DNA from: Ferruginibacter sp.
GTDB lineage: Bacteria > Bacteroidota > Bacteroidia > Chitinophagales > Chitinophagaceae
Reading direction: 5' to 3'
Assembly: GCA_013141435.1 (NCBI GenBank)
Contig: JABFQZ010000040.1
Coordinates: forward strand, 1 to 64,000
Length of the DNA: 64,000 bases
Positions 1-64,000 of this stretch are shown here, in pieces (position 1 is the stretch's first letter; each line of letters starts with the position of its first letter). The position numbers and the translations under genes are program-made. The notes below the pieces were generated by a model. The model did no database searches. It was not told the DNA's origin and worked only from the letters and a program-made list of their open reading frames with translations.

Positions 1-483
1 GCTGTAATTTTACCAAATGATTTTTACCACCCTTTATTAAATGATAGTAAACTTTTAACAGAAAAACAAAGAAATACGTTAAGGCCAATTATTGAAAAAG
101 AAAGTATTAGTTTTTCTGTAGCTGCGGTTTCAAATGTAATAATTGATAAAATAAATATTTTACAAGCGTCTTTCAAAGCAATGCATATAGCTATTTCTAA
201 TTTAAAAACAACTCCTACTTATTTGCTAATTGATGGAAATAGATTTAAACCTTATAATAAAATAAATCATACTTGTATTGTAAAAGGCGATAGTAAATAT
301 GCATCTATTGCTGCAGCTAGTATATTAGCCAAAACATATAGAGATGAATACATGCTAAAATTACATAATAAATTTAATTATTATGGTTGGGACAAAAACA
401 AAGGGTATGGTACAGGTTTTCATAGGGATGCTATTGCTAAATATGGATTGTGTAAATATCATAGAAAAAGTTTTAAAATATAA
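1..483 (+). CDS. rnhB: Ribonuclease HII, 5'-truncated by window edge
   Basis: RNase HII removes RNA from RNA-DNA hybrids and excises misincorporated ribonucleotides. The reading frame is open from base 1 and runs to the TAA at 481-483, giving 160 visible residues. It begins in the region (AVILPND.., LNDSKLLTEKQR) that follows the N-terminal acidic DEAGRG motif of the family; that motif lies outside the window. The middle holds LIDGN, then GDSKYASIAAASILAK with the conserved acidic and Lys residues, and the C-terminus has the family GYGT..H block. The ATG at 181 is internal, not the start. The next gene follows after 74 bp in the same direction. Identification is secure from motif order; only the N-terminal quarter is missing. 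Confidence 0.93.
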   Translation, partial: AVILPNDFYHPLLNDSKLLTEKQRNTLRPIIEKESISFSVAAVSNVIIDKINILQASFKAMHIAISNLKTTPTYLLIDGNRFKPYNKINHTCIVKGDSKYASIAAASILAKTYRDEYMLKLHNKFNYYGWDKNKGYGTGFHRDAIAKYGLCKYHRKSFKI

Positions 484-557
484 TCTCATTTTAAAACGCT
501 ACAACTTGTAAAAATAAAAAATTGTATCTTACGTTAATAATAAACTTTCTATAATTA

Positions 558-2771
558 ATGAAAACAAAAAAGAGATTACGAATAATCTTACTGATTTTTT
601 TATTAATTTTTATGTTTGCTGCTTTTTTATTAGAAAAAGTTGTTTCTAATAAATTGCACATTTTGTTAGAAGCTAGGCTTAAAACTAACGAAAATCAGAT
701 AGAAAAAATATTTTACATACATAGTTCTTCTTTGCGGTCGTATGTAGAAGAAAACAGTTATTGGACTGAATTGTGTGATGCTGTAATACAAAATGATAGC
801 GCATGGATATATAAAAACATGGCTATTCCACTTCAAACTAAATCATATAGAGCCAATTATTTAAGTGTTACTAATAATTATGGTCGTTATATTTTTGTTG
901 ATATTTTTTCTAAAAAAAATTTATTTGTAAATAAATCTAATGCCGATGCATCTACTTTTATTAAAACATTTAATTCTAAACTAACCGAAAAATATTGTTA
1001 TAGAAACAATGGTGTTTATTTTGAAGGTTTTGTAAGTTCTATTGTACCAGGAAACGATTTTAAAAAAATTACTAAGCCTGTTGGTTATTTATTTGTAAGT
1101 AAAATAATTGATTCGGCATATTTAAATCAACTACACGAAATTAATACAGAGTTTGATTATAGTTTTTTACCAATAAATACACTTACCACACCTTCTAATT
1201 TTATAAATAAAAAAACAGCTGTTTTAACTTGTTTTAAAACTATTTCTTGTTTAAATGCTCCGCCTATTATTATAAAAATATCCAACAAAAGACCAGAGGT
1301 TTTAATTTATCAAACTTCTTTACGGTTTGCTATTTTATTTTTTCTTTTATTTTTATTGTTATTATTTTATTTTTTATACCGTTATTTTTCTTCTACTTTT
1401 TTAAACCCTTTAGAAAAAATTACAGTTGCTCTAGAAGAAAATAATCCAATGGCATTAAAAAATATTTCAATTAATAATACAGAGTTTGGTAAAGTTGCAC
1501 TCTTAATTGAAACTTTTTTTTATCAAAATAAAAAATTCCAGTCCGAAATAGATAATAGAATTAGAACGGAGGAAGAATTAAAGTGGGCTATAGATAAAAT
1601 AGAAATTGCAACTTTAGAAAAACTAAGGGCTGAGCAATCCACTAATGCAAAAAGTGAATTTTTAGCATCTATGAGCCATGAAATACGCACACCTATAAAT
1701 GGAGTTATTGGTGTGGCTAATTTATTAAAAGGCGAAAAACTAACTCCCCGACAAAAAGAGTATGTAGATATTTTAAATTATTCGAGTAAACATTTATTGG
1801 CATTAGTTTCGGATATTTTAGATTTTTCAAAAATAGAAACCGGTAAAATAGAGTTTGAAACTACATCTTTCAATTTGAATACTGTATGTAATTCTATTTA
1901 TAAAATTTTTGAAATTACTGCTATAGATAAAAACCTAAACCTTTCTTTTATTCCCGATAATTCTATCGTAAATTCTGTTTATGGAGATAGTATGCGATTA
2001 AATCAAATATTAACAAACTTAGTTGGTAATGCAATAAAATTTACCAAAGAAGGATCGGTCACTTTTAGTTATAAACTATTATCGAAAACCAATAAAAATT
2101 GTACTTTTCGTTTTACTGTAACCGATACTGGTATTGGTATTGCCGAAAACGAACAACAAAAAATATTTGATGGTTTTTCGCAAGCTAATAAAAAAATATC
2201 TAGCACATTTGGGGGTACTGGGTTGGGGTTGGCTATTAGTAAAAAATTAATTGAGTTACAGGGAGGTAAGCTTGATATGAAAAGTAAACTTGGCGAGGGT
2301 ACTACTTTTACATTTTATTTAAGTTTCGAAAATGGTGCATACGAAACTGATATTATTTTACCTTCGGCAACATCTATTTTAAATACAACTAACTTAAACG
2401 GATTACGTATATTAGTTGCGGAAGATAATAATATCAATGTATTGGTTCTAAAACGTTTTTTAGAAAAATGGGGAATTGCTTATAAAGTGGCTCAAAATGG
2501 TAAGCTTGCTTTAGATTTGCTTGAAAAAGAGCCTTTTGATTTAATATTGATGGATATTCATATGCCAGAAATGGATGGGGAGGAAGCAACTAAAATAATA
2601 CGAGAAAAAACTAATACTTCATATAATAATATACCAATTATAGCTTTAACTGCCAATGCTTCTTCCGAAATGCAGAACAAGCTACTTTCTAATGGATTTA
2701 CAAATTATATTAGCAAGCCTTTTAACCCCGATATTTTATTTAAGTTGTTAAAAAAACATTATATGAATTAA
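558..2771 (+). CDS. Hybrid sensor histidine kinase/response regulator with CHASE4-like sensor
   Basis: Membrane-bound hybrid kinase of 737 residues. A transmembrane segment at about 8-29 and a second at about 254-275 bracket an extracytoplasmic domain whose YWTELCDAVIQND segment resembles CHASE4 sensors. The HisKA H-box SHEIRTPINGVIG carries phosphoacceptor His374. A HATPase_c domain follows, with an N-box (NQILTNLVGNAIKF), DTGIGI and GGTGLGLAISKKL. The C-terminal receiver (about 620-737) has the acidic pair ILVAEDN, phospho-acceptor Asp666 in LMDIHMPEMDG, LTA and SKPF. No separate DNA-binding regulator or HPt protein is adjacent, so the output partner is unknown. The gene stands alone, with its stop only 6 bp from the end of the convergent mnmG. 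The ligand of the sensor domain cannot be read from sequence. Confidence 0.92.
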   Translation: MKTKKRLRIILLIFLLIFMFAAFLLEKVVSNKLHILLEARLKTNENQIEKIFYIHSSSLRSYVEENSYWTELCDAVIQNDSAWIYKNMAIPLQTKSYRANYLSVTNNYGRYIFVDIFSKKNLFVNKSNADASTFIKTFNSKLTEKYCYRNNGVYFEGFVSSIVPGNDFKKITKPVGYLFVSKIIDSAYLNQLHEINTEFDYSFLPINTLTTPSNFINKKTAVLTCFKTISCLNAPPIIIKISNKRPEVLIYQTSLRFAILFFLLFLLLLFYFLYRYFSSTFLNPLEKITVALEENNPMALKNISINNTEFGKVALLIETFFYQNKKFQSEIDNRIRTEEELKWAIDKIEIATLEKLRAEQSTNAKSEFLASMSHEIRTPINGVIGVANLLKGEKLTPRQKEYVDILNYSSKHLLALVSDILDFSKIETGKIEFETTSFNLNTVCNSIYKIFEITAIDKNLNLSFIPDNSIVNSVYGDSMRLNQILTNLVGNAIKFTKEGSVTFSYKLLSKTNKNCTFRFTVTDTGIGIAENEQQKIFDGFSQANKKISSTFGGTGLGLAISKKLIELQGGKLDMKSKLGEGTTFTFYLSFENGAYETDIILPSATSILNTTNLNGLRILVAEDNNINVLVLKRFLEKWGIAYKVAQNGKLALDLLEKEPFDLILMDIHMPEMDGEEATKIIREKTNTSYNNIPIIALTANASSEMQNKLLSNGFTNYISKPFNPDILFKLLKKHYMN

Positions 2772-2777
2772 ATTTTA

Positions 2778-4646
2778 TCACCTACCCATATACACCATCA
2801 ATATTTGTACATCGCTTGGGTTTACACCACTTATACGGCTTGCTTGACCTAGTGTACGTGGTTGTATTTTTTTAAATTTTTGTTTAGCTTCGTTACCCAA
2901 ACTTACTAATTTGTCGTAATTAAAATCTTGTGGAATTGCAAGGTTTTCTAATTGGCTCATTTTTTCTACCAATTCTTTTTCTTTTTCTATATAAGTAAAA
3001 TATTTAATTTGTATTTCAGCTTGTTCTATTACCTCCACATTGTAGTTTTGTAAAGAATCTTTTACAACTGTTACTTTTTGCATCATATCAAATAAGGTAA
3101 TATTGGGGCGTAATAATATTTGCCCAAGTTTTTGCCTAAAGGCTAAAGGTGCAGAGTTTACAGAAATTAAATATTTGTCTGCATCTATTGCATTGATTGG
3201 CAATGTATTAATTAATTCAATAGCTTCTTCTACCTGCTTTCTTTTAATTAAAACATTATCCATTCTTTGTTGCGAAGCCAATCCTAATTTATAACTCATT
3301 TCTGTGAGGCGCAAATCTGCATTATCTTGTCGTAATAATGTTCTAAATTCTGCCCTACTGGTAAACATTCTGTAAGGCTCATCTGTTCCTTTATTAATAA
3401 GATCATCTATCAACACTCCTATATATGCTTCGCTTCGCTTTAATATGAAAGGGGCTTCATCTTTCGTTGCCAAATGTGCATTTATACCAGCCATTAAGCC
3501 TTGGCAAGCGGCTTCCTCATAGCCTGTTGTACCATTTATTTGCCCAGCAAAAAACAAATTCTTTATTAATTTGGTTTCTAAACTAACTGTAAGTTGTGTT
3601 GGTGGAAAAAAATCGTATTCTATAGCATACCCTGGTCTAAACATTTTACAGTTTTCAAAACCGGGAACTTTTCTTAATGCTTTAATTTGTACTTCTTCGG
3701 GCAATGAAGATGAAAAGCCATTTACATAAATTTCTACTGTATTCCAACCCTCTGGTTCTACAAAAAGTTGGTGTCTTTCTCTTTCGGCAAATCTATTTAT
3801 TTTATCTTCTATACTTGGGCAATAGCGTGGACCAGTGCCATGTATGCGACCCTGAAACATTGGGCTACTTTCAAAACCTGTTTTTAAAATATCATGTACT
3901 TCTTGGTTTGTATAAGTTACCCAACAACTTCTTTGTAGTGTTGACTTAAGTGTTGGTTTTTCTAAATAACTAAACCCTACTAATTCTTCATCGCCTTTTT
4001 GTTCTTCCATTTTTGAGTAATCAAGGCTTCTTCCATCTATACGTGGTGGTGTACCTGTTTTTAAACGAGCCGTTTCAAAACCAAGTTCTACCAATTGCTC
4101 TGTTATTCCTGTAGCAGCTTTTTCTGCTACCCTTCCACCGCCAAAGTTTTTTTCTCCAATATGTATTACACCATTTAAAAAAGTTCCATTGGTTAATACC
4201 ACCGAATTACTATAAATTTTATGACCAAGCCCTGTAATAACCCCTTTTACCACACCATTTTCTACTATTAAATTATATACCGTATCCTGATAAAAATCTA
4301 CATTTTTTGTTTGCTCTAGCATTTCCCTCCATGTTTGGGCAAAAAGCATACGATCACTTTGGGCTCTTGGGCTCCACATTGCTGGTCCTTTTGAGCGATT
4401 AAGCATACGAAATTGTATCATACTCTTATCGGTAACTATTCCACTATATCCTCCAAGTGCATCTATTTCTCTTACAATTTGCCCTTTTGCAATTCCTCCC
4501 ATAGCAGGGTTACAGCTCATTTGGGCAATAGTTTGCATATTCATGGTAATAAGTAAGGTTTTACTACCCATATTGGCACCTGCGGCAGCGGCTTCACAAC
4601 CTGCATGCCCTGCACCTACTACTATAATATCGTATTTTGGAAACAT
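2778..4646 (-). CDS. mnmG: tRNA uridine-5-carboxymethylaminomethyl synthase MnmG (GidA)
   Basis: FAD-dependent enzyme that with MnmE builds the (carboxymethyl)aminomethyl group at C5 of wobble U34 in several tRNAs. The 622-residue length is normal. The N-terminus YDIIVVGAGHAGCEAA is the FAD dinucleotide fold; RMLNRSKGPAMWSPRAQ, GPRYCPSIEDK and YEEAACQGLMAGINA are family signatures, and the C-terminal helical MnmE-binding domain is complete (ending in ASRISGVNPSDVQILM). The ATG at 4644-4646 is preceded by a -7 box ending 4 nt upstream, so the mRNA is probably leaderless. In many bacteria gidA lies near the replication origin; parS-like sites directly upstream and the AT-rich region 5 kb away fit that picture here. 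Confidence 0.97.
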   Translation of the reverse strand: MFPKYDIIVVGAGHAGCEAAAAGANMGSKTLLITMNMQTIAQMSCNPAMGGIAKGQIVREIDALGGYSGIVTDKSMIQFRMLNRSKGPAMWSPRAQSDRMLFAQTWREMLEQTKNVDFYQDTVYNLIVENGVVKGVITGLGHKIYSNSVVLTNGTFLNGVIHIGEKNFGGGRVAEKAATGITEQLVELGFETARLKTGTPPRIDGRSLDYSKMEEQKGDEELVGFSYLEKPTLKSTLQRSCWVTYTNQEVHDILKTGFESSPMFQGRIHGTGPRYCPSIEDKINRFAERERHQLFVEPEGWNTVEIYVNGFSSSLPEEVQIKALRKVPGFENCKMFRPGYAIEYDFFPPTQLTVSLETKLIKNLFFAGQINGTTGYEEAACQGLMAGINAHLATKDEAPFILKRSEAYIGVLIDDLINKGTDEPYRMFTSRAEFRTLLRQDNADLRLTEMSYKLGLASQQRMDNVLIKRKQVEEAIELINTLPINAIDADKYLISVNSAPLAFRQKLGQILLRPNITLFDMMQKVTVVKDSLQNYNVEVIEQAEIQIKYFTYIEKEKELVEKMSQLENLAIPQDFNYDKLVSLGNEAKQKFKKIQPRTLGQASRISGVNPSDVQILMVYMGR

Positions 4647-4650
4647 AAAG

Positions 4651-4658
4651 CAAAGTTA
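4651..4658 (-). promoter_or_regulatory. -7 box TAACTTTG for mnmG, 4 nt from ATG
   Basis: Read on the minus strand, TAACTTTG matches the Bacteroidota -7 consensus TAnnTTTG exactly and ends 4 nt before the mnmG ATG. No clear -33 TTTG is seen. With this spacing transcription should begin at or next to the start codon. Confidence 0.5.
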
Positions 4659-4673
4659 CGAGTTGGGGCGGAT

Positions 4674-4717
4674 ACGTATATACATGGGCTACATGTATGT
4701 ATAACCTATGTATACGT
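4674..4717. repeat. Imperfect inverted repeat of GTATA/CATGTA words
   Basis: Alternating pyrimidine-purine words (ACGTATATACAT, TACATGTATGTATA, CTATGTATACGT) form an imperfect dyad in the mnmG-ybeY intergenic region, upstream of the two parS-like sites. Function unknown; it could be a regulatory operator or part of a partition region. Confidence 0.35.
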
Positions 4718-4818
4718 TTCACCACTAGTTACTCAAGGTATATACCGATAAGGTTTGTTGAGCAAGAGGATTGAAATAAATTAATGTAACTAACTCATTT
4801 ATAAGCTATATAACACAA

Positions 4819-4834
4819 TGCTTCACGTGGAACG
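4819..4834. other. parS-like site 1 (TGCTTCACGTGGAACG)
   Basis: A 16-mer centred on CACGTG with arms that match the conserved chromosomal parS palindrome TGTTnCACGTGnAACA at 14 of 16 positions (mismatches at positions 3 and 16, counting n as free). ParB/Spo0J binds such sites to organise and segregate the origin region. It is intergenic and 48 bp from a second, better copy. Confidence 0.6.
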
Positions 4835-4866
4835 TTTTTATATTTTAGGGAGTAATTTTTTTCACA

Positions 4867-4882
4867 TGCTCCACGTGGAACA
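4867..4882. other. parS-like site 2 (TGCTCCACGTGGAACA)
   Basis: Near-perfect dyad: it differs from the palindrome TGTTCCACGTGGAACA at one base (position 3). It sits 1 bp from the ybeY stop codon and 48 bp from site 1 in the same register. Two such sites in one 237-bp intergenic gap are unlikely by chance in DNA this AT-rich. No parA/parB genes are in the window. Confidence 0.68.
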
Positions 4883-4883
4883 T

Positions 4884-5306
4884 CTACTCAAAATACATAC
4901 TTAAATAATCATCTTCTTTATCTCTCATAAATAAAGAATCTTTTTTTGTTTTATCCTTATATCCACAAAGGTGAAGTGCTCCGTGAAAAATTACCCTATG
5001 AAGTTCGGTTTCGAAAGAGGATTGATGTGTAATAGCGTTTTCTTTAACCCTATCTACACTAATGTATATTTCTCCAATGGTAGGCGAAGATTTTGATGCG
5101 CTTAAATCGAATGTTATAATATCGGTATAAAAATTATGTTGAAGGAATTTATTATTTACCTCTAAAAGATATTCATCGGAACAAAAGATATAGCTTAATG
5201 ATTTGAATAGTTTTTTTTCTTTTGTAAATAATATAGGAATAAAAGCTTTTAAGGACTTTCTGTTTTGCAGATTTACTTTAACTAGTTGATGAAAGTATAT
5301 TGACAT
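4884..5306 (-). CDS. ybeY: rRNA maturation endoribonuclease YbeY
   Basis: Single-strand endoribonuclease of the UPF0054 family, acting in 16S rRNA 3'-end maturation and ribosome quality control. 140 residues, as expected. Visible landmarks are LLEVNNKFLQHNFYTDIITFD (family: N..yR..d..TDVLSFp), IGEIYISVDRV, and the metal-binding block HGALHLCGYKD at residues 108-118. The usual block is HxxxHxxxxxH; here the third ligand position, residue 118, is Asp instead of His. From memory this GYKD variant is usual in Bacteroidota, so it is probably not a defect. It is transcribed toward mnmG, with the parS-like sites in between. Confidence 0.93.
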   Translation of the reverse strand: MSIYFHQLVKVNLQNRKSLKAFIPILFTKEKKLFKSLSYIFCSDEYLLEVNNKFLQHNFYTDIITFDLSASKSSPTIGEIYISVDRVKENAITHQSSFETELHRVIFHGALHLCGYKDKTKKDSLFMRDKEDDYLSMYFE

Positions 5307-5382
5307 CTTTTCTTTATTTCGAAATGAATAATTGTTGTTATAGTTTATTTTTACACTTTGTAAAATTAGAAGCTATTTACTA

Positions 5383-5607
5383 ATGTATAAGAAGTTATCA
5401 GAAATAAAGATTGGAAAAGAAGTAATAATAAGAGCTTTTGAAAATGAAGAAATTTTTTTGAAATTAATGGAAATGGGTTGTGTACCTGGAGAAAAAATTA
5501 CAATAAATAAGATTGCTCCATTTAAAGATCCAATTTCAGTATCTATTGCCGGTTATTCGTTAAGCTTAAGATTAGATGAAGCAGAACATATTTTGGTAGA
5601 AGAGTAA
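5383..5607 (+). CDS. FeoA-domain protein
   Basis: 74-residue SH3-like FeoA protein, normally the small cytosolic partner of the ferrous iron transporter FeoB. Visible are LSEIKIGKEVIIRAF, FLKLMEMGCVPGEKITINKIAPFKDPISVSIAGYSLSLR and a C-terminal acidic tail; the LxEMGxxPG and PfxDPi elements are diagnostic. No feoB follows: the next gene is nadD, 50 bp downstream in the same direction. Either feoB lies elsewhere or this is a stand-alone FeoA-like protein. Confidence 0.88.
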   Translation: MYKKLSEIKIGKEVIIRAFENEEIFLKLMEMGCVPGEKITINKIAPFKDPISVSIAGYSLSLRLDEAEHILVEE

Positions 5608-5657
5608 AAATAAAATTTGTACAGTTTTTTAACTTAGAAACTTTGTGGTTCAAAAAA

Positions 5658-6245
5658 ATGAAAATAGGTTTATACTTTGGTTCGTTCAACCCCATACATA
5701 CAGGGCATTTAATTATTGCTAACCATATAGCAAACAATACCCAATTAGATGAAGTATGGTTTGTGGTTTCTCCGCAAAACCCTTTTAAAAATACCAATAG
5801 TTTATTAAATGAACAACATCGATTATCACTTGTAAAAATTGCTATAGAAGGAGAGAAAAAATTAAAAGCAAGTAATATTGAGTTTAAATTACCTAAACCT
5901 TCTTACACCGCTGATACTTTAATTTACTTATCTGAAAAATATCCAAACAATGTTTTTTCAATAATAATGGGAAGCGATGGTTATCAAAATATTGAAAAAT
6001 GGAAAAATTTTAAATATATAATAAATAATTATAATATATTTATTTATAACCGTCCCCATTTTTTTATAAATAATACTGAAAAAAATATAATTATTGTAGA
6101 TGCTCCTTTATTAGAAATATCATCAACATTAATTCGCAAAAATATTAAAGAAAGAAAATCGATTAGATATTTAGTAACAGATAAAGTTATGGAAGAGATT
6201 GAACTAAGGAATTTCTATAATTCTAATTTAGAAAATCCATCCTAA
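5658..6245 (+). CDS. nadD: Nicotinate-nucleotide adenylyltransferase NadD
   Basis: Transfers AMP from ATP to nicotinate mononucleotide to make deamido-NAD, the penultimate step of NAD synthesis. 195 residues from the ATG at 5658; an upstream in-frame TTG at 5643 exists, but MKIGLYFGSFNPIHTGHL is the canonical N-terminus. The nucleotidyltransferase (T/H)xGH motif is in IHTGHL, a PSYTADTL block follows, and the ISSTLIRKNI block gives the ISxTxIR signature. It follows feoA and overlaps the 3' end of convergent chrA by 18 bp. With nadA 2 kb away and the pnuC/nadR pair beyond the putative origin it belongs to a local NAD gene group. Confidence 0.95.
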   Translation: MKIGLYFGSFNPIHTGHLIIANHIANNTQLDEVWFVVSPQNPFKNTNSLLNEQHRLSLVKIAIEGEKKLKASNIEFKLPKPSYTADTLIYLSEKYPNNVFSIIMGSDGYQNIEKWKNFKYIINNYNIFIYNRPHFFINNTEKNIIIVDAPLLEISSTLIRKNIKERKSIRYLVTDKVMEEIELRNFYNSNLENPS

Positions 6246-7475
6246 AAAAATACAAAATAAAACAATAAATGGCGGAGCTAATTTTGTATAATTTAACAAA
6301 ATAAAAGTAGTAATTATAACAAATGCAGATATCAAAAGAGATAAATTAAAAGATTGAACATTAAAATTAACTTTTAGTAAATAAATACCTGCAGCCACCA
6401 TTACGCCTACAACAACGGCATTTATACCTTCTAACGCTCTAAAAACAGCTGCATATTTTTTTAAATATTGCCATACAGGAAAAAAAAATAAAACCAATAA
6501 TGCACTTGGTAAAAAAATGGCAATTGTACCTATAAAACATCCTAACAATTGGTCGCCAGATCCTTTATTTTTCATAGCTATACCACCAGTAAAACTAGCT
6601 ACAGAAAATACTGGACCAGGTATTGCTCTTACAAATCCATATCCTGTAAGTAAATCATCTTTATTTATAGAAATTCTATATTCATTATCTATATTATTTT
6701 GTGTTGGCCTTTCAATATATTGATCAATCATCATAGGTAACAAAACATCACCTCCTCCAAAAACTAAACTACCAAAACGATAAAAATTTTCAAATAAATT
6801 ATATGCTTTTCTGTTTCCCCATTGTTGCTTACGAGCTGTTTCACTTAATATACCTGCAATCAAAAAAATAATAACAAATAACCAAATATTTGTCCATTTT
6901 ATTTGTTTTGGTTTTATTATCTCTTTTTCAGTAATACGCTTACTACTAAAACTAGTTGCTAACCCAGCACAAAATATTAAAAATGGGAAAATCCAAGGTG
7001 TTTTAAAAAAAATAAAAGTAAGAATAATTGCTATTATGAAAATAATACGTGTAATAAAATTATTGATAGATAACTTATATAATTTTATTGTAGCAAATAT
7101 TAAAAACCCAATTGCCATTGGTTCTAAATACTTGAATAAGTTTTGTGATAAATTTTTATCGGGAAATAATGTAATAAAAAAAGATAAAGCTCCCATTATG
7201 ATAGATGCTGGCAAAATCCAAATTACTAACGTTATTACTGCTAATAAAACACCACCTCTTTTATAACCAATTAATGTAATTGTTTGTGTACTACCAGGAC
7301 CTGGCAATAATTGGCAAAAAGAATTAAACTCAACTAATTCTTCTTCGCTAACATAATTAAATTTTTTTACAAAAATTTTAAGCATCATACCAAAATGCCC
7401 TTGTGGACCACCAAATGCAGTAAGACTATAAAAAAATACAGTTTTTAAAAAATTTATATGGCGAAGTAATTTCAA
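6228..7475 (-). CDS. chrA: Chromate transporter, ChrA (CHR) family
   Basis: Inner-membrane protein of about ten predicted helices with two tandem CHR domains, the long form of the family (415 residues). The duplicated signature is visible as AFGGPQGHFGMM in the first half and FGGGDVLLPMM in the second, each followed by a PGP-containing loop (QLLPGPGSTQT and RAIPGPVFSVASF). Family members expel chromate, probably by anion exchange; for many housekeeping homologues the real substrate is unknown. The start is a TTG at 7473-7475 (MKLLRHINFLK). It sits 22 bp after the oxygenase gene in the same direction and could be cotranscribed. Confidence 0.9.
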   Translation of the reverse strand: MKLLRHINFLKTVFFYSLTAFGGPQGHFGMMLKIFVKKFNYVSEEELVEFNSFCQLLPGPGSTQTITLIGYKRGGVLLAVITLVIWILPASIIMGALSFFITLFPDKNLSQNLFKYLEPMAIGFLIFATIKLYKLSINNFITRIIFIIAIILTFIFFKTPWIFPFLIFCAGLATSFSSKRITEKEIIKPKQIKWTNIWLFVIIFLIAGILSETARKQQWGNRKAYNLFENFYRFGSLVFGGGDVLLPMMIDQYIERPTQNNIDNEYRISINKDDLLTGYGFVRAIPGPVFSVASFTGGIAMKNKGSGDQLLGCFIGTIAIFLPSALLVLFFFPVWQYLKKYAAVFRALEGINAVVVGVMVAAGIYLLKVNFNVQSFNLSLLISAFVIITTFILLNYTKLAPPFIVLFCIFLGWIF

Positions 7476-7497
7476 ATTAAAAAATATAAGGAATTAT

Positions 7498-8439
7498 TTA
7501 TTTTTTTAAACCTATCTCTCTTAATCTTTCATCTAAATATTCGCCTGCTGTAGTATCTTTATAACCAATTGGATTTATTTCGGTAATACAACTATCTAAG
7601 CACCTTAAACTCATACTGCTACGAGGGTGTAAAAAGAAAGGAATAGAAAAACGGCTTGTATGCCACAAATCTCTATTAGGGTTTACAACTCTATGTGTAG
7701 TACTTCGTAATTTATTATTTGTTAACCTTTGTAACATATCGCCTACATTCACCACAATTTGCTCAGGAAGGCTTGTAACTGCTATCCATTCACCCTGCTT
7801 AGTTAGTATCTCTAAACCATCAGCAGAAGCTCCTATGAGTAGTGTAATAAGATTTATATCTTCATGTTGCTCTGCTCTTATAGCACTAATTGGCTCAGTT
7901 GTAATTGGAGGGTAATGAATGGCACGTAAAATACTATTACCATGTTGTATATAATTATCAAAGTAAAATTGATCTAAACCAAGATATAATGCTATTGCTT
8001 GCAATAAAGAAGTACCAGATTTTTCAAAACCACTAAAAGCTTCATCAAAAATTTTATTAAAGTGTATTACTTCTTTAACTTTCACATTATCTGGGTAATT
8101 TTCTTCTTTTAAATTGATGGTAGAAATTTGTCCGTATTGAAAAAATTCTTTTAAATCGGGTACTTCACTTCCTTTTGCTTGTTCTTTACCAAAACTAGTA
8201 TAACCTCTTTGCCCTGCAAGGTTATTAATTTCGTAAGATTTTTTTATTTCTAACGGTAAAGAAAAAAATTCTTGTACATTTTTATATAAATCTTCTATTA
8301 ATTTATCTTTTACCCCATGATTTTTAACAGCCACAAAACCTACCTCTTCGTAAGCTTTACCAAGCTTTTGTACGAAATTGTTTTTTCTAACTAAATCGCC
8401 ACTTAAAAAATCAGCTAAATCTACAGATGGTATTGACAT
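7498..8439 (-). CDS. Isopenicillin N synthase-like Fe(II)/2-oxoglutarate dioxygenase
   Basis: Soluble non-haem iron oxygenase of 313 residues. The N-terminal DIOX_N-like region (SIPSVDLADF..VGFVAVKNHGV) is followed by the double-stranded beta-helix core with the HxD...H iron triad: His192 and Asp194 in EQHEDINL, His249 in STTHRVVNP, and the RxS co-substrate motif SRFSIPFF. This architecture is shared with isopenicillin N synthase, gibberellin oxidases and ethylene-forming enzymes; Bacteroidota homologues are annotated only to family level, so no substrate is proposed. It lies between nadA (49 bp upstream) and chrA (22 bp downstream), all on the minus strand. Confidence 0.9.
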   Translation of the reverse strand: MSIPSVDLADFLSGDLVRKNNFVQKLGKAYEEVGFVAVKNHGVKDKLIEDLYKNVQEFFSLPLEIKKSYEINNLAGQRGYTSFGKEQAKGSEVPDLKEFFQYGQISTINLKEENYPDNVKVKEVIHFNKIFDEAFSGFEKSGTSLLQAIALYLGLDQFYFDNYIQHGNSILRAIHYPPITTEPISAIRAEQHEDINLITLLIGASADGLEILTKQGEWIAVTSLPEQIVVNVGDMLQRLTNNKLRSTTHRVVNPNRDLWHTSRFSIPFFLHPRSSMSLRCLDSCITEINPIGYKDTTAGEYLDERLREIGLKK

Positions 8440-8488
8440 AAAAAAAAATTATAAAAGGATAAATTTAAAGTTAATAATAAAATTTTGC

Positions 8489-9502
8489 TTACAAATTTAA
8501 TTTAGCACTTATTTCTAACATTTTATCTATAGGCTTTTTTGCTGCTATTCTTAAATTTTCATCCATAATTATTTCCGGTAATTCATACTTAATACATAGG
8601 TATAATTTTTCTAATGTATTAAGTTTCATATATGGGCAATCATTACAAGCACAGGTATTATTTGGTGGCGAAGGTATAAATGTTTTTGTAGGGTTATCTT
8701 TTTGCATTTGATGAAGAATACCTGCTTCGGTAACTACAATAAATTCTTGAGCAATACTTTTTGTAGCAAATTTTAAAATACCACTAGTACTACCTATATA
8801 ATCTGCTAACGAAAGTATAGGTGCTTCGCATTCAGGATGTGCTAATACTTTTGCATTTGGATGACGCACTTTTAATTTAGTAAGTTTTTCGTAACTAAAC
8901 ATTTCATGAACCATACAAGCTCCATTCCATAAAACCATATTACGCCCTGTTTGCTTATTTATCCAAGCGCCAAGATTTTTATCTGGTGCAAAAATAATTT
9001 GTTGGTCTGCAGGTAAACTTTCTACAATAGCTTGTGCATTACTGCTTGTACAAATAATATCACTGAGCGCTTTCATACCAGCACTACAATTTATATAGGT
9101 AATTACAATATGATTAGGGTGTTTATCTTTAAATGCCTTAAATAATAAAGGTGGTGCACTATCACTTAAACTACAACCTGCATTAAGATCGGGCAATAAT
9201 ACTTTTTTATGAGGATTTAATATTTTAGCTGTTTCGGCCATAAAATGCACACCAGCAAATACTATCATATCTGCAGTGGTGCTTTGTGCCTTTTGAGCAA
9301 GTGCTAAACTGTCTCCTACAAAATCAGCTATATCCTGTATATCGGCATCTTGATAATAATGTGCAAGAATAATTGCATTTTTTTCTTTTTTAAATTTTTC
9401 AATTTCATAAAAAAGATCTAAGGTTGGATCAACAGTTAAATCTAAAAATCCCTTTTTTGAAATTATATTTTCAAAATTTAATTGTGTGTTAATATCTAAC
9501 AT
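8489..9502 (-). CDS. nadA: Quinolinate synthase NadA
   Basis: 4Fe-4S enzyme that condenses iminoaspartate with dihydroxyacetone phosphate to quinolinate in de novo NAD synthesis. 337 residues. Landmarks: [43 protein letters not shown], the first cluster ligand region [27 protein letters not shown] and the C-terminal [17 protein letters not shown] supplying the last cluster Cys. nadB and nadC are not in the window. Its ATG (9500-9502) faces the gene-free region 9503-10069, from which the ppiD-like gene diverges. Confidence 0.97.
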
Positions 9503-9607
9503 AATATGTATTAATACTTATTATTTATATAACCCTCTATTACTATTAGGGCTGTTAATAAGTGTAAAAGTTTATTTTATAAGTGTAGGAAAATCCAAAT
9601 ACTTGTT

Positions 9608-9626
9608 TTATCCACACTAATCCACA
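9608..9626 (+). promoter_or_regulatory. DnaA box TTATCCACA plus adjacent TAATCCACA
   Basis: Perfect match to the DnaA consensus TTATnCACA at 9608-9616, followed after 1 bp by a one-mismatch copy at 9618-9626 in the same orientation, as in DnaA-box clusters of origins. Confidence 0.6.
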
Positions 9627-9690
9627 CAAAAATAACATTTTTATTAAACCTATTACAATCCTTTTATGAATACACTATTAGTTATTTTAT

Positions 9691-9726
9691 CTAATATTTT
9701 ATTAACAGCTGTTAATAAAATATTAG
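9691..9726. repeat. 36-bp perfect palindrome around TTAACAGCTGTTAA
   Basis: Every base of the left arm (starting CTAATATTTTATTAACAG) is the exact complement of the right arm, with no loop; the centre is between 9708 and 9709. The pairing breaks at 9690/9727. No T-tract or gene end suggests a terminator. It could be an operator for a dimeric protein or an origin structural element. Confidence 0.85.
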
Positions 9727-9891
9727 GTGGAAAATAAAATGATACTTTTTTTATAAATTGATGTGAATTGAATGCTGCTAAAATGAAAGTAAAAAGAGTA
9801 TTTTATAAAAAATGGTAAAAAGTAGATTAGTTATTAACCTTCTCTCCCAAAAATAAAAAAAGATAAATAGTCTTTATACACTTAAAAAAGG

Positions 9892-9918
9892 CTTTATTAA
9901 CAATTGATGTTAATAAAG
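9892..9918. repeat. Inverted repeat CTTTATTAACA-attga-TGTTAATAAAG
   Basis: Two perfect 11-bp arms (9892-9902, 9908-9918) with a 5-bp loop. The arms share the TTATTAACA/TGTTAATAA word with the 36-bp palindrome at 9691-9726, and the word recurs near 9553, so the same protein may recognise several sites here. Confidence 0.75.
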
Positions 9919-10003
9919 ATAAAATCTTAAAAATATACTAGCTACATAATTATAAATTTTAATTAAAATAACAATCATTGATAAAAGTGGTAAAAAAGCT
10001 GTT

Positions 10004-10012
10004 TTATCCACA
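10004..10012 (+). promoter_or_regulatory. DnaA box TTATCCACA
   Basis: Second perfect DnaA consensus box, same orientation as 9608, next to the -33 element of the ppiD-like promoter. Bound DnaA here could also repress that promoter. Confidence 0.55.
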
Positions 10013-10013
10013 A

Positions 10014-10045
10014 TTTGTTAATAGATATTAAATACCTTATTTTTG
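10014..10045 (+). promoter_or_regulatory. Promoter of ppiD-like gene: TTTG-N20-TATTTTTG
   Basis: -33 TTTG at 10014-10017 and -7 TATTTTTG at 10038-10045 with a 20-bp spacer match the Bacteroidota sigma promoter pattern. The ATG is 24 nt after the box. Confidence 0.5.
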
Positions 10046-10069
10046 TCGCCTAAAAACAATTTAAAAGAA

Positions 10070-12184
10070 ATGCAGATTATACAAACAATTAAAGACAAAG
10101 GTGGCGTAATAATGGCAATATTTATTGCTATTGCACTTATTAGTTTTATTTTAATGGATTCTAAATCGAATGGTAATAAACCAACTAGTAGTAATATTGG
10201 TAAAGTAAATGGTACATCTATAGATTTAAACGATTTTAATAAAAGAGTAAAAGTAGAAGAGAATAATCAAGCACAACAAAGAGGTGGTCAACAACCTACT
10301 GGCGCAGAGGTATTAAGAATAAGAGATCAGGTTTGGAATCAAATAGTAGCAGAAAATGTATTTTATGCTACAACAGATAAATTGGGTATAAACCTTACTT
10401 CTAAAGAATTATCTTCTATATTATTAAGTAACGATCAGTCAAATCCATTGTTAAAAGAAAGGAGTTTATTGGGCGAAGATGGAAAATTAGATGTAGTAAA
10501 AGCAGCAGATGCTATAAACAATATAAAGAAATTTAAAGGAGAACAAAGAGAAGCTATAGATGCACAAATATTAGAACCCTTAAAATTAAGTACCGCAGCG
10601 GCAAAATATAGTGCTATGATGAGTGCATCAGCATATTATCCTACTTGGATGCAGGAAAAAGATATGGCAGATGAAAAAAGTTTTGCAACCATATCTTATG
10701 TATCAGTACCATTTAACGAAATTTCGGATAGCGCAGTAACTGTAAAAGATGAAGATATAAATGCTTACGTAGCAAAACATAAAGATTTATTTAAACAAGA
10801 AGCAGGAAGAACAATTTCTTATATAACTTTTAGCCAAAACCCATCGGCTTCAGATAGTGCAGCAGCTAAAAAAATAGTTACAGATTTAATAGCAGGTTTT
10901 ACTACAGATACAAGTGCTAGTGCTTATGTAGCTCGAAACACATCGGTAGTAGATTTTGTAGATGATTATACACCATTAGCAAGAATACAAGCTGTTGTAA
11001 AAGATAGTATGGTAAAATATGGTGTAGGTGTAGTAAGTGGTCCGTTTGTAGATGGTGAAAATTATAGTATAGCAAAAGTGTTGGGTACAAAACAATTACC
11101 CGATAGTGTAAAAGCTAGGCATATCTTAATTGGAATAAACGATCCACAATCTGGTGCACAATTAATGGTAGATTCGGTAGCAAAAAAATTAGCAGACAGT
11201 ATTTTTAATGCAATAAAAGCAGGAGCAGATTTTGGAGCATTAGCAGCAAAATATTCTACCGATGGTAGTAAAACAAAAGGTGGAGATTTAGGAACGTTTG
11301 CCTATGGCCAAATGGTACCAGAGTTTAATACATTTTGTTTTACAAAAACAGTGGGGTCAAAAGAAGTTGTAAAAACACAATTTGGATATCATATAATAGA
11401 TATACTAAACCAAACAAATTTTAAGCCTGCTTATAAAATAGCAATACTTGCCAAACCAATATTACCTAGCGACGAAACAATAAATGCTGCAAACCTTGCT
11501 GCTACAAAAGCAGCTGCAAATAAAGGAACAAAAGAATTATCAGAATACGCTTCAAAAGCAGGGTTAAAAATTGTAGAGTTTCCGACAACACTAAAAGAAA
11601 ATGATTTTGCAGTTGGTAATATGCAAGATGCTCGTAGTTTAGTAAAATGGGCATTTGAAGCAAAACAAGGTGCGGTAAGCGACCCAATAGTAATTGGAAA
11701 CGATTTTGTGGTAGCTACAGTAAATAAAACATTTACCGAAGGTACACAAGACGCAAGTACAGCAAGAGCTGGAGCCGAAGCTGCAGTAAGAAACCAAAAG
11801 AAAGGAGAAATAATTGTAGCTAAAATGGGTGCAACTATAGAAACAGCAGCAACTGCATTTAATAAACAAGTACAAGTAGCTGGAGCAGATTCTACAATAA
11901 CAATGAGTGCTAAAATAATAAACGGAATAGGAGCAGAGCCAAAAGTAATAGGTGCAATTTTTAATAAAGAAAACCAAACAAAAGCATCGGCACCAATAAT
12001 AGGAGCAAGTGGTGTATATGTAGTAAAAACTACCGCAATATTACCAACCACCGAAAAATCTGCTGAGCAAAAAGCAACTCAAATAAGTGCAAAAACTGCA
12101 ACTATACGCCAACAAGGAGGAAATTGGTTTGAAGCCTTGAGAAAACAAGCAGATATAAAAGATAGTAGAAGTAAATTCTTTTAA
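10070..12184 (+). CDS. PpiD/SurA-like periplasmic peptidyl-prolyl isomerase
   Basis: Membrane-anchored foldase of 704 residues. An N-terminal cytoplasmic stub and one helix (GGVIMAIFIAIALISFILM, about 11-30) precede a SurA_N-like helical chaperone region; the parvulin rotamase domain begins at VKARHILIGIND and contains AAKYSTDGSKTKGGDLGTFAYGQMVPEF and TQFGYHIIDI. A long C-terminal region resembling the PpiD tail follows. The likely role is folding or release of proteins emerging from Sec into the periplasm. The ATG at 10070 (MQIIQTIKDKGG) is preferred over an upstream in-frame TTG at 10043, which would overlap the promoter box. A strong terminator follows the stop. Confidence 0.9.
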   Translation: MQIIQTIKDKGGVIMAIFIAIALISFILMDSKSNGNKPTSSNIGKVNGTSIDLNDFNKRVKVEENNQAQQRGGQQPTGAEVLRIRDQVWNQIVAENVFYATTDKLGINLTSKELSSILLSNDQSNPLLKERSLLGEDGKLDVVKAADAINNIKKFKGEQREAIDAQILEPLKLSTAAAKYSAMMSASAYYPTWMQEKDMADEKSFATISYVSVPFNEISDSAVTVKDEDINAYVAKHKDLFKQEAGRTISYITFSQNPSASDSAAAKKIVTDLIAGFTTDTSASAYVARNTSVVDFVDDYTPLARIQAVVKDSMVKYGVGVVSGPFVDGENYSIAKVLGTKQLPDSVKARHILIGINDPQSGAQLMVDSVAKKLADSIFNAIKAGADFGALAAKYSTDGSKTKGGDLGTFAYGQMVPEFNTFCFTKTVGSKEVVKTQFGYHIIDILNQTNFKPAYKIAILAKPILPSDETINAANLAATKAAANKGTKELSEYASKAGLKIVEFPTTLKENDFAVGNMQDARSLVKWAFEAKQGAVSDPIVIGNDFVVATVNKTFTEGTQDASTARAGAEAAVRNQKKGEIIVAKMGATIETAATAFNKQVQVAGADSTITMSAKIINGIGAEPKVIGAIFNKENQTKASAPIIGASGVYVVKTTAILPTTEKSAEQKATQISAKTATIRQQGGNWFEALRKQADIKDSRSKFF

Positions 12185-12203
12185 AAAATAAAATTCTTTT
12201 ATG

Positions 12204-12233
12204 AAAACCGATTGTGTAAAAACAATCGGTTTT
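12204..12233 (+). terminator. Intrinsic terminator after ppiD-like gene
   Basis: 12-bp arms AAAACCGATTGT (12204-12215) and ACAATCGGTTTT (12222-12233) with a 6-nt loop, followed by a T-rich run. It separates the foldase gene from the nfu operon. Confidence 0.85.
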
Positions 12234-12286
12234 TTCTTTTTTCGGTTTTCGCAAATACAACCCAACAATAAAACAAAGCAATAAAC

Positions 12287-12294
12287 TAATTTTG
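12287..12294 (+). promoter_or_regulatory. -7 box TAATTTTG for the nfu-pnuC-tag-nadR operon
   Basis: Exact TAnnTTTG match 18 nt before the nfu ATG and after the upstream terminator; no convincing -33 TTTG. Confidence 0.45.
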
Positions 12295-12312
12295 CAATAT
12301 AAAAACTATAAT

Positions 12313-12912
12313 ATGATAGTAACAGGAAACCCCGTAATAAGTATATATACCGAAATGACACCAAACCCAGAAACAATGAAATTTGTGGCAAACAAATTAT
12401 TGTATCCTGGAAAAAGTATCGATTTTATTGATGAACAAAGTGCAGCACCATCGCCTCTGGCACAAGAGTTATTTACATTTCCATTTATAAAATCTGTTTT
12501 TATAGCAAGCAATTTTGTAACACTTACAAAAACCAACGATACTAACGATTGGCAAGATGTAATACCAGCTGTAAAACAATTTTTGAAAGAATATTTGGAA
12601 GAAGGAAAGCCAGTTGTAAATGAAGAAGATGTTTTAAAAACCAAACAAGCAAGTACCAACGAAGTAAGTGCCGATGATGATGATGTAGTTAAAAGAATAA
12701 AAGAACTTTTAGAAAACTATGTAAAACCTGCTGTAGAAATGGATGGTGGAGCAATACAATTTAAAAGCTACGAAAACGGAGTTGTAAACTTAGCTATGCA
12801 AGGAAGTTGTAGCGGTTGTCCAAGCAGCACAGTTACCTTAAAAGCAGGTATAGAAGGAATGATGAAACGCATGATACCCGAAGTAAAAGAAGTAGTAGCA
12901 GAGGCGGAATAA
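12313..12912 (+). CDS. nfuA: Nfu-type Fe-S cluster scaffold/carrier
   Basis: 199-residue iron-sulfur carrier. The N-terminal half is an Nfu_N domain (ISIYTEMTPNPETMKFVANKLL); the C-terminal half is a NifU domain (VVKRIKELLENYVKPAVEMDGGAIQFKSY) with the cluster-binding CxxC in GSCSGCPSSTVTLK. It would deliver 4Fe-4S clusters to apo-enzymes; clients in this window include NadA and Nth. The ATG at 12313 is chosen over an in-frame TTG at 12292, which lies within the -7 box. First gene of a run with pnuC, tag and the NadR-like kinase. The symbol is by domain architecture; nfu would do equally. Confidence 0.93.
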   Translation: MIVTGNPVISIYTEMTPNPETMKFVANKLLYPGKSIDFIDEQSAAPSPLAQELFTFPFIKSVFIASNFVTLTKTNDTNDWQDVIPAVKQFLKEYLEEGKPVVNEEDVLKTKQASTNEVSADDDDVVKRIKELLENYVKPAVEMDGGAIQFKSYENGVVNLAMQGSCSGCPSSTVTLKAGIEGMMKRMIPEVKEVVAEAE

Positions 12913-12930
12913 AAAAATGGAAACATAGAG

Positions 12931-12968
12931 CTTTGTTTTCTTTGTTTTCTTTGTTTCTTTGTGAGAAA
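12931..12968. repeat. Short degenerate tandem of CTTTGTTTT/CTTTGTG words
   Basis: Four copies of TTTGTTTTC-like words between nfu and pnuC, ending in TTTGTGAGAAAA. A related CTTTGTG cluster occurs at 56545-56580. Probably slippage-prone or an interspersed element remnant. Confidence 0.5.
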
Positions 12969-12977
12969 AAAAGAAAA

Positions 12978-13598
12978 TTGACAATAAACGAAATTTACCA
13001 CACATTTATTACCAATATACAACAAACCCGTTGGCAAGAGTGGATAAGTACCTTAATGCAAATATTAAGTGTATGGTATGCCCGAAAAAATAATGTATTG
13101 GTTTACCCTACCGGAATTATTGGTGTTTTATTGGCGTCGTATGTATATTATTTTTTATCGGCACCACCATTGTATGCCGATGCTGTTTTAAATATTTATT
13201 ATTTTGTAATGAGCGTATTGGGGTGGTATTTTTGGTTACAAAAAAAAGACACTAACGATATTTTTCCGATAAGTTGGTGTAATAAAAAAGAATTACAAAT
13301 AGGTATTGGTTTATTTTTTATTTTTTGGATATCTATTTATTTTTTACTCATAAAAATTACCGATAGCAACACTCCAATTTTAGACTCTTTAGTATCATCA
13401 AGCGCTGTAACAGCTATGTGGTGGATGGCGAAAAGGAAAATAGAAAACTGGCATGCCTGGATTTTTAGTAACCTTATAGCAATACCATTAAATTTTTATA
13501 AAGGCTTTGTGTTATTTACCCTAATGTATATTCTATTTTTAGCAATGGCATACATGGGCTATAAAACTTGGAAAAATTTAGCAAAACAAAATATATAA
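12978..13598 (+). CDS. pnuC: Nicotinamide riboside transporter PnuC
   Basis: Inner-membrane facilitator (SWEET-like fold) importing nicotinamide riboside. 206 residues from a TTG at 12978 (LTINEIYHTFITNIQQTRWQEW), which restores the usual N-terminal amphipathic segment; the open frame continues upstream into nfu, but that part is out-of-register low-complexity sequence. Several hydrophobic helices follow, with family features IQQTRWQEWISTLMQILSVWYARKNNVLVYPTG and NWHAWIFSNLIAIPLNFYKGFVLF. It is one gene away from a NadR-type kinase that would phosphorylate the imported riboside, so transport and trapping are encoded together. The start is not certain; an internal ATG at 13056 would truncate helix 1. 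Confidence 0.9.
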   Translation: MTINEIYHTFITNIQQTRWQEWISTLMQILSVWYARKNNVLVYPTGIIGVLLASYVYYFLSAPPLYADAVLNIYYFVMSVLGWYFWLQKKDTNDIFPISWCNKKELQIGIGLFFIFWISIYFLLIKITDSNTPILDSLVSSSAVTAMWWMAKRKIENWHAWIFSNLIAIPLNFYKGFVLFTLMYILFLAMAYMGYKTWKNLAKQNI

Positions 13599-13599
13599 A

Positions 13600-14148
13600 A
13601 TGAGCTACTGCACATTCGTAAATAATTTAAAAGAAGACGAACAATCGCATCACAAAAACTATCATGATAATTTTTATGGATTTGAAATAGAAACTGACGA
13701 TGAGCTTTTTTGCCGATTAATTTTAGAAATAAACCAAGCAGGCCTTAGCTGGAATACCATTTTATTGAAAGAACAAAATTTTAGAAATGCATATAGCAAT
13801 TTTAATATAAAAAAAGTAGCGGCATACAAAGAAAAAGATGTAGAAAGATTATTGAACGATGCAGGAATAATAAGAAACAAACTAAAAATAAATGCAGCAA
13901 TACATAATGCAAACATAATTTTAGATTTGCAAAAGCAATACGGATCTTTTAAAAAATGGATAGAGCACCATCATCCAAAAACCAAAGAAGAGTGGGTAAA
14001 AATATTTAAAAATACTTTTAAGTTTACAGGTGGCGAAATTGTAGGCGAATTTTTAATGAGCGCAGGCTATATTGCAGGCGCACATAATACCAATTGTGCA
14101 ATACATAAAAAAATAATTAAAACAAACAAAAATAATATTGGAAAATAA
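13600..14148 (+). CDS. tag: DNA-3-methyladenine glycosylase I (Tag)
   Basis: Base-excision repair enzyme removing N3-methyladenine. 182 residues. The N-terminus MSYCTFVNN with Cys4 and the C-terminal H..C block (AHNTNCAIHKK) provide the family zinc ligands; the middle has EINQAGLSWNTILLKEQNFRNAYSNF and RLLNDAGIIRNKLKINAAIHNA, matching the HhH glycosylase core with its base-flipping Trp. It starts 1 bp after the pnuC stop, and its 3' end overlaps the NadR-like gene by 11 bp, so the three are cotranscribed even though repair and NAD salvage are unrelated functions. Confidence 0.93.
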   Translation: MSYCTFVNNLKEDEQSHHKNYHDNFYGFEIETDDELFCRLILEINQAGLSWNTILLKEQNFRNAYSNFNIKKVAAYKEKDVERLLNDAGIIRNKLKINAAIHNANIILDLQKQYGSFKKWIEHHHPKTKEEWVKIFKNTFKFTGGEIVGEFLMSAGYIAGAHNTNCAIHKKIIKTNKNNIGK

Positions 14149-14683
14149 CATTAAAAAATTTGTAATAATAGGACCCGAAAGTACAGGCAAAAGTACTTTA
14201 AGCCAAAACCTTGCTACACATTTTAAAACCGTTTGGGTAAAAGAATATGCAAGAGAATATTTAGAAAAAAACGGAGTAAATTATACTTTTGAAAACTTGT
14301 ACGAAATAGCTACAGGCCAACTAGTTGGTGAAGATGTGGTAACAATAAAACTACAGAAAACCAACTTACAAACGAACATACTTATAATAGATACAGATAT
14401 GTATGTAATGAAAGTGTGGAGCGAATTTGTTTTTAATAAATGTGATAATAGAATATTAAATACCATAACCCAAAGAAAATATGATGGTTATATTTTGTGC
14501 AATACAGATGTACCTTGGGTAAAAGATAACTTACGAGAATATCCCGATTTAGAAACAAGAGAAAAACTGTTTCATTATTACAAAGAAGAACTAACCGAAC
14601 AAAAAACACCATGGATAATAATAAGTGGTGACTATGAAGAAAGAACAAAGCAAGCAATAAAATTTATTGAAGGTTTGATGTAA
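14138..14683 (+). CDS. NadR-like nicotinamide riboside kinase (AAA_28 ATPase)
   Basis: 181-residue P-loop kinase, corresponding to the C-terminal kinase domain of NadR without the N-terminal regulator and adenylyltransferase domains. The Walker A motif GPESTGKST is at residues 12-20; KEYAREYL, the IIDTDMYVMKVW block (Walker B-like) and WVKDNLREYPDLETREKLF match NadR-type kinases. With PnuC upstream it most likely phosphorylates nicotinamide riboside to NMN on entry. The start is a TTG at 14138 overlapping the end of tag; no ATG lies nearby. The family assignment is firm, the substrate is inferred from motif and neighbour. Confidence 0.88.
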   Translation: MENNIKKFVIIGPESTGKSTLSQNLATHFKTVWVKEYAREYLEKNGVNYTFENLYEIATGQLVGEDVVTIKLQKTNLQTNILIIDTDMYVMKVWSEFVFNKCDNRILNTITQRKYDGYILCNTDVPWVKDNLREYPDLETREKLFHYYKEELTEQKTPWIIISGDYEERTKQAIKFIEGLM

Positions 14684-14684
14684 T

Positions 14685-15380
14685 TTATTTTATCAAACTC
14701 TTCACATCTTCATCCCCATCTAAATTATTCATTTGTCCTATAATATTTTGAGACCTTACTGCTACATATTTGCAAATAGGCTTTACCGTAAAACGTATAG
14801 GATTTGGCAATGCAGCAGCAATTTGTGCAGCTTCGTATCGGGTAAGGTCGCTTGCATCTTTATTAAAATAACTTTTTGAAGCGGCTTGTATTCCAAAAAT
14901 ACCTTCGCCCATCTCGGATACATTTAAGTACATCTGCAATATTCTTTCTTTGCTCCACAAAAGTTCTATCATAAAAGTAAAATATACTTCTAATCCTTTT
15001 CTAAAAAAACCACCACCCTGCCACAAAAAAACATTTTTAGCTACTTGTTGGCTAATAGTGCTTGCACCTCGTATTTTATTCGGATGTTTTTTATTGTATT
15101 TTACAGCAAGTTTTATGGCATTAATATCAAAACCATTATGGTCAGGAAATTGTTGATCTTCACCAGCCATAACAGCAAGTTTTGCACTGGAGTTTATTTT
15201 GTTGTAAGCCACATAATCTCTTTTTAAACCATTGCCTTTTATTAAACTTACTACTTGTGTAATTGTAAAAGGAGGGTTTACCCAGCGCAAAATAATAAGA
15301 TAAATAAACTGAGAAATAAACAACAATAAAAAAATTTTTTTTATACGCTGCCAAAAAGTTTTACTGTTTTTTGTTTTCAT
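14685..15380 (-). CDS. mtgA: Monofunctional peptidoglycan glycosyltransferase
   Basis: Membrane-anchored GT51 enzyme polymerising lipid II into glycan strands without a transpeptidase domain. 231 residues from the ATG at 15378-15380 (MKTKNSKTFWQRI), one N-terminal helix (about 12-30), then the catalytic GEDQQFPDHNGFD motif with the first catalytic Glu, GASTISQQVAKNVFLW and RKGLEVYFTFMIELLWSKERILQMYLNVSEMGEGIFGIQAASKSYF. An upstream in-frame start would overlap lysE more deeply and is less likely. Convergent with the NadR-like gene (1-bp gap). Confidence 0.95.
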   Translation of the reverse strand: MKTKNSKTFWQRIKKIFLLLFISQFIYLIILRWVNPPFTITQVVSLIKGNGLKRDYVAYNKINSSAKLAVMAGEDQQFPDHNGFDINAIKLAVKYNKKHPNKIRGASTISQQVAKNVFLWQGGGFFRKGLEVYFTFMIELLWSKERILQMYLNVSEMGEGIFGIQAASKSYFNKDASDLTRYEAAQIAAALPNPIRFTVKPICKYVAVRSQNIIGQMNNLDGDEDVKSLIK

Positions 15381-15402
15381 AAATTTCAGGGAAAAGAAAA
15401 TA

Positions 15403-16044
15403 TTAATTTGTGTGATTGTGTAGTTTTGAATACCACACACCAAACATAAGCACTACACCAAATACCAAAAACATTAAGCCCGATATTTTATTTATTATTA
15501 CAATATTTTTATCGTTTAATTTGTTTCTTAATTTGCCAGCAAGGTTTATCTTAAAAAAATCAGAAGCAATATTCATAGAAATACAAATAACAAATGTGGC
15601 AACCTTTTCTTGAAATGTACTACTAATAGATTTTGTAGCTGCGGCAAGCCAAAGTGCAATTACGCCAGGGTTTAAAGTGTTTATTAAAAACCCTGTAATA
15701 AAAAGTTTTGCATGAGTAGATGCATCTATTTTTACACCATTATCTAATTCGGCTTTGGTATGGTATTTTTTAAAAAATAAATAATAAATACCAAGAGCAA
15801 TAAGAAACACACCACCAATTGTACCTATTTGTAATTTATATGCTGTTAAGCTTTCTAACAAATTACCAAAATAATTTGCAAGCACTACCCATAAAATATC
15901 GCTAAGCCAAACACCAGCTATAAAAAAAAATGCGCTGGCTAAACCATAGTTTATACGCAATTTTAATATAGTAAAAATAACTGGACCAACAGAAAACACC
16001 AATGCAAGGCCAAGAAGTAATCCAGAAATTATGGCTTCGGTCAT
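15403..16044 (-). CDS. LysE-family amino-acid exporter
   Basis: 213-residue inner-membrane protein with about six hydrophobic helices. The N-terminus IISGLLLGLALVFSVGPVIFTILKLRINYG is the LysE/RhtB signature (GxxxGxxPG-like with GPV), and FITGFLINTLNPGVIALWLAA is the second conserved block. Members export basic or neutral amino acids or related metabolites; the substrate is not predictable. It lies 6 bp downstream of the GH3 gene and 22 bp upstream of mtgA, all on the minus strand, suggesting one transcript. Confidence 0.87.
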   Translation of the reverse strand: MTEAIISGLLLGLALVFSVGPVIFTILKLRINYGLASAFFFIAGVWLSDILWVVLANYFGNLLESLTAYKLQIGTIGGVFLIALGIYYLFFKKYHTKAELDNGVKIDASTHAKLFITGFLINTLNPGVIALWLAAATKSISSTFQEKVATFVICISMNIASDFFKINLAGKLRNKLNDKNIVIINKISGLMFLVFGVVLMFGVWYSKLHNHTN

Positions 16045-16050
16045 TTAGGG

Positions 16051-17580
16051 TTATTTATTATTTTGTAAAAACAATTTCCATTCATCTAACATTTTTCCTT
16101 TTAGTACTCTAGGAAATTTGTGTTGTCCACCAACTTTACCTTTGTGTATCATAAAATCCATAAATGTTTTTTCGGGGAGCACATTTACTGTTATCGATTT
16201 TAATGCATGATTTCTTTCTACAATATAATCATCATTTAATGTTTTTATATTTTCATCTAAAAGTGTAGCGAATTTAATAGGATCTATATTATCGTCAGAT
16301 GCAATGTACCACTCATGTGCAAAAAAATTGCCACAAGGCACCCCGGTTACTGTAAATTCTTGTACAATTACATTCATTTCATTGGAAGTAAGCTCTATGG
16401 CACAGTTCATATTATCTACGCTCAAATGCTCGCCTACCATACTTAAAAAATGTTTTGTACGGCCTGTAATAATAATTTCGTTATGCTCTTTATTTACCAA
16501 TTTTACAGTATCACCTATGGCATAACGCCAGCAACCTGCATTAGTACTAATTAAAATAGCATAATCTTTATCTTCTTCTATTTCGTGTATCATTAAAGCC
16601 TCTGGCTCATTTACCATATTGCCATCAGCATCAAAATTTTTATCGTCGAAGGGCACAAATTCAAAAAAAATATTGTTGTTCAACGAAAGAGCCATTCCCC
16701 TTGTATCTTGCCTGTTTTGATAAGCCAAAAACCCTTCACTAGCTAAGTAGGTTTCTATATAAGTAATTGGTTTACCCAACAAAGTAGAAAACCCTTTTTT
16801 GTATGGCTCCATAGCCACGCCACCATGTACATAAAATGCTAAATTTGGCCAAATTTCATGTATGTTTTTAAGATTATACCTGTCAATAATTTTTTCTAAA
16901 CATATTTGCAACCAAGCTGGCACACCTACCAAAAAGCTAATATCCCAGTTTGGGGCATTTTCTACAATTTCGTCTAATTTTTTACTCCAATCTTTTTCTT
17001 TAGCAATTTTTCCTCCGGGTTTGTACATACCCATACCCCTAAACCAAAACGGAATATTTTTTTGTTGTATTCCACTTAAATCGCCAGCAAAATATGTAGC
17101 TCCTTTTTGTAGCTGAGTACTTCCACCAAGTATAAGCCAACCTTTACTAAAAGAGCTTTTTGGGATATTTTCAAATTTTGCAAAACCCATTAATTGTTTA
17201 AAACTTGTAATGGTGTTGCTTCTTATTAATTCTTTTGTAATAGGAATATATTTGCTTGCTGCTTCGCTAGTACCACTACTAAGGGCAAAATATTTTATTA
17301 CTCCTGGCCAACAAACATCTGGTACACCTTCGAGTGTTTTATACCACCATTGGTTATATATTTTTTCGTAATTATAAGTAGGCACATGTTGTTGAAAAAC
17401 CTTGCCGGGGTGTTTACTTAATAAAATTTCATCGAATTTATATTGTTGGCCAAACTGGGTAAAACGGGCTCTTTTTAATAATTTTTTTAGTACATTTATT
17501 TGTTGCCTACGGGCATCGCTTACAGGTAGCCGAAGCGCTTTAGTAATAGATAGAGGTAATTTAATATCAAAAATTGCCAT
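16051..17580 (-). CDS. GH3-family protein (acyl-acid amido synthetase-like)
   Basis: 509 residues from the ATG at 17578-17580 (MAIFDIKLPLSITKALRLPV). The ANL-like adenylating fold of plant GH3 enzymes is visible: FALSSGTSEAASKYIPIT (phosphate-binding loop), YIETYLASEGFLAYQ, CWRYAIGDTVKLVN, and IIITGRTKHFLSMVGEHLS at the hinge. Plant members conjugate amino acids to hormone acids; the Bacteroidota homologues are widespread but, to my knowledge, without an established substrate. Full length, no lesions. A TATATTTG box lies 23 nt upstream of the ATG. Confidence 0.9.
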   Translation of the reverse strand: MAIFDIKLPLSITKALRLPVSDARRQQINVLKKLLKRARFTQFGQQYKFDEILLSKHPGKVFQQHVPTYNYEKIYNQWWYKTLEGVPDVCWPGVIKYFALSSGTSEAASKYIPITKELIRSNTITSFKQLMGFAKFENIPKSSFSKGWLILGGSTQLQKGATYFAGDLSGIQQKNIPFWFRGMGMYKPGGKIAKEKDWSKKLDEIVENAPNWDISFLVGVPAWLQICLEKIIDRYNLKNIHEIWPNLAFYVHGGVAMEPYKKGFSTLLGKPITYIETYLASEGFLAYQNRQDTRGMALSLNNNIFFEFVPFDDKNFDADGNMVNEPEALMIHEIEEDKDYAILISTNAGCWRYAIGDTVKLVNKEHNEIIITGRTKHFLSMVGEHLSVDNMNCAIELTSNEMNVIVQEFTVTGVPCGNFFAHEWYIASDDNIDPIKFATLLDENIKTLNDDYIVERNHALKSITVNVLPEKTFMDFMIHKGKVGGQHKFPRVLKGKMLDEWKLFLQNNK

Positions 17581-17603
17581 ATATGCACTAGTGTTGGGGT
17601 TAA

Positions 17604-17611
17604 CAAATATA
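17604..17611 (-). promoter_or_regulatory. -7 box TATATTTG for GH3
   Basis: Exact TAnnTTTG on the minus strand, 23 nt upstream of the GH3 ATG; no clear -33 element. Confidence 0.42.
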
Positions 17612-17830
17612 GTTAATATACATGTTTTAAGCAAGAAATAACGAAGTTAACTATAGTAAAACATTAACCTAGTGCAGAAAAGTTACTACAAAACTTTAAT
17701 ATGTACAACTACAATTTAATACACTAAAAGGTTGCACATTTGTATTATCCAAGAAAAACCAAATGCTTTAAAACCAATATGTAATAAAGCGTTTCAATAT
17801 CCATTAAAAAGTCGTACAGTATTTCTATGA

Positions 17831-17857
17831 AAGCCTTCCTGATCAGAAGGCTTTTTT
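17831..17857 (+). terminator. Terminator-like hairpin upstream of the MFS gene
   Basis: Arms AAGCCTTC (17831-17838) and GAAGGCTT (17846-17853), 7-nt loop, then a T-run. It precedes a plus-strand gene start by about 45 bp and no plus-strand gene ends upstream, so it may be an attenuator or terminate an unseen small transcript. Confidence 0.6.
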
Positions 17858-17902
17858 GTGGGTTTAACATTTTTAAAGCACTACTTTTATAAAAAAAAGC
17901 AG

Positions 17903-19066
17903 TTGAAAATTATTACACGTACCGTTTGGTTATTGTCATTTGTTAGTTTGTTTACCGATATGGCAAGCGAAATGCTTTATCCAATAATGCCTATTTATTT
18001 AAAATCTATTGGGTTTTCTGTAATTATTATTGGAGTATTAGAGGGGTTGGCGGAGGCTGTAGCAGGGTTTAGTAAAGGGTATTTTGGTAATATGTCGGAC
18101 AACTTTGGCAAACGATTACCCTTTGTACAAATTGGATATGGTTTAAGCGCTTTATCGAAACCATTAATGCCCTTTTTTGTAAATCCACTATGGGTATTTT
18201 TTGTGAGAACCACAGATAGAATAGGAAAAGGAATACGAACAGGTGCTAGAGATGCGTTACTTTCTGAAGAGGCTACACAAAGTACAAAAGCAAGTGTTTT
18301 TGGATTTCATAGATCTATGGATACATTGGGGGCTGTAATTGGTCCCATATTAGCACTTTTGTTTTTATATTATTACCCTCAAAAATATACCACCTTATTT
18401 TTTATTGCATTTTTACCAGGTTGTGCAGCAATAGCCGCTAGTTTTTTAATAAAAGAAAAAATAAAAATTAAGCAACAAAAAAAAATACATTTTTTTTCGT
18501 TTATAGATTATTGGAAAAAAGCTACACCGCAGTACCGCAAAGTGGCTATTGGCTTATTGGCTTTTGCATTATTTAATAGCTCCGACATTTTTTTATTATT
18601 GCAAGCAAAACAAGCTGGGTTAAGCGATGTTTTTGTAATTGGGTTGTATATTTTTTATAATTTGGTTTATGCATTATCAGCTTATCCGTTAGGTGCTATT
18701 GCAGATAAACTTGGGTTTAAAAACATATTAATTGTAGGCTTTGTTTTATTTGGAATTGTATATTTAGGCATGGGAGTTAGCTCAAATAAAATGCTAATTT
18801 TTGCAATGTTTTTTTTGTATGGATTGTATGCAGCCGCTACCGAAGGTGTAGCAAAAGCATGGCTCAGTAATCTTTGTAAAAAAGAAGAAACAGCTACAGC
18901 AATAGGCGCTTATGCTAGCTTTCAGAGTGTTTTTAGTATGCTTTCTAGTAGTGGAGCTGGTGTAATTTGGTATTGTTTTGGTGCTAGTGCAACATTTATT
19001 TTATCGGCAATAGCAACATTATTTATTGTTGGTTATTTTTTATTTTTTGTAAAAAATAAAAGTTAA
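17903..19066 (+). CDS. MFS transporter
   Basis: Major facilitator superfamily protein with about 12 helices, 387 residues from a TTG at 17903 (MKIITRTVWLLSFVSLFTDMASEMLYPIMPIYL). The A-motif-like loop GYFGNMSDNFGKRLPF lies between helices 2 and 3, and VRTTDRIGKGIRTGARDALLS is characteristic of a bacterial MFS subgroup. An upstream in-frame GTG at 17858 falls in the hairpin T-run and is less likely. The substrate cannot be predicted. It ends 1 bp before the convergent DUF2461 gene. Confidence 0.87.
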   Translation: MKIITRTVWLLSFVSLFTDMASEMLYPIMPIYLKSIGFSVIIIGVLEGLAEAVAGFSKGYFGNMSDNFGKRLPFVQIGYGLSALSKPLMPFFVNPLWVFFVRTTDRIGKGIRTGARDALLSEEATQSTKASVFGFHRSMDTLGAVIGPILALLFLYYYPQKYTTLFFIAFLPGCAAIAASFLIKEKIKIKQQKKIHFFSFIDYWKKATPQYRKVAIGLLAFALFNSSDIFLLLQAKQAGLSDVFVIGLYIFYNLVYALSAYPLGAIADKLGFKNILIVGFVLFGIVYLGMGVSSNKMLIFAMFFLYGLYAAATEGVAKAWLSNLCKKEETATAIGAYASFQSVFSMLSSSGAGVIWYCFGASATFILSAIATLFIVGYFLFFVKNKS

Positions 19067-19067
19067 T

Positions 19068-19727
19068 TTATTCGGCTTCGTTTAAAAAATCTAACATTGG
19101 TTTTACTGTAATAAAAATATTTACAATTGTTTTTACAAAATCCTTATCTATCATTTCAGTATCTAATATTTTTTTTCTTACAATAAAGCTTTTTAACTTT
19201 AAAAATTCAATTGCAGGATTATTTTCATCATAACCTTTCGGTGGCCGTTGTAAAATATTTTCTTGGCTTAAACCAGTTTCAAAAGTTGTTTTAAATTTTT
19301 TGGAAGAAATTATTTTTTTCCAATCATTAAAATTGTAATCTATTTCTTGCCTTACGGCGGCAAGTTTTTTTGCCTCAGGCGACCAATAACCAGCACCAAC
19401 AAATGCAACATCTGGTTCTATATGTACATAAAACCCCGATTTATCCGAATTTTTTCCACCCTTGGAAAAAATGCAAGACATGTTACTTTTATAAGGTGCT
19501 TTGTCTTTAGAAAAACGCACATCTCTGTTTATACGAAATGTACAATCTTTTGCTAGCAACTGCCCAATTTCAGAATCATGCTGCCCAATAGCTATTATTA
19601 ATTTTTCTGTAATTTGCTTTATATCTTCTTTAGCAAATTCGTATTTTTTTCGGTTGGCTTCAAACCATTCTTTATTATTATTTTTCTTTAATTCGGCAAG
19701 AAATTGAAGTGTTGTTTTTTGTATCAT
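19068..19727 (-). CDS. DUF2461 family protein
   Basis: 219 residues from the ATG at 19725-19727 (MIQKTTLQFLAELKKNNNKEWFEANRKKYE). The start NNNKEWFxxNRxxYE, the middle FRINRDVRFSKDKAPYKSNM and GFYVHIEPDVAFVGAGYWSP are the signature blocks of DUF2461 (TIGR02453-like). It appears soluble, with no signal peptide. The biochemical function of the family is unknown to me. It is a single gene convergent with the MFS transporter. Confidence 0.9.
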   Translation of the reverse strand: MIQKTTLQFLAELKKNNNKEWFEANRKKYEFAKEDIKQITEKLIIAIGQHDSEIGQLLAKDCTFRINRDVRFSKDKAPYKSNMSCIFSKGGKNSDKSGFYVHIEPDVAFVGAGYWSPEAKKLAAVRQEIDYNFNDWKKIISSKKFKTTFETGLSQENILQRPPKGYDENNPAIEFLKLKSFIVRKKILDTEMIDKDFVKTIVNIFITVKPMLDFLNEAE

Positions 19728-19784
19728 AAATAACAAGTGTTTGCAATTAGCTATTGTTTAATTTTCGTTTTTAAAAGTAAAGTA

Positions 19785-21896
19785 TTAACCATTCACCAAT
19801 TCTATAAACTCATCTTCACTAATAATATTTATAGTTTGTATTTTTTTTGCTTTTTCTAATTTACTTCCTGCATCTTCGCCTACTACTAAGTAATTTAATT
19901 TACTACTTACACCACTCAATATTTTACCAGCTTTTTCTTCTACCATTGCCTCGGCATCGCTCCTTTTTAATTTATTTAATGTACCTGTAAATAAAAATGT
20001 TTGTCCACTTAAGCCACCTTCGGCAATTTCTTTTTTTATAGACTTCATTTGCAACCCCAAAGCCTGTAAGTGTTTTAGCATTATTATATTATCTTCATTT
20101 TTAAAAAAAGCAGTAATACTATCCGCTACTTTTACACCTACATCGTCCATTTTTTTTAGTTCATCTATGTTTTTTGTTGATAACTCAAAAATATCATCTA
20201 TGTTTCTTACCAAAGTTTTGGCAGTGTTTTCGCCTACATATCTTATACCCAAACCATAAATTAATCGATGCAAAGGTTGTTGTTTTGATGCCTCAATACC
20301 ATCTATTAAATTAACTATAGATTTTTCGCCAAAGCCCTCAATACCAATAAACATGGTATCATTTAATTTATAAATACTAGGTACATTTTTTATAATGCCC
20401 ATAGTATAAAATTTACGCACATTTGCTTCGCCAAAACTTTTTATATCCATTGCATCTTTACTCACAAAATGTATAATACGCTCTACAACTTGCGCTTCGC
20501 AATTTATATTTACACAGCGCCAAACAGCTTCGCCATTTGGCCTTACAAGTGTATCGTTGCACATTGGGCAATGTGTAGGAAATTCGATGTTTTTTTCTTC
20601 CCCTGTTCTTAACTCTGGTAAAGATTTTACTATTTGTGGTATTACATCGCCACTACGTTCTATCAAAATAGTATCGCCTATTTTTAAGTTTTTTTCTTTA
20701 ATATAATCTTCATTATGTATTGATATACTTGTTACAGTAACACCGCCAACTTGTGATGCAGCAATTTTTGCTACAGGTGTTACAGCACCTGTACGCCCTA
20801 GCTGAAAATCGACAGCCAGTAATTTACTTGTAGCTTGCCTTGCTTTAAATTTATACGCAATAGCCCAACGAGGATGGTGAGATGTCATTCCTAATTTATC
20901 TTGCAAAGCAATATCGTTTACCTTTATTACCATACCGTCTATTTCATAAGGTAAAGCATCTCTTCCTACTTCAAATTCATTTATATATTTTATTACTTCG
21001 GCAATACCATGCGTTACTTTCATTTCTTTTTTAGGAGATTTGAAACCAAGTTGCCATAACATTTCCAAAAAGCCAGAGTGTGTAGTTGGTAAATTGTAAA
21101 TTGGCTTTTTAGCTTCCTCCAACGACTCTTTTCCAACAAAAGAATAACTTACATGATACAAAAAAGCTTCCAAATTTCTTTTTGCAACAAGGGTAGAATC
21201 TTTCATACGAAGTGTTCCTGCTGCTGCATTGCGAGGGTTGGCCATTGGTGGCAACCCCTCTTCTATTAGCCCATTGTTGTATTTTGCAAAATTGCTTTTA
21301 TTTATCAAAACCTCTCCTCGTATTTCTATTTGCTCTATACCAAATAATGATAATTTTGCTTTGAGAGGTATCGAACGTATTTGATAAATGTTTGGGGTTA
21401 TATCGTCCCCAACTTCACCATCACCTCTTGTTATTCCTTTTAAAAGCGTATCATTTTCATACACCAACGAAATGCTAGCACCATCAAATTTAGGCTCTAT
21501 ACAATATTCAATATTTTCGATACCAGAAAGCTCTCTTACCTTTCTATCAAAATCTATTAAGTCATCGGCGCTATACGAATTATCTAAAGACAACATGGGT
21601 ACAAGGTGTTGTACCTTTGGAAAGTTTTTTATTAAACCAACTCCTACTCTTTGTGTAGGGGAATCTTTTGTAATACACAGAGGGTTTGCAGCTTCAAATG
21701 TTTGTAATTTTTTAAAAATTGTATCATACTCAAAATCAGTAATTACTGGGTCGCTTTCTACATAATACCTATGCTCATGAAAACGTAAAATATTGCGCAA
21801 TTCTTCAATATTATCAATGGTTATTTCTCCATCAGAAAATGAGAGCCATTTTATAGAATCTTGTTGTAGGGTTTTAACCTGTGTTGCATTAAACAT
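19785..21896 (-). CDS. ligA: NAD-dependent DNA ligase LigA
   Basis: Essential replicative ligase using NAD to seal nicks. 703 residues in the usual order: Ia domain (HRYYVESDPVITDFEYD), adenylation domain with nucleotidyl-accepting Lys136 in IEPKFDGASISL, OB fold, zinc finger with the four Cys at CPMCN...WRCVNINCEAQ, HhH domain (GIEGFGEKSIVNLIDGI), and a C-terminal BRCT (GLSGQTFLFTGTLNKLKRSDAE). The ATG is at 21894-21896. It depends on the NAD made by genes clustered around the candidate origin. Confidence 0.98.
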   Translation of the reverse strand: MFNATQVKTLQQDSIKWLSFSDGEITIDNIEELRNILRFHEHRYYVESDPVITDFEYDTIFKKLQTFEAANPLCITKDSPTQRVGVGLIKNFPKVQHLVPMLSLDNSYSADDLIDFDRKVRELSGIENIEYCIEPKFDGASISLVYENDTLLKGITRGDGEVGDDITPNIYQIRSIPLKAKLSLFGIEQIEIRGEVLINKSNFAKYNNGLIEEGLPPMANPRNAAAGTLRMKDSTLVAKRNLEAFLYHVSYSFVGKESLEEAKKPIYNLPTTHSGFLEMLWQLGFKSPKKEMKVTHGIAEVIKYINEFEVGRDALPYEIDGMVIKVNDIALQDKLGMTSHHPRWAIAYKFKARQATSKLLAVDFQLGRTGAVTPVAKIAASQVGGVTVTSISIHNEDYIKEKNLKIGDTILIERSGDVIPQIVKSLPELRTGEEKNIEFPTHCPMCNDTLVRPNGEAVWRCVNINCEAQVVERIIHFVSKDAMDIKSFGEANVRKFYTMGIIKNVPSIYKLNDTMFIGIEGFGEKSIVNLIDGIEASKQQPLHRLIYGLGIRYVGENTAKTLVRNIDDIFELSTKNIDELKKMDDVGVKVADSITAFFKNEDNIIMLKHLQALGLQMKSIKKEIAEGGLSGQTFLFTGTLNKLKRSDAEAMVEEKAGKILSGVSSKLNYLVVGEDAGSKLEKAKKIQTINIISEDEFIELVNG

Positions 21897-21952
21897 AACT
21901 GCAATTTAACAATGGATATTTTAATTTCTATTAATTTAAAAAAAATGTAAAA

Positions 21953-21982
21953 AAAAACTATCCATAATTATAGATAGTTTTT
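21953..21982 (-). terminator. Hairpin terminator between small secreted protein gene and ligA
   Basis: Arms AAAAACTATC and GATAGTTTTT flank a short AT-rich loop that is itself nearly palindromic. A and T runs on both sides mean it could work in either direction; the relevant role is ending the minus-strand transcript of the 22002-22289 gene. Confidence 0.7.
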
Positions 21983-22001
21983 ATGAAAATATATTTTAGT
22001 A

Positions 22002-22289
22002 TTATTTCTTTTTATTTTTTTTATACCTCATATCTGGTGTACCATCTGCCTTTTTTGGGCCACTGGTAGTTGTGTTTGCTTTATAGCGCTTATCCGGAGT
22101 GCCGTCTGCTTTAAGTTTTACACCTGTAGGACTTGTTGTTACAGTGGTTGATTTTGTAGATGTTGGCACCGTTGCACTTGTTTTTGTGGTAGATGCAGGC
22201 TTTACTTTAGGCACTGAAGTTTCTGTTTTGGTTTGAGCACTCACAATACTTGAAAACCCAATAGCTAATACAAATAGTATTTTTTTCAT
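22002..22289 (-). CDS. Small secreted protein with two KADGTPDxRYK repeats
   Basis: 95 residues. A signal peptide (MKKILFVLAIGFSSIVSAQ) is followed by a Thr/Ser/Lys/Pro-rich linker lacking any hydrophobic core, then two copies of an 11-residue motif, KADGTPDKRYK (60-70) and KADGTPDMRYK (80-90), and a poly-Lys/Asn tail. The mature protein is very basic and probably disordered in the periplasm or outside the cell. I do not know a function; similar DGTPDxRYK motifs occur in short Bacteroidota proteins from memory. It has its own terminator and lies upstream of ligA. Confidence 0.75.
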   Translation of the reverse strand: MKKILFVLAIGFSSIVSAQTKTETSVPKVKPASTTKTSATVPTSTKSTTVTTSPTGVKLKADGTPDKRYKANTTTSGPKKADGTPDMRYKKNKKK

Positions 22290-22379
22290 AAAAAATATTT
22301 TAGAAAATAAAATTACAGTAAAAAATTTATTTTGTATTTTACAATGATAATATTAACGCTAAAATAATTGTTAATTAGC

Positions 22380-22387
22380 TATTTTTG
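22380..22387 (+). promoter_or_regulatory. -7 box TATTTTTG, 4 nt from amidohydrolase ATG
   Basis: Exact TAnnTTTG ending 4 nt before the ATG at 22392. Supports that ATG over an in-frame TTG upstream at 22368, and suggests a leaderless mRNA. Confidence 0.5.
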
Positions 22388-22391
22388 GAAC

Positions 22392-24029
22392 ATGATAAAC
22401 ATTAAATTTTTTTTTACAACACTACTTTTAATGTTGCTTTTTGTTAGCTGTGCAAAAAATAAAGTGTCTTTAATAATTAGCAATGCTAAAATTTACACGG
22501 TAGATTCTGTTTTTACAACAGCAACAGCAATGGCTATAAATAATGGTAAAATTGTAGCAGTAGGTAATAATGTTGATATTCAAACAAAGTATTCATCATT
22601 AAACAATATAGATGCAAAAGGTAATATAATTTTCCCTGGGTTTATAGATGCCCATTGCCACTTTACAGGTTTTGCTACCGATATGTGGAAATGCGATTTA
22701 ACAGGTACAAAATCTTTTGCCGAAATTATTGATAAAATAAAAACATATAGCAAAAATGCACCAATGCAATGGTTATATGGAAGAGGTTGGGATCAAAACG
22801 ATTGGAAAGTAAAACAATTTCCTAATAAAGAAATATTAGACAATCTTTTTCCTGACCGTCCGGTGTTTATAAAACGTATAGACGGCCATGCAGCATTGCT
22901 AAATCAAAAAGCATTGGAGCTTTCGGGCATTACAATAAATACAAAAATAAACGGCGGCGAAATAGAAATAAAAAACGGAAAACTAACAGGAATTTTAATA
23001 GATAAAGCAATGGATTTTGCAGAAAAAGCAATACCAACCATAGATGATACATTGGCAAAAAAGTATTATTTAGATGCACAAAATTATTGTTTTGCAGCAG
23101 GGCTTACAGGTGTACATGACTGTGGTATAAATGAGCACACCGTTTCACTAATACAAGATGCGCAACAAAACAATGGATTAAAAATGAAAATTTTTGCCTT
23201 GCTTACCGATGATACAACTTACTATGATAAATGGATAAAAAAAGGGCCACTTAAAACAGAAAGGTTGCATGTAGGTGGGTTTAAATTTTATGCCGATGGA
23301 GCACTTGGAAGTAGAGGTGCATGTATGCTACACGATTATGAAGATAAAAAAAACTGGAAAGGGTTTTTGTTAGAAACAGAAACACACTTTAAAACAGCTG
23401 CAAATCTTTTAGCCAATAGTAATTTACAAATGTGTACACATGCTATTGGCGATAGTGGTAATAGAACAATTTTAAAAATTTATGCCGATGCATTAAAAGG
23501 AAAAAATAACAAACGCTGGCGTATAGAGCATGCACAAGTAATAGACGCTTCAGATTTTCATTACTTTACCGATTACAATATTATACCATCGGTACAACCA
23601 ACACATGCCACTAGTGATATGTATTGGGCACAAGAAAGAGTAGGTGCTACACAAATAAAAACATCATATGCTTATAAGCAATTATTACAAACAAACTTTT
23701 GGATGCCACTTGGTACCGATTTTCCGGTAGAGTATATTGAGCCTATTAAAACATTTTATGCTGCTGTTACAAGGCAAGATGGTAAAGGGTTTCCTGCAAA
23801 TGGTTTTCAGATAGAAAATGCCCTTACCCGAAAAGAAACAATTTATGGAATGACAATATGGGCAGCAAAAGCTGCGTTTGAGGAAAATGAAAAAGGGAGC
23901 ATTGAAGTTGGCAAAGCTGCTGATTTTATTATGTTGGATACAGATTTAATTACTTGTGATAAAAGCAAAATATTAAGTACTAAAATTTTAAGCACATGGA
24001 TAAATGGAGAAATCGTTTTTGGAAAATAA
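22392..24029 (+). CDS. Lipoprotein amidohydrolase, YtcJ-like
   Basis: 545 residues. An N-terminal lipoprotein signal with lipobox-like LLFVSC places it in the periplasm or outer membrane. The metal-dependent amidohydrolase fold follows: GFIDAHCHFTGFA (first HxH), WLYGRGWDQNDWKVKQFPNKEILDNLFPDRPVF, RIDGHAALLNQKALELSGI, FYADGALGSRGACM, the CTHAIGDSGNR His, EHAQVI, and LGTDFPVEYIEPIKTFYAAVTRQD. This is the Amidohydro_3/YtcJ group, whose natural substrates are mostly unassigned. The next gene starts 26 bp downstream and may be cotranscribed. Confidence 0.9.
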   Translation: MINIKFFFTTLLLMLLFVSCAKNKVSLIISNAKIYTVDSVFTTATAMAINNGKIVAVGNNVDIQTKYSSLNNIDAKGNIIFPGFIDAHCHFTGFATDMWKCDLTGTKSFAEIIDKIKTYSKNAPMQWLYGRGWDQNDWKVKQFPNKEILDNLFPDRPVFIKRIDGHAALLNQKALELSGITINTKINGGEIEIKNGKLTGILIDKAMDFAEKAIPTIDDTLAKKYYLDAQNYCFAAGLTGVHDCGINEHTVSLIQDAQQNNGLKMKIFALLTDDTTYYDKWIKKGPLKTERLHVGGFKFYADGALGSRGACMLHDYEDKKNWKGFLLETETHFKTAANLLANSNLQMCTHAIGDSGNRTILKIYADALKGKNNKRWRIEHAQVIDASDFHYFTDYNIIPSVQPTHATSDMYWAQERVGATQIKTSYAYKQLLQTNFWMPLGTDFPVEYIEPIKTFYAAVTRQDGKGFPANGFQIENALTRKETIYGMTIWAAKAAFEENEKGSIEVGKAADFIMLDTDLITCDKSKILSTKILSTWINGEIVFGK

Positions 24030-24055
24030 ATTTAGTACTTAAAAAATATTAGTTT

Positions 24056-25174
24056 TTGAAAATAGCCATAAACCATACAAATAAAATTAACGATTGGAGC
24101 CAAGCGTGGGATGAGTTTTTGCCCCAAAACCACCATTTAAAAAGTAATCACTTATTAGCATTTGAAAAGTCTAATTTGGATGATATAGAAAATAATTATT
24201 TGCAAGTTTTTTTGAAAGAAAAATTAATTGGAGTTGTTTATTTACAACAATTTTTGTTTCAACATAAACATTTAAATTTTAATAATGATAAACAGTTTAA
24301 ATCAAAGTTGATAAAGCTAGTTTTACCAAAACAATTGCCATTGTTGGTTTGTGGTCATTTGTTTAGAATTAATTTTCAAGGGTTTTATTTTAAGAATGAA
24401 TTACACAACAGCTTGGTTTTTGATGCAATAGAATTATTTAACAATAAAAAAAAATATAATCCATGTGGCATTATTCTAAAAGATTGCATTTCTATTTTTG
24501 TGGAACAAAAAAATAACCATACTAATTATAATTTTTTTGATGGTGATGTAACCATGGAAATACACAAACGGTTACACTGGAAAATATTTGACGATTACTT
24601 GAAAGATTTACATAAAAAATATTTTCAAAGAGCAAAAAAAATTATAAAAGCATTTGAAGGAATTGAGCAAAGAGCATTATTGGCAAAAGAAATTTTAGAA
24701 AATAAAGAAGCAATAGAAAAACTATATTGGAATGTTGTAAACAAACAAACTATAAAACTTGGTACAGTAAACGCAAATTACTTTTACGAACTAAAAAATG
24801 ATTTACAAGATAATTTTGAGTTTTATGCTTTGTATAAAAATGGCATAATGGTTGGCTTTTATACTTTTATTTTTTATGAAAAAGAAATGGAAACACATTT
24901 TATTGGATTAGACTATGAGGCAAACAAAATTAATAATATTTACTTTAATATTTTATTTTTTGGCATTAAAAAAATGATAGAACGGCAATGCACCAAGCTA
25001 GAGCTTGGCCGAACAGCTAAAGAAGCAAAAGTAAATGTAGGGGCTTTACCAAAGCAAATTTTTAATTATATAAATGTAAAAAATAAGCTTGCAAAAATTA
25101 CTTTAAATTATTTTTTAAAACGATTTAACACTGTAGAAGATAATAAACAAATGGAAAGAACACCTCTGAAATAA
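24056..25174 (+). CDS. GNAT/FemAB-like acyltransferase family protein
   Basis: 372 residues from a TTG at 24056. The C-terminal part looks like a BioF2/FemAB-type acetyltransferase domain: YFQRAKKIIKAFEGIE (family K.R..lrkA), a mid WNVVNKQTIKLGTVNANYFYELK, FEFYALYKNGIMVGFYTFIFYEKEMETHFIGLDY and KLELGRTAKEAKVNVGA. No signal peptide or membrane helix is visible. FemAB relatives transfer aminoacyl groups to peptidoglycan precursors and BioF2-like ones modify diverse amines; the target here is unknown. Convergent with the DEAD-box helicase, abutting its stop. Confidence 0.65.
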   Translation: MKIAINHTNKINDWSQAWDEFLPQNHHLKSNHLLAFEKSNLDDIENNYLQVFLKEKLIGVVYLQQFLFQHKHLNFNNDKQFKSKLIKLVLPKQLPLLVCGHLFRINFQGFYFKNELHNSLVFDAIELFNNKKKYNPCGIILKDCISIFVEQKNNHTNYNFFDGDVTMEIHKRLHWKIFDDYLKDLHKKYFQRAKKIIKAFEGIEQRALLAKEILENKEAIEKLYWNVVNKQTIKLGTVNANYFYELKNDLQDNFEFYALYKNGIMVGFYTFIFYEKEMETHFIGLDYEANKINNIYFNILFFGIKKMIERQCTKLELGRTAKEAKVNVGALPKQIFNYINVKNKLAKITLNYFLKRFNTVEDNKQMERTPLK

Positions 25175-26515
25175 TTATTTCTTTCTGGGTGGTTTAGTTC
25201 CCCTTGTTTTTGGACGGCCATACTTCTTCATCATTCTATCTTTTTTACTTGTAAGAAAATTTACTTTTTTATTTTTTGCCGATTTTTCATGAAACGCTGG
25301 ACCAGACTCCTCTTTCTTTGGAGCTCTTACTTGATAGGCTTTCATAAATACTTTTGGTATTTCATCTTCGGTTAAAATCTCTGATATTTCTAAGGTTTCT
25401 GGCAATGTAGTAAGTGGTACTTTATACTTCATCAAATCTTGAATATTATCAAGCAAAAGTTTTTCTTTTTCAGTAAAAAAACTTATAGCAATACCCTTTT
25501 TGTCTGCTCTTCCTGTTCTTCCAATTCTATGAATATAATTTTCTGGTACATCTGGCACATCAAAATTTATAACATGTGTTACCTCCGATATATCAATCCC
25601 CCTAGCTACAATATCTGTTGCTATTATAAACCTATAATTTCCTGTATGAAATTGTTTTACTGTATTAAAACGATGGTTTTGTTCTTTATTGGAGTGTATA
25701 ACACCACAAGTTTCTGGGTAAATGCTTTCTAGCTGAGTGTATAACTCATCGGCTAATTTTTTTGTGGCTACAAATACCAACAACTTCGTCATTGTATCAT
25801 CATCTGCTAATAATAATTTTAGCAAATTTACCTTGGTATAAAAATTGGGTACAGCATAACTAACTTGCTCTATATTTTCCAATGGAGTTCCAGTAGGTGC
25901 CGCTTCTACTCTTACTGGCTCATTAAAAAAAGTATCCATCAATGTTTTCACCTCATCTGTTATTGTAGCAGAAAATAATAAATTTTGACGTTTAGCTGGC
26001 AATAAATCTAATATATTTTTTATTTGAGTACGAAAACCAAGGTTGAGCATTTCGTCCATTTCATCTATAATTACCTTTTTAATATTTTTTGTTTTTACAG
26101 CTCCATTCATTAATAAATCAAACAACCTGCCAGGTGTAGCCACCAGTACATCTACGCCCTTTATTACCTCTGCCGCTTGTGTGTTTATATTTGTACCACC
26201 ATACACACCCACGGCTGTTACACTCATATATGTTGTAAGCTCTTTTACAGACTCTACCACCTGCGCTACAAGCTCTCTTGTGGGTACTATTACCAATATT
26301 TGAGCATATTTTTCTTTACTAAATTTCCATTGCTTTAAGCAAGGCAATAAATATGCAAAAGTTTTACCTGTGCCTGTTTGAGCAATACCGCATACATCTC
26401 TACCGCTCATTACAATAGGGTAAACCTTATGTTGTATAGTGGTTGGGTTTGTATAACCTGCATCATTTAAGGCAGAAAGTAAAGCGTTGTTTAAATTAAG
26501 ATCTTCAAAAGTCAT
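25175..26515 (-). CDS. DEAD-box RNA helicase
   Basis: 446 residues from the ATG at 26513-26515 (MTFEDLNLNNALLSALNDAGY). Complete set of motifs: Q-motif region (F..L.L...L..A.GY..PT.IQ), I (AQTGTGKT), Ia (PTRELVAQV), Ib (TPGRL), II as DEMD rather than DEAD, III (SAT), the helicase C domain with RGIDI and HRIGRTGRADK, then a short basic tail (KKDRMMKKYGRPKTRGTKPPRKK) that likely binds RNA. The role is probably ribosome assembly or mRNA turnover. It diverges from the thioredoxin gene; each has its own -7 box in the 127-bp gap. Confidence 0.95.
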   Translation of the reverse strand: MTFEDLNLNNALLSALNDAGYTNPTTIQHKVYPIVMSGRDVCGIAQTGTGKTFAYLLPCLKQWKFSKEKYAQILVIVPTRELVAQVVESVKELTTYMSVTAVGVYGGTNINTQAAEVIKGVDVLVATPGRLFDLLMNGAVKTKNIKKVIIDEMDEMLNLGFRTQIKNILDLLPAKRQNLLFSATITDEVKTLMDTFFNEPVRVEAAPTGTPLENIEQVSYAVPNFYTKVNLLKLLLADDDTMTKLLVFVATKKLADELYTQLESIYPETCGVIHSNKEQNHRFNTVKQFHTGNYRFIIATDIVARGIDISEVTHVINFDVPDVPENYIHRIGRTGRADKKGIAISFFTEKEKLLLDNIQDLMKYKVPLTTLPETLEISEILTEDEIPKVFMKAYQVRAPKKEESGPAFHEKSAKNKKVNFLTSKKDRMMKKYGRPKTRGTKPPRKK

Positions 26516-26530
26516 AAAAAAAAATATATG

Positions 26531-26538
26531 CAAAGGTA
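26531..26538 (-). promoter_or_regulatory. -7 box TACCTTTG for DEAD-box helicase
   Basis: Exact TAnnTTTG on the minus strand, 15 nt from the helicase ATG; followed by GC as in several other boxes of this window. Confidence 0.45.
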
Positions 26539-26613
26539 GTTTTAATAAATTTGCTATTTAGGTACAACTAAAAATTTAGAATAAATAAAATACCAATAAA
26601 ACTGTGCGTAGCA

Positions 26614-26621
26614 TACTTTTG
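26614..26621 (+). promoter_or_regulatory. -7 box TACTTTTG for thioredoxin-like gene
   Basis: Exact TAnnTTTG, 21 nt before the ATG at 26643, divergent to the helicase promoter. Confidence 0.45.
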
Positions 26622-26642
26622 TAAATACTTTAAACAAAAAAA

Positions 26643-27086
26643 ATGAAAAAATACATTTATATATTTATTGGGCTTATTGTAGCCATTGCGTATTACAAAT
26701 ACAATAACCCCACAGTAAATTTTAAAGAAGACACAAAATCCGGAATACAATTTCATAAAGGTACGTGGCAGCAGGCATTGGATTTAGCAAAACAACAAAA
26801 CAAATTAATATTTTTAGATGTATATGCAACTTGGTGTGGACCATGTAAAAAATTAAAAAGAGATACTTTTTCGGATAGTACAGCGGCTGTAATTTTTAAT
26901 AATAATTTTATTAATGTATCCGTTGATGCTGAAAATGGAGAAGGTGTTGATATATCATCTAAATACAACGTAACTAGCTACCCATCGTTGTATTTAATAA
27001 ATAGCAATGGAAAAATAGTAAACAAAACTGGAGGGTATATGAGCCCAACGGAATTGATTACTTTTGGAAAAACGGTAAATAAATAA
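26643..27086 (+). CDS. Membrane-anchored thioredoxin-fold protein
   Basis: 147 residues. An N-terminal helix (YIYIFIGLIVAIAYY) is a signal anchor or signal peptide, so the redox domain should face the periplasm. The active site WCGPCKK has Cys65 and Cys68; the cis-Pro region is SYPSLYLI. The domain resembles thioredoxin_7/DUF255-like thiol-disulfide proteins with the N-terminal WQQALDLAKQQNKLIFLDVYATWC element. The likely role is reduction of periplasmic disulfides or a cytochrome c maturation-type function; the partner is not identifiable here. Confidence 0.88.
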   Translation: MKKYIYIFIGLIVAIAYYKYNNPTVNFKEDTKSGIQFHKGTWQQALDLAKQQNKLIFLDVYATWCGPCKKLKRDTFSDSTAAVIFNNNFINVSVDAENGEGVDISSKYNVTSYPSLYLINSNGKIVNKTGGYMSPTELITFGKTVNK

Positions 27087-27121
27087 TAAAACTTAAATTT
27101 GATTAATTATAGCAAAGAAAA

Positions 27122-27445
27122 ATGTCATCTTATTTTGATTATATAGACACAGCAGCGTTGGATAAAAAACTTGAAACAGAAAAATTTCCGTTTTCAAAAT
27201 ATTTATTTTGGGATACACCGATTGAATTAATTGATAAAGAAAAGCACAAAAAATCTATCATTGAAAGGGTTATAACCAAAGGTTTTTTAGAAGATTTTTA
27301 TATTTTAATTAAAATGTACACTTCTGAAGAAATTGCTTGTGCAATAAAAAAAAGTAGAGTACTAGATAAAAAATCGGCTAATTTCTGTAGCTTATATTTC
27401 AACATACCTTTAAATGAAATAAATGCTTCATCTTACTACCGTTGA
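27122..27445 (+). CDS. DUF6922-like partner of AbiEii toxin
   Basis: 107-residue soluble protein. The block FSKYLFWDTPIELIDKEKHKKSIIERVITKGFLEDFYILIKMYTSEEIACAIKKSRVLDKKSANFCSLYFNIP resembles, from memory, the DUF6922 family found next to nucleotidyltransferase toxins; I cannot verify this here. Its 3' end overlaps the next gene by 23 bp, indicating translational coupling. By position it is the candidate antitoxin or regulator of the AbiEii-like protein, though it lacks an obvious HTH of the AbiEi type. Confidence 0.7.
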   Translation: MSSYFDYIDTAALDKKLETEKFPFSKYLFWDTPIELIDKEKHKKSIIERVITKGFLEDFYILIKMYTSEEIACAIKKSRVLDKKSANFCSLYFNIPLNEINASSYYR

Positions 27446-28040
27446 AAACGATACATACTGTATTTTGCAAAAACTAAATACAATCCCTTTTATAAGAAAT
27501 AATTTTGCTTTGGCAGGAGGCACATCTCTTGCATTACAAATAGGACATAGAACCTCAATAGATCTAGATTTTTTTTGTACAAACCCTTTCGACTTAAATG
27601 AATTAGAAATAGTGCTTTCGTCAGAAAAAGATTTGTTATTGGAATTTATTGGAAAAAATAGCAGAATGTTTTTTTGTTACATTAATAAAGTAAAATGCGA
27701 CTTTGTACAAGAACCTGCAACTTTACTAAACCCATTTATAGAAATAGATAAAGTGCTTTATTTTTCTGTAGAAGATATTGCAGCAATGAAAATGCATACC
27801 ATTTGTGGAAGGGGAAAAAGAAAAGACTTTTTTGATGTATATGCTCTTCTTGAAATGTATTCTTGGAAAAAACTCATTAAACTTTTTGAGAAAAAGTATA
27901 ATAAAAGCCAACTAAATATTTTATGGAGAAGTATAAGTTATTTTGAAGATGCAGAAAACGATTTTGAAATTATAGGCTTTAAACCATTCAACAAAAACTG
28001 GGAAGAAATAAAAAAAATACTATTGCTAAAATGTAATTAA
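27423..28040 (+). CDS. AbiEii/AbiGii-type nucleotidyltransferase (toxin)
   Basis: 205 residues. The nucleotidyltransferase core is at residues 31-50: AGGTSLALQIGHRTSIDLDFF, with the G-G-S loop (Gly32, Gly33, Ser35) and catalytic Asp47 and Asp49; CDFVQEPA carries a further acidic strand and IAAMKMHTICGRGKRKDFFDVYAL is the second AbiEii signature (K..DF.D). Family members are toxins of abortive-infection toxin-antitoxin pairs that modify tRNA or other nucleotides. The start ATG overlaps the end of the preceding gene. Active-site residues look intact. Confidence 0.88.
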   Translation: MLHLTTVENDTYCILQKLNTIPFIRNNFALAGGTSLALQIGHRTSIDLDFFCTNPFDLNELEIVLSSEKDLLLEFIGKNSRMFFCYINKVKCDFVQEPATLLNPFIEIDKVLYFSVEDIAAMKMHTICGRGKRKDFFDVYALLEMYSWKKLIKLFEKKYNKSQLNILWRSISYFEDAENDFEIIGFKPFNKNWEEIKKILLLKCN

Positions 28041-28041
28041 T

Positions 28042-28647
28042 CTATACTCTTTTCAACCAACCTGTAACACTCATTCTATTTCTATTTGCTTTTACCACTT
28101 CATGTTCCAACTCATTGCTTTTAAAAAAAACAGCAGTTTGAGAATGGGGTTGTATTTTTTGTATATCTTCATTTTGATAAACCAATAATTGACCACCATC
28201 ATCATTTAACCAATTATTGTTTAAATAATTTATCAAAGAATATTTTCTATTGCTATCATTTTTAAACTGGTCTTTGTGACGCTTATAACCAGCGCCTTGC
28301 CCATATATTGCGTAATGAAATTCGTATCCATTAATTCCTGTGTAGCAAGTACAATTCAATCGTTCAATAAAACTTTCTACTTGATTCAAAAACTGTTGCT
28401 CAAACACATTGTCATGGCTTCTATCCATCCAATATATTTTATCGCCCCGCAATTGTTGGTTACTATCCATGACCATTGCGTTACCCACACCAGCATATGT
28501 CATTAAGCCATCGGTTTGTAAATTTTTAATATTTTCTTGCAAGCCATTTGACAAGTCATAACTTAAAAAATTAGTATCAATACCAATATTTGTATCTAAA
28601 AAACTATCTATAAGTAAATCGTGGGGGTTTTGTATAGGCTCCAACAT
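28042..28647 (-). CDS. Prolyl-4-hydroxylase-like 2OG-Fe(II) oxygenase
   Basis: 201 residues. The C-terminal jelly-roll core carries the iron triad His124 and Asp126 in KRHKDQF and His182 in LEHEV, with Arg191 in NRNRMSVTGWLKRV as the 2-oxoglutarate ligand. The Y.L..YLN..W...DGG.L..Y block is typical of the P4Hc family. Bacterial members hydroxylate prolines or related residues, for example in elongation factor Tu or S-layer type proteins, but the target here is unknown. A near -7 box (TACCTTTA, one mismatch) ends 4 nt before the ATG. Confidence 0.9.
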   Translation of the reverse strand: MLEPIQNPHDLLIDSFLDTNIGIDTNFLSYDLSNGLQENIKNLQTDGLMTYAGVGNAMVMDSNQQLRGDKIYWMDRSHDNVFEQQFLNQVESFIERLNCTCYTGINGYEFHYAIYGQGAGYKRHKDQFKNDSNRKYSLINYLNNNWLNDDGGQLLVYQNEDIQKIQPHSQTAVFFKSNELEHEVVKANRNRMSVTGWLKRV

Positions 28648-28679
28648 TCGATAAAGGTAGTTTACTTTAAGTGCAAACT

Positions 28680-29540
28680 TTATTCTAATTGTATAAGTGT
28701 ATTTTTTACATCTTTATACCAAGGCTCCCAAGGTATAAAATGTGGAGCCCCTTTTAATATTTTGGTTTCTACAAATTTTGCATTTACCAACATTTTTTTT
28801 GTGTATGCAACATTAGCTACAGGCACAAATTTATCTTTGTCGCCATGTATTATCCAAACAGGGCAAGTAATATTGCTTAATTGTTTTGATAAGGGAATTA
28901 TATCTTTTTTAAAAGCCCACAACTCTAAATTGCTTGGTTTAAATGCGCCAGGTAATAAATATTGTAATGTACTATTTGCAAATAAACCTCTCCATTTTTC
29001 TGGAGCTTCATCTGCAGGTGATATAGAAGCCGCCAATAAAACTACGCCTGCAAAAAAAGAAGGATTATCAACCACTAACTTTATAGCCAATGGTCCACCA
29101 AGCGAATGACCAATTATATAAATAGGCTTTTTATTATCTATATACTTTAAAAATGGAGAAATAATTTGAGATTGTTCCTGCATATTTTTTGCATATCCAA
29201 ATTGGCTATAACCAAACCCTGGCCTATCTATAGATATCATTCTGTATTTTGCAAGCAAATCTTTATCCTGCATGTAAATACTAAAAGCATCCCAACTACC
29301 TGGTGATCCATGTACAAAAAATAATGTTGAAAGGGTATCAATGCCAATTTTTGCATAATGCAGTTGAAAGTTATTAATATCAACCGTTTCGGTAAATAAA
29401 GATAATTTTAAGTGCTTAAATTTTTGTTTTGCCCTATTGTCACTAACCCTAAATTTCATGCAACTATTTGCAAAAATTAGCCAAACAATAAAAAAAATAA
29501 AAGAGATAGTGAAACCCAATTTGTTTTTCTGGTTATCCAA
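28680..29540 (-). CDS. Alpha/beta hydrolase, membrane- or lipid-anchored
   Basis: 286 residues. An N-terminal hydrophobic segment (LGFTISFIFFIVWLIFANSC) ends in a Cys that could be a lipoprotein site, otherwise a signal anchor. The hydrolase fold follows: FFVHGSPGSWDAF (oxyanion HG), nucleophile Ser146 in IIGHSLGGP, the acid in WIIHGDKDKFVP and the final His in LKGAPHFIPWEP. The start is a TTG at 29538-29540. The substrate is unknown; the GSPGSWDAF loop is common in Bacteroidota hydrolases of this type. Confidence 0.87.
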   Translation of the reverse strand: MDNQKNKLGFTISFIFFIVWLIFANSCMKFRVSDNRAKQKFKHLKLSLFTETVDINNFQLHYAKIGIDTLSTLFFVHGSPGSWDAFSIYMQDKDLLAKYRMISIDRPGFGYSQFGYAKNMQEQSQIISPFLKYIDNKKPIYIIGHSLGGPLAIKLVVDNPSFFAGVVLLAASISPADEAPEKWRGLFANSTLQYLLPGAFKPSNLELWAFKKDIIPLSKQLSNITCPVWIIHGDKDKFVPVANVAYTKKMLVNAKFVETKILKGAPHFIPWEPWYKDVKNTLIQLE

Positions 29541-29595
29541 TTGGAATTTTTTTTAAGCATCATAATAAATACAAAAATGTATTGGAATATCGGTT

Positions 29596-30633
29596 TTACC
29601 CAATTGTCCAAGTTTCTCTACCCTTAAGTAATTTATCTAAATTCCCTGGTCCACCTTTCGCAATAGCTTCATCTATTTGCATAGCCATAGTATCTTCATA
29701 GCAAGCCCTTTCAGTTTCATAAAATACCCCAAATGGTCTTGGTAAATGGCCTTGTAAAGCAGGGTCATCAAACATTCTTATTAATATTTGTGCTTTGTAA
29801 AAATCTTTTTCGTCGTGTATCCATAAATGATCAGTGCTTGCACCTTCTTCCAAAGCTACAATTACAGGCTTAAATCCATCTAGTTTTATACCTTTATTTT
29901 GTGTAGCACCAAATACAAGCGGCTTGCCTTGTTCCAAAAACAAAACCTCTTCGGGCTTAGTGCTTTTTTCTGTAAAAATTTCAAATGCCCCATCGTTAAA
30001 AATATTACAGTTTTGATATATTTCTAAAAACGAAGAGCCTTTATGTGCCTGAGAGCGCAAAAGCATTGCTTGTAAATGTTTAGGATCTCTATCCATACTA
30101 CGAGCTATAAAACTAGCATCGGCACCCATAGCTAATGCCAACGGATTAAAAGGATGATCTATACTACCCATTGGCGAACTTTTTGTAATCTTTTTTTGTT
30201 CGGATGTAGGAGAGTATTGCCCTTTAGTAAGGCCATAAATTTGATTATTGAACATTAAAATATTCACATCAAAATTTCTACGCAGTAAATGAATGGTATG
30301 ATTACCTCCAATGCTTAACGAATCCCCATCACCCGTAACTATCCACACACTAAGCTCTGGTCTCGATGCTTTTAAACCACTAGCAACCGCTGTAGCTCTT
30401 CCATGAATACTGTGCATACCATAGGTATTCATATAATACGGAAATCTACTACTACAACCAATACCACTAACAATTACTATGTTTTCTTTCGGAATACCAA
30501 GTGTGGGCATTATTTTTTGCACCTGAGCTAAAATACTATAATCGCCACAACCTGGGCACCAGCGAACCTCTTGGTCGGTTATAAAATCTTTTGCTGTAAG
30601 CGCCGGTTTTTCTGTTACTAAAGTATCTGACAT
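29596..30633 (-). CDS. korB: 2-oxoacid:ferredoxin oxidoreductase, beta subunit
   Basis: 345 residues. The subunit binds thiamine diphosphate and a 4Fe-4S cluster: Cys26 and Cys29 in RWCPGCGDYS, GIGCSSRFPYY, HGRATAVASG, and the TPP motif VTGDGDSLSIGGNHTIHLLRRN followed by NNQIYGLTKGQYSPTS. This is the 2-oxoglutarate/2-oxoacid type that interconverts 2-oxoacids and acyl-CoA with ferredoxin. The cognate alpha/gamma subunit (korA) normally lies next to it, but both neighbours here are unrelated, so it must be elsewhere. The substrate (2-oxoglutarate versus other) is inferred from resemblance. Confidence 0.92.
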   Translation of the reverse strand: MSDTLVTEKPALTAKDFITDQEVRWCPGCGDYSILAQVQKIMPTLGIPKENIVIVSGIGCSSRFPYYMNTYGMHSIHGRATAVASGLKASRPELSVWIVTGDGDSLSIGGNHTIHLLRRNFDVNILMFNNQIYGLTKGQYSPTSEQKKITKSSPMGSIDHPFNPLALAMGADASFIARSMDRDPKHLQAMLLRSQAHKGSSFLEIYQNCNIFNDGAFEIFTEKSTKPEEVLFLEQGKPLVFGATQNKGIKLDGFKPVIVALEEGASTDHLWIHDEKDFYKAQILIRMFDDPALQGHLPRPFGVFYETERACYEDTMAMQIDEAIAKGGPGNLDKLLKGRETWTIG

Positions 30634-30650
30634 AAAAAAAATTTATCTTA

Positions 30651-30658
30651 CAAATTTA
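30651..30658 (-). promoter_or_regulatory. -7 box TAAATTTG for korB
   Basis: Exact TAnnTTTG on the minus strand, 17 nt upstream of the korB ATG. Confidence 0.43.
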
Positions 30659-30841
30659 CGTAAAACATCATTACGATAAAGCCGTTCATGTTGCAAAATC
30701 GTAATTTTAAAATTACGGATAAATACAACATAAAAGTGTAATTATTTTAAATAGTATTTATTGGAAGTAAATATATCTTTTAAAAACAGCAACCATTTTT
30801 ATATAAATTAAGTCTAAATCAAAAACCATATAAATTTTAAA

Positions 30842-31519
30842 ATGAAAACCACTTACACTAAATTAATAATATCAGTACTTTTAAGCTTAAGTTTTATAAA
30901 TACCAAAGCACAAGTAAGAGAAATACTTGAAATTATAAAACCACAAAAAGCGTATGAAGGCATTCCTGTACTACAAAAAAAATCGCAATTTTTACATGTG
31001 GGTATTGGCCTTGTAAATAATGTAGTTTCAGTAGCGTCTTTATCTTCTTTACCTTCCATACTAGGTGTTTCTGGCGGAATTGGAGTAACAACAACCTCAT
31101 CTAAAACCGGTCCTTTTGTATTAGGGTACGAGTATTTTGTAAAAAACAATATGGGTATTGGATTAGATTTATCTTATGCTAAAGCCTCCAAATCTTATAA
31201 AAGCAGCCTGTTTTTACCAGGTGTGTATAATTACAATTATACAGCTACAACTATTATGATATCTACAATATATCATTTTTATACCACAAATAAACTAGAT
31301 CCATATACAAAAGCGTCAATAGGCGCTACAATTTGGAAAGCAAAATATTCTAAAGATGGTAACGAACAGCCTAACCCAAGCACAATACCTTCGCCAGTTG
31401 CTTACAATGGTGTTATTGGATTAAGGTACTTTGTAACCCCAAGAATTGCACCCGTAGGAGAGTTGAGTTATAGTAATTTAAGATTTTCTGCAACAGTAGG
31501 TGTTGGAGTAAAATTATAA
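30842..31519 (+). CDS. Outer-membrane beta-barrel protein
   Basis: 225 residues. The signal peptide MKTTYTKLIISVLLSLSFINTKAQ is followed by alternating amphipathic strands (FVLGYEYFVKNNMGIGLDLSYAKASKS, TIMISTIYHFYTTNKLDPYTKASIGATIWKA, GVIGLRYFVTPRIAPVGELSYSNLRFSATVGVGVKL) as in OmpW/outer-membrane beta-barrel families of Bacteroidota. The protein ends with a hydrophobic strand as BAM substrates do. No specific function can be read. It is a single gene preceded by a 208-bp intergenic region shared with korB. Confidence 0.85.
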   Translation: MKTTYTKLIISVLLSLSFINTKAQVREILEIIKPQKAYEGIPVLQKKSQFLHVGIGLVNNVVSVASLSSLPSILGVSGGIGVTTTSSKTGPFVLGYEYFVKNNMGIGLDLSYAKASKSYKSSLFLPGVYNYNYTATTIMISTIYHFYTTNKLDPYTKASIGATIWKAKYSKDGNEQPNPSTIPSPVAYNGVIGLRYFVTPRIAPVGELSYSNLRFSATVGVGVKL

Positions 31520-31577
31520 TGATATATATAAAACTGTACATTTATTATTATAATTAAGCCCTTTGTTGTTGCATATT

Positions 31578-32351
31578 TTATTTTTTAAAACTATATACCA
31601 AAGCAAAACCTCCCCCACCATTTTTATAGTATGGTATTATCATTGCATTCATTGTTTTTTTCTTAAATAAATTTCGTTTAATAGCTGGATAAACCAAGTA
31701 AGCCAGTTTAGTTGACAATATGCCAAACCCTGCACCAGCAACCACATCGCTTACCCAGTGCTTATTATTGTACACACGTAAAATACTTGTAGTTGTAGCG
31801 GCTGCATAGCCAGCCACAGCTATCCACGGCGATACTTTTTTATACTCATGATGCAAAAAAGCTGCCGCAGCAAAAGCTGTAGTTGTATGCCCCGATGGGA
31901 ATGAATTGTTTGCAGAACCATCGGGCCGAGTAACCTTTGTTGTATGTTTTAGGGTGTAAGAAAATACTGTAGAAACAATATTTGATAATGCATAAATCAT
32001 TGTTCTATCTACAAAATTATTTTTACCCTTTATGCCTAAAGCGTTTAAACCATATACAGCTACAGCTGGGGTAAACTGTATATAATTATCAACCTTTGTT
32101 TTATAACCTGGGTGGTTTGTGATAATAGAATTGTGTGTACTTTTATCTAATTTCCTTAAACCATTATTACCTTGAGCAATAATACCATAACCTATAAAAA
32201 ATGTTGGTATTGCAATTGCACCAACAACAGTAATTTTTTTACAATTTTGTGCTTTTAGTTGCAAACTATCTTTGTTTTGTAATTGTAAATTATGTTGTGC
32301 AAAACATAAATTGCTAAACAATAATGATAAAGAAAGGCTAAAATATTTCAC
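31578..32351 (-). CDS. PAP2-family phosphatase, secreted/membrane
   Basis: 257 residues with a signal peptide (MKYFSLSLSLLFSNLCFAQ). The three phosphatase signature motifs are visible: KHTTKVTRP (K..... RP), NSFPSGHTTTAFAAA (PSGH) and RVYNNKHWVSDVVAGAG (R.....H...D). Hydrophobic helices surround them. Members dephosphorylate lipids such as undecaprenyl diphosphate, phosphatidic acid or lipid A; which applies is not clear. Single gene, with its own -7 box 28 nt upstream. Confidence 0.9.
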   Translation of the reverse strand: MKYFSLSLSLLFSNLCFAQHNLQLQNKDSLQLKAQNCKKITVVGAIAIPTFFIGYGIIAQGNNGLRKLDKSTHNSIITNHPGYKTKVDNYIQFTPAVAVYGLNALGIKGKNNFVDRTMIYALSNIVSTVFSYTLKHTTKVTRPDGSANNSFPSGHTTTAFAAAAFLHHEYKKVSPWIAVAGYAAATTTSILRVYNNKHWVSDVVAGAGFGILSTKLAYLVYPAIKRNLFKKKTMNAMIIPYYKNGGGGFALVYSFKK

Positions 32352-32379
32352 TAAAGAAGTTTTGGTAATAATTGTTTTG

Positions 32380-32387
32380 CAAATGTA
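32380..32387 (-). promoter_or_regulatory. -7 box TACATTTG for PAP2 gene
   Basis: Exact TAnnTTTG on the minus strand, 28 nt from the ATG. Confidence 0.42.
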
Positions 32388-32558
32388 TGCCTATATGTAA
32401 ATAATGATGGTATAATTAGCAATTACAGTTTTAGGATAAATAAAACGATAATTGACAAACAAAAAATTAGATTTAGCCCATTTATAGATGTTTATATAGT
32501 AACTATAATTGTTGGCTTTTAGTAGAAATAATAAAGAGCAATATTTGCCCCAAGGCTT

Positions 32559-32566
32559 TAACTTTG
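32559..32566 (+). promoter_or_regulatory. -7 box TAACTTTG, 4 nt from E1 ATG
   Basis: Exact TAnnTTTG ending 4 nt before the ATG at 32571. Same octamer and spacing as upstream of mnmG; implies a leaderless transcript. Confidence 0.5.
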
Positions 32567-32570
32567 CAGC

Positions 32571-34583
32571 ATGACTTTTTCAAACAAAAACCTGACCCAC
32601 GAGCAACTTATAACGTTATATAAATCTATTTTACTGCCCCGTATGATAGAAGAAAAAATGCTAGTTTTATTGAGGCAAGGAAAAATATCTAAATGGTTTA
32701 GTGGCATTGGGCAAGAAGCAATATCGGTAGGGGTTACAGCTGCATTACAGCAAGATGAATGGATAATGCCCTTACATAGAAACTTAGGGGTTTTTACCGG
32801 TAGAAACATGCCTCTAAGTAAATTATTTATGCAATGGCAGGGCAACAAAGAAGGGTATAGTAAAGGGAGAGAACGTAGCTTTCATTTTGGAAGCAAAGAA
32901 CATCATATTTGCGGAATGATTTCGCACCTTGGGCCACAACTTGCTATAGCAGATGGCGTGGCATTGGCATACAAATTAAGATCTGAAAAAAAAGTATCTG
33001 TAGCCTTTAGTGGCGATGGAGGAACAAGCGAAGGAGATTTTCATGAAGCATTAAATACCGCAGCCGTGTGGGATTTACCAGTAATATTTATCATAGAAAA
33101 TAATGGATATGGGTTAAGCACACCTATAAATGAACAATATCGTTGCGAAAACTTAGTAGACAAAGCAAAAGGCTACGGTATAGAGGGCATACGAATAGAT
33201 GGTAATAATTTATTGGAAGTGTATGATACCATAAAAGGCGTAAGAGAGTTTTGTATAAAAAACCAAAAACCTTATTTAATAGAGTGTAATACATTTAGAA
33301 TGCGAGGGCATGAAGAAGCTAGTGGTGTAAAATATGTGCCACAAGAATTATTTGTGCAATGGGAAAAACAAGACCCTGTAAAAAACTATGAAGCATGGTT
33401 ACTAGAAGAAAAAATTATACTTGAAGCAGATATAGTAAACATCAAAAAAGAAACAAAAAAGTACATAGAAACAGAATTGGAAAAAGCCTATGATGCTAAA
33501 AGTATCAATGCAAATACAAAAGAAGAAATACAAGATGTGTACAAAGTAAGATTAGCGGATAACAAAATAAAAGTATTAGATAATTCAACAAAAGCTAATG
33601 AAAATAATAAATTAGAATCAACCGAAAAAAAATTCATAAATAGTATTACCGATGGGCTTTTACAATCAATGCAAAAGCATGATAACTTAATATTAATGGG
33701 GCAAGATATTGCCGAATATGGGGGTGCATTTAAAGTAACAGAAGGGTTTGTAGAAAAATTTGGTAAAGCAAGAGTACGCAATACACCATTGTGCGAAAGT
33801 GCTATAGTTGGTAGTGCACTTGGGTTAAGTTTAGAAGGCTATAAATCTGTGATGGAAATGCAGTTTGCCGATTTTGCTACCGTTGGTTTTAACCAAATAA
33901 TAAATAACCTTGCCAAAATACACTACCGTTGGGGGCAAAATGCCGATGTGGTTATACGTATGCCTACAGGTGGCGGAGTGGGTGCAGGTCCATTTCATAG
34001 CCAGAGTAACGAAGCTTGGTTTGTGCATACACCCGGCTTAAAAGTAGTGTACCCAAGTACTCCTGAAGATGCAAAAGGTTTAATGATAGCTGCAATAAAC
34101 GACCCAAATCCTGTTTTGTTTTTTGAACACAAAGCATTGTATAGAAGTGTGAGCGGACAAGTGCCAAATGAATATTATGAAATAGAAATTGGTAAAGCAA
34201 AGCATGTGCAGCTTGGAAACGATATAACCATAATTACTTACGGAGCAGGTGTACATTGGGCATTAGAGTATGCACAAAAAAACACCGATATAAGTATAGA
34301 AATATTAGACCTTCGTACTCTGTTACCTTTAGATTATGAAGCAATAAAAATAGTGACAGAAAAAACAGGTAAAGTGTTATTGTTACACGAAGACTCATTA
34401 ATTGGTGGAATAGGAGGAGAAATTGCCGCTTGGATTAGCGAAAACTGTTTCGATAAATTAGACGCCCCCGTAATGCGTTGTGCAAGTTTAGATACACCAA
34501 TACCTTTTAATTTGGAGCTCGAAAAAAATTTTATGGCATATAATAGATTAGAAGAAATGGTGGAAAAACTTATAAACTATTAA
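32571..34583 (+). CDS. Fused 2-oxoacid dehydrogenase E1 (alpha-beta)
   Basis: 670 residues combining both E1 subunits of a branched-chain-type 2-oxoacid dehydrogenase. The alpha part (about 1-330) has WFSGIGQEAISVGV, the TPP motif SGDGGTSEGDFHEALNTAAVWDLPVIFIIENNGYG, and RMRGHEEASG; a lysine/glutamate-rich linker leads to the beta part (about 350-670) with GQDIAEYGGAFKVTEGFVEKFG, EMQFADFATVGFNQIINNLAK and RMPTGGGVGAGPFHSQSNEAWFVHTPGLKVVYPST. It decarboxylates 2-oxoacids and passes the acyl group to lipoylated E2; E2 and E3 are not adjacent. Fusion of alpha and beta is common in Bacteroidota, so it is not an assembly artefact. Confidence 0.94.
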   Translation: MTFSNKNLTHEQLITLYKSILLPRMIEEKMLVLLRQGKISKWFSGIGQEAISVGVTAALQQDEWIMPLHRNLGVFTGRNMPLSKLFMQWQGNKEGYSKGRERSFHFGSKEHHICGMISHLGPQLAIADGVALAYKLRSEKKVSVAFSGDGGTSEGDFHEALNTAAVWDLPVIFIIENNGYGLSTPINEQYRCENLVDKAKGYGIEGIRIDGNNLLEVYDTIKGVREFCIKNQKPYLIECNTFRMRGHEEASGVKYVPQELFVQWEKQDPVKNYEAWLLEEKIILEADIVNIKKETKKYIETELEKAYDAKSINANTKEEIQDVYKVRLADNKIKVLDNSTKANENNKLESTEKKFINSITDGLLQSMQKHDNLILMGQDIAEYGGAFKVTEGFVEKFGKARVRNTPLCESAIVGSALGLSLEGYKSVMEMQFADFATVGFNQIINNLAKIHYRWGQNADVVIRMPTGGGVGAGPFHSQSNEAWFVHTPGLKVVYPSTPEDAKGLMIAAINDPNPVLFFEHKALYRSVSGQVPNEYYEIEIGKAKHVQLGNDITIITYGAGVHWALEYAQKNTDISIEILDLRTLLPLDYEAIKIVTEKTGKVLLLHEDSLIGGIGGEIAAWISENCFDKLDAPVMRCASLDTPIPFNLELEKNFMAYNRLEEMVEKLINY

Positions 34584-34703
34584 AAAACTAATCAATAATC
34601 TCTATTTCCTCACTATAATTTTATGTAAACTTATTTATACCGTTAAATTTTTTATTGATTTACAGTTAGTTACAAACCATTGTGAAAAATAGTTGTCAAA
34701 ACA

Positions 34704-34736
34704 CTTGGAATATTGACAGGTTATCCACTACTTTTG
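34704..34736 (+). promoter_or_regulatory. Promoter of the rplM-rpsI-rpsB-tsf operon
   Basis: -7 TACTTTTG at 34729-34736 with CTTG at 34704-34707 as a weak -33 element (21-bp spacer). It gives an approximately 50-nt leader that contains the hairpin at 34753-34772. Confidence 0.5.
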
Positions 34737-34752
34737 CACCTCATAAAAAAAA

Positions 34753-34772
34753 GCTGTGGGGATAGCCACAGC
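34753..34772 (+). promoter_or_regulatory. Leader hairpin upstream of rplM
   Basis: GCTGTGG (34753-34759), 6-nt loop GGATAG, CCACAGC (34766-34772), in the 5' leader 21 nt before the rplM ATG. No T-run follows, so it is not a terminator. It could be an autoregulatory r-protein (L13 or S2) binding site or simply a stabilising stem. Confidence 0.5.
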
Positions 34773-34793
34773 ATCACTTAAATAAAAATAAAA

Positions 34794-35246
34794 ATGAGCA
34801 AATTACATTTCACCACCAAACATGCTAACGAGGCTACCGTTACACACAACTGGTATGTTGTGGATGGTACTAATCAAACCGTGGGTCGCATGTGTGCTAA
34901 AATTGCCGCTATACTTAGAGGTAAAAATAAGGCATACTACACCCCACACGTAGATTGCGGAGATTACATTATTGTTACTAACTGCGAAAAAGTAGTTTTT
35001 ACTGGCAATAAAATGGATCAAAAAGAGTATTTAACTTTTAGTGGCTACCCTGGTGGTCAAAAAGGCGAAAAAGCAAAAAACCTTTTGGCTCGTAGGCCAG
35101 AAGTGGTAATAGAAAGAGCCGTAAAAGGTATGCTTCCTAAAAATCGCTTAGGTCGTCAGATGTACAAAAAACTATTTGTATATGCAGGCACCGAGCACCC
35201 TCATGGTGCACAACAACCAAAAGACTTAAATTTTAATACTAAATAA
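34794..35246 (+). CDS. rplM: 50S ribosomal protein L13
   Basis: 150 residues. The WYVVDGTNQTVGRMCAKIAAILRGKNKAYYTPHVDCGDYIIVTNCEKV and KTYY-equivalent SGYPGG...AVKGMLPKNRLGRQMYKKLFVYAGTEHPHGAQ blocks are the L13 signature. It is an early-assembling 23S rRNA-binding protein. First gene of the conserved cluster rplM-rpsI-rpsB-tsf, preceded by a promoter box and leader hairpin. Confidence 0.98.
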   Translation: MSKLHFTTKHANEATVTHNWYVVDGTNQTVGRMCAKIAAILRGKNKAYYTPHVDCGDYIIVTNCEKVVFTGNKMDQKEYLTFSGYPGGQKGEKAKNLLARRPEVVIERAVKGMLPKNRLGRQMYKKLFVYAGTEHPHGAQQPKDLNFNTK

Positions 35247-35315
35247 TTAGACACAAGATTTTAAACACAAGATTTTATTAAATTCAGAATGTGTTAATCT
35301 TACTAAAAATAAAAA

Positions 35316-35705
35316 ATGGAAAAGCAAAAAAACGCAGTAGGACGTAGAAAAGCAGCTGTAACAAGAGTTTTCCTTAGCAAAGGAGAAGGCACAATTACAG
35401 TAAATGGTAAGGATTATAAAACATACTTTCCGCTTATTTACCTACAAAACCAAATAGAATCGCCTTTAAAAGCAATAGAATCTATAGATAAATTTAATAT
35501 AGTTATAAATGCAACCGGTGGAGGTGTAAAAGGCCAAGCCGAAGCTGCAAAATTAGGTATAGCAAGAGCTTTGTTAGAGGTAAATGCAGAGTATCGTCCT
35601 ATATTCAAATTAGCAGGTTTTCTTACCCGTGATTCACGTAAAGTAGAACGTAAAAAACCAGGTAAAAAGAAAGCAAGAAAATCATTCCAGTTCAGCAAAC
35701 GTTAA
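35316..35705 (+). CDS. rpsI: 30S ribosomal protein S9
   Basis: 129 residues. AVGRRKAAVTRVFLSKGEGTITVNGKDYKTYF at the N-terminus, VNATGGGVKGQAEAAKLGIARAL in the core and the basic tail ending in RKSFQFSKR, whose terminal Lys-Arg reaches the P-site tRNA. Typical length. Located 69 bp after rplM in the same operon. Confidence 0.98.
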   Translation: MEKQKNAVGRRKAAVTRVFLSKGEGTITVNGKDYKTYFPLIYLQNQIESPLKAIESIDKFNIVINATGGGVKGQAEAAKLGIARALLEVNAEYRPIFKLAGFLTRDSRKVERKKPGKKKARKSFQFSKR

Positions 35706-35813
35706 TACGGAAGATAATAGATACAGGAAACAAAATTTTAGATTTTTGCATCAAACATTTTGTTTCTTGTATTTACAAATAAACAATTTTAAAAATTATA
35801 TTAATAATAAACA

Positions 35814-36698
35814 ATGGAAAATACTTCCTTACAACAGCAACTTTTAGAAGCAGGTGTACATTTTGGACATTTAAGAAAAAAATGGAACCCAAAAATGTTG
35901 CCCTACATATTTGCAGAAAAAAAAGGTATTCATATAATAGACCTTAATAAAACTGTAGAAGGCTTACAAGAAGCAGCAGCAGCATTAAAAGCAATAGCTC
36001 GTAGCGGAAAAAAAATAATGTTTGTAGCTACAAAAAAACAAGCAAAAGAAATTGTACAAGAAAGTGCAAAACGTGTAAACATGCCTTTTGTTACAGAGCG
36101 TTGGTTGGGCGGAATGCTTACCAATTTTAATACAGTTCGTAAGAGTGTAAAGAAAATGCAAAGTATCGAAAAAATGCTTAACGATGGTAGTGCCGAAAAC
36201 CTAAACAAAAAAGAAAAATTAACACTTACCAGAGAAAAAGAAAAAATGGAAAAAGTGTTGAGCGGTATAGCAAATATTAGCCGTGTACCATCTGCATTAT
36301 TTATGGTAGATATAGGGCACGAGCATATTGCACTTGCCGAAGCAAAACGTTTAGGCATAAGCACTTTTGGTATGGTAGATACAAATTCTGACCCAAACAA
36401 AGTTGACTATGCAATACCTGCAAACGATGATGCAACAAAATCGATAGCAATAATTGTAAACTATATTACAGCAGCAATTGCCGAAGGTTTGGCAGATCGT
36501 CAAAATAGCAAAGATGATGAGTCTAACGATGAATCGGAAGAAAGTGCAGAAGCAAAAGCAGCTCGTTTTGAAAGCAAGCAAGATGGTGCCGATGATAAAA
36601 GACGTGGTGGTGGTCGTGGACCTGGAGGCCCAGGTGGAGCGCCAAAACGTAGAGTAGCAGGGCCAGGTGCAGGCGGAAGAAAACCAGCAGGTAAGTAA
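35814..36698 (+). CDS. rpsB: 30S ribosomal protein S2 with long Gly/Arg-rich tail
   Basis: 294 residues. The core is canonical: LLEAGVHFGHLRKKWNPKMLPYIF, TKKQAKEIV, RWLGGMLTNF, and FMVDIGHEHIALAEAKRLGISTFGMVDTNSDPNKVDYAIPANDDATKSI. The family usually ends near residue 230-250; here an acidic Ser/Glu stretch (about 228-245) leads into a basic RGGGRGPGGPGGAPKRR-type tail of about 35 residues. A tail extension is seen in other Bacteroidota, though its length and Gly content are notable. It may make extra contacts with rRNA or the translating mRNA. 108 bp downstream of rpsI. Confidence 0.97.
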   Translation: MENTSLQQQLLEAGVHFGHLRKKWNPKMLPYIFAEKKGIHIIDLNKTVEGLQEAAAALKAIARSGKKIMFVATKKQAKEIVQESAKRVNMPFVTERWLGGMLTNFNTVRKSVKKMQSIEKMLNDGSAENLNKKEKLTLTREKEKMEKVLSGIANISRVPSALFMVDIGHEHIALAEAKRLGISTFGMVDTNSDPNKVDYAIPANDDATKSIAIIVNYITAAIAEGLADRQNSKDDESNDESEESAEAKAARFESKQDGADDKRRGGGRGPGGPGGAPKRRVAGPGAGGRKPAGK

Positions 36699-36919
36699 GC
36701 TTCTTAAATGCCTAATGGGGAATTTTTTGTGCAGATGAAAGCGATTTGATTAATTAGTTTTATTGTCCAAACAAAGACAACAGCTATGGGCATCATCGTT
36801 GTGTCACTCACTTCAAGGGAATACCTATATTGAACATTTTTTAAAAACACTAAAATAAAAAATCGCCTTAAAATAAACATACAAAAAGTTAGTTTGAGGA
36901 GTTTTGGAGAATATTAAAA
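36699..36919. other. Intergenic rpsB-tsf, nothing recognised
   Basis: 221 bp between rpsB and tsf. I see no tRNA cloverleaf, terminator hairpin or promoter box here; it may be a transcribed spacer of the operon. Confidence 0.5.
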
Positions 36920-37744
36920 ATGAGTATAACAGTAACAGCAGCAGATATTAATAAATTACGCCAAGCCACTGGTGCAGGTATGATGGATTGCAGAAAAGCA
37001 CTTACAGAAAGCAATGGCGAATTTGAAGCAGCAATAGATTGGCTTCGCAAACAAGGACAAAAAGTAGCTGCAAAACGTAGCGACAGAGAAGCTAAAGAAG
37101 GTGTAGTACTAGCAATGACAACTAGCGATAACAAAGCTGGTATTGTTATATGTATTAGTTGCGAAACAGATTTTGTAAGTAAAAATGACGACTTTGTTGC
37201 CTTTGCACAAAGCATAGCCGATGCAGCAATTGCTAATAATGTAAAAACAGCCGAAGAGTTAGGTAATGTAGAAATAAACGGGGCTAAGGTTTCGGATATG
37301 ATAAACGATAAACTTGCAGCCATAGGCGAAAAAATTGAAATACAAAAATTTGAAAGAGTAGAAGCTCCTTTTGTAGCTAGCTATATACATGGTACAAACC
37401 GTATGGGAGTACTAGTTGGTATGACACACGAAGCAGCAGAAGCAGGTAAAGATGTAGCAATGCAAATAGCAGCAATGAACCCATTAGCAATAGATGAGTC
37501 TGAAATAGACCCAGCTATTATAACAAGAGAAAAAGAAATAATAATAGAATTAATTAAGGCAGAAGGTAAGCCAGCTGAAATGGCTGAAAAAATTTCTGTT
37601 GGTAAATTAAATAGATTCCTAAAAGATAATACTTTACTTGCACAACCTTTTGTAAAAGATAATGCAAAAACGGTAGCTGAGTATTTAAAATCTACTAATG
37701 CAGATCTTAAACTTACAGCGTTTAAAAGAGTAGCGTTAGGGTAA
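36920..37744 (+). CDS. tsf: Translation elongation factor Ts
   Basis: Guanine-nucleotide exchange factor for EF-Tu. 274 residues. N-terminal UBA domain (ITAADINKLRQATGAGMMDCRKALTESNGEFEAAIDWLRKQG), then the core dimerisation region with GIVICISCETDFVSKND (the TDFVAxN signature) and HEAAEAGKDVAMQIAAMNPLAI. The C-terminal EFTS_D is complete. A strong terminator follows, ending the ribosomal operon. Confidence 0.98.
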   Translation: MSITVTAADINKLRQATGAGMMDCRKALTESNGEFEAAIDWLRKQGQKVAAKRSDREAKEGVVLAMTTSDNKAGIVICISCETDFVSKNDDFVAFAQSIADAAIANNVKTAEELGNVEINGAKVSDMINDKLAAIGEKIEIQKFERVEAPFVASYIHGTNRMGVLVGMTHEAAEAGKDVAMQIAAMNPLAIDESEIDPAIITREKEIIIELIKAEGKPAEMAEKISVGKLNRFLKDNTLLAQPFVKDNAKTVAEYLKSTNADLKLTAFKRVALG

Positions 37745-37766
37745 AATAATAAACAAGTAAATTTAT

Positions 37767-37802
37767 AAAAAAAGGATAGCTATTTGTGGCTATCCTTTTT
37801 TT
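37767..37802 (+). terminator. Terminator of the rplM-rpsI-rpsB-tsf operon
   Basis: GGATAGC (37774-37780), 8-nt loop, GCTATCC (37789-37795), with an A-run before and a 7-T run after; the A/T runs can pair to extend the stem, so it may act bidirectionally. Confidence 0.9.
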
Positions 37803-37855
37803 ATAAATTAAAATATTTTTTTAGTTGTAAGGAATAAATATCTTGCAAATAAAAA

Positions 37856-38497
37856 ATGATCATTTATTGTTACGATGCTTATTGTGGTTGGTGCTATGGC
37901 TTTAGTACTGTTATAAAAAAAATTGCCGAAACCTATAAAAATACAATAGCAATAGATGTTTTAAGTGGTGGTATGATATTGCCCGAAAAACCAACCCATA
38001 TAAAAACAGCGGCTAATTATATTTTAAGTGCATATAAAAATGTAGAAGAAACCACAGGTATAAAATTTGGAGAAGACTATTTATGGCATATAAAAAACCC
38101 CGAAGAAAGCGATTGGTTCCCAAACTCCGAAAAACCAGCAATTGCATTATGTATCTTCAAGGAGTTTTATCCAGATAAGGCTGTAGAATTTGCTGCCGAT
38201 TTGCAATATGCATTGCATTTCGAAGGTAGAGATTTAACAGATGATGAGGCATATCGTCACTTGATAGAAAAATACAGCATACAAGCCGAAACATTTTACA
38301 GCAAACTAAAAAGCGAAACCTATAAAGAAATGGCTTATTACGAATTTGCATTAATGAAACAATTGCAGGTAACTGGCTACCCATGTGTTTTTGTACAAAC
38401 AGGCGATACAAAATTTGAAATGGTAGCAAGAGGATTTACCGACTACGATACTTTAAAAAATAGGATAGATAAAGTACTACTACAAAATAAAAATTAA
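37856..38497 (+). CDS. DsbA-family (FrnE-like) thioredoxin-fold protein
   Basis: 213 residues with no signal peptide, so cytosolic. The redox motif is DAYCGWCYGFS at the N-terminus (CGWC), followed by an inserted helical domain and the cis-Pro region VTGYPCVFVQ near the end. This layout matches the FrnE-like/DsbA 2-hydroxychromene isomerase-type group. Members act as disulfide isomerases or glutathione-linked isomerases; the client is unknown. The following methyltransferase gene begins 10 bp downstream, so the two are probably cotranscribed. Confidence 0.85.
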   Translation: MIIYCYDAYCGWCYGFSTVIKKIAETYKNTIAIDVLSGGMILPEKPTHIKTAANYILSAYKNVEETTGIKFGEDYLWHIKNPEESDWFPNSEKPAIALCIFKEFYPDKAVEFAADLQYALHFEGRDLTDDEAYRHLIEKYSIQAETFYSKLKSETYKEMAYYEFALMKQLQVTGYPCVFVQTGDTKFEMVARGFTDYDTLKNRIDKVLLQNKN

Positions 38498-38507
38498 AAT
38501 TTTAAAG

Positions 38508-39284
38508 ATGGCTATGTACGACAATGCTAATACTGTTGAAAAATCGTTTAACCTTAGCTACATTTCCGAACATTTAATACAAGCCCAATGGGCTGAATTT
38601 ATAGAGCTAAAAAAAGTAATAACCGAAATTTATAATGCTAAAAAATCACCAATAACTATTTTAGATATTGGTATTGGTAATGCACGCATACCAATGCACT
38701 TGTGCGGCATAAAAGAAATTTGGGAAATGATAGAGTTGTATGATGGTACAGATAATGCGCAAGCTTGCATAGATATATCCAACAAAAATATAGCAGATTA
38801 TAAAATAGAAAACAAAGTAAAAGTATTTTTATTTGAAGCCACGGAATTGTATAAAATTCAAAAAAAATACGATCTAGTAATTTGTACATGGTTTACTCCA
38901 GGTAATTTTTACCCCACAAATTTTTGTTTTGAAACTTATAAAAATGCAGATAAAATATTAAATCTTACAAAAAACGAAAAATTTGATACTGTTTTTAAAA
39001 ATGCCTATAATTTAGCAAGCTTAGGTGGAGAATTGTTATTGGGAGCTTGCTATATAGACAATGATAGCACAAGGCTAAAGCAAGAAGAGTCGTATAATAA
39101 AATGGGTATGACAGTTATAACTTCACTAGAAGATACTTTTACTGCCACCAAAGAAGGTTTTTGGAGCCAACGTTTTACTATAGAAAAATTATATAATTAT
39201 TTGCATTTTGTAGACACTAAAAAAATTGTCATTACAGCATTGGATACTTATGATTATGCCATGCAGGTAAGGATAAAAAAATAA
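38508..39284 (+). CDS. Class I SAM-dependent methyltransferase
   Basis: 258 residues. The Rossmann motif I is ILDIGIGNARIPMHLCG, followed by an acidic motif II end (ELYDGTDNAQACIDI) and motif IV-like YDLVICTWFTPGNFYPTN, where a TWFTPG segment replaces the usual substrate-binding (N/D)PPY. A C-terminal beta region DTYDYAMQVRI finishes the fold. Substrate unknown; amino-acid motifs do not mark it as an rRNA or DNA enzyme. It follows the DsbA-like gene by 10 bp. Confidence 0.8.
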   Translation: MAMYDNANTVEKSFNLSYISEHLIQAQWAEFIELKKVITEIYNAKKSPITILDIGIGNARIPMHLCGIKEIWEMIELYDGTDNAQACIDISNKNIADYKIENKVKVFLFEATELYKIQKKYDLVICTWFTPGNFYPTNFCFETYKNADKILNLTKNEKFDTVFKNAYNLASLGGELLLGACYIDNDSTRLKQEESYNKMGMTVITSLEDTFTATKEGFWSQRFTIEKLYNYLHFVDTKKIVITALDTYDYAMQVRIKK

Positions 39285-39286
39285 AA

Positions 39287-39628
39287 TTACTTTTTTAAAG
39301 CTTCCCAGTACTCAGCAGCTCTACGAGTATGTGGTACTACAATAGTGCCACCAACAATATTTGCTACTGCAAAAACTTCGTATAACTCTTCGGTAGTTAC
39401 TTTCAAATCGTGTGCTTTGCCTACATGATATTTTATACAATCGTCGCAACGCAACACCATACTTGCTACCAAACCCAATAACTCTTTAGTTTTTACATCT
39501 AAAGCACCTGCGGTATATGTATTAGTATCTAAATTCCAAAGCCTTTTTATTACCAAATTATTTTTACTTAAAATAAGTTCATTCATTCTTAATCGGTAAT
39601 CGTTAAAATCTTTTACTAAATCTGTCAT
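39287..39628 (-). CDS. Carboxymuconolactone decarboxylase/AhpD-like protein
   Basis: 113-residue all-helical protein. The AhpD-like active site is LRCDDCIKYHVGKAHDLKVTTEELYEVFAVANIVGGTIVVPHTRRA, with C-x-x-C and a downstream His. Such proteins reduce peroxidase adaptors or serve as alkylhydroperoxidase-like enzymes; CMD decarboxylases share the fold. The exact role is unassigned. Convergent with the methyltransferase gene, 2 bp apart. Confidence 0.88.
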   Translation of the reverse strand: MTDLVKDFNDYRLRMNELILSKNNLVIKRLWNLDTNTYTAGALDVKTKELLGLVASMVLRCDDCIKYHVGKAHDLKVTTEELYEVFAVANIVGGTIVVPHTRRAAEYWEALKK

Positions 39629-39852
39629 ATTTTTTTTGATAAAGATAATATGTAAATTTTTTAAATAAATATTCTAATAAATAATTTACATTAAAGCTAC
39701 CAAAGTATTATTGTTTCTATTTTGTAATAATAAAATGTTGCCATTTTTACAAATATAGAACGGAGCGTCGCCAATGTTGATGCCATAAAAAACTTTTGCT
39801 GGTAAACAAAATTATTTTTAAGCAACAGCTTAAAAAACCTTTATAAAATAGT

Positions 39853-39860
39853 TACATTTG
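39853..39860 (+). promoter_or_regulatory. -7 box TACATTTG for S1/P1 nuclease gene
   Basis: Exact TAnnTTTG, 15 nt upstream of the ATG at 39876, in the 247-bp gap following the AhpD-like gene. Confidence 0.43.
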
Positions 39861-39875
39861 TTTAAAAAAAATATT

Positions 39876-40667
39876 ATGCAAAAATTTAAAAACAATACAC
39901 TTATTTGTTTGTGTATTTGTCTTCCTTTTGTAAGCAATGCTTGGGGTGTACTTGGCCATCGTATTGTGGGACAAATAGCCGATAGTTATTTAACCCCAAA
40001 GGCTAAAATAGAAATAACAAAAATTCTAGGATTTGAAAGTGTAGCTATGGCTAGCAATTGGCCCGATTTTATAAAAAGCGACCCAGCTTATAAATACTTA
40101 AGCACTTGGCATTATGTAAATTTAAAAGCAGGATTGGTGTTAGATACTTTTACAAAAACGTTGGTAGATGATATTGAAATAGACGCATATACCAAAACTA
40201 ATTTTGTAATAAATGAGTTAAAGGTAAACAAGCTTTTAACTACCGAAACAAAGCAACTTTATTTACGAGTACTTATTCATTTAATTGGCGATGTGCACCA
40301 ACCATTGCATTTAGGGAGGCTAGAAGATAGAGGAGGAAATTCTATAAAAGTAAAATGGTTTGGTGATGAATCAAACTTACATCAAGTATGGGACGAAAAG
40401 CTTATAAATTTTCAGCAAATGAGTTATACAGAGTATGCAAATTATTTGAACCATACCACTTTGCAACAAAGAAAAACTTGGCAAAAGCAAACCCTTGTAC
40501 AATGGCTTTTTGATACCTACCAACTTACCGAAAAAGTATATGCTGAAACTGTGCCCGATAGCCGATTAGATTTTTTATACAATTTTAAATTTGTAGCACC
40601 CATGAATGACCAATTGCTAAAGGGTGGGGTACATTTAGCGGGGGTGTTGAATGAGGTTTTTATATAA
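39876..40667 (+). CDS. S1/P1-type zinc nuclease, secreted
   Basis: 263 residues from the ATG at 39876. Signal peptide MQKFKNNTLICLCICLPFVSNA; after cleavage Trp becomes the N-terminal residue (WGVLGHRIVGQIA), which is the first zinc ligand of the S1/P1 family. The remaining ligands are in WPDFIKSDPAYKY, STWHYVNL, LIHLIGDVHQPLHLG and RGGNSIKVKWFGDESNLHQVWDEKLI. These enzymes degrade single-stranded DNA or RNA and release 3'-phosphates in the periplasm. Trinuclear zinc site looks intact. Confidence 0.94.
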   Translation: MQKFKNNTLICLCICLPFVSNAWGVLGHRIVGQIADSYLTPKAKIEITKILGFESVAMASNWPDFIKSDPAYKYLSTWHYVNLKAGLVLDTFTKTLVDDIEIDAYTKTNFVINELKVNKLLTTETKQLYLRVLIHLIGDVHQPLHLGRLEDRGGNSIKVKWFGDESNLHQVWDEKLINFQQMSYTEYANYLNHTTLQQRKTWQKQTLVQWLFDTYQLTEKVYAETVPDSRLDFLYNFKFVAPMNDQLLKGGVHLAGVLNEVFI

Positions 40668-40750
40668 AGGGTAATAGCCTAGGAATTGAAACATCAAAAA
40701 GTAACTAAAAAATAGGATAAATCGAAGTTAAGCTAACGACATTATTACAT

Positions 40751-40781
40751 TTTTAGGTACTAAAAAAAAGCACTAAATTTG
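40751..40781 (+). promoter_or_regulatory. Promoter of the methyltransferase-kinase-protease cassette
   Basis: TTTA at 40751-40754 (one mismatch to TTTG) and TAAATTTG at 40774-40781, spacer 19 bp; the ATG follows 17 nt later. The only promoter-like element seen in front of the four-gene operon. Confidence 0.5.
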
Positions 40782-40798
40782 TAACTCAATTTTATTTT

Positions 40799-41899
40799 AT
40801 GAGCCAAAAAAAGATAAACATTTCCTATAATGATTTTTCTGTAGTAGATTTATTTTGTGGGGTTGGTGGTTTGACTCATGGTTTTCTGAAGGAGAAATTT
40901 ATTATTGATGGGGGTGTTGACTTTGATAAAAGTTGTAAATATGCTTTTGAAAAAAATAATAAATCTAACTTTTATCATAATGATGTAACCAATTTTTCAG
41001 CAGAAGAATTAAATTCGATTTTCAGTAAAAATAAAAGAAAAATACTAGTAGGTTGTGCACCTTGTCAGCCATTCTCAATATATAATCATAAGAATTCGAA
41101 AGTAAATCGGCAATCTAATTTACCAAATGCAAAATGGAAATTACTTTATTCTTTTGCAGATTTAATTGATAAAGTTGAGCCAGAAATAATTTCAATGGAG
41201 AATGTACCTTTATTAATGAAGTTTGATAATGGAAAAGTGTTTAATGATTTTGTCAAAAGGTTAGAGGCAAAAAATTATTTTATAAGTCACTATATTGTGA
41301 ATGCTCAAGACTATGGTGTACCTCAAAGGAGAAAGCGGTTGGTTTTGTTTGGTTCTAAGCATGGCAAAATAGAGCTAATTGAAAAAACAATAAAAGGGAG
41401 AAAGTATAAAACTGTAAGGGATGCAATTGGATACCTACCACCTGTAGAGGATGGAATTGCTCATCCTAAAGATGCCTTGCATAGAGCAAGAAAACTCTCC
41501 GAATTAAATAAATTAAGAATACAATCAACTTCTGAGGGGGGATTTTGGAGAGACTGGGATAAAAGTCTATGGCTAGAGTGCCATAAAAAAGAATCTGGCA
41601 AAAGTTTTGGAAGTGTTTATGGGAGAATGAAATGGGATGATGTTGCACCAACTATGACAACTTATTGTACTGGTTTAGGAAATGGCCGATTTGGGCATCC
41701 TGTTCAAGATAGAGCAATAACTTTGAGAGAGGCAGCATTGATTCAAAGTTTCCCTAAAAATTACAAATTCATTGATCCAAATGCTACTTTCTCTTCTCCA
41801 AATATTGCAAGACAAATTGGTAACGCTGTACCTGTTGGTTTGGGAGTTGCAATTGCAAAAAGCATAAAAAAACATATCAAGCAAATTGGCAAAATCTAA
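40799..41899 (+). CDS. C5-cytosine DNA methyltransferase (orphan, cassette gene 1)
   Basis: 366 residues, full length for a C5-MTase. Motif I VVDLFCGVGGLTHGF (residues 15-29), motif IV with catalytic Cys89 in GCAPCQPFS, motif VI MENVPLL, motif VIII QRRKRLVLFGS, target-recognition region about 200-290, motif IX-like TLREAALIQSFP and motif X ARQIGNAVPVGLG. No restriction endonuclease or Vsr is adjacent. The 3' end overlaps the next gene by 14 bp, so methylase and GHKL kinase are translationally linked. The target sequence is unknown. As cassette gene 1 it may supply the self mark that keeps the downstream signalling proteins silent. Confidence 0.95.
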   Translation: MSQKKINISYNDFSVVDLFCGVGGLTHGFLKEKFIIDGGVDFDKSCKYAFEKNNKSNFYHNDVTNFSAEELNSIFSKNKRKILVGCAPCQPFSIYNHKNSKVNRQSNLPNAKWKLLYSFADLIDKVEPEIISMENVPLLMKFDNGKVFNDFVKRLEAKNYFISHYIVNAQDYGVPQRRKRLVLFGSKHGKIELIEKTIKGRKYKTVRDAIGYLPPVEDGIAHPKDALHRARKLSELNKLRIQSTSEGGFWRDWDKSLWLECHKKESGKSFGSVYGRMKWDDVAPTMTTYCTGLGNGRFGHPVQDRAITLREAALIQSFPKNYKFIDPNATFSSPNIARQIGNAVPVGLGVAIAKSIKKHIKQIGKI

Positions 41900-44039
41900 A
41901 ACTGAAGAAGATTCTTACGATTCTCTTAGATGGAGATTTGATGTAAATACTTTTCGACTTTTAGGTCGTGAATTAATTACTGATCGAATCACAGCTGTAT
42001 TTGAATTAGTAAAAAATTGTTATGATGCTAATTCAACTTATGTTAATGTGGAATTTCAAAATATTAAGACAAATTTTAAAGAAGCTAAAATTATTATTTC
42101 TGATAATGGCATAGGTATGTCATTTGAAGATATAAGAGACAAGTGGATGGTTGTAGGAACTAATAATAAAAGGGTTACACTTTTCACAGAACCTCCTTTT
42201 AATAGAAAGTTTGTTGGCGAAAAAGGAATTGGAAGATTTGCAGTAGATAAATTAGGTGAAAGGGTTTTAATACGTACTAAGCAAATAGGTTCAAACAAAT
42301 GGCTTAAGATAAATATTAATTGGGATGAATATGAAAATAAATCTTTAGTCTCAAAGGGAAATAATCAACTTTCTCTTTTTACAGAAATCGATAACAAATA
42401 TGAATGGGAAATTGGTGAACCTGATGAACATGGGACACAAATTATAATTTCTAAAATAAGTGATTCTTGGGATGAAAAAGATTTGAATTGGTTGTATAGA
42501 GAATTAGGGAAATTGGTTTCTCCTTTCTATAAAATATTTCCCAAGTTTGATATTTATTTAAATGCTCTAGATTTTGAAAATTTTACCAACAAACAAGTAA
42601 TACCTGAGCCAACAAGATTTTATTCACATCATGCTGAGATCGGATATGATTTAGTCACAAATAAACAAGAAACATTAAAATTTGACAAAGAAAGTGGGAG
42701 TTTAATTCTAGAAAAAGTCGAAATAAAATCATTTGGACCAATACATTTAAAAATGTTTTATTTTAATGAATCAGCTAAAAGGCAATACGGTAAAGTATAT
42801 AAAAATGATGAAACAAGAATCGATGGTATTAAAATATACCGAGATGGTATAATTACAACTCCATTTGCAGAAAGTACTGCAACAATTTCAAAAAGACGTG
42901 ACATTTTAGGAATTGATAAACGTAGATGGCAAGGAACATTTGATAAAGTAGGTACAAGAGAAATTATCGGCATTCTTGATATAAAGCAATCTGAAAACCC
43001 TAAAATAATAGATGCAACTAATAGGCAAGATTTTTTGGATAATCAAGAATATAGGGACTTAAAAGATTTTATTATTTTACAACTTGATGCATGGGGGGAA
43101 TTGAAGATGTATGAACGAGAATCAAAAAGAACTTTAGTAGAAATAAAACTTTTAAAAGCAGGGAAAGAAGTTAAGTACTTTTCTACAGAGCTAGCTAAAA
43201 TAGAGAATGATTTGGTAAAAAATAAGCCGGATTTAAAAGGGGTTTTTGATAATATAAATGCTCAAATTAATGAACTAAATACTGTTATTTCAGAAAGTAT
43301 TAGTGAACAAAAGAAATTTCAAACAGAAGTTACTAGAAAAGAAAATATTTACTTGAGCTTAATGTCTTTACAAGATTATGCTTCGAATATTTCTCATGCA
43401 ATTAGAACTTCTCTCGGGAAAATTAAAAGAATGGCTGAATTTTTTAAAATTAATTTCCCGAATGCCAAATATGATGTTTTTTTTAAACAATATGCAAATC
43501 TAATTTATGATGAAATGGCAGTATTATTGAAGGTAACAGATTTTATGTTGAGTTACGCTAGTTCAGATATTGATTTTGAAGATTTTAGCATTAAGGAATT
43601 AATAGAGGAGTTATTGTTAGAGAATTATTCACAAACATTTAAATCGGAAAAGATAAATGTTATCGTTGAAATAAAAGACGATTTTATTATTAATGCAAAT
43701 AAAAAGTTTTTTGAAGATATATTTCAAAATTTGATAGCTAATTCCATTAAAGCATTACAAGGTATAAATAACAAAACTATAAAATGCTCTGGTTTCTTAG
43801 ATGATAACAACTTTACACTTTATTTCTCTGATAATGGGAATGGTGTAAATAAAGGGGATGAAAAATGGATTTTTGGATTGTATAATACTCGGACTGCTGA
43901 AGCAGGGGGTGCAGGAATTGGATTGTATATTGTTGAAAAAAGAATAGAAGCCCTGAGAGGAACAGTTGAGTTAGTTGAAAATGAGATTAAACCTAAAGGT
44001 GCAACATTCAAAATTAAATTACCTTTCAATAAAACTTAA
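41886..44039 (+). CDS. Double-GHKL ATPase/sensor histidine kinase (cassette gene 2)
   Basis: 717 residues, no membrane segment. It contains two separate GHKL ATPase modules. The N-terminal one resembles HSP90/MORC/MutL-type HATPase_c_3: N-box VFELVKNCYDA (Glu40, Asn44), ISDNGIGM (Asp73) and GEKGIGRFAVDKLG (111-124). A central region and a predicted coiled coil (about 415-500) lead to a histidine-kinase H-box SHAIRTSLGKI with His504 and a second complete HATPase_c (N-box EDIFQNLIANSIKAL, SDNGNGV, GGAGIGLYIVEKRIEALRG). The start is a TTG at 41886 inside the methyltransferase end. Proposed role: the N-terminal clamp senses a DNA or methylation state and the C-terminal kinase phosphorylates the next gene product. 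The architecture is clear; the role is inferred. Confidence 0.85.
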   Translation: MAKSKTEEDSYDSLRWRFDVNTFRLLGRELITDRITAVFELVKNCYDANSTYVNVEFQNIKTNFKEAKIIISDNGIGMSFEDIRDKWMVVGTNNKRVTLFTEPPFNRKFVGEKGIGRFAVDKLGERVLIRTKQIGSNKWLKININWDEYENKSLVSKGNNQLSLFTEIDNKYEWEIGEPDEHGTQIIISKISDSWDEKDLNWLYRELGKLVSPFYKIFPKFDIYLNALDFENFTNKQVIPEPTRFYSHHAEIGYDLVTNKQETLKFDKESGSLILEKVEIKSFGPIHLKMFYFNESAKRQYGKVYKNDETRIDGIKIYRDGIITTPFAESTATISKRRDILGIDKRRWQGTFDKVGTREIIGILDIKQSENPKIIDATNRQDFLDNQEYRDLKDFIILQLDAWGELKMYERESKRTLVEIKLLKAGKEVKYFSTELAKIENDLVKNKPDLKGVFDNINAQINELNTVISESISEQKKFQTEVTRKENIYLSLMSLQDYASNISHAIRTSLGKIKRMAEFFKINFPNAKYDVFFKQYANLIYDEMAVLLKVTDFMLSYASSDIDFEDFSIKELIEELLLENYSQTFKSEKINVIVEIKDDFIINANKKFFEDIFQNLIANSIKALQGINNKTIKCSGFLDDNNFTLYFSDNGNGVNKGDEKWIFGLYNTRTAEAGGAGIGLYIVEKRIEALRGTVELVENEIKPKGATFKIKLPFNKT

Positions 44040-44041
44040 TA

Positions 44042-44665
44042 ATGACGAATAGAAATAAAATTGTTCTAATTCATGATGGGTTAATACCAAAGGTTGATCC
44101 ACTTTTGATAGAACTTCAAATGAAATTTGGAGCAGATCAAGTAATTCACTATGAAAATTCAAATAGCGGATTAGAGTACGTTACTAATAATTTGAATCAA
44201 AAAATTATTGTGATACTTGACATGAATTTTAGCAAAGGTGAATTATCTGGGCTACAGGTTTTTAAAAATATTAGAGAGATTACTTCTTTAGTTTATATTA
44301 TTTTGATAACAGCTGATGAGGTTATTAAAATAAAAAATGAAGATTTAATATTTTTAATTAATCATGATGCCTTCGCCTTGGAAAGTGTTACAACAGATTA
44401 TTCTAAAATTATAGAGTTAGTAGAAGATGCTTCACATAAATTAGACGCTAGAATTGATGCAGTTTTGGAAGATTGGATTTTTAAACAACCCGTTGAAAAA
44501 AGAGATGATCCATATTTAAAAACTAAAGACGGCAAAACTTATACTCTAAATAATATTCTTGAAAGTATAAGACAGCAAACCGAAATTGGAAAAAAAATGG
44601 AAAAAAATATATTAAAACTTACCATTGATTTGCTTTCAAGAAAAAAAACCGAACTAGATGATTAA
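44042..44665 (+). CDS. Receiver-domain protein (cassette gene 3)
   Basis: 207 residues. An N-terminal CheY-like receiver (about 5-125) has VLIHDG with Asp12 in the acidic pocket, phospho-acceptor Asp60 in VILDMNFSKGELSGL and Thr in IILITADE; the conserved Lys before the C-terminal helix (usually in KP) is not evident, the corresponding stretch reading ALESVTTDYSKIIELV. The C-terminal region (about 135-207) is a charged helical domain (EDWIFKQPVEKRDD, SIRQQTEIGKKMEKNILKLTIDLLSRKKTELDD) with no HTH, so it is probably not a DNA-binding regulator. It starts 2 bp after the kinase stop and overlaps the next gene by 8 bp. Likely relay between kinase and protease-like effector. Confidence 0.82.
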   Translation: MTNRNKIVLIHDGLIPKVDPLLIELQMKFGADQVIHYENSNSGLEYVTNNLNQKIIVILDMNFSKGELSGLQVFKNIREITSLVYIILITADEVIKIKNEDLIFLINHDAFALESVTTDYSKIIELVEDASHKLDARIDAVLEDWIFKQPVEKRDDPYLKTKDGKTYTLNNILESIRQQTEIGKKMEKNILKLTIDLLSRKKTELDD

Positions 44666-45281
44666 TACGATAATCGCTTATGATGACAACGATGGAACAC
44701 TTGGAGAATACTTTGAAAGCAGTCACGCTGATATTTATTTAACTATTAAGTCTAATAATTTTGTTGATAATATTTCGATTTCAGGTTTAAATTGTACTGA
44801 AATAAATATCAATTCGATTCTAGCTAAATTTGCTGGGAAAAAATTTATTTTTATTGCACTATCACATGGTAATTGTGATGAGTTTATTTCAAATGAAATA
44901 TTCATTAGTGCTGCAAATGCTCACCATTTTGCAAATTCATTCTTCTACTCAACAGCATGTTCTACAGGTAAAAATCTTGCTTATAAATTAATTGATACTG
45001 GTTGTCATTCATTTATTGGCTATGACGATGAAATAGAAATAATATTTGACTATTCAGATGTATTTTATACATGTGAAAATTTTGGAATTAAAACTTTTCT
45101 AGAAAATGACGAATTAATTGAAGTTTCATTTAATAAGATGAAAGAATTCTATAATTCAAAAATCGATGAGCTTATAACTGGAACTATGGATGACCTTATT
45201 GCTGCCTCTAGTTTAATGAAAAATCGAGATTGCTTAGTTTTGTTAGGAGATTGTAATCTTTCAAGGAATGATTTTAATTAA
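44658..45281 (+). CDS. Caspase/CHAT-like (clan CD) cysteine peptidase candidate (cassette gene 4)
   Basis: 207 residues, cytosolic. A strand ending in SHG (FIFIALSHGNCDEF, His70) and, 31 residues on, a second ending in ACSTG (SFFYSTACSTGKNLAYKLIDTGCHSFIGYDDE, Cys101) give the His/Cys dyad and strand-loop order of caspases, CHAT and gingipain-type peptidases (clan CD). The FIGYDD strand after the helix also fits CHAT/C25 proteins, which often read FIGS. Homology is inferred by eye, not searched. Position as last gene of the operon and translational coupling to the receiver protein suggest it is the effector. Alternatively it is a non-proteolytic Rossmann-like protein. Confidence 0.6.
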   Translation: MINTIIAYDDNDGTLGEYFESSHADIYLTIKSNNFVDNISISGLNCTEININSILAKFAGKKFIFIALSHGNCDEFISNEIFISAANAHHFANSFFYSTACSTGKNLAYKLIDTGCHSFIGYDDEIEIIFDYSDVFYTCENFGIKTFLENDELIEVSFNKMKEFYNSKIDELITGTMDDLIAASSLMKNRDCLVLLGDCNLSRNDFN

Positions 45282-45317
45282 ATAATGATTTTTTAAAATT
45301 TTAGCTAATTTCCTTCT

Positions 45318-45351
45318 AAAATGTCGAATTTTATCAAGTTGGCATTTTCTT
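45318..45351 (+). terminator. Weak terminator-like hairpin after the cassette
   Basis: AAAATGTC (45318-45325) pairs imperfectly with GGCATTTT (45341-45348), with a T-rich stretch afterwards. Located 37 bp after the last cassette gene. Confidence 0.4.
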
Positions 45352-45431
45352 TTTCCTCTATTTCCTATTTCTTATCTTATGTTATCGTCAACAAATTTTC
45401 GCTAAAATAATTTTGTGGAAAATAATTAAAT

Positions 45432-45791
45432 ATGAAAGTTGTTTTAAAACTAGAAGAAGTTGCTATGGCCGCAATGGGCATTTATTTGTTAAGAATATAC
45501 AATTTGGGGTTACCGATTTGGTTATGGGCCATCATTTTTTTCTCGCCAGATATTTCTATGCTGGGCTATTTGATAAACACCAAAATGGGAGCTATTTGTT
45601 ACAATATATTTCACCACAAGGGTATCGCAATTTTGGTTGCTGTGATTGGTTTTTATTTGCATGCTGATGTAATGCTGTCAATTGGCATATTGCTGTTTGC
45701 CCATGCATCTTTTGATAGGGTTTTTGGATACGGCCTAAAACATTTTGATGGGTTTAAAAATACCCATTTGGGAAGTTTAGAAAAAAAGTAA
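45432..45791 (+). CDS. DUF4260 membrane protein
   Basis: 119-residue protein with about three hydrophobic helices. KLEEVAMAAMGIYL, FFSPDISMLGYLINTKMGAICYNIFHH and LLFAHASFDRVFGYGLKHFDGFKNTHLG are the DUF4260 blocks (PDisMlGY, YN..HH, H...DR.fGYGLK....F..THLG). Function unknown. Convergent with the Crp/Fnr gene with a 4-bp gap, so the two are not an operon. Confidence 0.9.
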   Translation: MKVVLKLEEVAMAAMGIYLLRIYNLGLPIWLWAIIFFSPDISMLGYLINTKMGAICYNIFHHKGIAILVAVIGFYLHADVMLSIGILLFAHASFDRVFGYGLKHFDGFKNTHLGSLEKK

Positions 45792-45795
45792 TCAA

Positions 45796-46380
45796 TTATT
45801 TTTTTAAAACCCTGTTGCGTATGCGGCTCATACTTACAGCCGTGATGCCTAAATAATTTGCAATATAGTGCTGTGGTATTCTTTCAATAATTTTTTGTTT
45901 GTTGCTTGCCAGTAAAGAGAGGTAGCGCTCCTCAGGACTTTGTACCAAGAGGCTTACCATTCTTTCTTCGAGCCCCATGCCCAAATATTCGGCTAAGCGC
46001 CTGCCAAATTTTTGCCAAGCCATGCTTTGTTCATATAGGCTTTCTAGTATGGAGTAGGGGAATGAAATATAAGTTACATCACTCAATGCCTCAATGGTTA
46101 TAAGCGATGGCTTTTTAGTAATGCAACTGAAATAAGCGCAAACAAAATGATTTTCAAAAAAGAAATAAGTAGTTTTTTCTTCGCCATCTTTTGTATAAAA
46201 TTGGCGCAACATTCCACTTATAACAAAGCCTACTTCATTTGCTTTTTTTGATTCGGCAATAAATAATTCATTTTTGCGGAGGGTTTTTATGTGCAGGTGC
46301 GGTAACAGCAGCTCCCAATCAGAATCTGGTATAGCAGAAAAATTTTCTATTTGCTTTCTTAGATTATCAAACTCATTCAT
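45796..46380 (-). CDS. Crp/Fnr-family transcriptional regulator
   Basis: 194 residues. The N-terminal cyclic-nucleotide-binding beta-barrel (LHIKTLRKNELFIAESKKANEVGFVISGMLRQFYTKDGEEKTTYFFFENHFV) is followed by the long dimer helix and a C-terminal winged helix (ERIPQHYIANYLGITAVSMSRIRNRVLKK). It lacks the Cys cluster of FNR. Bacteroidota Crp-like regulators of this size are abundant, and the effector here is not known. Located between DUF4260 and the amidase. Confidence 0.9.
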   Translation of the reverse strand: MNEFDNLRKQIENFSAIPDSDWELLLPHLHIKTLRKNELFIAESKKANEVGFVISGMLRQFYTKDGEEKTTYFFFENHFVCAYFSCITKKPSLITIEALSDVTYISFPYSILESLYEQSMAWQKFGRRLAEYLGMGLEERMVSLLVQSPEERYLSLLASNKQKIIERIPQHYIANYLGITAVSMSRIRNRVLKK

Positions 46381-46416
46381 CTGTTTGGTAATGATTTTAT
46401 GTGTGTATATAAAACA

Positions 46417-48159
46417 TTATTTATCTCTAGCAACATCTCCCAAAAAATCCTTTATACCAAGTAAAATTTTTGCAATCATTTTATCCTGAAAAACAGGATT
46501 TAACACAAGCTCTTCCTCAGCAGGGTTGCTAAGAAATAAAGTTTCTACCAAAGCATTAGGATATTCGGTAGGGCTATTGAGCATAAAATTAAATGCTCCT
46601 ATATTGCCATATTCTTTTAACCCAAGCTCTAGCATACGTTTATGAATAGAGGAGCTTAAATTTTTGAACCCAATATATTTATACATAGAACTTGTGCCTC
46701 CTACATTTATTGGGTCGGCAGATGAGTTTAGATGTATGCTTATTAACAAATCGGGAGTGTTATCTCTATAAATTAAAATACGCTCTTTATTATCAACAAA
46801 TTTTTCAACAACCCTTGTCATTATTACTTTTGCCCCTTCTTTTTGTAAGGCTTGTTGTAGTTTTAAAGACAAAGCCAAAGTAATTTCTTTTTCGGAAGCT
46901 CCAGTAGGACCACCTGCACCAGTATTGCTGCCACCATGCCCTGCATCAACTGCAAACGTTAAATTTTTTAATGCTAAATTTTGAGGCTGTTGTTTTATTT
47001 TTATGATTAGTAAATTACCTTTGTAATAAACACTATGCCCCCAAAGTTGCTTGTGATTTAAAAAAATTGTTATACGAAAAACACCATCTTGTATTTGTTC
47101 ATATGTTACATTTTTTATTTCTTTACAGGTTTGTAATTGGGTTATCCAATTGGTATTATTAGTAGCACCAAATACATCTACCACAATTTTTGAGGGCTCT
47201 ATTTCTTGCACCGATTGGTAAGGCAACTTACTTGTAAGCCCCACAGCTACATAATCGTAAACACTATCGCCAAATACTTGCCAGCGCTCAGTTAAAGCCG
47301 ATCCTGCAAAGGTTCCTTTTGGTGCAAGTGTAACCACATCATCGGGTATATAAGCTGTTTTGTATGGTGCTAATTGTACTTTATAATTACCTCCAACTTT
47401 ACCAATTATTTTTAGTGGAATCATACTATCTATATACCCAATTTTTGCGCCTCCTAACCTATCATCTCCAAGGCCATACAGTAAATGTGCAAGCCTACCT
47501 TTGGTTATACATACATCGCTACTTAATGGATTTAAGATGGCAAATGTATTTTTTGTTTCTACAACTACCAGTTGCCCATCTTTACTTATAGCAATGGGTA
47601 TTTTTTTTGCTGCAAAACTATCGGTGGCTTTTATAATATACTCTCCCTGATAAATGCCAGCCATACCTTTAGTAACACTAGTTGGTAACTCATACAATAC
47701 AGCACCATTTATAGCACTTACATTACAACCTGGATATGCTTTTACTTTAAATTGTATTTTATCGCCAGTATTCAAAATTAAATTACCCTCCGGATAAGTT
47801 TGAATACTTTCGATACCAAGTGTTTTTACAGCCTCGACTGGTTTAGGTAATGCATAAGAAAAACCTATGGTTTTGGTTACCGTTTTTTCTGCTGCATTAG
47901 TAGCTTTAACAAGAAAACTTGTGTCGCCAGGGTTTAAGTTTATTTCGTAAGCAAAAGCGCCAGTACTATACACTTTTACTTTATTTTCATTTATAGTAAG
48001 CAAGCATGTTTTACAAGTACTGCCAATAATAAACTGCTTTGCCTTGGTTACTGTATTTACGGGTTTTGTAAGTTCCACAAGACGAATAAATGGATTATCC
48101 TGTGCTATTAATTTTGTAAATGAAAATACAAAAAGGAAAAAGAAAACATATTTGTGCAT
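46417..48159 (-). CDS. N-acetylmuramoyl-L-alanine amidase (Amidase_3), secreted
   Basis: 580 residues. Signal peptide MHKYVFFFLFVFSFTKLIAQ. About 380 residues of beta-rich N-terminal region with SH3-like or AMIN-like segments precede the catalytic domain: FAVDAGHGGSNTGAGGPTGASEKEITLALSLKL (zinc His and Glu), LLISIHLNSSADPINVGGTSSMYKY and the late VETLFLSNPAEEELVLNP with the catalytic Glu. It cleaves the amide bond between muramic acid and the stem peptide during daughter-cell separation. The large N-terminal part is longer than in typical AmiC and is probably a targeting domain. Confidence 0.93.
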   Translation of the reverse strand: MHKYVFFFLFVFSFTKLIAQDNPFIRLVELTKPVNTVTKAKQFIIGSTCKTCLLTINENKVKVYSTGAFAYEINLNPGDTSFLVKATNAAEKTVTKTIGFSYALPKPVEAVKTLGIESIQTYPEGNLILNTGDKIQFKVKAYPGCNVSAINGAVLYELPTSVTKGMAGIYQGEYIIKATDSFAAKKIPIAISKDGQLVVVETKNTFAILNPLSSDVCITKGRLAHLLYGLGDDRLGGAKIGYIDSMIPLKIIGKVGGNYKVQLAPYKTAYIPDDVVTLAPKGTFAGSALTERWQVFGDSVYDYVAVGLTSKLPYQSVQEIEPSKIVVDVFGATNNTNWITQLQTCKEIKNVTYEQIQDGVFRITIFLNHKQLWGHSVYYKGNLLIIKIKQQPQNLALKNLTFAVDAGHGGSNTGAGGPTGASEKEITLALSLKLQQALQKEGAKVIMTRVVEKFVDNKERILIYRDNTPDLLISIHLNSSADPINVGGTSSMYKYIGFKNLSSSIHKRMLELGLKEYGNIGAFNFMLNSPTEYPNALVETLFLSNPAEEELVLNPVFQDKMIAKILLGIKDFLGDVARDK

Positions 48160-48520
48160 GAGTGATAAGTTAAGAAAATTATTTACAAATTAAATTACTT
48201 GCTTCTGTATGAAATAAATTTGAATTCAAATTTTTAGTGAATTTTGAATAATGCCAAAAATAAATTTTTGTTTTTACAATAAAATACTTTTTTGTTTATT
48301 AGTAATATTATGTGTCATTTAAAAGAAATAATTTTATAATGCCATTAATAAATAAACTCTTTCTCCCTCTTTACTTTCTTAAAATTACATGCAATGATAT
48401 CTAAAATTAAATTCAAATAATTTGATAAAAATCAAGCCACACAGAAAGCTAAGCATAATGCTTTGTATATGAAAGACCTAATTTTTCTTTTTACTAAATT
48501 TTTCAGTACATTCGTAATGC
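48160..48520. other. Divergent 361-bp intergenic region amidase/rel
   Basis: AT-rich, without ORF or tRNA. It contains an 18-bp perfect palindrome AAATTTGAATTCAAATTT (48216-48233) and a small dyad AAGCATAATGCTT (48451-48463). A near -7 box TACATTCG lies 6 nt before the rel ATG. These could be operators for either divergent gene; nothing else is recognised. Confidence 0.5.
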
Positions 48521-50761
48521 ATGGATGTAACTACAGAAAATATTATTGTGCCTTATACACTCAACGATGAAGAAGAAAGAAAACTAATTCTTAGAGAGTA
48601 TAAGGCTTTGCTAAAATCGCTAAAGGTAAATATAAAACCTGGCGATAAAGTTTTGTTGAGAAACGCATTTGAAATGGCTGCAGATGCTCATAAAACGATG
48701 CGTAGAAAAAGTGGCGAGCCTTACATTTTGCACCCACTTGCTGTTGCAATGATTTGTGTACAAGAAATTGGACTTGGAGTACGTAGTACAATTTGTGCAT
48801 TACTACACGATACTGTAGAAGATACTGATATTACGATAGAAGATGTACAAAGAGAGTTTGGTAGTGAAATTGCAAAAATTGTAGATGGGCTTACAAAAAT
48901 ATCTACAGTATTAGATAACAATACAACCCAACAAGCCGAAAATTTTAAAAAGATTTTGCTTACCCTAACTGACGACCCAAGGGTAATTTTAATAAAACTT
49001 GCCGACCGCTTACACAACATGCGTACCATGGATAGCATGAAAAGGGAAAAGCAATTAAAAGTATCTAGCGAAACAGTATATGTATATGCTCCGCTTGCAC
49101 ACCGTATGGGTTTGTACAACATAAAAACCGAAATGGAAGATTTGGCCATGAAATACATGGAGCCAGATACTTTTAAATTTATTGCACAAAAATTACAAGA
49201 CACTAAAAAAGAAAGAACAAAATACATTGCCGATTTTATAAAACCATTAAAAGAAAAATTAGTGGAGCTTGGGTTTGATTTTGAAATTTATGGAAGACCA
49301 AAAAGTATACATTCTATTTGGAATAAAATAAAAAAGAAAGGCGTAGCTTTTGAAGAAGTGTATGATTTATTTGCAATTAGAATTTTGGTAAATGCCCAAC
49401 CCACCAAAGAAAAAGAAGAATGCTGGAAAGTATATAGCATAATTACAGACGCTTATAACCCAAGCCCCGAAAGGCTTAGGGATTGGCTAAGCAACCCAAA
49501 AAGCAATGGCTACGAAGCTTTGCACACCACAGTAATGGGTCCACAAGGCAAGTGGGTAGAAGTACAAATACGTACAAAACGTATGAATGAAATTGCCGAA
49601 AAAGGATTAGCTGCACATTGGAAATACAAAGAAGGAGCTACTGACGAAAGTAGATTTGACCAATGGTTTAGCCAAATAAAAGAAAGCCTCGAAAACAGCG
49701 AAAGTAATTCCTTAGATTTTTTGCAGGATTTTAAAACATCGTTTTTAACAGAAGAAATTTTTGTATATACACCAAAAGGCGAAGTGAAAATGTTGCCAGT
49801 TGGTGCTACAGCATTAGACTTTGCATTTGGTGTACATACAGCTGTAGGTAGCAAGTGTATTGGCGCAAAAGTAAATCACAAATTGGTGCCAATAAGCTAC
49901 AAATTAAAAAGTGGCGATCAAATAGAAATTATAACAAGTGCAAAGCAAAAGCCAAATACCGAATGGTTAAACTTTGTAGTAACAAGCAAGGCAAAAACAA
50001 AAATAAAAGATTCGTTAAAAGAAGAAAAAAGAACGATAGCAGATGATGGAAAATATATTTTGCAAAAAAAGCTTGAGGGTATGGGTGCTGCAAATAGTGT
50101 GGCAAATATGGAAGAACTTTGTCAATTTTATAAAATACACAGTACTTTAGATTTACTGTATGAAATTGCTATAAAAAAAATAGACCTAAAAGAGCTAAAA
50201 GATTTTACAGTACATGGCGATAAATTGGCGATGCCAAAGCCTATAAAAACTACCGAAGATAAACCTGCTTACGACCCAAGTTTAAAGCCTGTAGGCAAAA
50301 AAGATACAGAGTTAATTATATTTGGCGAAAGTAGCGATAAAATAATGTACACACTTGCTAACTGTTGCAAACCCATACCTGGCGATGCTGTTTTTGGCTT
50401 TGTAACCACTGGCGAAGGTTTAAAAATACATAGAACAACATGCCCCAATGCTACAAGATTATTAGCAAATTATGGGCACAGAGTTGTAAAAACAAAATGG
50501 GCAAAAAACAAAGAAATATCTTTTCTTACAGGCTTAAAAATATTAGGATTAGATGATGTAGGTGTAATAAATAAAATTACAAATCTTATTAGTAGCGATT
50601 TAAAAGTAAATATTTCGGCAATGTCTATAGAGGCAAACGATGGTATTTTTGAAGGTAATGTAAAAGTATTTGTAAAAGATAAAGAAGAGTTAGAAAGGCT
50701 AGTAACAGCTTTGTTGCAATTAAAGGGCATTGAAAAAGTAGATAGATACGATATTGATTAA
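48521..50761 (+). CDS. Bifunctional (p)ppGpp synthetase/hydrolase (RelA/SpoT family)
   Basis: 746 residues with complete Rel architecture. HD hydrolase: RKSGEPYILHPLAVAMICVQE and ICALLHDTVEDTD. Synthetase: YGRPKSIHSIWNKIKKK, YDLFAIRILV, SNGYEALHTTVMGPQGKWVEVQIRT. TGS domain (EEIFVYTPKGEVKMLPVGATALDFAFGVHTAVG), the Cys-containing RIS/zinc-finger region NCCKPIPGDAVFGFVT, and a C-terminal ACT (LGLDDVGVINKITNLISSDLKVNISAMSIEANDGIFEG). It makes and degrades the stringent-response alarmone; both active sites look intact. The only such gene in the window. Confidence 0.96.
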   Translation: MDVTTENIIVPYTLNDEEERKLILREYKALLKSLKVNIKPGDKVLLRNAFEMAADAHKTMRRKSGEPYILHPLAVAMICVQEIGLGVRSTICALLHDTVEDTDITIEDVQREFGSEIAKIVDGLTKISTVLDNNTTQQAENFKKILLTLTDDPRVILIKLADRLHNMRTMDSMKREKQLKVSSETVYVYAPLAHRMGLYNIKTEMEDLAMKYMEPDTFKFIAQKLQDTKKERTKYIADFIKPLKEKLVELGFDFEIYGRPKSIHSIWNKIKKKGVAFEEVYDLFAIRILVNAQPTKEKEECWKVYSIITDAYNPSPERLRDWLSNPKSNGYEALHTTVMGPQGKWVEVQIRTKRMNEIAEKGLAAHWKYKEGATDESRFDQWFSQIKESLENSESNSLDFLQDFKTSFLTEEIFVYTPKGEVKMLPVGATALDFAFGVHTAVGSKCIGAKVNHKLVPISYKLKSGDQIEIITSAKQKPNTEWLNFVVTSKAKTKIKDSLKEEKRTIADDGKYILQKKLEGMGAANSVANMEELCQFYKIHSTLDLLYEIAIKKIDLKELKDFTVHGDKLAMPKPIKTTEDKPAYDPSLKPVGKKDTELIIFGESSDKIMYTLANCCKPIPGDAVFGFVTTGEGLKIHRTTCPNATRLLANYGHRVVKTKWAKNKEISFLTGLKILGLDDVGVINKITNLISSDLKVNISAMSIEANDGIFEGNVKVFVKDKEELERLVTALLQLKGIEKVDRYDID

Positions 50762-50777
50762 AAATAAAAAAATTATT

Positions 50778-50951
50778 ATGGATGAATTGGTAAACAAAAT
50801 AATGACTACAGCAGGTATTACAGCCGAACAAAGTATAATGGCATTAGATACTGTAAAAGAATTTGTGAAAGAAAAATTTCCGATGATGGCAGGAGCTGTA
50901 GATAAATTATTTGAAGGAGAACAAAAGAAGGAAGATGAAGATTATTTGTAA
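50778..50951 (+). CDS. Small conserved-looking hypothetical protein
   Basis: 57 residues from the ATG at 50778 (MDELVNKIMTTAGITAEQSIMALDTVKEFVKEKFPMMAGAVDKLFEGEQ...). A single soluble helical domain with an acidic tail (KKEDEDYL). It starts 16 bp after the rel stop in the same direction, so it is cotranscribed with rel. A mitochondrial- or DUF2267-like helix motif comes to mind but cannot be confirmed. No function assigned. Confidence 0.7.
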   Translation: MDELVNKIMTTAGITAEQSIMALDTVKEFVKEKFPMMAGAVDKLFEGEQKKEDEDYL

Positions 50952-50970
50952 TTTTGGTAAAAGATTAATA

Positions 50971-50978
50971 TACATTTG
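50971..50978 (+). promoter_or_regulatory. -7 box TACATTTG, 4 nt from gamma-glutamylcyclotransferase-like ATG
   Basis: Exact TAnnTTTG ending 4 nt before the ATG at 50983, just after the previous stop. It would give an internal leaderless promoter within an otherwise compact plus-strand run. Confidence 0.45.
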
Positions 50979-50982
50979 AAAT

Positions 50983-51408
50983 ATGAACAATATAATTAAA
51001 CATCTTTTTGTGTATGGCTCACTGCGTAGTGGTTTTAAAAACCCTGCGTACGATTACCTTACAAAATATTTTTCTTATTTTGGCGAAGGATTTGTTAACG
51101 GAAAATTTTACGAAAAAGATAATTATCCTGTGGCAATAGCAAGTAATAACCAAAGTGTTATTATTGGCGAAATATATAGCTTGAATAATACTGATGAATT
51201 TTCGTGGGCATTTGAACAGTTAGATGACTATGAAGGCTTACATGTAGAAGTGGGGGAAACTGCAATGTATAAAAGAGAAATAGTCGATGTAAATTGCAAT
51301 GGCGAAATGTTGCAAACATGGGTTTATTGGTATAACGGCAGTTTGGATAATTGCCCAAAAATAGAAACGAACGATTTGGTACAATACTTTCAACAAAAAA
51401 ATTTATAA
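50983..51408 (+). CDS. Gamma-glutamylcyclotransferase/AIG2-like protein
   Basis: 141 residues. The GGCT-like N-terminus HLFVYGSLRSGFKNPAYDYL (YGSL) and the LDDYEG block, with Glu in FEQLDDYEGLHVE, are the family's substrate-binding loop and catalytic acid. C-terminal VYWYNG is the final strand. Members cyclise gamma-glutamylamines or gamma-glutamyl amino acids to 5-oxoproline; many small bacterial members have unproven activity. It is followed 11 bp later by lpxH. Confidence 0.9.
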   Translation: MNNIIKHLFVYGSLRSGFKNPAYDYLTKYFSYFGEGFVNGKFYEKDNYPVAIASNNQSVIIGEIYSLNNTDEFSWAFEQLDDYEGLHVEVGETAMYKREIVDVNCNGEMLQTWVYWYNGSLDNCPKIETNDLVQYFQQKNL

Positions 51409-51419
51409 TAATTTGTTGA

Positions 51420-52172
51420 ATGCAAGAACAAAAAAAAATATATTTCTTATCTGATTTTCACTTGGGTGCTCCGAATGCATCGTGTAGCCTAATACGAGAA
51501 AAAAAAATTGTACAGTTTTTAGATGAAATAAAACCAACCGCAAAAGAAATTTTTATTGTAGGCGATTTATTCGATTTTTGGTACGAGTACAAAAATGTAG
51601 TGCCAAAAGGTTATGTACGTATTTTAGGTAAAATGGCAGAGCTTACCGATGCTGGTATTGTATTACATTTTTTTGTTGGTAATCATGATATGTGGATGAA
51701 AGATTATTTCCAAAAAGAACTAAATATTGAAATATATTTTGAGCCTAAGGCATTTACTTTTTCAAACAAATCTTTTTTAATTGGCCATGGCGATGGGTTA
51801 GGTCCGGGAGATACTGGATATAAATTTATTAAAAAAATATTTAGAAATAAACTTTGTCAGGCATTGTTTGGTATGTTGCCACCATATATAGGTATTGGTG
51901 TAGCAGATTATTTTAGCAAAAAAAGCAGAGCAAAAACTGGCAAAGCAGATGAAGTCTTTTTAGGCGAAGAAAAAGAATGGCTGGTTATTTACGCAAAAGA
52001 AATATTGCAAAAGCAGCACTACGATTATTTCATTTTTGGGCATAGACACTTACCTTTAAATGTAGCACTTCACACAAAAAGCAGGTACATTAATTTAGGC
52101 GATTGGATAAATTATTTTACCTATGCCGTTTTTGATGGAGAAAATATATCATTAGAATACTATAAAAAATGA
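51420..52172 (+). CDS. lpxH: UDP-2,3-diacylglucosamine diphosphatase (LpxH-type)
   Basis: Calcineurin-like metallophosphoesterase of 250 residues. The metal-binding motifs SDFHLG, GDLFDFW, GNHDMWM, GHGDGLGPGD and the terminal FGHRHLP are all present; the DLFDFWYEYK and GDGLGPGDTGYKFIKKIF blocks are specific to the lipid A pathway enzyme of Bacteroidota. It removes UMP from UDP-2,3-diacylglucosamine to form lipid X. The ATGA stop/start overlaps the next gene. Confidence 0.92.
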   Translation: MQEQKKIYFLSDFHLGAPNASCSLIREKKIVQFLDEIKPTAKEIFIVGDLFDFWYEYKNVVPKGYVRILGKMAELTDAGIVLHFFVGNHDMWMKDYFQKELNIEIYFEPKAFTFSNKSFLIGHGDGLGPGDTGYKFIKKIFRNKLCQALFGMLPPYIGIGVADYFSKKSRAKTGKADEVFLGEEKEWLVIYAKEILQKQHYDYFIFGHRHLPLNVALHTKSRYINLGDWINYFTYAVFDGENISLEYYKK

Positions 52173-53038
52173 AATTGAAATATATAAAATTTGGATATTA
52201 CATTTTTTTTAGTTTAACCCTAAACTTGTGTGCATGCGCACAAAATAAACATATATTTAATACTGATAGCAATGCAAAAAGTTCAAAAATAGACTCCAAC
52301 TTTACTTTAATAAAAACAATAAATGGAAATTTTTCCTACTTTGATGTAGATGTGTTAGATAATATTTATTTAATAAACCAAAGCAAACAGTTAAAAAAAA
52401 TAAATGCAAATGGCGATTCGGTAGCAGTGTATAATAATGTAAAAAAATTTGGAAACCCAACCTCAATAAATGTAAGTAACCCATTAAAAATATTATTATT
52501 TTATAAAAGTTATTCAACCATAATTACACTCGATAGGTTTTTAAGTTTAAGAAATACAATTAACTTAAAAAAACTAAATATTTTTAATACAAAAACAATA
52601 GCAACCTCTTACGATAACAATATTTGGCTTTTTGATGAGCAAGAATTCAAACTAAAAAAAATAAATGATGATGGTATTGTTTTAAGCGAAAGTAACGACT
52701 GGCGTCAAATATTTGAAAATGTGCCAAGCCCAACAGAAATATTTGATCAAAATGGATTTGTATATTTATATGATCCCAATAATGGTTTTTATGTTTTTGA
52801 TTATTATGGATCGCTTAAAAGCCAATTGCCTTTTTTGCATTGGAAAAACGTTTCGGTATCTAACAATAATATATATGGTTTTGTGCAAAATACAATGCAG
52901 AGCTACCAGTTAAAATCAATGAATATCAAAACATATAATTTATCAAATATTTTTGATAACAGCATTACCATTAGAGCTATAAATGGCAAATTGTATTTAC
53001 TAAAAAGTACTGGGTTAGAAATTTATCAAATAAAATAA
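52169..53038 (+). CDS. Lipoprotein or secreted protein, beta-propeller-like
   Basis: 289 residues. Signal peptide with a lipobox-like LNLCAC (MKLKYIKFGYYIFFSLTLNLCACAQ). The remainder is beta-rich with repeating segments ending in D.NIYLIN, DNNIWLFDEQEFKLKKIN, QNGFVYLYDPNNGFYVFDYYG, NNNIYGFVQNT and NGKLYLLKSTG, about 5-6 blades that suggest an NHL/YncE-type beta-propeller. No catalytic residues stand out. ATGA overlap with lpxH upstream and an 11-bp gap to mscS downstream put it in one operon. Function unknown; an envelope scaffold is possible. Confidence 0.75.
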   Translation: MKLKYIKFGYYIFFSLTLNLCACAQNKHIFNTDSNAKSSKIDSNFTLIKTINGNFSYFDVDVLDNIYLINQSKQLKKINANGDSVAVYNNVKKFGNPTSINVSNPLKILLFYKSYSTIITLDRFLSLRNTINLKKLNIFNTKTIATSYDNNIWLFDEQEFKLKKINDDGIVLSESNDWRQIFENVPSPTEIFDQNGFVYLYDPNNGFYVFDYYGSLKSQLPFLHWKNVSVSNNNIYGFVQNTMQSYQLKSMNIKTYNLSNIFDNSITIRAINGKLYLLKSTGLEIYQIK

Positions 53039-53048
53039 AAGGATTTTA

Positions 53049-54086
53049 ATGAATTTTTTAGACAATATTATTTTAGACAATACAGTAAAAAATTATTTGT
53101 ATGTATTGGCAATAGTATTTGTAACTATTGTACTAAAAAAATATTTTTCAAGATATATAGCATCACTTTTATTTAAGGTTGTAAACAGCATTTGGAAAAA
53201 CTTAAATAAGAATAGCTTTGTAGATTTGGTAATAGAACCAATTGGCTGGTTTTTAATTGTATCTATAACTGTTTTTGCAATTGATAAATTAAATTTTCCA
53301 ACAGCTTTACAATTTGCTATTTATGGACAGCCTAGCGAAAATATTATAGAAAAAATTGGTGCAGCAATTATCATAATAGCTTTTACTATTTTAATGCTAC
53401 GTATTATAGATTTTATAGCCTTGGTAATGGAGCAAAAAGCTGCCACAACTAAAGAAAAAGGCGACGACCAATTGGTGTTTTTTTTAAGAGATTTTTTAAA
53501 AGTATTGGTTGTAATTCTTAGCTTTTTATTTTTATTAAAGGCTTGTTTTAATCAGCCAGTAGGCACATTACTTACAAGCCTAAGCATTGTAGGCGCAGCC
53601 ATAGCATTGGCCGCAAAAGAAAGTTTAGAAAACTTAATAGCTTCATTTATTATATTTTTTGATAAGCCATTTACAACTGGCGATACGCTTACTGTAAATG
53701 CGGTAAAAGGTAAAGTAGAAAAAATAGGCTTACGTAGTACACGAATACGTACAGTAGAACGTACTTTGGTTACAGTTCCCAATAAACAAATGGTTGATAG
53801 TGTTGTAGATAATTTAACAATGAGAAATCAGCGCAGGGCCGAAATAAAACTTACACTTTTAGATAAACCTAAAAGTGAAAAAATAAAAAATTTAGTGGAG
53901 GCAATTAAAACAAAACTAAAAAATTATCAAGAAAATATTTTAAGCAGCACTGTAAGCTTAACTAGTATAAATAAAGATGGGGTAGAAATAACAATTGAAT
54001 ATTTTACACCTTCGTTTTCAAAAATTGAATTTGATATACTAAAAGAAAAAATAAATTTTGAAATTTTAACTTTGTTAGAGTTATAA
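53049..54086 (+). CDS. MscS-family mechanosensitive channel
   Basis: 345 residues with about four or five N-terminal helices, then the pore helix TM3 (LLTSLSIVGAAIALAAKESLENLIASFIIFFDKPFTTGDTL), the beta domain (VNAVKGKVEKIGLRSTRIRTVERTLVTVPNKQMVDSVVDNLT) and a C-terminal alpha/beta domain. It opens under membrane tension to release osmolytes on hypo-osmotic shock. Convergent with gldA, overlapping its 3' end by 6 bp. Confidence 0.93.
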   Translation: MNFLDNIILDNTVKNYLYVLAIVFVTIVLKKYFSRYIASLLFKVVNSIWKNLNKNSFVDLVIEPIGWFLIVSITVFAIDKLNFPTALQFAIYGQPSENIIEKIGAAIIIIAFTILMLRIIDFIALVMEQKAATTKEKGDDQLVFFLRDFLKVLVVILSFLFLLKACFNQPVGTLLTSLSIVGAAIALAAKESLENLIASFIIFFDKPFTTGDTLTVNAVKGKVEKIGLRSTRIRTVERTLVTVPNKQMVDSVVDNLTMRNQRRAEIKLTLLDKPKSEKIKNLVEAIKTKLKNYQENILSSTVSLTSINKDGVEITIEYFTPSFSKIEFDILKEKINFEILTLLEL

Positions 54087-54995
54087 TGGTTTATTATTTG
54101 TTAAATCTCTAAAAACATCTTCCAAACTACTGCTTTCGTTTTGTAAAGAAACAATATTCAAATTTTTATCAATACTCAATTGTAATAATTGTTTGCGTAA
54201 GTTTTCAGCATTAGTTGTTTGTATTCTAAATTTATTTCCATTTACACTAATACTTTCTACTGCCAATAAATTTATCAATAAATCTTTGCTTACTTCTTCT
54301 TGAAATGATACCGAAACAAATAGTTGTTTACCATCATTTTTTTGTAGGTTTTGCAAACTATCATCGGCTACAATATTACCTTTGTTAATAATAATTACTC
54401 TGTCGCAAATAGCTTCTACCTCTTGCAAAATATGCGATGAAAATAAAACAGTTTTATTTTTCGATAATGCTTTTATTACATTTCTTATTTCTACAATTTG
54501 GTTTGGGTCAAGACCACTTGTTGGCTCATCTAAAATTAGCACTTCCGGTTCGTGTATAAGTGCAGCTGCAAGGCCTACACGCTGTTTATACCCTTTGCTA
54601 AGTTGCCCTATTTTTTTGTTGGCTTCCAATAAAAGGCCTACGGTTTTTATTATTTCTTCTACCCTTTCTGTTGCATTATTTATTTGGTGTATTCCAGCTA
54701 CAAAATGCAAATATTCTCTTACATACATTTCAAAATACAAAGGATTAGCTTCGGGCAAATAACCTATCTTTTTCTTGCTCTCAATATTTTCTTTACTAAC
54801 ATCAATACCAGATACATTGATGCTACCTGCATCTGCATCTAAGTAACCGGTTATCATTTTCATTGTGGTGCTTTTTCCAGCTCCATTTGGTCCAAGAAAA
54901 CCCACAATTTCTCCTTTGCCAACATTAAATGAAATATTGTTTACTGCTTTTTGTGTGCCGTAAGTTTTGGAAAGGTTGGTGATAATAATAGACAT
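54081..54995 (-). CDS. gldA: ABC transporter ATP-binding protein, GldA-like
   Basis: 304 residues. Walker A GPNGAGKST, Q-loop GYLPEANPLYFEMYVREYL, signature LSKGYKQRVGLAAAL, Walker B EVLILDEPTSGLDPNQIVEI and H-loop SSHILQEVEAIC. The Bacteroidota GldA subunit of the gliding-associated Gld ABC exporter has this sequence style (MSI.I.NLSK.YG.QKAV), while gldF and gldG are not adjacent. A generic ABC-2 exporter ATPase is the alternative. A C-terminal ligand-like region after the H-loop fits the NodI/GldA group. Confidence 0.8.
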   Translation of the reverse strand: MSIIITNLSKTYGTQKAVNNISFNVGKGEIVGFLGPNGAGKSTTMKMITGYLDADAGSINVSGIDVSKENIESKKKIGYLPEANPLYFEMYVREYLHFVAGIHQINNATERVEEIIKTVGLLLEANKKIGQLSKGYKQRVGLAAALIHEPEVLILDEPTSGLDPNQIVEIRNVIKALSKNKTVLFSSHILQEVEAICDRVIIINKGNIVADDSLQNLQKNDGKQLFVSVSFQEEVSKDLLINLLAVESISVNGNKFRIQTTNAENLRKQLLQLSIDKNLNIVSLQNESSSLEDVFRDLTNNKPL

Positions 54996-55080
54996 GATAT
55001 ATGTATAATTGAATACGTTTTATTTATAATTAAATTTAAAAAACCATTTTATTTATACAAACAAAATGGTTTAAAATTTA

Positions 55081-56436
55081 TTACTTGCTACCACCATCTT
55101 CTTTTTTTTGCTGCGGTGGTTTTGGACCTTGTGGGCGGTTTCTGTTGTTATTATTTTTATTTTGTGGTGTACGTGCAGCCTGTTGCTTTGCACCCTTATT
55201 TTGTGGTGGGCGCTGTTGCTGTACTGGTCGCTGCTCATTTGCACCTAGAGGATTGGCTTGTTGTGGTCTGCGTTGTTGGTTTGGCTGTTGTGGTCTTTGT
55301 TGGTTTTGTTGTTGGCTACGCTCTTTGTCTCTACGCTTACGTGTAGTTTTTTCTAAACTTTTTAAGCTTATTTGTCCTACAATATCTGCATACTCTGGCT
55401 CTACCTCTTTAGGCTTGCTGCTTGCTATTTCGGCTACATCTAACTCTTCTGGTTTTATACCCTCTTTATTTTGTGCCCGTATTTTTTTTACTGTTTCTAA
55501 TGTTAATGGATAATGGTTGCCACCACCGGCCATAGCATACCACATAAGGTTTTTAAAAATATCTTTTTTTACCAAAAAAGCTCTTCCTTTTGCAGTTTCT
55601 AATGTATCTGCATCTTTCGGAAAAAACTGTAGAGCATCCATATAAGTATCCAACTCAAAATTTAAACAACATTTTAAACGGCCACATTGCCCACTTAATT
55701 TTGTTTGGTTTATACTTAAATTTTGGTAACGGGCAGCATTGGTATTTACGCTTTTAAAATCGGTAAGCCATGTAGCACAACAAAGCTCTCTGCCGCATGA
55801 GCCAATACCGCCCACTTTTCCTGCTTCTTGCCTAGCGCCTATTTGTTTCATTTCTACTTTTACCTTAAACTCTCCTGCGTATAGTTTTATTAATTCTCTA
55901 AAATCTACCCTATCATCGGCTATGTAAAAAAATGTAGCTTTTCTGCCATCGGCTTGTACTTCTACCTCAGCCATTTTTAAATCTAAATTTAGGTGGCGAG
56001 CCATTGCTCTGCTTCTAATAAGTACTTGTGCTTCTTTGGCTTTATTTTCTTTCAGTTTTTCCAAATCGCTATCGGTAGCACGGCGTAGTATTTTTTTTAT
56101 ATCTGGGCTTTTTTCGTCTATCTTGTTTTTTTTGAGTTGCAAACGTACAAGTTCGCCTGTTAGGCTTACCATACCTACATCAAACCCACTTACACCTTCT
56201 AGCGCTACCATTTCGCCTTTTTCGAAATAGTGCAATGTTGAGTTTTTATAATAGTCTTTTCTACTACCGTTGTTAAAACTTATTTCTACTATTCGGCAGC
56301 TACTTTCGGGGTCGGCAAAGGGCAGGTTTGCCAACCAGTCGTGTACGTTCATTCTATTACAAGAGCCGCTGCTACAACTTCCTTTACTTTGGCAACCTCC
56401 AGGTGTTGTTCCTGTACCGCAACTTCCACATGCCAT
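55081..56436 (-). CDS. ricT: RicT-like PSP1-domain protein with Pro/Gln/Asn-rich tail
   Basis: 451 residues. An N-terminal Cys-rich start (MACGSCGTG...CQSKGSCSSGSC) leads to the PSP1 domain (VALEGVSGFDVGMVSLTGELV, FYIADDRVDFRELIKLYAGEFKVKVEMKQIGARQEAGKVGGIGSCGRELCCATWL, CGRLKCCLNFELDTYMDAL) with the family Cys residues. The Ric/Y-complex in Bacillus binds RNase Y and DNA-uptake regulators. Residues beyond about 345 are low-complexity Q/P/N/R (a likely disordered RNA-binding tail). It lies downstream of holB as in Bacillus (holB-ricT), which supports both calls. Confidence 0.92.
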   Translation of the reverse strand: MACGSCGTGTTPGGCQSKGSCSSGSCNRMNVHDWLANLPFADPESSCRIVEISFNNGSRKDYYKNSTLHYFEKGEMVALEGVSGFDVGMVSLTGELVRLQLKKNKIDEKSPDIKKILRRATDSDLEKLKENKAKEAQVLIRSRAMARHLNLDLKMAEVEVQADGRKATFFYIADDRVDFRELIKLYAGEFKVKVEMKQIGARQEAGKVGGIGSCGRELCCATWLTDFKSVNTNAARYQNLSINQTKLSGQCGRLKCCLNFELDTYMDALQFFPKDADTLETAKGRAFLVKKDIFKNLMWYAMAGGGNHYPLTLETVKKIRAQNKEGIKPEELDVAEIASSKPKEVEPEYADIVGQISLKSLEKTTRKRRDKERSQQQNQQRPQQPNQQRRPQQANPLGANEQRPVQQQRPPQNKGAKQQAARTPQNKNNNNRNRPQGPKPPQQKKEDGGSK

Positions 56437-56544
56437 ATTATTTATTTTTAATCGCTAATTATTTGCGATGGTTTTTTAAAATTGTTTTTTTACACAACGA
56501 AATAAAGATTACAAAGTAAGCTAAGTTGGTTTTAGCTCAAATAT

Positions 56545-56580
56545 TTTCTTTGTGTAACCTTTGTGTCCTTTGTGGTAAAA
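56545..56580. repeat. Degenerate CTTTGTG repeat cluster in the ricT-holB gap
   Basis: Three CTTTGTG words within 36 bp (TTTCTTTGTGTAACC, TTTGTGTCC, TTTGTGGTAAAA). Resembles 12931-12968 and phrases I associate with Bacteroidota intergenic DNA. Confidence 0.45.
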
Positions 56581-56589
56581 TTTTTTACC

Positions 56590-57807
56590 TCATTGTACCA
56601 AAATTAATGATTTGTTACTAATAATATGGTATAACCTTATGGTAAGTGCATGAAAGAGCATTTTAGCATTGGCGTTTCGTTCTATATAGTAAGTTGCTTT
56701 ATCCAATTCTTCGGCAATAGCTTGCTGCTGCTCTATGCTACAAAGTTTATTGAAACGTATGGCAAAATCTACATTTGCAGGGTCTATATCTTTTGTGCTT
56801 GTGGCACTAAGGCGTATAGATTGTTGTAAAATATGTGTAAAATATTTTAAAAATTGTTTTTGTTTTTCTCTTCCAAGCTTTGCAGCTTCTTCTATCCATT
56901 TTATTTGTGCTACGGGTCCGCTTTTTAAAATACTGTTAAGCCAATCTCTTAATAGCACTTCCCAATCGTTATCGCTATGTTGCAATTGTTGTATGGCTTC
57001 ATGATAATTACCTTGGCTTATAGAAGCTATTTGTTGTGCTTTATTTATAGCTATATTTTCGTTTTTTGATAGTGCATTAGCAATGTCTTCGGATTGTAGT
57101 ATTGGTATTTTTACCAATTGAGTACGAGAAATAATGGTAGGTAATATTTGTGTTTCGTTTTCTGCTACCAGAAAAAAAAGTGTATCTGGCGGTGGTTCTT
57201 CTATAAGTTTTAATAATTTATTTCCGTTTTTGCCAAGCATTTCGGGCATCCAAATAATAAGAATTTTGAAAGAGCTCTCAAAACTTTTTAAGCTCATTTT
57301 TCGTATAATATCGTTACACTCATCAGATGTAATGTTGCCTTGCTTATTTTCGGCATTTATAGTTTGCAACCAATCAAATAAATTGCCATAAGGTGTAGTT
57401 GTTACAAAATCCCTCCACTCAGTTATATAATCGGAGCTTAAAGGTTTATCTCCACTCTTTTTAGGTATTACAGGGTACGAATAATGAATATCGGGGTGTA
57501 TAAGTTTGGTAGCCTTAGTACAGGCTGCACATACTCCACATGCATCTATAAACTCTTTTTCATTACCTTTTTCTTCTTGTACATTACCAAACAATGAAGT
57601 TTCGGTAACAGGTAAAACTTTTTTACGAATTGCTTGCAATGGGTTTTTTTCGCAAGTAATGTATTGTGCAAATGCTAATGCCAATGGCAAACCTCCGCTA
57701 CCTTCTTTACCTAAAAACAACAAGGCGTGGCTAAGCCTATTTTGTTGTATCATTTGTGTAAGTTGTAACTTTAGTTGTTCTTGTCCTATTACTTGAGAAA
57801 ACTGCAT
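56590..57807 (-). CDS. holB: DNA polymerase III subunit delta' (HolB-like)
   Basis: 405 residues. The clamp-loader N-terminus FSQVIGQEQLKLQLTQMIQQNRLSHALLFLGKEGSGG shows the RFC/delta' fold with a degenerate P-loop, as in delta' proteins, which do not hydrolyse ATP. A zinc-binding insertion has CEKNP and CGVCAACTKATKLIHPD; then KILIIWMPEMLGKNGNKLLKLIEEPPPDTLFFLVAENETQILPTIISRTQ (SRC-like arginine region) and a C-terminal collar domain. A box TATATTTG ends 4 nt before the ATG. Gene order holB-ricT is conserved in Bacillus and here. Confidence 0.92.
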   Translation of the reverse strand: MQFSQVIGQEQLKLQLTQMIQQNRLSHALLFLGKEGSGGLPLALAFAQYITCEKNPLQAIRKKVLPVTETSLFGNVQEEKGNEKEFIDACGVCAACTKATKLIHPDIHYSYPVIPKKSGDKPLSSDYITEWRDFVTTTPYGNLFDWLQTINAENKQGNITSDECNDIIRKMSLKSFESSFKILIIWMPEMLGKNGNKLLKLIEEPPPDTLFFLVAENETQILPTIISRTQLVKIPILQSEDIANALSKNENIAINKAQQIASISQGNYHEAIQQLQHSDNDWEVLLRDWLNSILKSGPVAQIKWIEEAAKLGREKQKQFLKYFTHILQQSIRLSATSTKDIDPANVDFAIRFNKLCSIEQQQAIAEELDKATYYIERNANAKMLFHALTIRLYHIISNKSLILVQ

Positions 57808-57811
57808 GGTG

Positions 57812-57819
57812 CAAATATA
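57812..57819 (-). promoter_or_regulatory. -7 box TATATTTG, 4 nt from holB ATG
   Basis: Exact TAnnTTTG on the minus strand ending 4 nt before the holB start codon; predicts a leaderless transcript for holB-ricT. Confidence 0.5.
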
Positions 57820-58040
57820 TAATTTTGATTGTGAAGATTTTTTAATTGAATTTAAAACTGCTACATTTTAAATGAAATTTTTATCGGTTAATTTTTTTTA
57901 TTAAATTTGATGAAATCCATTGATAAAACTCAATAGGAAACATGCAAAAAATAAGTGCAAAAAAGAAAACAATTTAATAAAAACGGCGTTCAAATTTTTA
58001 CTTTATAGGAAATTTGGGGGGCTATTAAAACAATTTACAA

Positions 58041-59330
58041 ATGAGCTATATCGCATCCATTCATGCAAGACAAATTTTAGACAGTAGAGGTAATCCAACT
58101 ATAGAGGTGGACGTACTAACCGAAAACGAAAGGTTAGGAAGAGCAGCTGTACCTAGTGGTGCAAGTACTGGCATACATGAGGCAGCAGAGTTAAGAGATA
58201 ATAAAAAAAACTATTATGGCGGCAAATCGGTATTAAAAGCTGTAAATAATGTAAATGGCTTAATATCCGAAAATTTATTGGGCTGGGAAGTAGCAGACCA
58301 AACAGGTATAGATGCTATGATGATAGCGCTAGATGGTACCAAAAACAAAAGTAAACTTGGCGCAAATGCCATACTAGCTGTAAGTTTAGCTGTAGCAAAA
58401 GCTGCTGCGTTAGAAGCAAATTTGCCTTTGTACAGATATATAGGCGGTACTAATGCAAAAGTACTACCAATACCAATGATGAATATTTTAAACGGCGGAG
58501 CGCATGCCGATAATAAAATAGATTTTCAAGAATTTATGGTAATGCCCGTAGGAGCAAAATCTTTTAGCGAAGGATTACAATGGGGAGTAGAAATTTTTCA
58601 TGCGTTAAAAACAGTATTAAAGAAAAAAGGATATAGCACAAATGTGGGCGACGAAGGTGGTTTTGCGCCAAATATACAAAGTAACGAAGAAGCAATAGAA
58701 ACAGTACTTACCGCCATACAAGTAGCAGGCTATAAAACTGGTAGCCAAATTGGGATTGCAATGGATGCAGCAAATAGTGAGTTGTGGAATGCCAAAGAGA
58801 AAAAGTACATTTTTCATAAAAGCGATGGTAAAAAAATGACCAGTGAGCAATTGGTAAAATATTGGGAAAGTTGGGTAAAACAATACCCTATTATATCTAT
58901 AGAAGATGGTATGGCAGAAGATGATTGGAAAGGGTGGAAAATGCTAACCGATGCTGTTGGTAAAAAATGTCAGATTGTAGGCGACGATTTATTTGTAACC
59001 AATGTAGATAGATTAGAAAGAGGTATAAAAGAAGAAATTGCAAATGGGTTATTAGTAAAAGTAAACCAAATAGGTACACTTACCGAAACCATAAATGCAG
59101 TAAGCATGGCTCAAAATGCTGGTTACAATACTATAATGAGTCATAGAAGTGGCGAAACTGAAGATAGTACCATAGCAGATTTAGCAGTAGCATTAAATTG
59201 TGGGCAAATAAAAACGGGCTCAGCAAGCCGTAGCGATCGTATGGCAAAATACAATCAACTTATACGTATCGAAGAAATATTGGCCGATAGTGGCATTTAT
59301 CCATCTGGTAAAGTAAAGTTTGGTAAATAG
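58041..59330 (+). CDS. eno: Enolase
   Basis: 429 residues. Converts 2-phosphoglycerate to phosphoenolpyruvate. N-terminal [47 protein letters not shown] (magnesium and substrate region), [22 protein letters not shown] and the loop [20 protein letters not shown], with Lys in VNQIGTLTE. Complete and canonical. An intrinsic terminator follows; ftsB/divIC is the next gene, an association seen in other genomes. Confidence 0.98.
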
Positions 59331-59359
59331 TAATTAAAAGAACTGAAAATAGAATTAAG

Positions 59360-59398
59360 AACCAATTAGTCACTTCATTAGAGACTAATTGGTTTTTT
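59360..59398 (+). terminator. Intrinsic terminator of eno
   Basis: 12-bp perfect arms AACCAATTAGTC (59360-59371) and GACTAATTGGTT (59383-59394), followed by a T-run, 29 bp after the eno stop. Confidence 0.88.
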
Positions 59399-59434
59399 AG
59401 CAAAAAATATTAATAAACTTAGTTGGTTTTTTAT

Positions 59435-59442
59435 TACATTTG
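59435..59442 (+). promoter_or_regulatory. -7 box TACATTTG, 3 nt from ftsB-like ATG
   Basis: Exact TAnnTTTG, ending 3 nt before the ATG at 59446 and after the eno terminator. Supports this ATG over the in-frame TTG at 59440 inside the box. Confidence 0.47.
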
Positions 59443-59445
59443 ATT

Positions 59446-59745
59446 ATGAATATTAAAACATTCAAACATATTTTTGGCTATTTAAAAAATAAATATATTA
59501 TAACTATATTGGCTTTTATAGTATGGATGTTGTTTTTTGACCCCAAAGATGTTGGGTTAATGATTGATAGAAATAGTAAATTAAAAAACTTGAAAATTAG
59601 TGAACAACATTTATTATCGGAAATAAAGGAAACAAAAAAAGAATTGCTTTTACTTAAAACAGATGCAGCATCTATAGAAAAATATGCAAGAGAAAGGTTT
59701 TATATGAAAAAAGACAATGAAGAGCTCTTTATCTATAAAAATTAA
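59446..59745 (+). CDS. FtsB/DivIC-family septum initiator
   Basis: 99 residues. An N-terminal transmembrane helix (YIITILAFIVWMLFF, about 18-32) is followed by a heptad-rich periplasmic coiled coil (IDRNSKLKNLKISEQHLLSEIKETKKELLLLKTDAASIEKYARERFYMKKDNEELFIY). The KYARERFYMKKxNE block is the family's conserved end. Such proteins bridge FtsL and FtsQ in the divisome. It is adjacent to eno as in many bacteria. Confidence 0.9.
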   Translation: MNIKTFKHIFGYLKNKYIITILAFIVWMLFFDPKDVGLMIDRNSKLKNLKISEQHLLSEIKETKKELLLLKTDAASIEKYARERFYMKKDNEELFIYKN

Positions 59746-59822
59746 TTTTTTAATACACAATATTTTTTTGTGTATTGCGTTTTTATTAAAATGAAACACT
59801 ATTTAACGATACAAAATATTTT

Positions 59823-60065
59823 ATGACAGAAATTACACAGGAAGAGTTGGTTCAATTTCTTTATAATGAAGCACCTCCTGAAAAAATATACCATATAGAG
59901 CAACAATTAGAAGTAGATACTTTGCTTCAAGAAAGGTTTAAAGACCTTAAAATAGCAAAAAACAAACTTGATAAAATAAAGTTAATATCCCCAGACAAAC
60001 GTTCGGTGGATAATATTTTTAATTATTCTAAACGAGGAATTTTAGAATTGGATACATTAAAGTAA
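59823..60065 (+). CDS. Small hypothetical protein with EELVQFLYNE motif
   Basis: 80 residues: a helical N-terminus TQEELVQFLYNEAPPEKIYHIEQQLEVDTLLQERFKDLKIAKNKLDKI resembles the N-terminal segment of Bacteroidota anti-sigma-like or zf-HC2-related proteins, but it lacks Cys and His. The rest is a short basic linker with a final helix. It has its own terminator. No sigma factor gene is adjacent, so an anti-sigma role cannot be supported; conserved in Chitinophagaceae from memory only. Confidence 0.7.
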   Translation: MTEITQEELVQFLYNEAPPEKIYHIEQQLEVDTLLQERFKDLKIAKNKLDKIKLISPDKRSVDNIFNYSKRGILELDTLK

Positions 60066-60084
60066 TAAGAAATTAAAAAACTAT

Positions 60085-60111
60085 ATGCCCGTAAAATTGC
60101 GGGCATTTTTT
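60085..60111 (+). terminator. Terminator before nth
   Basis: ATGCCCG (60085-60091) and CGGGCAT (60100-60106) with a T-run after. It overlaps an in-frame ATG upstream of nth, showing that this ATG is not the nth start. Confidence 0.85.
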
Positions 60112-60747
60112 ATGACAAAAAAACAGCGATACACTTTCTTTATAAATTATTTTTTGGAGCATGCTCCAAATGCCGAAACCGAGCTATTATACGATAATCC
60201 ATTTCAATTATTGGTAGCTGTAATTTTATCGGCACAGTGTACCGATAAAAGGGTAAACATAACAACCCCAGCAATTTTTGCAAAATATCCTGATGCAAAA
60301 GCTATGAGTAATGCAATAATAGATGATATTTTTACGTTAATAAAAAGTATATCATATCCAAATAATAAGGCCAAACACCTTGCAGGTATGAGTAAAATGC
60401 TCATGGAAAAATATAATGGAAATGTACCTATGACAGTAAGTGAATTAATAGAATTGCCTGGTGTGGGTAGAAAAACGGCAAATGTGGTAACTTCTGTAAT
60501 TGATAATCAACCTAATATGGCTGTAGATACACATGTTTTTAGAGTAAGTGCAAGATTAGGCTTAACTACTTTGGCAAAAACGCCAGAGGCTTGCGAAAAA
60601 CAATTAATAAAAAATATACCTAAAGAGCTTGTGTATAAAGCTCATCATTGGTTAATTTTGCATGGAAGATACATTTGTTTGGCAAGAAAACCAAAATGTG
60701 AAGTATGTGGGTTGAAACAAATTTGTAAATTTTACGTATTAATATAA
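60112..60747 (+). CDS. nth: Endonuclease III
   Basis: 211 residues from the ATG at 60112 (MTKKQRYTFFINYFLE). Bifunctional DNA glycosylase/AP lyase for oxidised pyrimidines. HhH motif ELPGVGRKTANVVTSV with catalytic Lys, catalytic Asp in VDTHVFRVSARLGL, and the 4Fe-4S cluster Cys pattern C-x6-C-x2-C-x5-C in CLARKPKCEVCGLKQICKF. The upstream ATG at 60085 is inside the terminator hairpin and is rejected. Fe-S delivery by the Nfu protein is plausible. Confidence 0.96.
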   Translation: MTKKQRYTFFINYFLEHAPNAETELLYDNPFQLLVAVILSAQCTDKRVNITTPAIFAKYPDAKAMSNAIIDDIFTLIKSISYPNNKAKHLAGMSKMLMEKYNGNVPMTVSELIELPGVGRKTANVVTSVIDNQPNMAVDTHVFRVSARLGLTTLAKTPEACEKQLIKNIPKELVYKAHHWLILHGRYICLARKPKCEVCGLKQICKFYVLI

Positions 60748-60820
60748 AAATTTAATATTATTTTCTTTTTAAGAGGAAAATACTATTAATTTACACAAAA
60801 TCCTATTTAAAATTAAAAAA

Positions 60821-61756
60821 ATGAAAAAATTTTTTTTAGCGCTTAGTATGATTGTTTTATTTATGAGCACTCATAATAATGCAATTGCACAATATTACTT
60901 TTTTGATGATGAGTATTATGATAGCCCAATATTGTACGAAGCTGGTATATCATTAAATGCTATGAACTCTTTAACTGATATTGGAGGCACAAAGGGTATA
61001 GGGCGCAAATTTTTTAAAGACCTAAATATTGGATACACTCATGCAAGTGGCGGAGTGTTTTTTAGTGTAGCATATAAAAACGCAGTAGCTTTAAGGTTAG
61101 AAGGTACATTTGGTAAAATATCGGCAAATGATAAAGTACTATCAAATGTACCAGTTACTGATATTGCATTTGAAAGGTTTAATAGAAACTTAAATTTTAG
61201 AAGCTATATTTCGGAAGTAGCATTATTATTAGAAATACACCCAAAGTACATTTTTATAGATTGGCCAGCAAGAGATGATGCTCCACCAAGAACATCGCCA
61301 TATATTATTGCTGGAGTTGGTTATTTTTCTTTTAACCCACAAACAAAATTAGCAGGAAGCAATAGATGGATTGATTTACAACCCTTGCATACCGAAGGAC
61401 AAGGTTTTGCTGAATATGGAAGAAAAAATTATAACTTATCTCAAATAAATATTCCTTTAGGTGCCGGTTTAAAATACGAATTATCACCTTTGGTAAACCT
61501 TAGAGGAGAATTTGTATATCGTAAAACTTTTACTGATTACATAGATGATTTAAGTACCACCTATATTGACCCAGCTTTGTTTTCTAAATATCTTACTCCA
61601 CAACAAGAAGCAAATGCCAAATTGTTATATGATAGGCAAATATTAAACCATGCTGGAATAGACGGAAAAAGAGGTACTGTTACTAATAAGGATGCTTATT
61701 TTACTTTCAATTTAAAATTGAGTGTTGTTATAGGTAGAGAAAGAATGAGAAGATAA
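60821..61756 (+). CDS. DUF6089-family outer-membrane beta-barrel protein
   Basis: 311 residues. Signal peptide MKKFFLALSMIVLFMSTHNNAIAQ, then YYFFDDEYYDSPILYEAGISLNAMNSLTDIGGTKGIGRKFFKDLNIGYTHASGGVFFSVAYKNAVALRLEGTFGKI matches the DUF6089 barrel by its GG.KG.G.KF and NAMN elements, as I recall it. Amphipathic strands continue to the end (KLSVVIGRERMRR). Probably a surface or porin-like barrel; no ligand known. It stands alone with a promoter-less upstream gap of 73 bp. Confidence 0.85.
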   Translation: MKKFFLALSMIVLFMSTHNNAIAQYYFFDDEYYDSPILYEAGISLNAMNSLTDIGGTKGIGRKFFKDLNIGYTHASGGVFFSVAYKNAVALRLEGTFGKISANDKVLSNVPVTDIAFERFNRNLNFRSYISEVALLLEIHPKYIFIDWPARDDAPPRTSPYIIAGVGYFSFNPQTKLAGSNRWIDLQPLHTEGQGFAEYGRKNYNLSQINIPLGAGLKYELSPLVNLRGEFVYRKTFTDYIDDLSTTYIDPALFSKYLTPQQEANAKLLYDRQILNHAGIDGKRGTVTNKDAYFTFNLKLSVVIGRERMRR

Positions 61757-62082
61757 TTTTATTTTTGAAATAAAGGGCTTTAAATCAAAAAGTTAATATA
61801 TAAATTAACTAAAAATCATATATTGTAGAAGAATTTCTACAAAAAACTTTAAAAATATTTGTTTATTTGATTATATGTTCCTATTTTTACAAAGGTTTTT
61901 CATAGGATATTGGATTTTAAAGCGGGACTAGATTTTTATCTTGGTCCCTTTTTTTTGTTTTTTACTTTTATAAAATGCTATTAAACCTGAGTTCGGTTTA
62001 AGCAGCTATTAATTTTGGTTGATTTATTTGTTCTATTAGCAGAGGATTAGTTTCTTTAATATCTTTTTTAATAGAAGGTTTC
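61757..62082. other. Intergenic region with an orphan terminator
   Basis: 326 bp between the DUF6089 gene and the transposase remnant. The only structure seen is the hairpin at 61924-61956. No IS end repeats could be picked out next to the transposase fragment. Confidence 0.5.
61924..61956 (+). terminator. Terminator hairpin GGGAC/GTCCC with T8
   Basis: GGGAC (61924-61928) pairs with GTCCC (61944-61948), extended by wobble pairs, followed by eight T. It is 167 bp beyond the DUF6089 stop, so it may end that transcript or an unannotated small RNA. Confidence 0.7.
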
Positions 62083-62537
62083 TTAGGAAAAAAAAAGTAA
62101 GCTGCAAATAGCTCCCATGATGTTTAAAATAAAATCTGCAATACTTCTATGTCTTGTGTGCTCTACTTGGTAAATATTTTTTAGTACATCATTTACTGTT
62201 TCAATTACAGAGCGTTTTCTGAGCAATAATTTTTCTTCGTTGCTCAATGCTTTTTCTTTCATATTTCTTCTTACTGCAGTTATTAATTGTAATCCATCAT
62301 CGAATAATAAATCTGCTAATACTTTATTGATATAGCCTTTATCGCCAAACATTTTTCCAAATATTTCCTTGGTCATTCGAGTAATTAGTCTGACATTACT
62401 ATCGCTTATATTGCCCTGTGAGATATAGAAAGAGAGAATTTTCCCTTATCATTTATAATAAAATGCAACTTAAAACCAAAGAACCAACCTACTGTAGATT
62501 TACCTACTTTTGCTAAGCCGCTGTTACCTGCTGGGCT
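62083..62537 (-). pseudogene. IS982-like transposase remnant, frameshifted and 5'-truncated
   Basis: On the minus strand a C-terminal DDE transposase fragment reads FGKMFGDKGYINKVLADLLFDDGLQLITAVRRNMKEK...LLRKRSVIETVNDVLKNIYQVEHTRHRSIADF, typical of IS982-family ends (a DKGY block and the RRxxIETVND, EHTRHRS signature). Upstream DNA continues the similarity in another frame (GLAKVGKSTVGWFFGFKLHFIINDKG), then after a frameshift near 62440 as KILSFYISQGNISDSNVRLITR. The N-terminus and inverted terminal repeats are missing. The element cannot be active. It marks a past insertion between the DUF6089 gene and the CPBP gene. Confidence 0.8.
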
Positions 62538-62563
62538 TTATACGGGTCTATTTTTTTAATGAA

Positions 62564-63280
62564 TTAAGTAGTCTTGGTAGAAAGTAAAAATAATGCCCCA
62601 ATAATTATTATGTCTTGAATAAAGTGAATTGTCCAAGCCCAAAAAAAACCATTTGTCTCGTACAATGATTTTGCTAAAACAAGTCCTAAAACACCTGCCA
62701 TTGTAGCACCAATAAGTCCGCTTGGCATCCCTGCTAAATGTGGGAGACCAAAAAGTATTGCTGAAATTATAAAAATGGTCATTGGAGAAAGAAGCTTTAT
62801 CAACGGTGATACAATACCCATTCTATAAATCATTTCTTCACCAAATGAATTTGTTAGTGAGAATAGTAAAATCCAAAATATTCCGCTTTGCAATTGCTCC
62901 CATTCAATAGTTACATTTTTCAATTGAAAAAACATAAATATTCCCGTCACCAAGCTTATAATGATTGTCAATGAAATTCCTGTTTTAAGCCAGCTGTCTC
63001 CCGCCTTAATACCAAATAATTTCATTTCTTCTGATGTAGCAGAAAGATTACCAAACGTAAAAAAGTTTGTAAATGTCACTCTGTTTAAAAAGTAAGTAGT
63101 TACTAATGATAGCAACGTTATTCCTAAAAGGATAATTTGATAATTTGCTTGAAAATTTATATATGTATTCGTAGAAATTGAAAATAATTTTGCTGTTTTA
63201 AGATAGATTGATGACAAAAGAATTAGTCCTGTATAAACTATTACAAGAATTATCGGAAGTGCTATTTTTAATTTTACCAT
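62564..63280 (-). CDS. CPBP-family intramembrane metalloprotease (Abi/CAAX-like)
   Basis: 238 residues with about six or seven helices. The three motifs are visible: FGEEMIYRMGIVSP (EExxxR), FGLPHLAGM (FxxxH) and AWTIHFIQDIII (HxxxD). CPBP proteins cleave CAAX-like or peptide substrates in the membrane and include bacteriocin self-immunity factors; the specific role is unknown. It is followed in the same direction by a beta-barrel gene whose stop is 4 bp upstream of this start, so the two may be cotranscribed. A position next to the IS remnant suggests an accessory region. Confidence 0.87.
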   Translation of the reverse strand: MVKLKIALPIILVIVYTGLILLSSIYLKTAKLFSISTNTYINFQANYQIILLGITLLSLVTTYFLNRVTFTNFFTFGNLSATSEEMKLFGIKAGDSWLKTGISLTIIISLVTGIFMFFQLKNVTIEWEQLQSGIFWILLFSLTNSFGEEMIYRMGIVSPLIKLLSPMTIFIISAILFGLPHLAGMPSGLIGATMAGVLGLVLAKSLYETNGFFWAWTIHFIQDIIIIGALFLLSTKTT

Positions 63281-63284
63281 AATT

Positions 63285-64000
63285 TTATTTATTTTTTTTA
63301 CTTTTTACATTTTTAAACCTTGACGGGTAGAATACAGCTTGTATTACATTATATTCAATTTGATTTTGACTAAAAGATTTGCCGTTTATTTCAAATTTTG
63401 AAAAAGGATACCAACGTAAATTTGTTCTCAATACAAACCATTGCTCTGTCTTTCCTGGTAAAATATCCCAACCAAAAGTTATTCCCGGTGTTATTTTATT
63501 GTATGTATTACTTAAATTAGTTGTGTTATTTTTCTCTGAATAATTGATGTTGTCATACGCCAAATTTAGTCCTATGTAAGGCGTAAAGCCACTATAGTCT
63601 GTCAAATATTTGTAGGCTTCTAATGCAAATGAATTTTTCTTTATAATTTGTGTTGTGCCGTATGCCTCATTCGTAAACTTTGGATTTCTAAATGATAATG
63701 CAGTTACTAATCCTGATTTATTAAACTGATAGCCAAATGCTAACTCAAGATATGTATTTGATATTGGCTTCTTGTTGAAATAAGAGAATTTACTTTCGTT
63801 GTAGTCTGAATTTGAAAGCATAAATGATGTTGAAGGTCCAATTCCAAAAAACCAATCCCCTTTTTTAAAAGCTCCTAAAGTTGGGTTTGAAACATTTGGA
63901 AATGAATTAAGTCTTGAATTTTCTTTTTCCATATTTTTAGAACGAGTGCTTTCAAATGAGTAAACTAAGCCAAAGTATGCACTCCAATTTGGTGTTTGTA
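63285..64000 (-). CDS. Outer-membrane beta-barrel protein, 5'-truncated by window edge
   Basis: The frame stays open past the ATG at 63932 to the window end: upstream codons read QTPNWSAYFGLVYSFESTRSKN, so that ATG is internal. The visible part has amphipathic strands (FKKGDWFFGIGPSTSFMLS, NTYLELAFGYQFNKSGLVTALSFRN, TPYIGLNLAYDNINYSEKN, KITPGITFGWDILPGKTEQWFVLRTNLRWYPF, NQIEYNVIQAVFYPSRF) of a beta-barrel. No signal peptide is visible because the start is outside. Family not identified; function unknown. Confidence 0.7.
   Translation of the reverse strand, partial: QTPNWSAYFGLVYSFESTRSKNMEKENSRLNSFPNVSNPTLGAFKKGDWFFGIGPSTSFMLSNSDYNESKFSYFNKKPISNTYLELAFGYQFNKSGLVTALSFRNPKFTNEAYGTTQIIKKNSFALEAYKYLTDYSGFTPYIGLNLAYDNINYSEKNNTTNLSNTYNKITPGITFGWDILPGKTEQWFVLRTNLRWYPFSKFEINGKSFSQNQIEYNVIQAVFYPSRFKNVKSKKNK

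Follow-up and report, generated by a model that had tools for sequence, protein, structure and literature searches.

A cassette of four same-strand genes in Ferruginibacter sp. (contig JABFQZ010000040.1, positions 1 to 64,000, here called the window) encodes a C5-cytosine DNA methyltransferase, a GHKL ATPase joined to a histidine kinase, a receiver protein and a clan CD-like cysteine peptidase, and its gene content and order are confirmed. The chassis of the cassette is known and its output is new: the methyltransferase, kinase and receiver layout was published in 2021 (PMC8011034), and the open-access literature searched gave no system of exactly this composition. We see about an even chance that the cassette is a restriction-modification (R-M)-like self/non-self system in which a suicide protease under phosphorelay control has taken the place of the nuclease. 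The features are as follows.

40774..40781, + strand: TAAATTTG, possible -7 promoter element 5' of the cassette (sequence alone, without statistical support)
40799..41899, + strand: gene 1, C5-cytosine DNA methyltransferase (366 aa, ATG start)
41886..44039, + strand: gene 2, GHKL ATPase and histidine kinase (717 aa, TTG start)
44042..44665, + strand: gene 3, receiver protein (207 aa, ATG start)
44658..45281, + strand: gene 4, clan CD-like cysteine peptidase (207 aa, ATG start)

The spacing of the cassette was re-derived from the listing of open reading frames and agrees with the original prediction: genes 1 and 2 overlap by 14 bp, genes 2 and 3 are separated by a 2-bp gap, and genes 3 and 4 overlap by 8 bp. 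The residues named there (H504, D60, H70 and C101) were located exactly as given. Two expression signals fared worse: the proposed promoter-like element has as its sole basis one TAAATTTG at 40774, which is similar to the Bacteroidota -7 box, and instead of the proposed weak hairpin behind the cassette a terminator scan of 40600-45500 gave no + strand hairpin with a T-run.

Gene 1 matches Pfam DNA_methylase with an E-value of 2.3e-63 and contains the C5-methyltransferase motifs DLFCGVGG, PCQP, ENV, QRRKR and GNAV. It shares 50-53% identity with the methyltransferases of loci L068, L072 and L073 and forms a clade with them (support 95 in a quick tree). The restriction enzyme beside the clade methyltransferase scores above the cut-off of the BbrUII model NF050001 (550 bits) in L068 and below it in L072 and L073. 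Gene 1 thus appears to belong to the same methyltransferase lineage as BbrUII/HgiDII-type systems, and because it groups with methyltransferases adjoining restriction enzymes of that type, GTCGAC is its predicted methylation site, which provides a concrete and cheap handle. GTCGAC occurs 21 times in the whole genome and not at all in the window (1.27 expected; 0.3 under a stricter model); these counts do not test the predicted site. As originally described, the methyltransferase has no restriction enzyme with it, none in the window scoring above the NF050001 cut-off.

Gene 2 contains HATPase_c_3 (residues 36-170, 4.3e-19) and HATPase_c (residues 607-715, 9e-21), in agreement with a repeat run, and a weak HisKA match below the Pfam cut-off (0.0035); H504 is located in SHAIRTSL. 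Identical in 12 of 12 kinases are E40, N44, D73, G75, G77, H504, N615, N619, D649, G651, G677 and G679. The HATPase_c_3 match and a score of 80.8 bits with NF050001 place the N-terminus in the predicted GHKL fold class, and on sequence grounds it is assigned as a paraMORC/HgiDII-like GHKL ATPase and the C-terminus as a histidine kinase. The best NF050001 score in the window's own genome is 82.4 bits. With the N-terminus of the window kinase the BbrUII model gives 82 bits and with many other relatives 70-88 bits, so that a reader shared with the BbrUII enzymes is not specifically supported. At an E-value of 0.001 the model matches 245/247 genomes and 10/14 control genomes through generic GHKL proteins; only the counts above cut-off are meaningful (3/247 genomes, 0/14 controls). 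The highest 19-residue Kyte-Doolittle mean is 1.01 for gene 2 and 1.42 for gene 3; neither has a transmembrane-like stretch, which is consistent with the proposed solubility.

The receiver domain of gene 3 spans approximately residues 3-138 and is followed by a short C-terminal region without recognised fold. D12 and D60 are kept in 60/60 homologues, and position 90 is threonine in 57 and serine in three of these. The Pfam Response_reg match (5.6e-4) is below cut-off, and the conserved lysine usual at the end of beta-5 was looked for in the gene 3 receivers and not found; both observations count against the suicide-protease reading. Pfam recognised no DNA-binding domain, in line with the predicted lack of an HTH. 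A C-terminal adaptor common to receivers from both peptidase types (see below) was considered and rejected: the profiles align at the same place with a non-significant E-value of 0.18, which likewise counts against that reading.

In proteases of clan CD the catalytic His follows beta-3 and the Cys follows beta-4. In gene 4, H70-G71 come after the strand 63-68 and C101 after the strand 94-98, and H70, G71 and C101 are invariant in 36/36 homologues. Gene 4 has a single-domain cysteine-peptidase fold of clan CD (caspase/CHAT/gingipain-like) with the predicted dyad H70/C101, as first proposed. It gave no Pfam match at E-values up to 1 and did not reach the gathering scores of the peptidase families CHAT, C14 and C25; weak C25 matches were obtained for 1/36 of its relatives (0.0037) and for 4/27 type-2 peptidases (best 0.0084). 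Sequence searches of solved structures with gene 4 or its profiles returned nothing useful.

The cassette is beyond chance, because its content and order were found again in divergent genomes and its four genes have diverged in step (r 0.76-0.95; Mantel p 0.0005 in each of the six pairs; 12 cassettes, 2000 permutations). Complete type-1 cassettes are carried by, among others, Mucilaginibacter galii CCM 8711 and Aquimarina macrocephali JAMB N27. Receiver and peptidase are linked in 15/15 type-1 pairs, and a divergent (type-2) peptidase family co-occurs with cassette partners at 5/5 loci. The methyltransferase and kinase trees are both quick ones; the latter excluded kinase pieces below 540 aa and has long branches meeting. 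Of the earlier interpretation, the domain calls and the co-occurrence of the four genes thus held, and enrichment in defence islands is not supported: PADLOC matched 2/9 of the flanking genes tried, a weak defence context that counts against the suicide-protease reading. So does locus L010, where the peptidase persists with a kinase remnant and the methyltransferase was not found.

The distribution is patchy, with the type-1 peptidase in at least 1/395 genomes; the genome searches scored the first few candidates per genome (seven in the type-1 peptidase search), so further carriers are possible. Type-2 cassettes adjoin integrases in L024 and L065, the latter being the one IMG/VR contig carrying a full type-2 cassette. 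Pattern-based scans of IMG/VR found no type-1 receiver or peptidase relatives, a plasmid collection gave no match to the type-1 receiver or two type-2 peptidases, and a phage collection none to one type-2 peptidase. Of 25 genomes, the window's own among them, 12 contain one of the genes flanking the cassette and 7 the other; by their listed places the two are never adjacent, and hence no empty site was seen. Patchy spread and neighbouring integrases would also suit a selfish addiction module, in which the same chain mainly kills cells that lose the methyltransferase and phage defence is secondary or absent. The R-M-like layout, in which a marking enzyme is paired with an output that could be lethal, agrees with this, classical R-M systems being taken as the model for killing on methyltransferase loss. 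For addiction, however, a marker and a killer suffice, and the additional gating by kinase and receiver suits an inducible response; we regard addiction as rather unlikely, and sequence cannot separate it from defence.

The kinase N-terminus matched at an E-value of 1e-8 in 67/395 Bacteroidota genomes. The survey covered the 40 best-scoring regions, taken in order, and the query alignment (A5) included L024 and so favours its relatives. Of 43 GHKL reading frames in L024-L064, at least 23 are immediately preceded on their own strand by a relative of the window methyltransferase, and at least 25 also match the type-1 kinase C-terminus profile. In chassis relatives, HNH or metallo-beta-lactamase-fold proteins occupy the last-gene slot. 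The downstream gene was classified, by Pfam or the type-2 profile, in 9/40 regions (L025, L026, L028, L030, L043, L052, L053, L058 and L061); the remaining 31 comprise regions with a longer receiver-like protein, with a downstream gene that was not recognised, or outside the scan. In L027 the downstream gene is HNH-like by eye and was not accepted, lacking Pfam support.

The occupants of this slot suggest an output role for the last gene. This argues against a signalling role in which the peptidase cuts its receiver, its kinase or a single regulator (feedback or maturation) and the main output lies elsewhere. That role would fit a small, single-domain peptidase tightly linked to the receiver (8-bp gene overlap) and a receiver without recognised output domain, and is distinctly unlikely. 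Still more doubtful is a host two-component system for epigenetic or stress responses with no part in conflict. Its two-component residues are intact, the window neighbours appear to be of housekeeping type (judged by eye, as originally noted), and signalling that controls R-M systems was suggested for HEF_HK/Response_reg_2 in PMC8011034. Against it stand the receiver without recognised DNA-binding domain, the rarity and patchiness of the cassette, and an effector slot occupied by nucleases or peptidases.

For the suicide-protease reading we infer the following chain, including the signal sensed and the direction of the relay. The methyltransferase would mark host DNA, at the predicted site GTCGAC, and the paraMORC-like ATPase at the kinase N-terminus would act as a clamp dependent on DNA or its methylation state. 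A missing mark, on incoming phage or plasmid DNA or after methyltransferase loss, may lead to autophosphorylation of the kinase at His504, from where phosphate would be handed on to receiver residue Asp60. In its phosphorylated form the receiver might then release or switch on the caspase-like peptidase, which would cleave host proteins and cause cell arrest or death, and thereby defence. If the chain works in this way, unmethylated DNA is answered by protease-driven shutdown and not by cutting, and R-M and caspase-like suicide proteases, two branches of bacterial immunity, are joined through a two-component relay. More tentatively, and at somewhat less than even chance, the cassette may represent a modular 'phospho-restriction' class, in which a GHKL clamp reads methylation and a two-component relay leads to interchangeable killers (a caspase-like protease, an HNH nuclease, a metallo-beta-lactamase-fold enzyme or a receiver-fused HEPN-like RNase); the cassette would be a methylation-gated caspase-like death switch on the GTCGAC R-M lineage, with suicide proteolysis instead of DNA cutting. 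The exchange of nuclease and protease on one chassis is a direct route to asking what the GHKL-kinase reads, and the cassette is relevant to the question of what MORC-like ATPases detect on DNA.

The original prediction knew of no described system of exactly this composition. No counterpart was found in the open-access literature; the chassis layout was overlooked, having been published in 2021 with adjoining HNH_2 and Vsr genes (PMC8011034). Like HEF_HK/Response_reg_2 as presented there, where a C5-methyltransferase adjoins a kinase-like protein (HATPase_c_3, DHp, HATPase_c) and a receiver-like protein, the window has a HATPase_c_3 and HATPase_c kinase beside a receiver and a C5-methyltransferase. 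Membership in these families was rejected: at E-values up to 1 the window kinase gave no match to PF19191 (cut-off 24.1 bits), with control kinases scored alongside reaching 100 bits (L017) and 67.9 bits (L063), and the window receiver none to PF19192, which the control proteins of L017-L019 match. PF19192 was without match in the window's whole genome and above cut-off in 3/148 genomes. The receiver query in the accessible text of PMC8011034 has about 600 aa, the window receiver 207 aa; that text names the nucleases HNH_2 and Vsr and no peptidase, whereas the window carries one. No peptidase was recognised in the C-termini of the 528-575-aa Response_reg_2 proteins (L017-L019 by eye, and Pfam).

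With BbrUII/HgiDII (GTCGAC) R-M systems the window shares the methyltransferase lineage and a partner protein whose N-terminus is a GHKL ATPase; it differs in having no restriction enzyme, the GHKL domain being followed by histidine kinase, receiver and peptidase. L003 alone combines a BbrUII-type restriction enzyme (729.5 bits, cut-off 550) with the kinase-receiver-peptidase arrangement. The window, the paraMORC ATPases of R-M loci (GHKL followed by an S5 domain) and GHKL-Shedu (VcSduA) have in common a GHKL ATPase at the N-terminus and a setting of DNA conflict, which for gene 2 is an R-M-like context; in paraMORC and GHKL-Shedu (PMC2292703, PMC12137116) the output is a nuclease or helicase, either fused or encoded nearby, and not a histidine kinase. 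Detocs, a defensive two-component system (PMC11249213), follows a similar kinase-receiver logic in which the toxic output is separate; it has three genes and its best description is with a PNP effector, whereas the window cassette has four genes and no PNP domain (Pfam) and adds the methyltransferase, the GHKL sensor-like domain and the peptidase. Compared with SAVED-CHAT and type III-E CRISPR TPR-CHAT, CHAT/caspase-like effectors of prokaryotic defence, the window peptidase is single-domain, without a fused sensor, and has a receiver as its linked partner where those have a nucleotide signal or CRISPR complex.

The cassette of the window is a real, conserved variant of a known chassis (methyltransferase, kinase and receiver) and is not described in the open-access literature searched. 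Its anatomy is well established and ought to come as a surprise to specialists. The positions in the window are:

40799-45281, plus strand: whole cassette of C5-methyltransferase (gene 1), GHKL kinase (gene 2), receiver (gene 3) and clan CD peptidase (gene 4)
41886-45281, plus strand: kinase, receiver and peptidase genes
44042-44665, plus strand: receiver gene

A scan of genome contigs with the receiver profile delivered 15 receiver loci (fetched loci carry L numbers), judging by record titles without exception from Bacteroidota or Candidatus Kapaibacterium. The peptidase lies directly 3' of the receiver in all 15 and the kinase 5' of it in 14, counting L001, L012 and L015, whose contigs start within the kinase. 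The methyltransferase is found 5' of the kinase in all 11 loci with a complete kinase; in L003 one additional gene separates the two. Locus L010 (3041-4647) has kept the peptidase and a shortened receiver, with a C-terminal remnant of the kinase and no methyltransferase found, possibly through decay, possibly through an assembly problem. Across 12 complete cassettes with a window-like peptidase (type-1), the pairwise identities of one gene rise and fall with those of the other three, with r of 0.76-0.95 and a Mantel p of 0.0005 in every comparison. Mean identity in type-1 cassettes is 66% for the methyltransferase, 61% for the kinase, 52% for the receiver and 37% for the peptidase, which diverges fastest of the four and nevertheless retains its catalytic dyad.

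Third-position G+C of the window's kinase, receiver and peptidase genes is 0.168-0.178, about 1 sd below the mean of the 52 window ORFs (0.218, sd 0.043); that of the methyltransferase gene (0.218) is not lowered. An FRG-domain protein (PADLOC candidate PDC-S15) is encoded immediately 3' of the peptidase in L001 (1778-2590), and Vsr genes, which function in repair of deaminated 5mC (PMC8011034), occur 3' of the peptidase in L003, L004 and L011.

Word-limited searches of 5.8 billion proteins returned 67 matches for the receiver and 21 for the peptidase, the window protein counted in each case. Among 395 Bacteroidota genomes a type-1 peptidase was detected in two: that of the window itself, and G230, where the weak match (E 1.3e-4) is gene 4 of a second complete methyltransferase-kinase-receiver-peptidase operon, L024, with a divergent peptidase family (type-2). 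Further type-2 cassettes are L025 and L026 from a kinase-N-terminus survey, L065 from IMG/VR, and L066 from a peptidase-family search in which matches came from two of 299 genomes, those of L066 and L026. Gene order is as in L024 in all five. The type-2 family comprises 282 homologues; some among the best 120 bear UniRef names including 'CHAT domain-containing' and 'Caspase family'. GHG and C are invariant in 27 aligned members, and comparison of the type-2 with the type-1 profile gives a match probability of 96.3% (E 1.8e-9) in which the His and the Cys are in register. Pfam C25 gave weak matches to 1 of 36 type-1 and 4 of 27 type-2 members. The kinase of L025 (around 5400-7913, minus strand) is divided over two ORFs of 561 and 265 aa, either a natural split, a frameshift or an assembly error.

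In the vicinity of L024 (3861-9049) are genes that by eye resemble those of integrases, transposases and mobilisation proteins, and L065 (4548-9669) is on an IMG/VR contig with integrase-like genes nearby; spread of type-2 cassettes by mobile elements is possible. That the cassette is a selfish addiction module is considered unlikely.

The kinase N-terminus was matched in 67 of 395 Bacteroidota genomes at E 1e-8, and the best 40 neighbourhoods were examined. The slot after the receiver could be classed in nine of these 40, two type-2 peptidases included. By Pfam it holds HNH_2 in L028 and L030, HNH in L052 and L058 (above cut-off) and L053 (just under), and a metallo-beta-lactamase fold in L043 and L061. 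In L043 (11230-15010) and L061 (1806-5628) a related kinase-receiver pair is followed by this metallo-beta-lactamase-fold, ComEC-C-terminus-like protein, which would be a further type of effector combined with such a kinase. Longer receivers (301-337 aa) occur in L027-L032 and L034, all seven with RNxxAH near the C-terminal end, in keeping with the Rx4-6H motif known from HEPN RNases (PMC3710099). Three of them were scanned with Pfam and gave no HEPN match; the RNxxAH receivers are possibly receiver-fused RNase effectors. A quick kinase tree (54 rows) unites the 12 type-1 kinases in a single clade (support 100), adjoined by a clade of type-2 kinases mixed with HNH_2 and RNxxAH relatives; the peptidase versus non-peptidase state requires three changes. 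The clearest exchange is between L065, with a peptidase, and L030, with HNH_2: their methyltransferases are 75% identical over 403 residues, whereas kinase N-termini share 46% and kinase C-termini 25%, and no useful alignment of receivers or effectors was obtained. With L026, L065 shares 69% (kinase), 59% (receiver), 56% (peptidase) and 64% (methyltransferase) identity. Because the L065 methyltransferase is near that of L030 and its kinase, receiver and peptidase are near those of L026, marking enzyme and output half have assorted separately.

The additional gene of L003 (4813-6828) encodes a full restriction enzyme of the BbrUII/HgiDII family, scoring 729.5 bits against a cut-off of 550, so that this cassette combines a GHKL protein of nuclease type with one of kinase type. 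This family exceeds the cut-off in 3 of 247 genomes. Seven of its places (L067-L073) were compared. Identity to the window's methyltransferase is 50-53% for those adjoining the enzyme in L068, where the enzyme exceeds the cut-off, and in L072 and L073, where it falls short. It is 32-34% in L070 and L071 (enzymes likewise below), and at L067 and L069 (above) no relative of the window's methyltransferase was seen within the stretch examined. The kinship is supported by one of three above-cut-off places, the other two being silent. Methyltransferases of the kinase survey reach at most 43%. In a quick tree (52 rows) the 12 type-1 methyltransferases form a clade (98) joined by L068, L072 and L073 (95), and in residues 181-290, taken as the recognition stretch with limits set by hand, type-1 members are 61-79% identical to the window's. 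M.HgiDII is reported to methylate GTCGAC to 5mC, and M.BbrUII to be a relative that likewise makes 5mC (PMC5867850; PMC6329791). Since its kin stand beside BbrUII/HgiDII-type enzymes at L068, L072 and L073, the window's METHYLTRANSFERASE (gene 1 methyltransferase) probably marks GTCGAC; counts of GTCGAC are no test of this predicted site.

With fold, residues, linkage and effector exchange of the cassette established, we infer what the reader sees, the relay, protease activation and the protease's victims. In the simplest chain the methyltransferase would set the mark, the GHKL domain of the kinase would read it, H504 would transmit, D60 of the receiver would accept the signal, and the protease (H70/C101) would be the output. 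Receiver residues 104-118 are without the Lys usual at the beta-5 end, and D109 in the NHDAF stretch is conserved in 58 of 60 homologues; phosphorylation chemistry may for these reasons be atypical. Nuclease-like or protease-like genes in one slot, together with receivers bearing putative RNase tails, point to an output that would harm DNA or the cell, as in abortive defence. A protease that is part of the signalling is less likely than even the addiction module, and a plain regulatory system is improbable. The GTCGAC mark and C101-dependent death are easily tested predictions.

No paper treating methyltransferase, kinase, receiver and peptidase together appeared among the listed results of searches in open-access PubMed Central; subscription papers may be missed. 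In PADLOC (2023) gene 1 is recognised as a type II methyltransferase, the kinase N-terminus hits type II restriction enzymes, and genes 3 and 4 have no match. Bellieny-Rabelo and colleagues described HATPase_c_3/HEF_HK/HATPase_c kinases with Response_reg_2 proteins and C5-methyltransferases, HNH_2 and Vsr genes nearby (PMC8011034); the HEF_HK and Response_reg_2 models do not match the window kinase or receiver, whereas control loci do match. ParaMORC ATPases were linked to R-M loci by Iyer and colleagues (PMC2292703), and VcSduA, a GHKL-nuclease protein, defends against phage (PMC12137116). Caspase-like effectors occur in other conflict systems (PMC7159879; PMC10952713), Detocs couples two-component signalling in defence to a PNP effector (PMC11249213), and Schlafen RNases fused to a kinase are mentioned as neighbours of BREX (PMC12839542).
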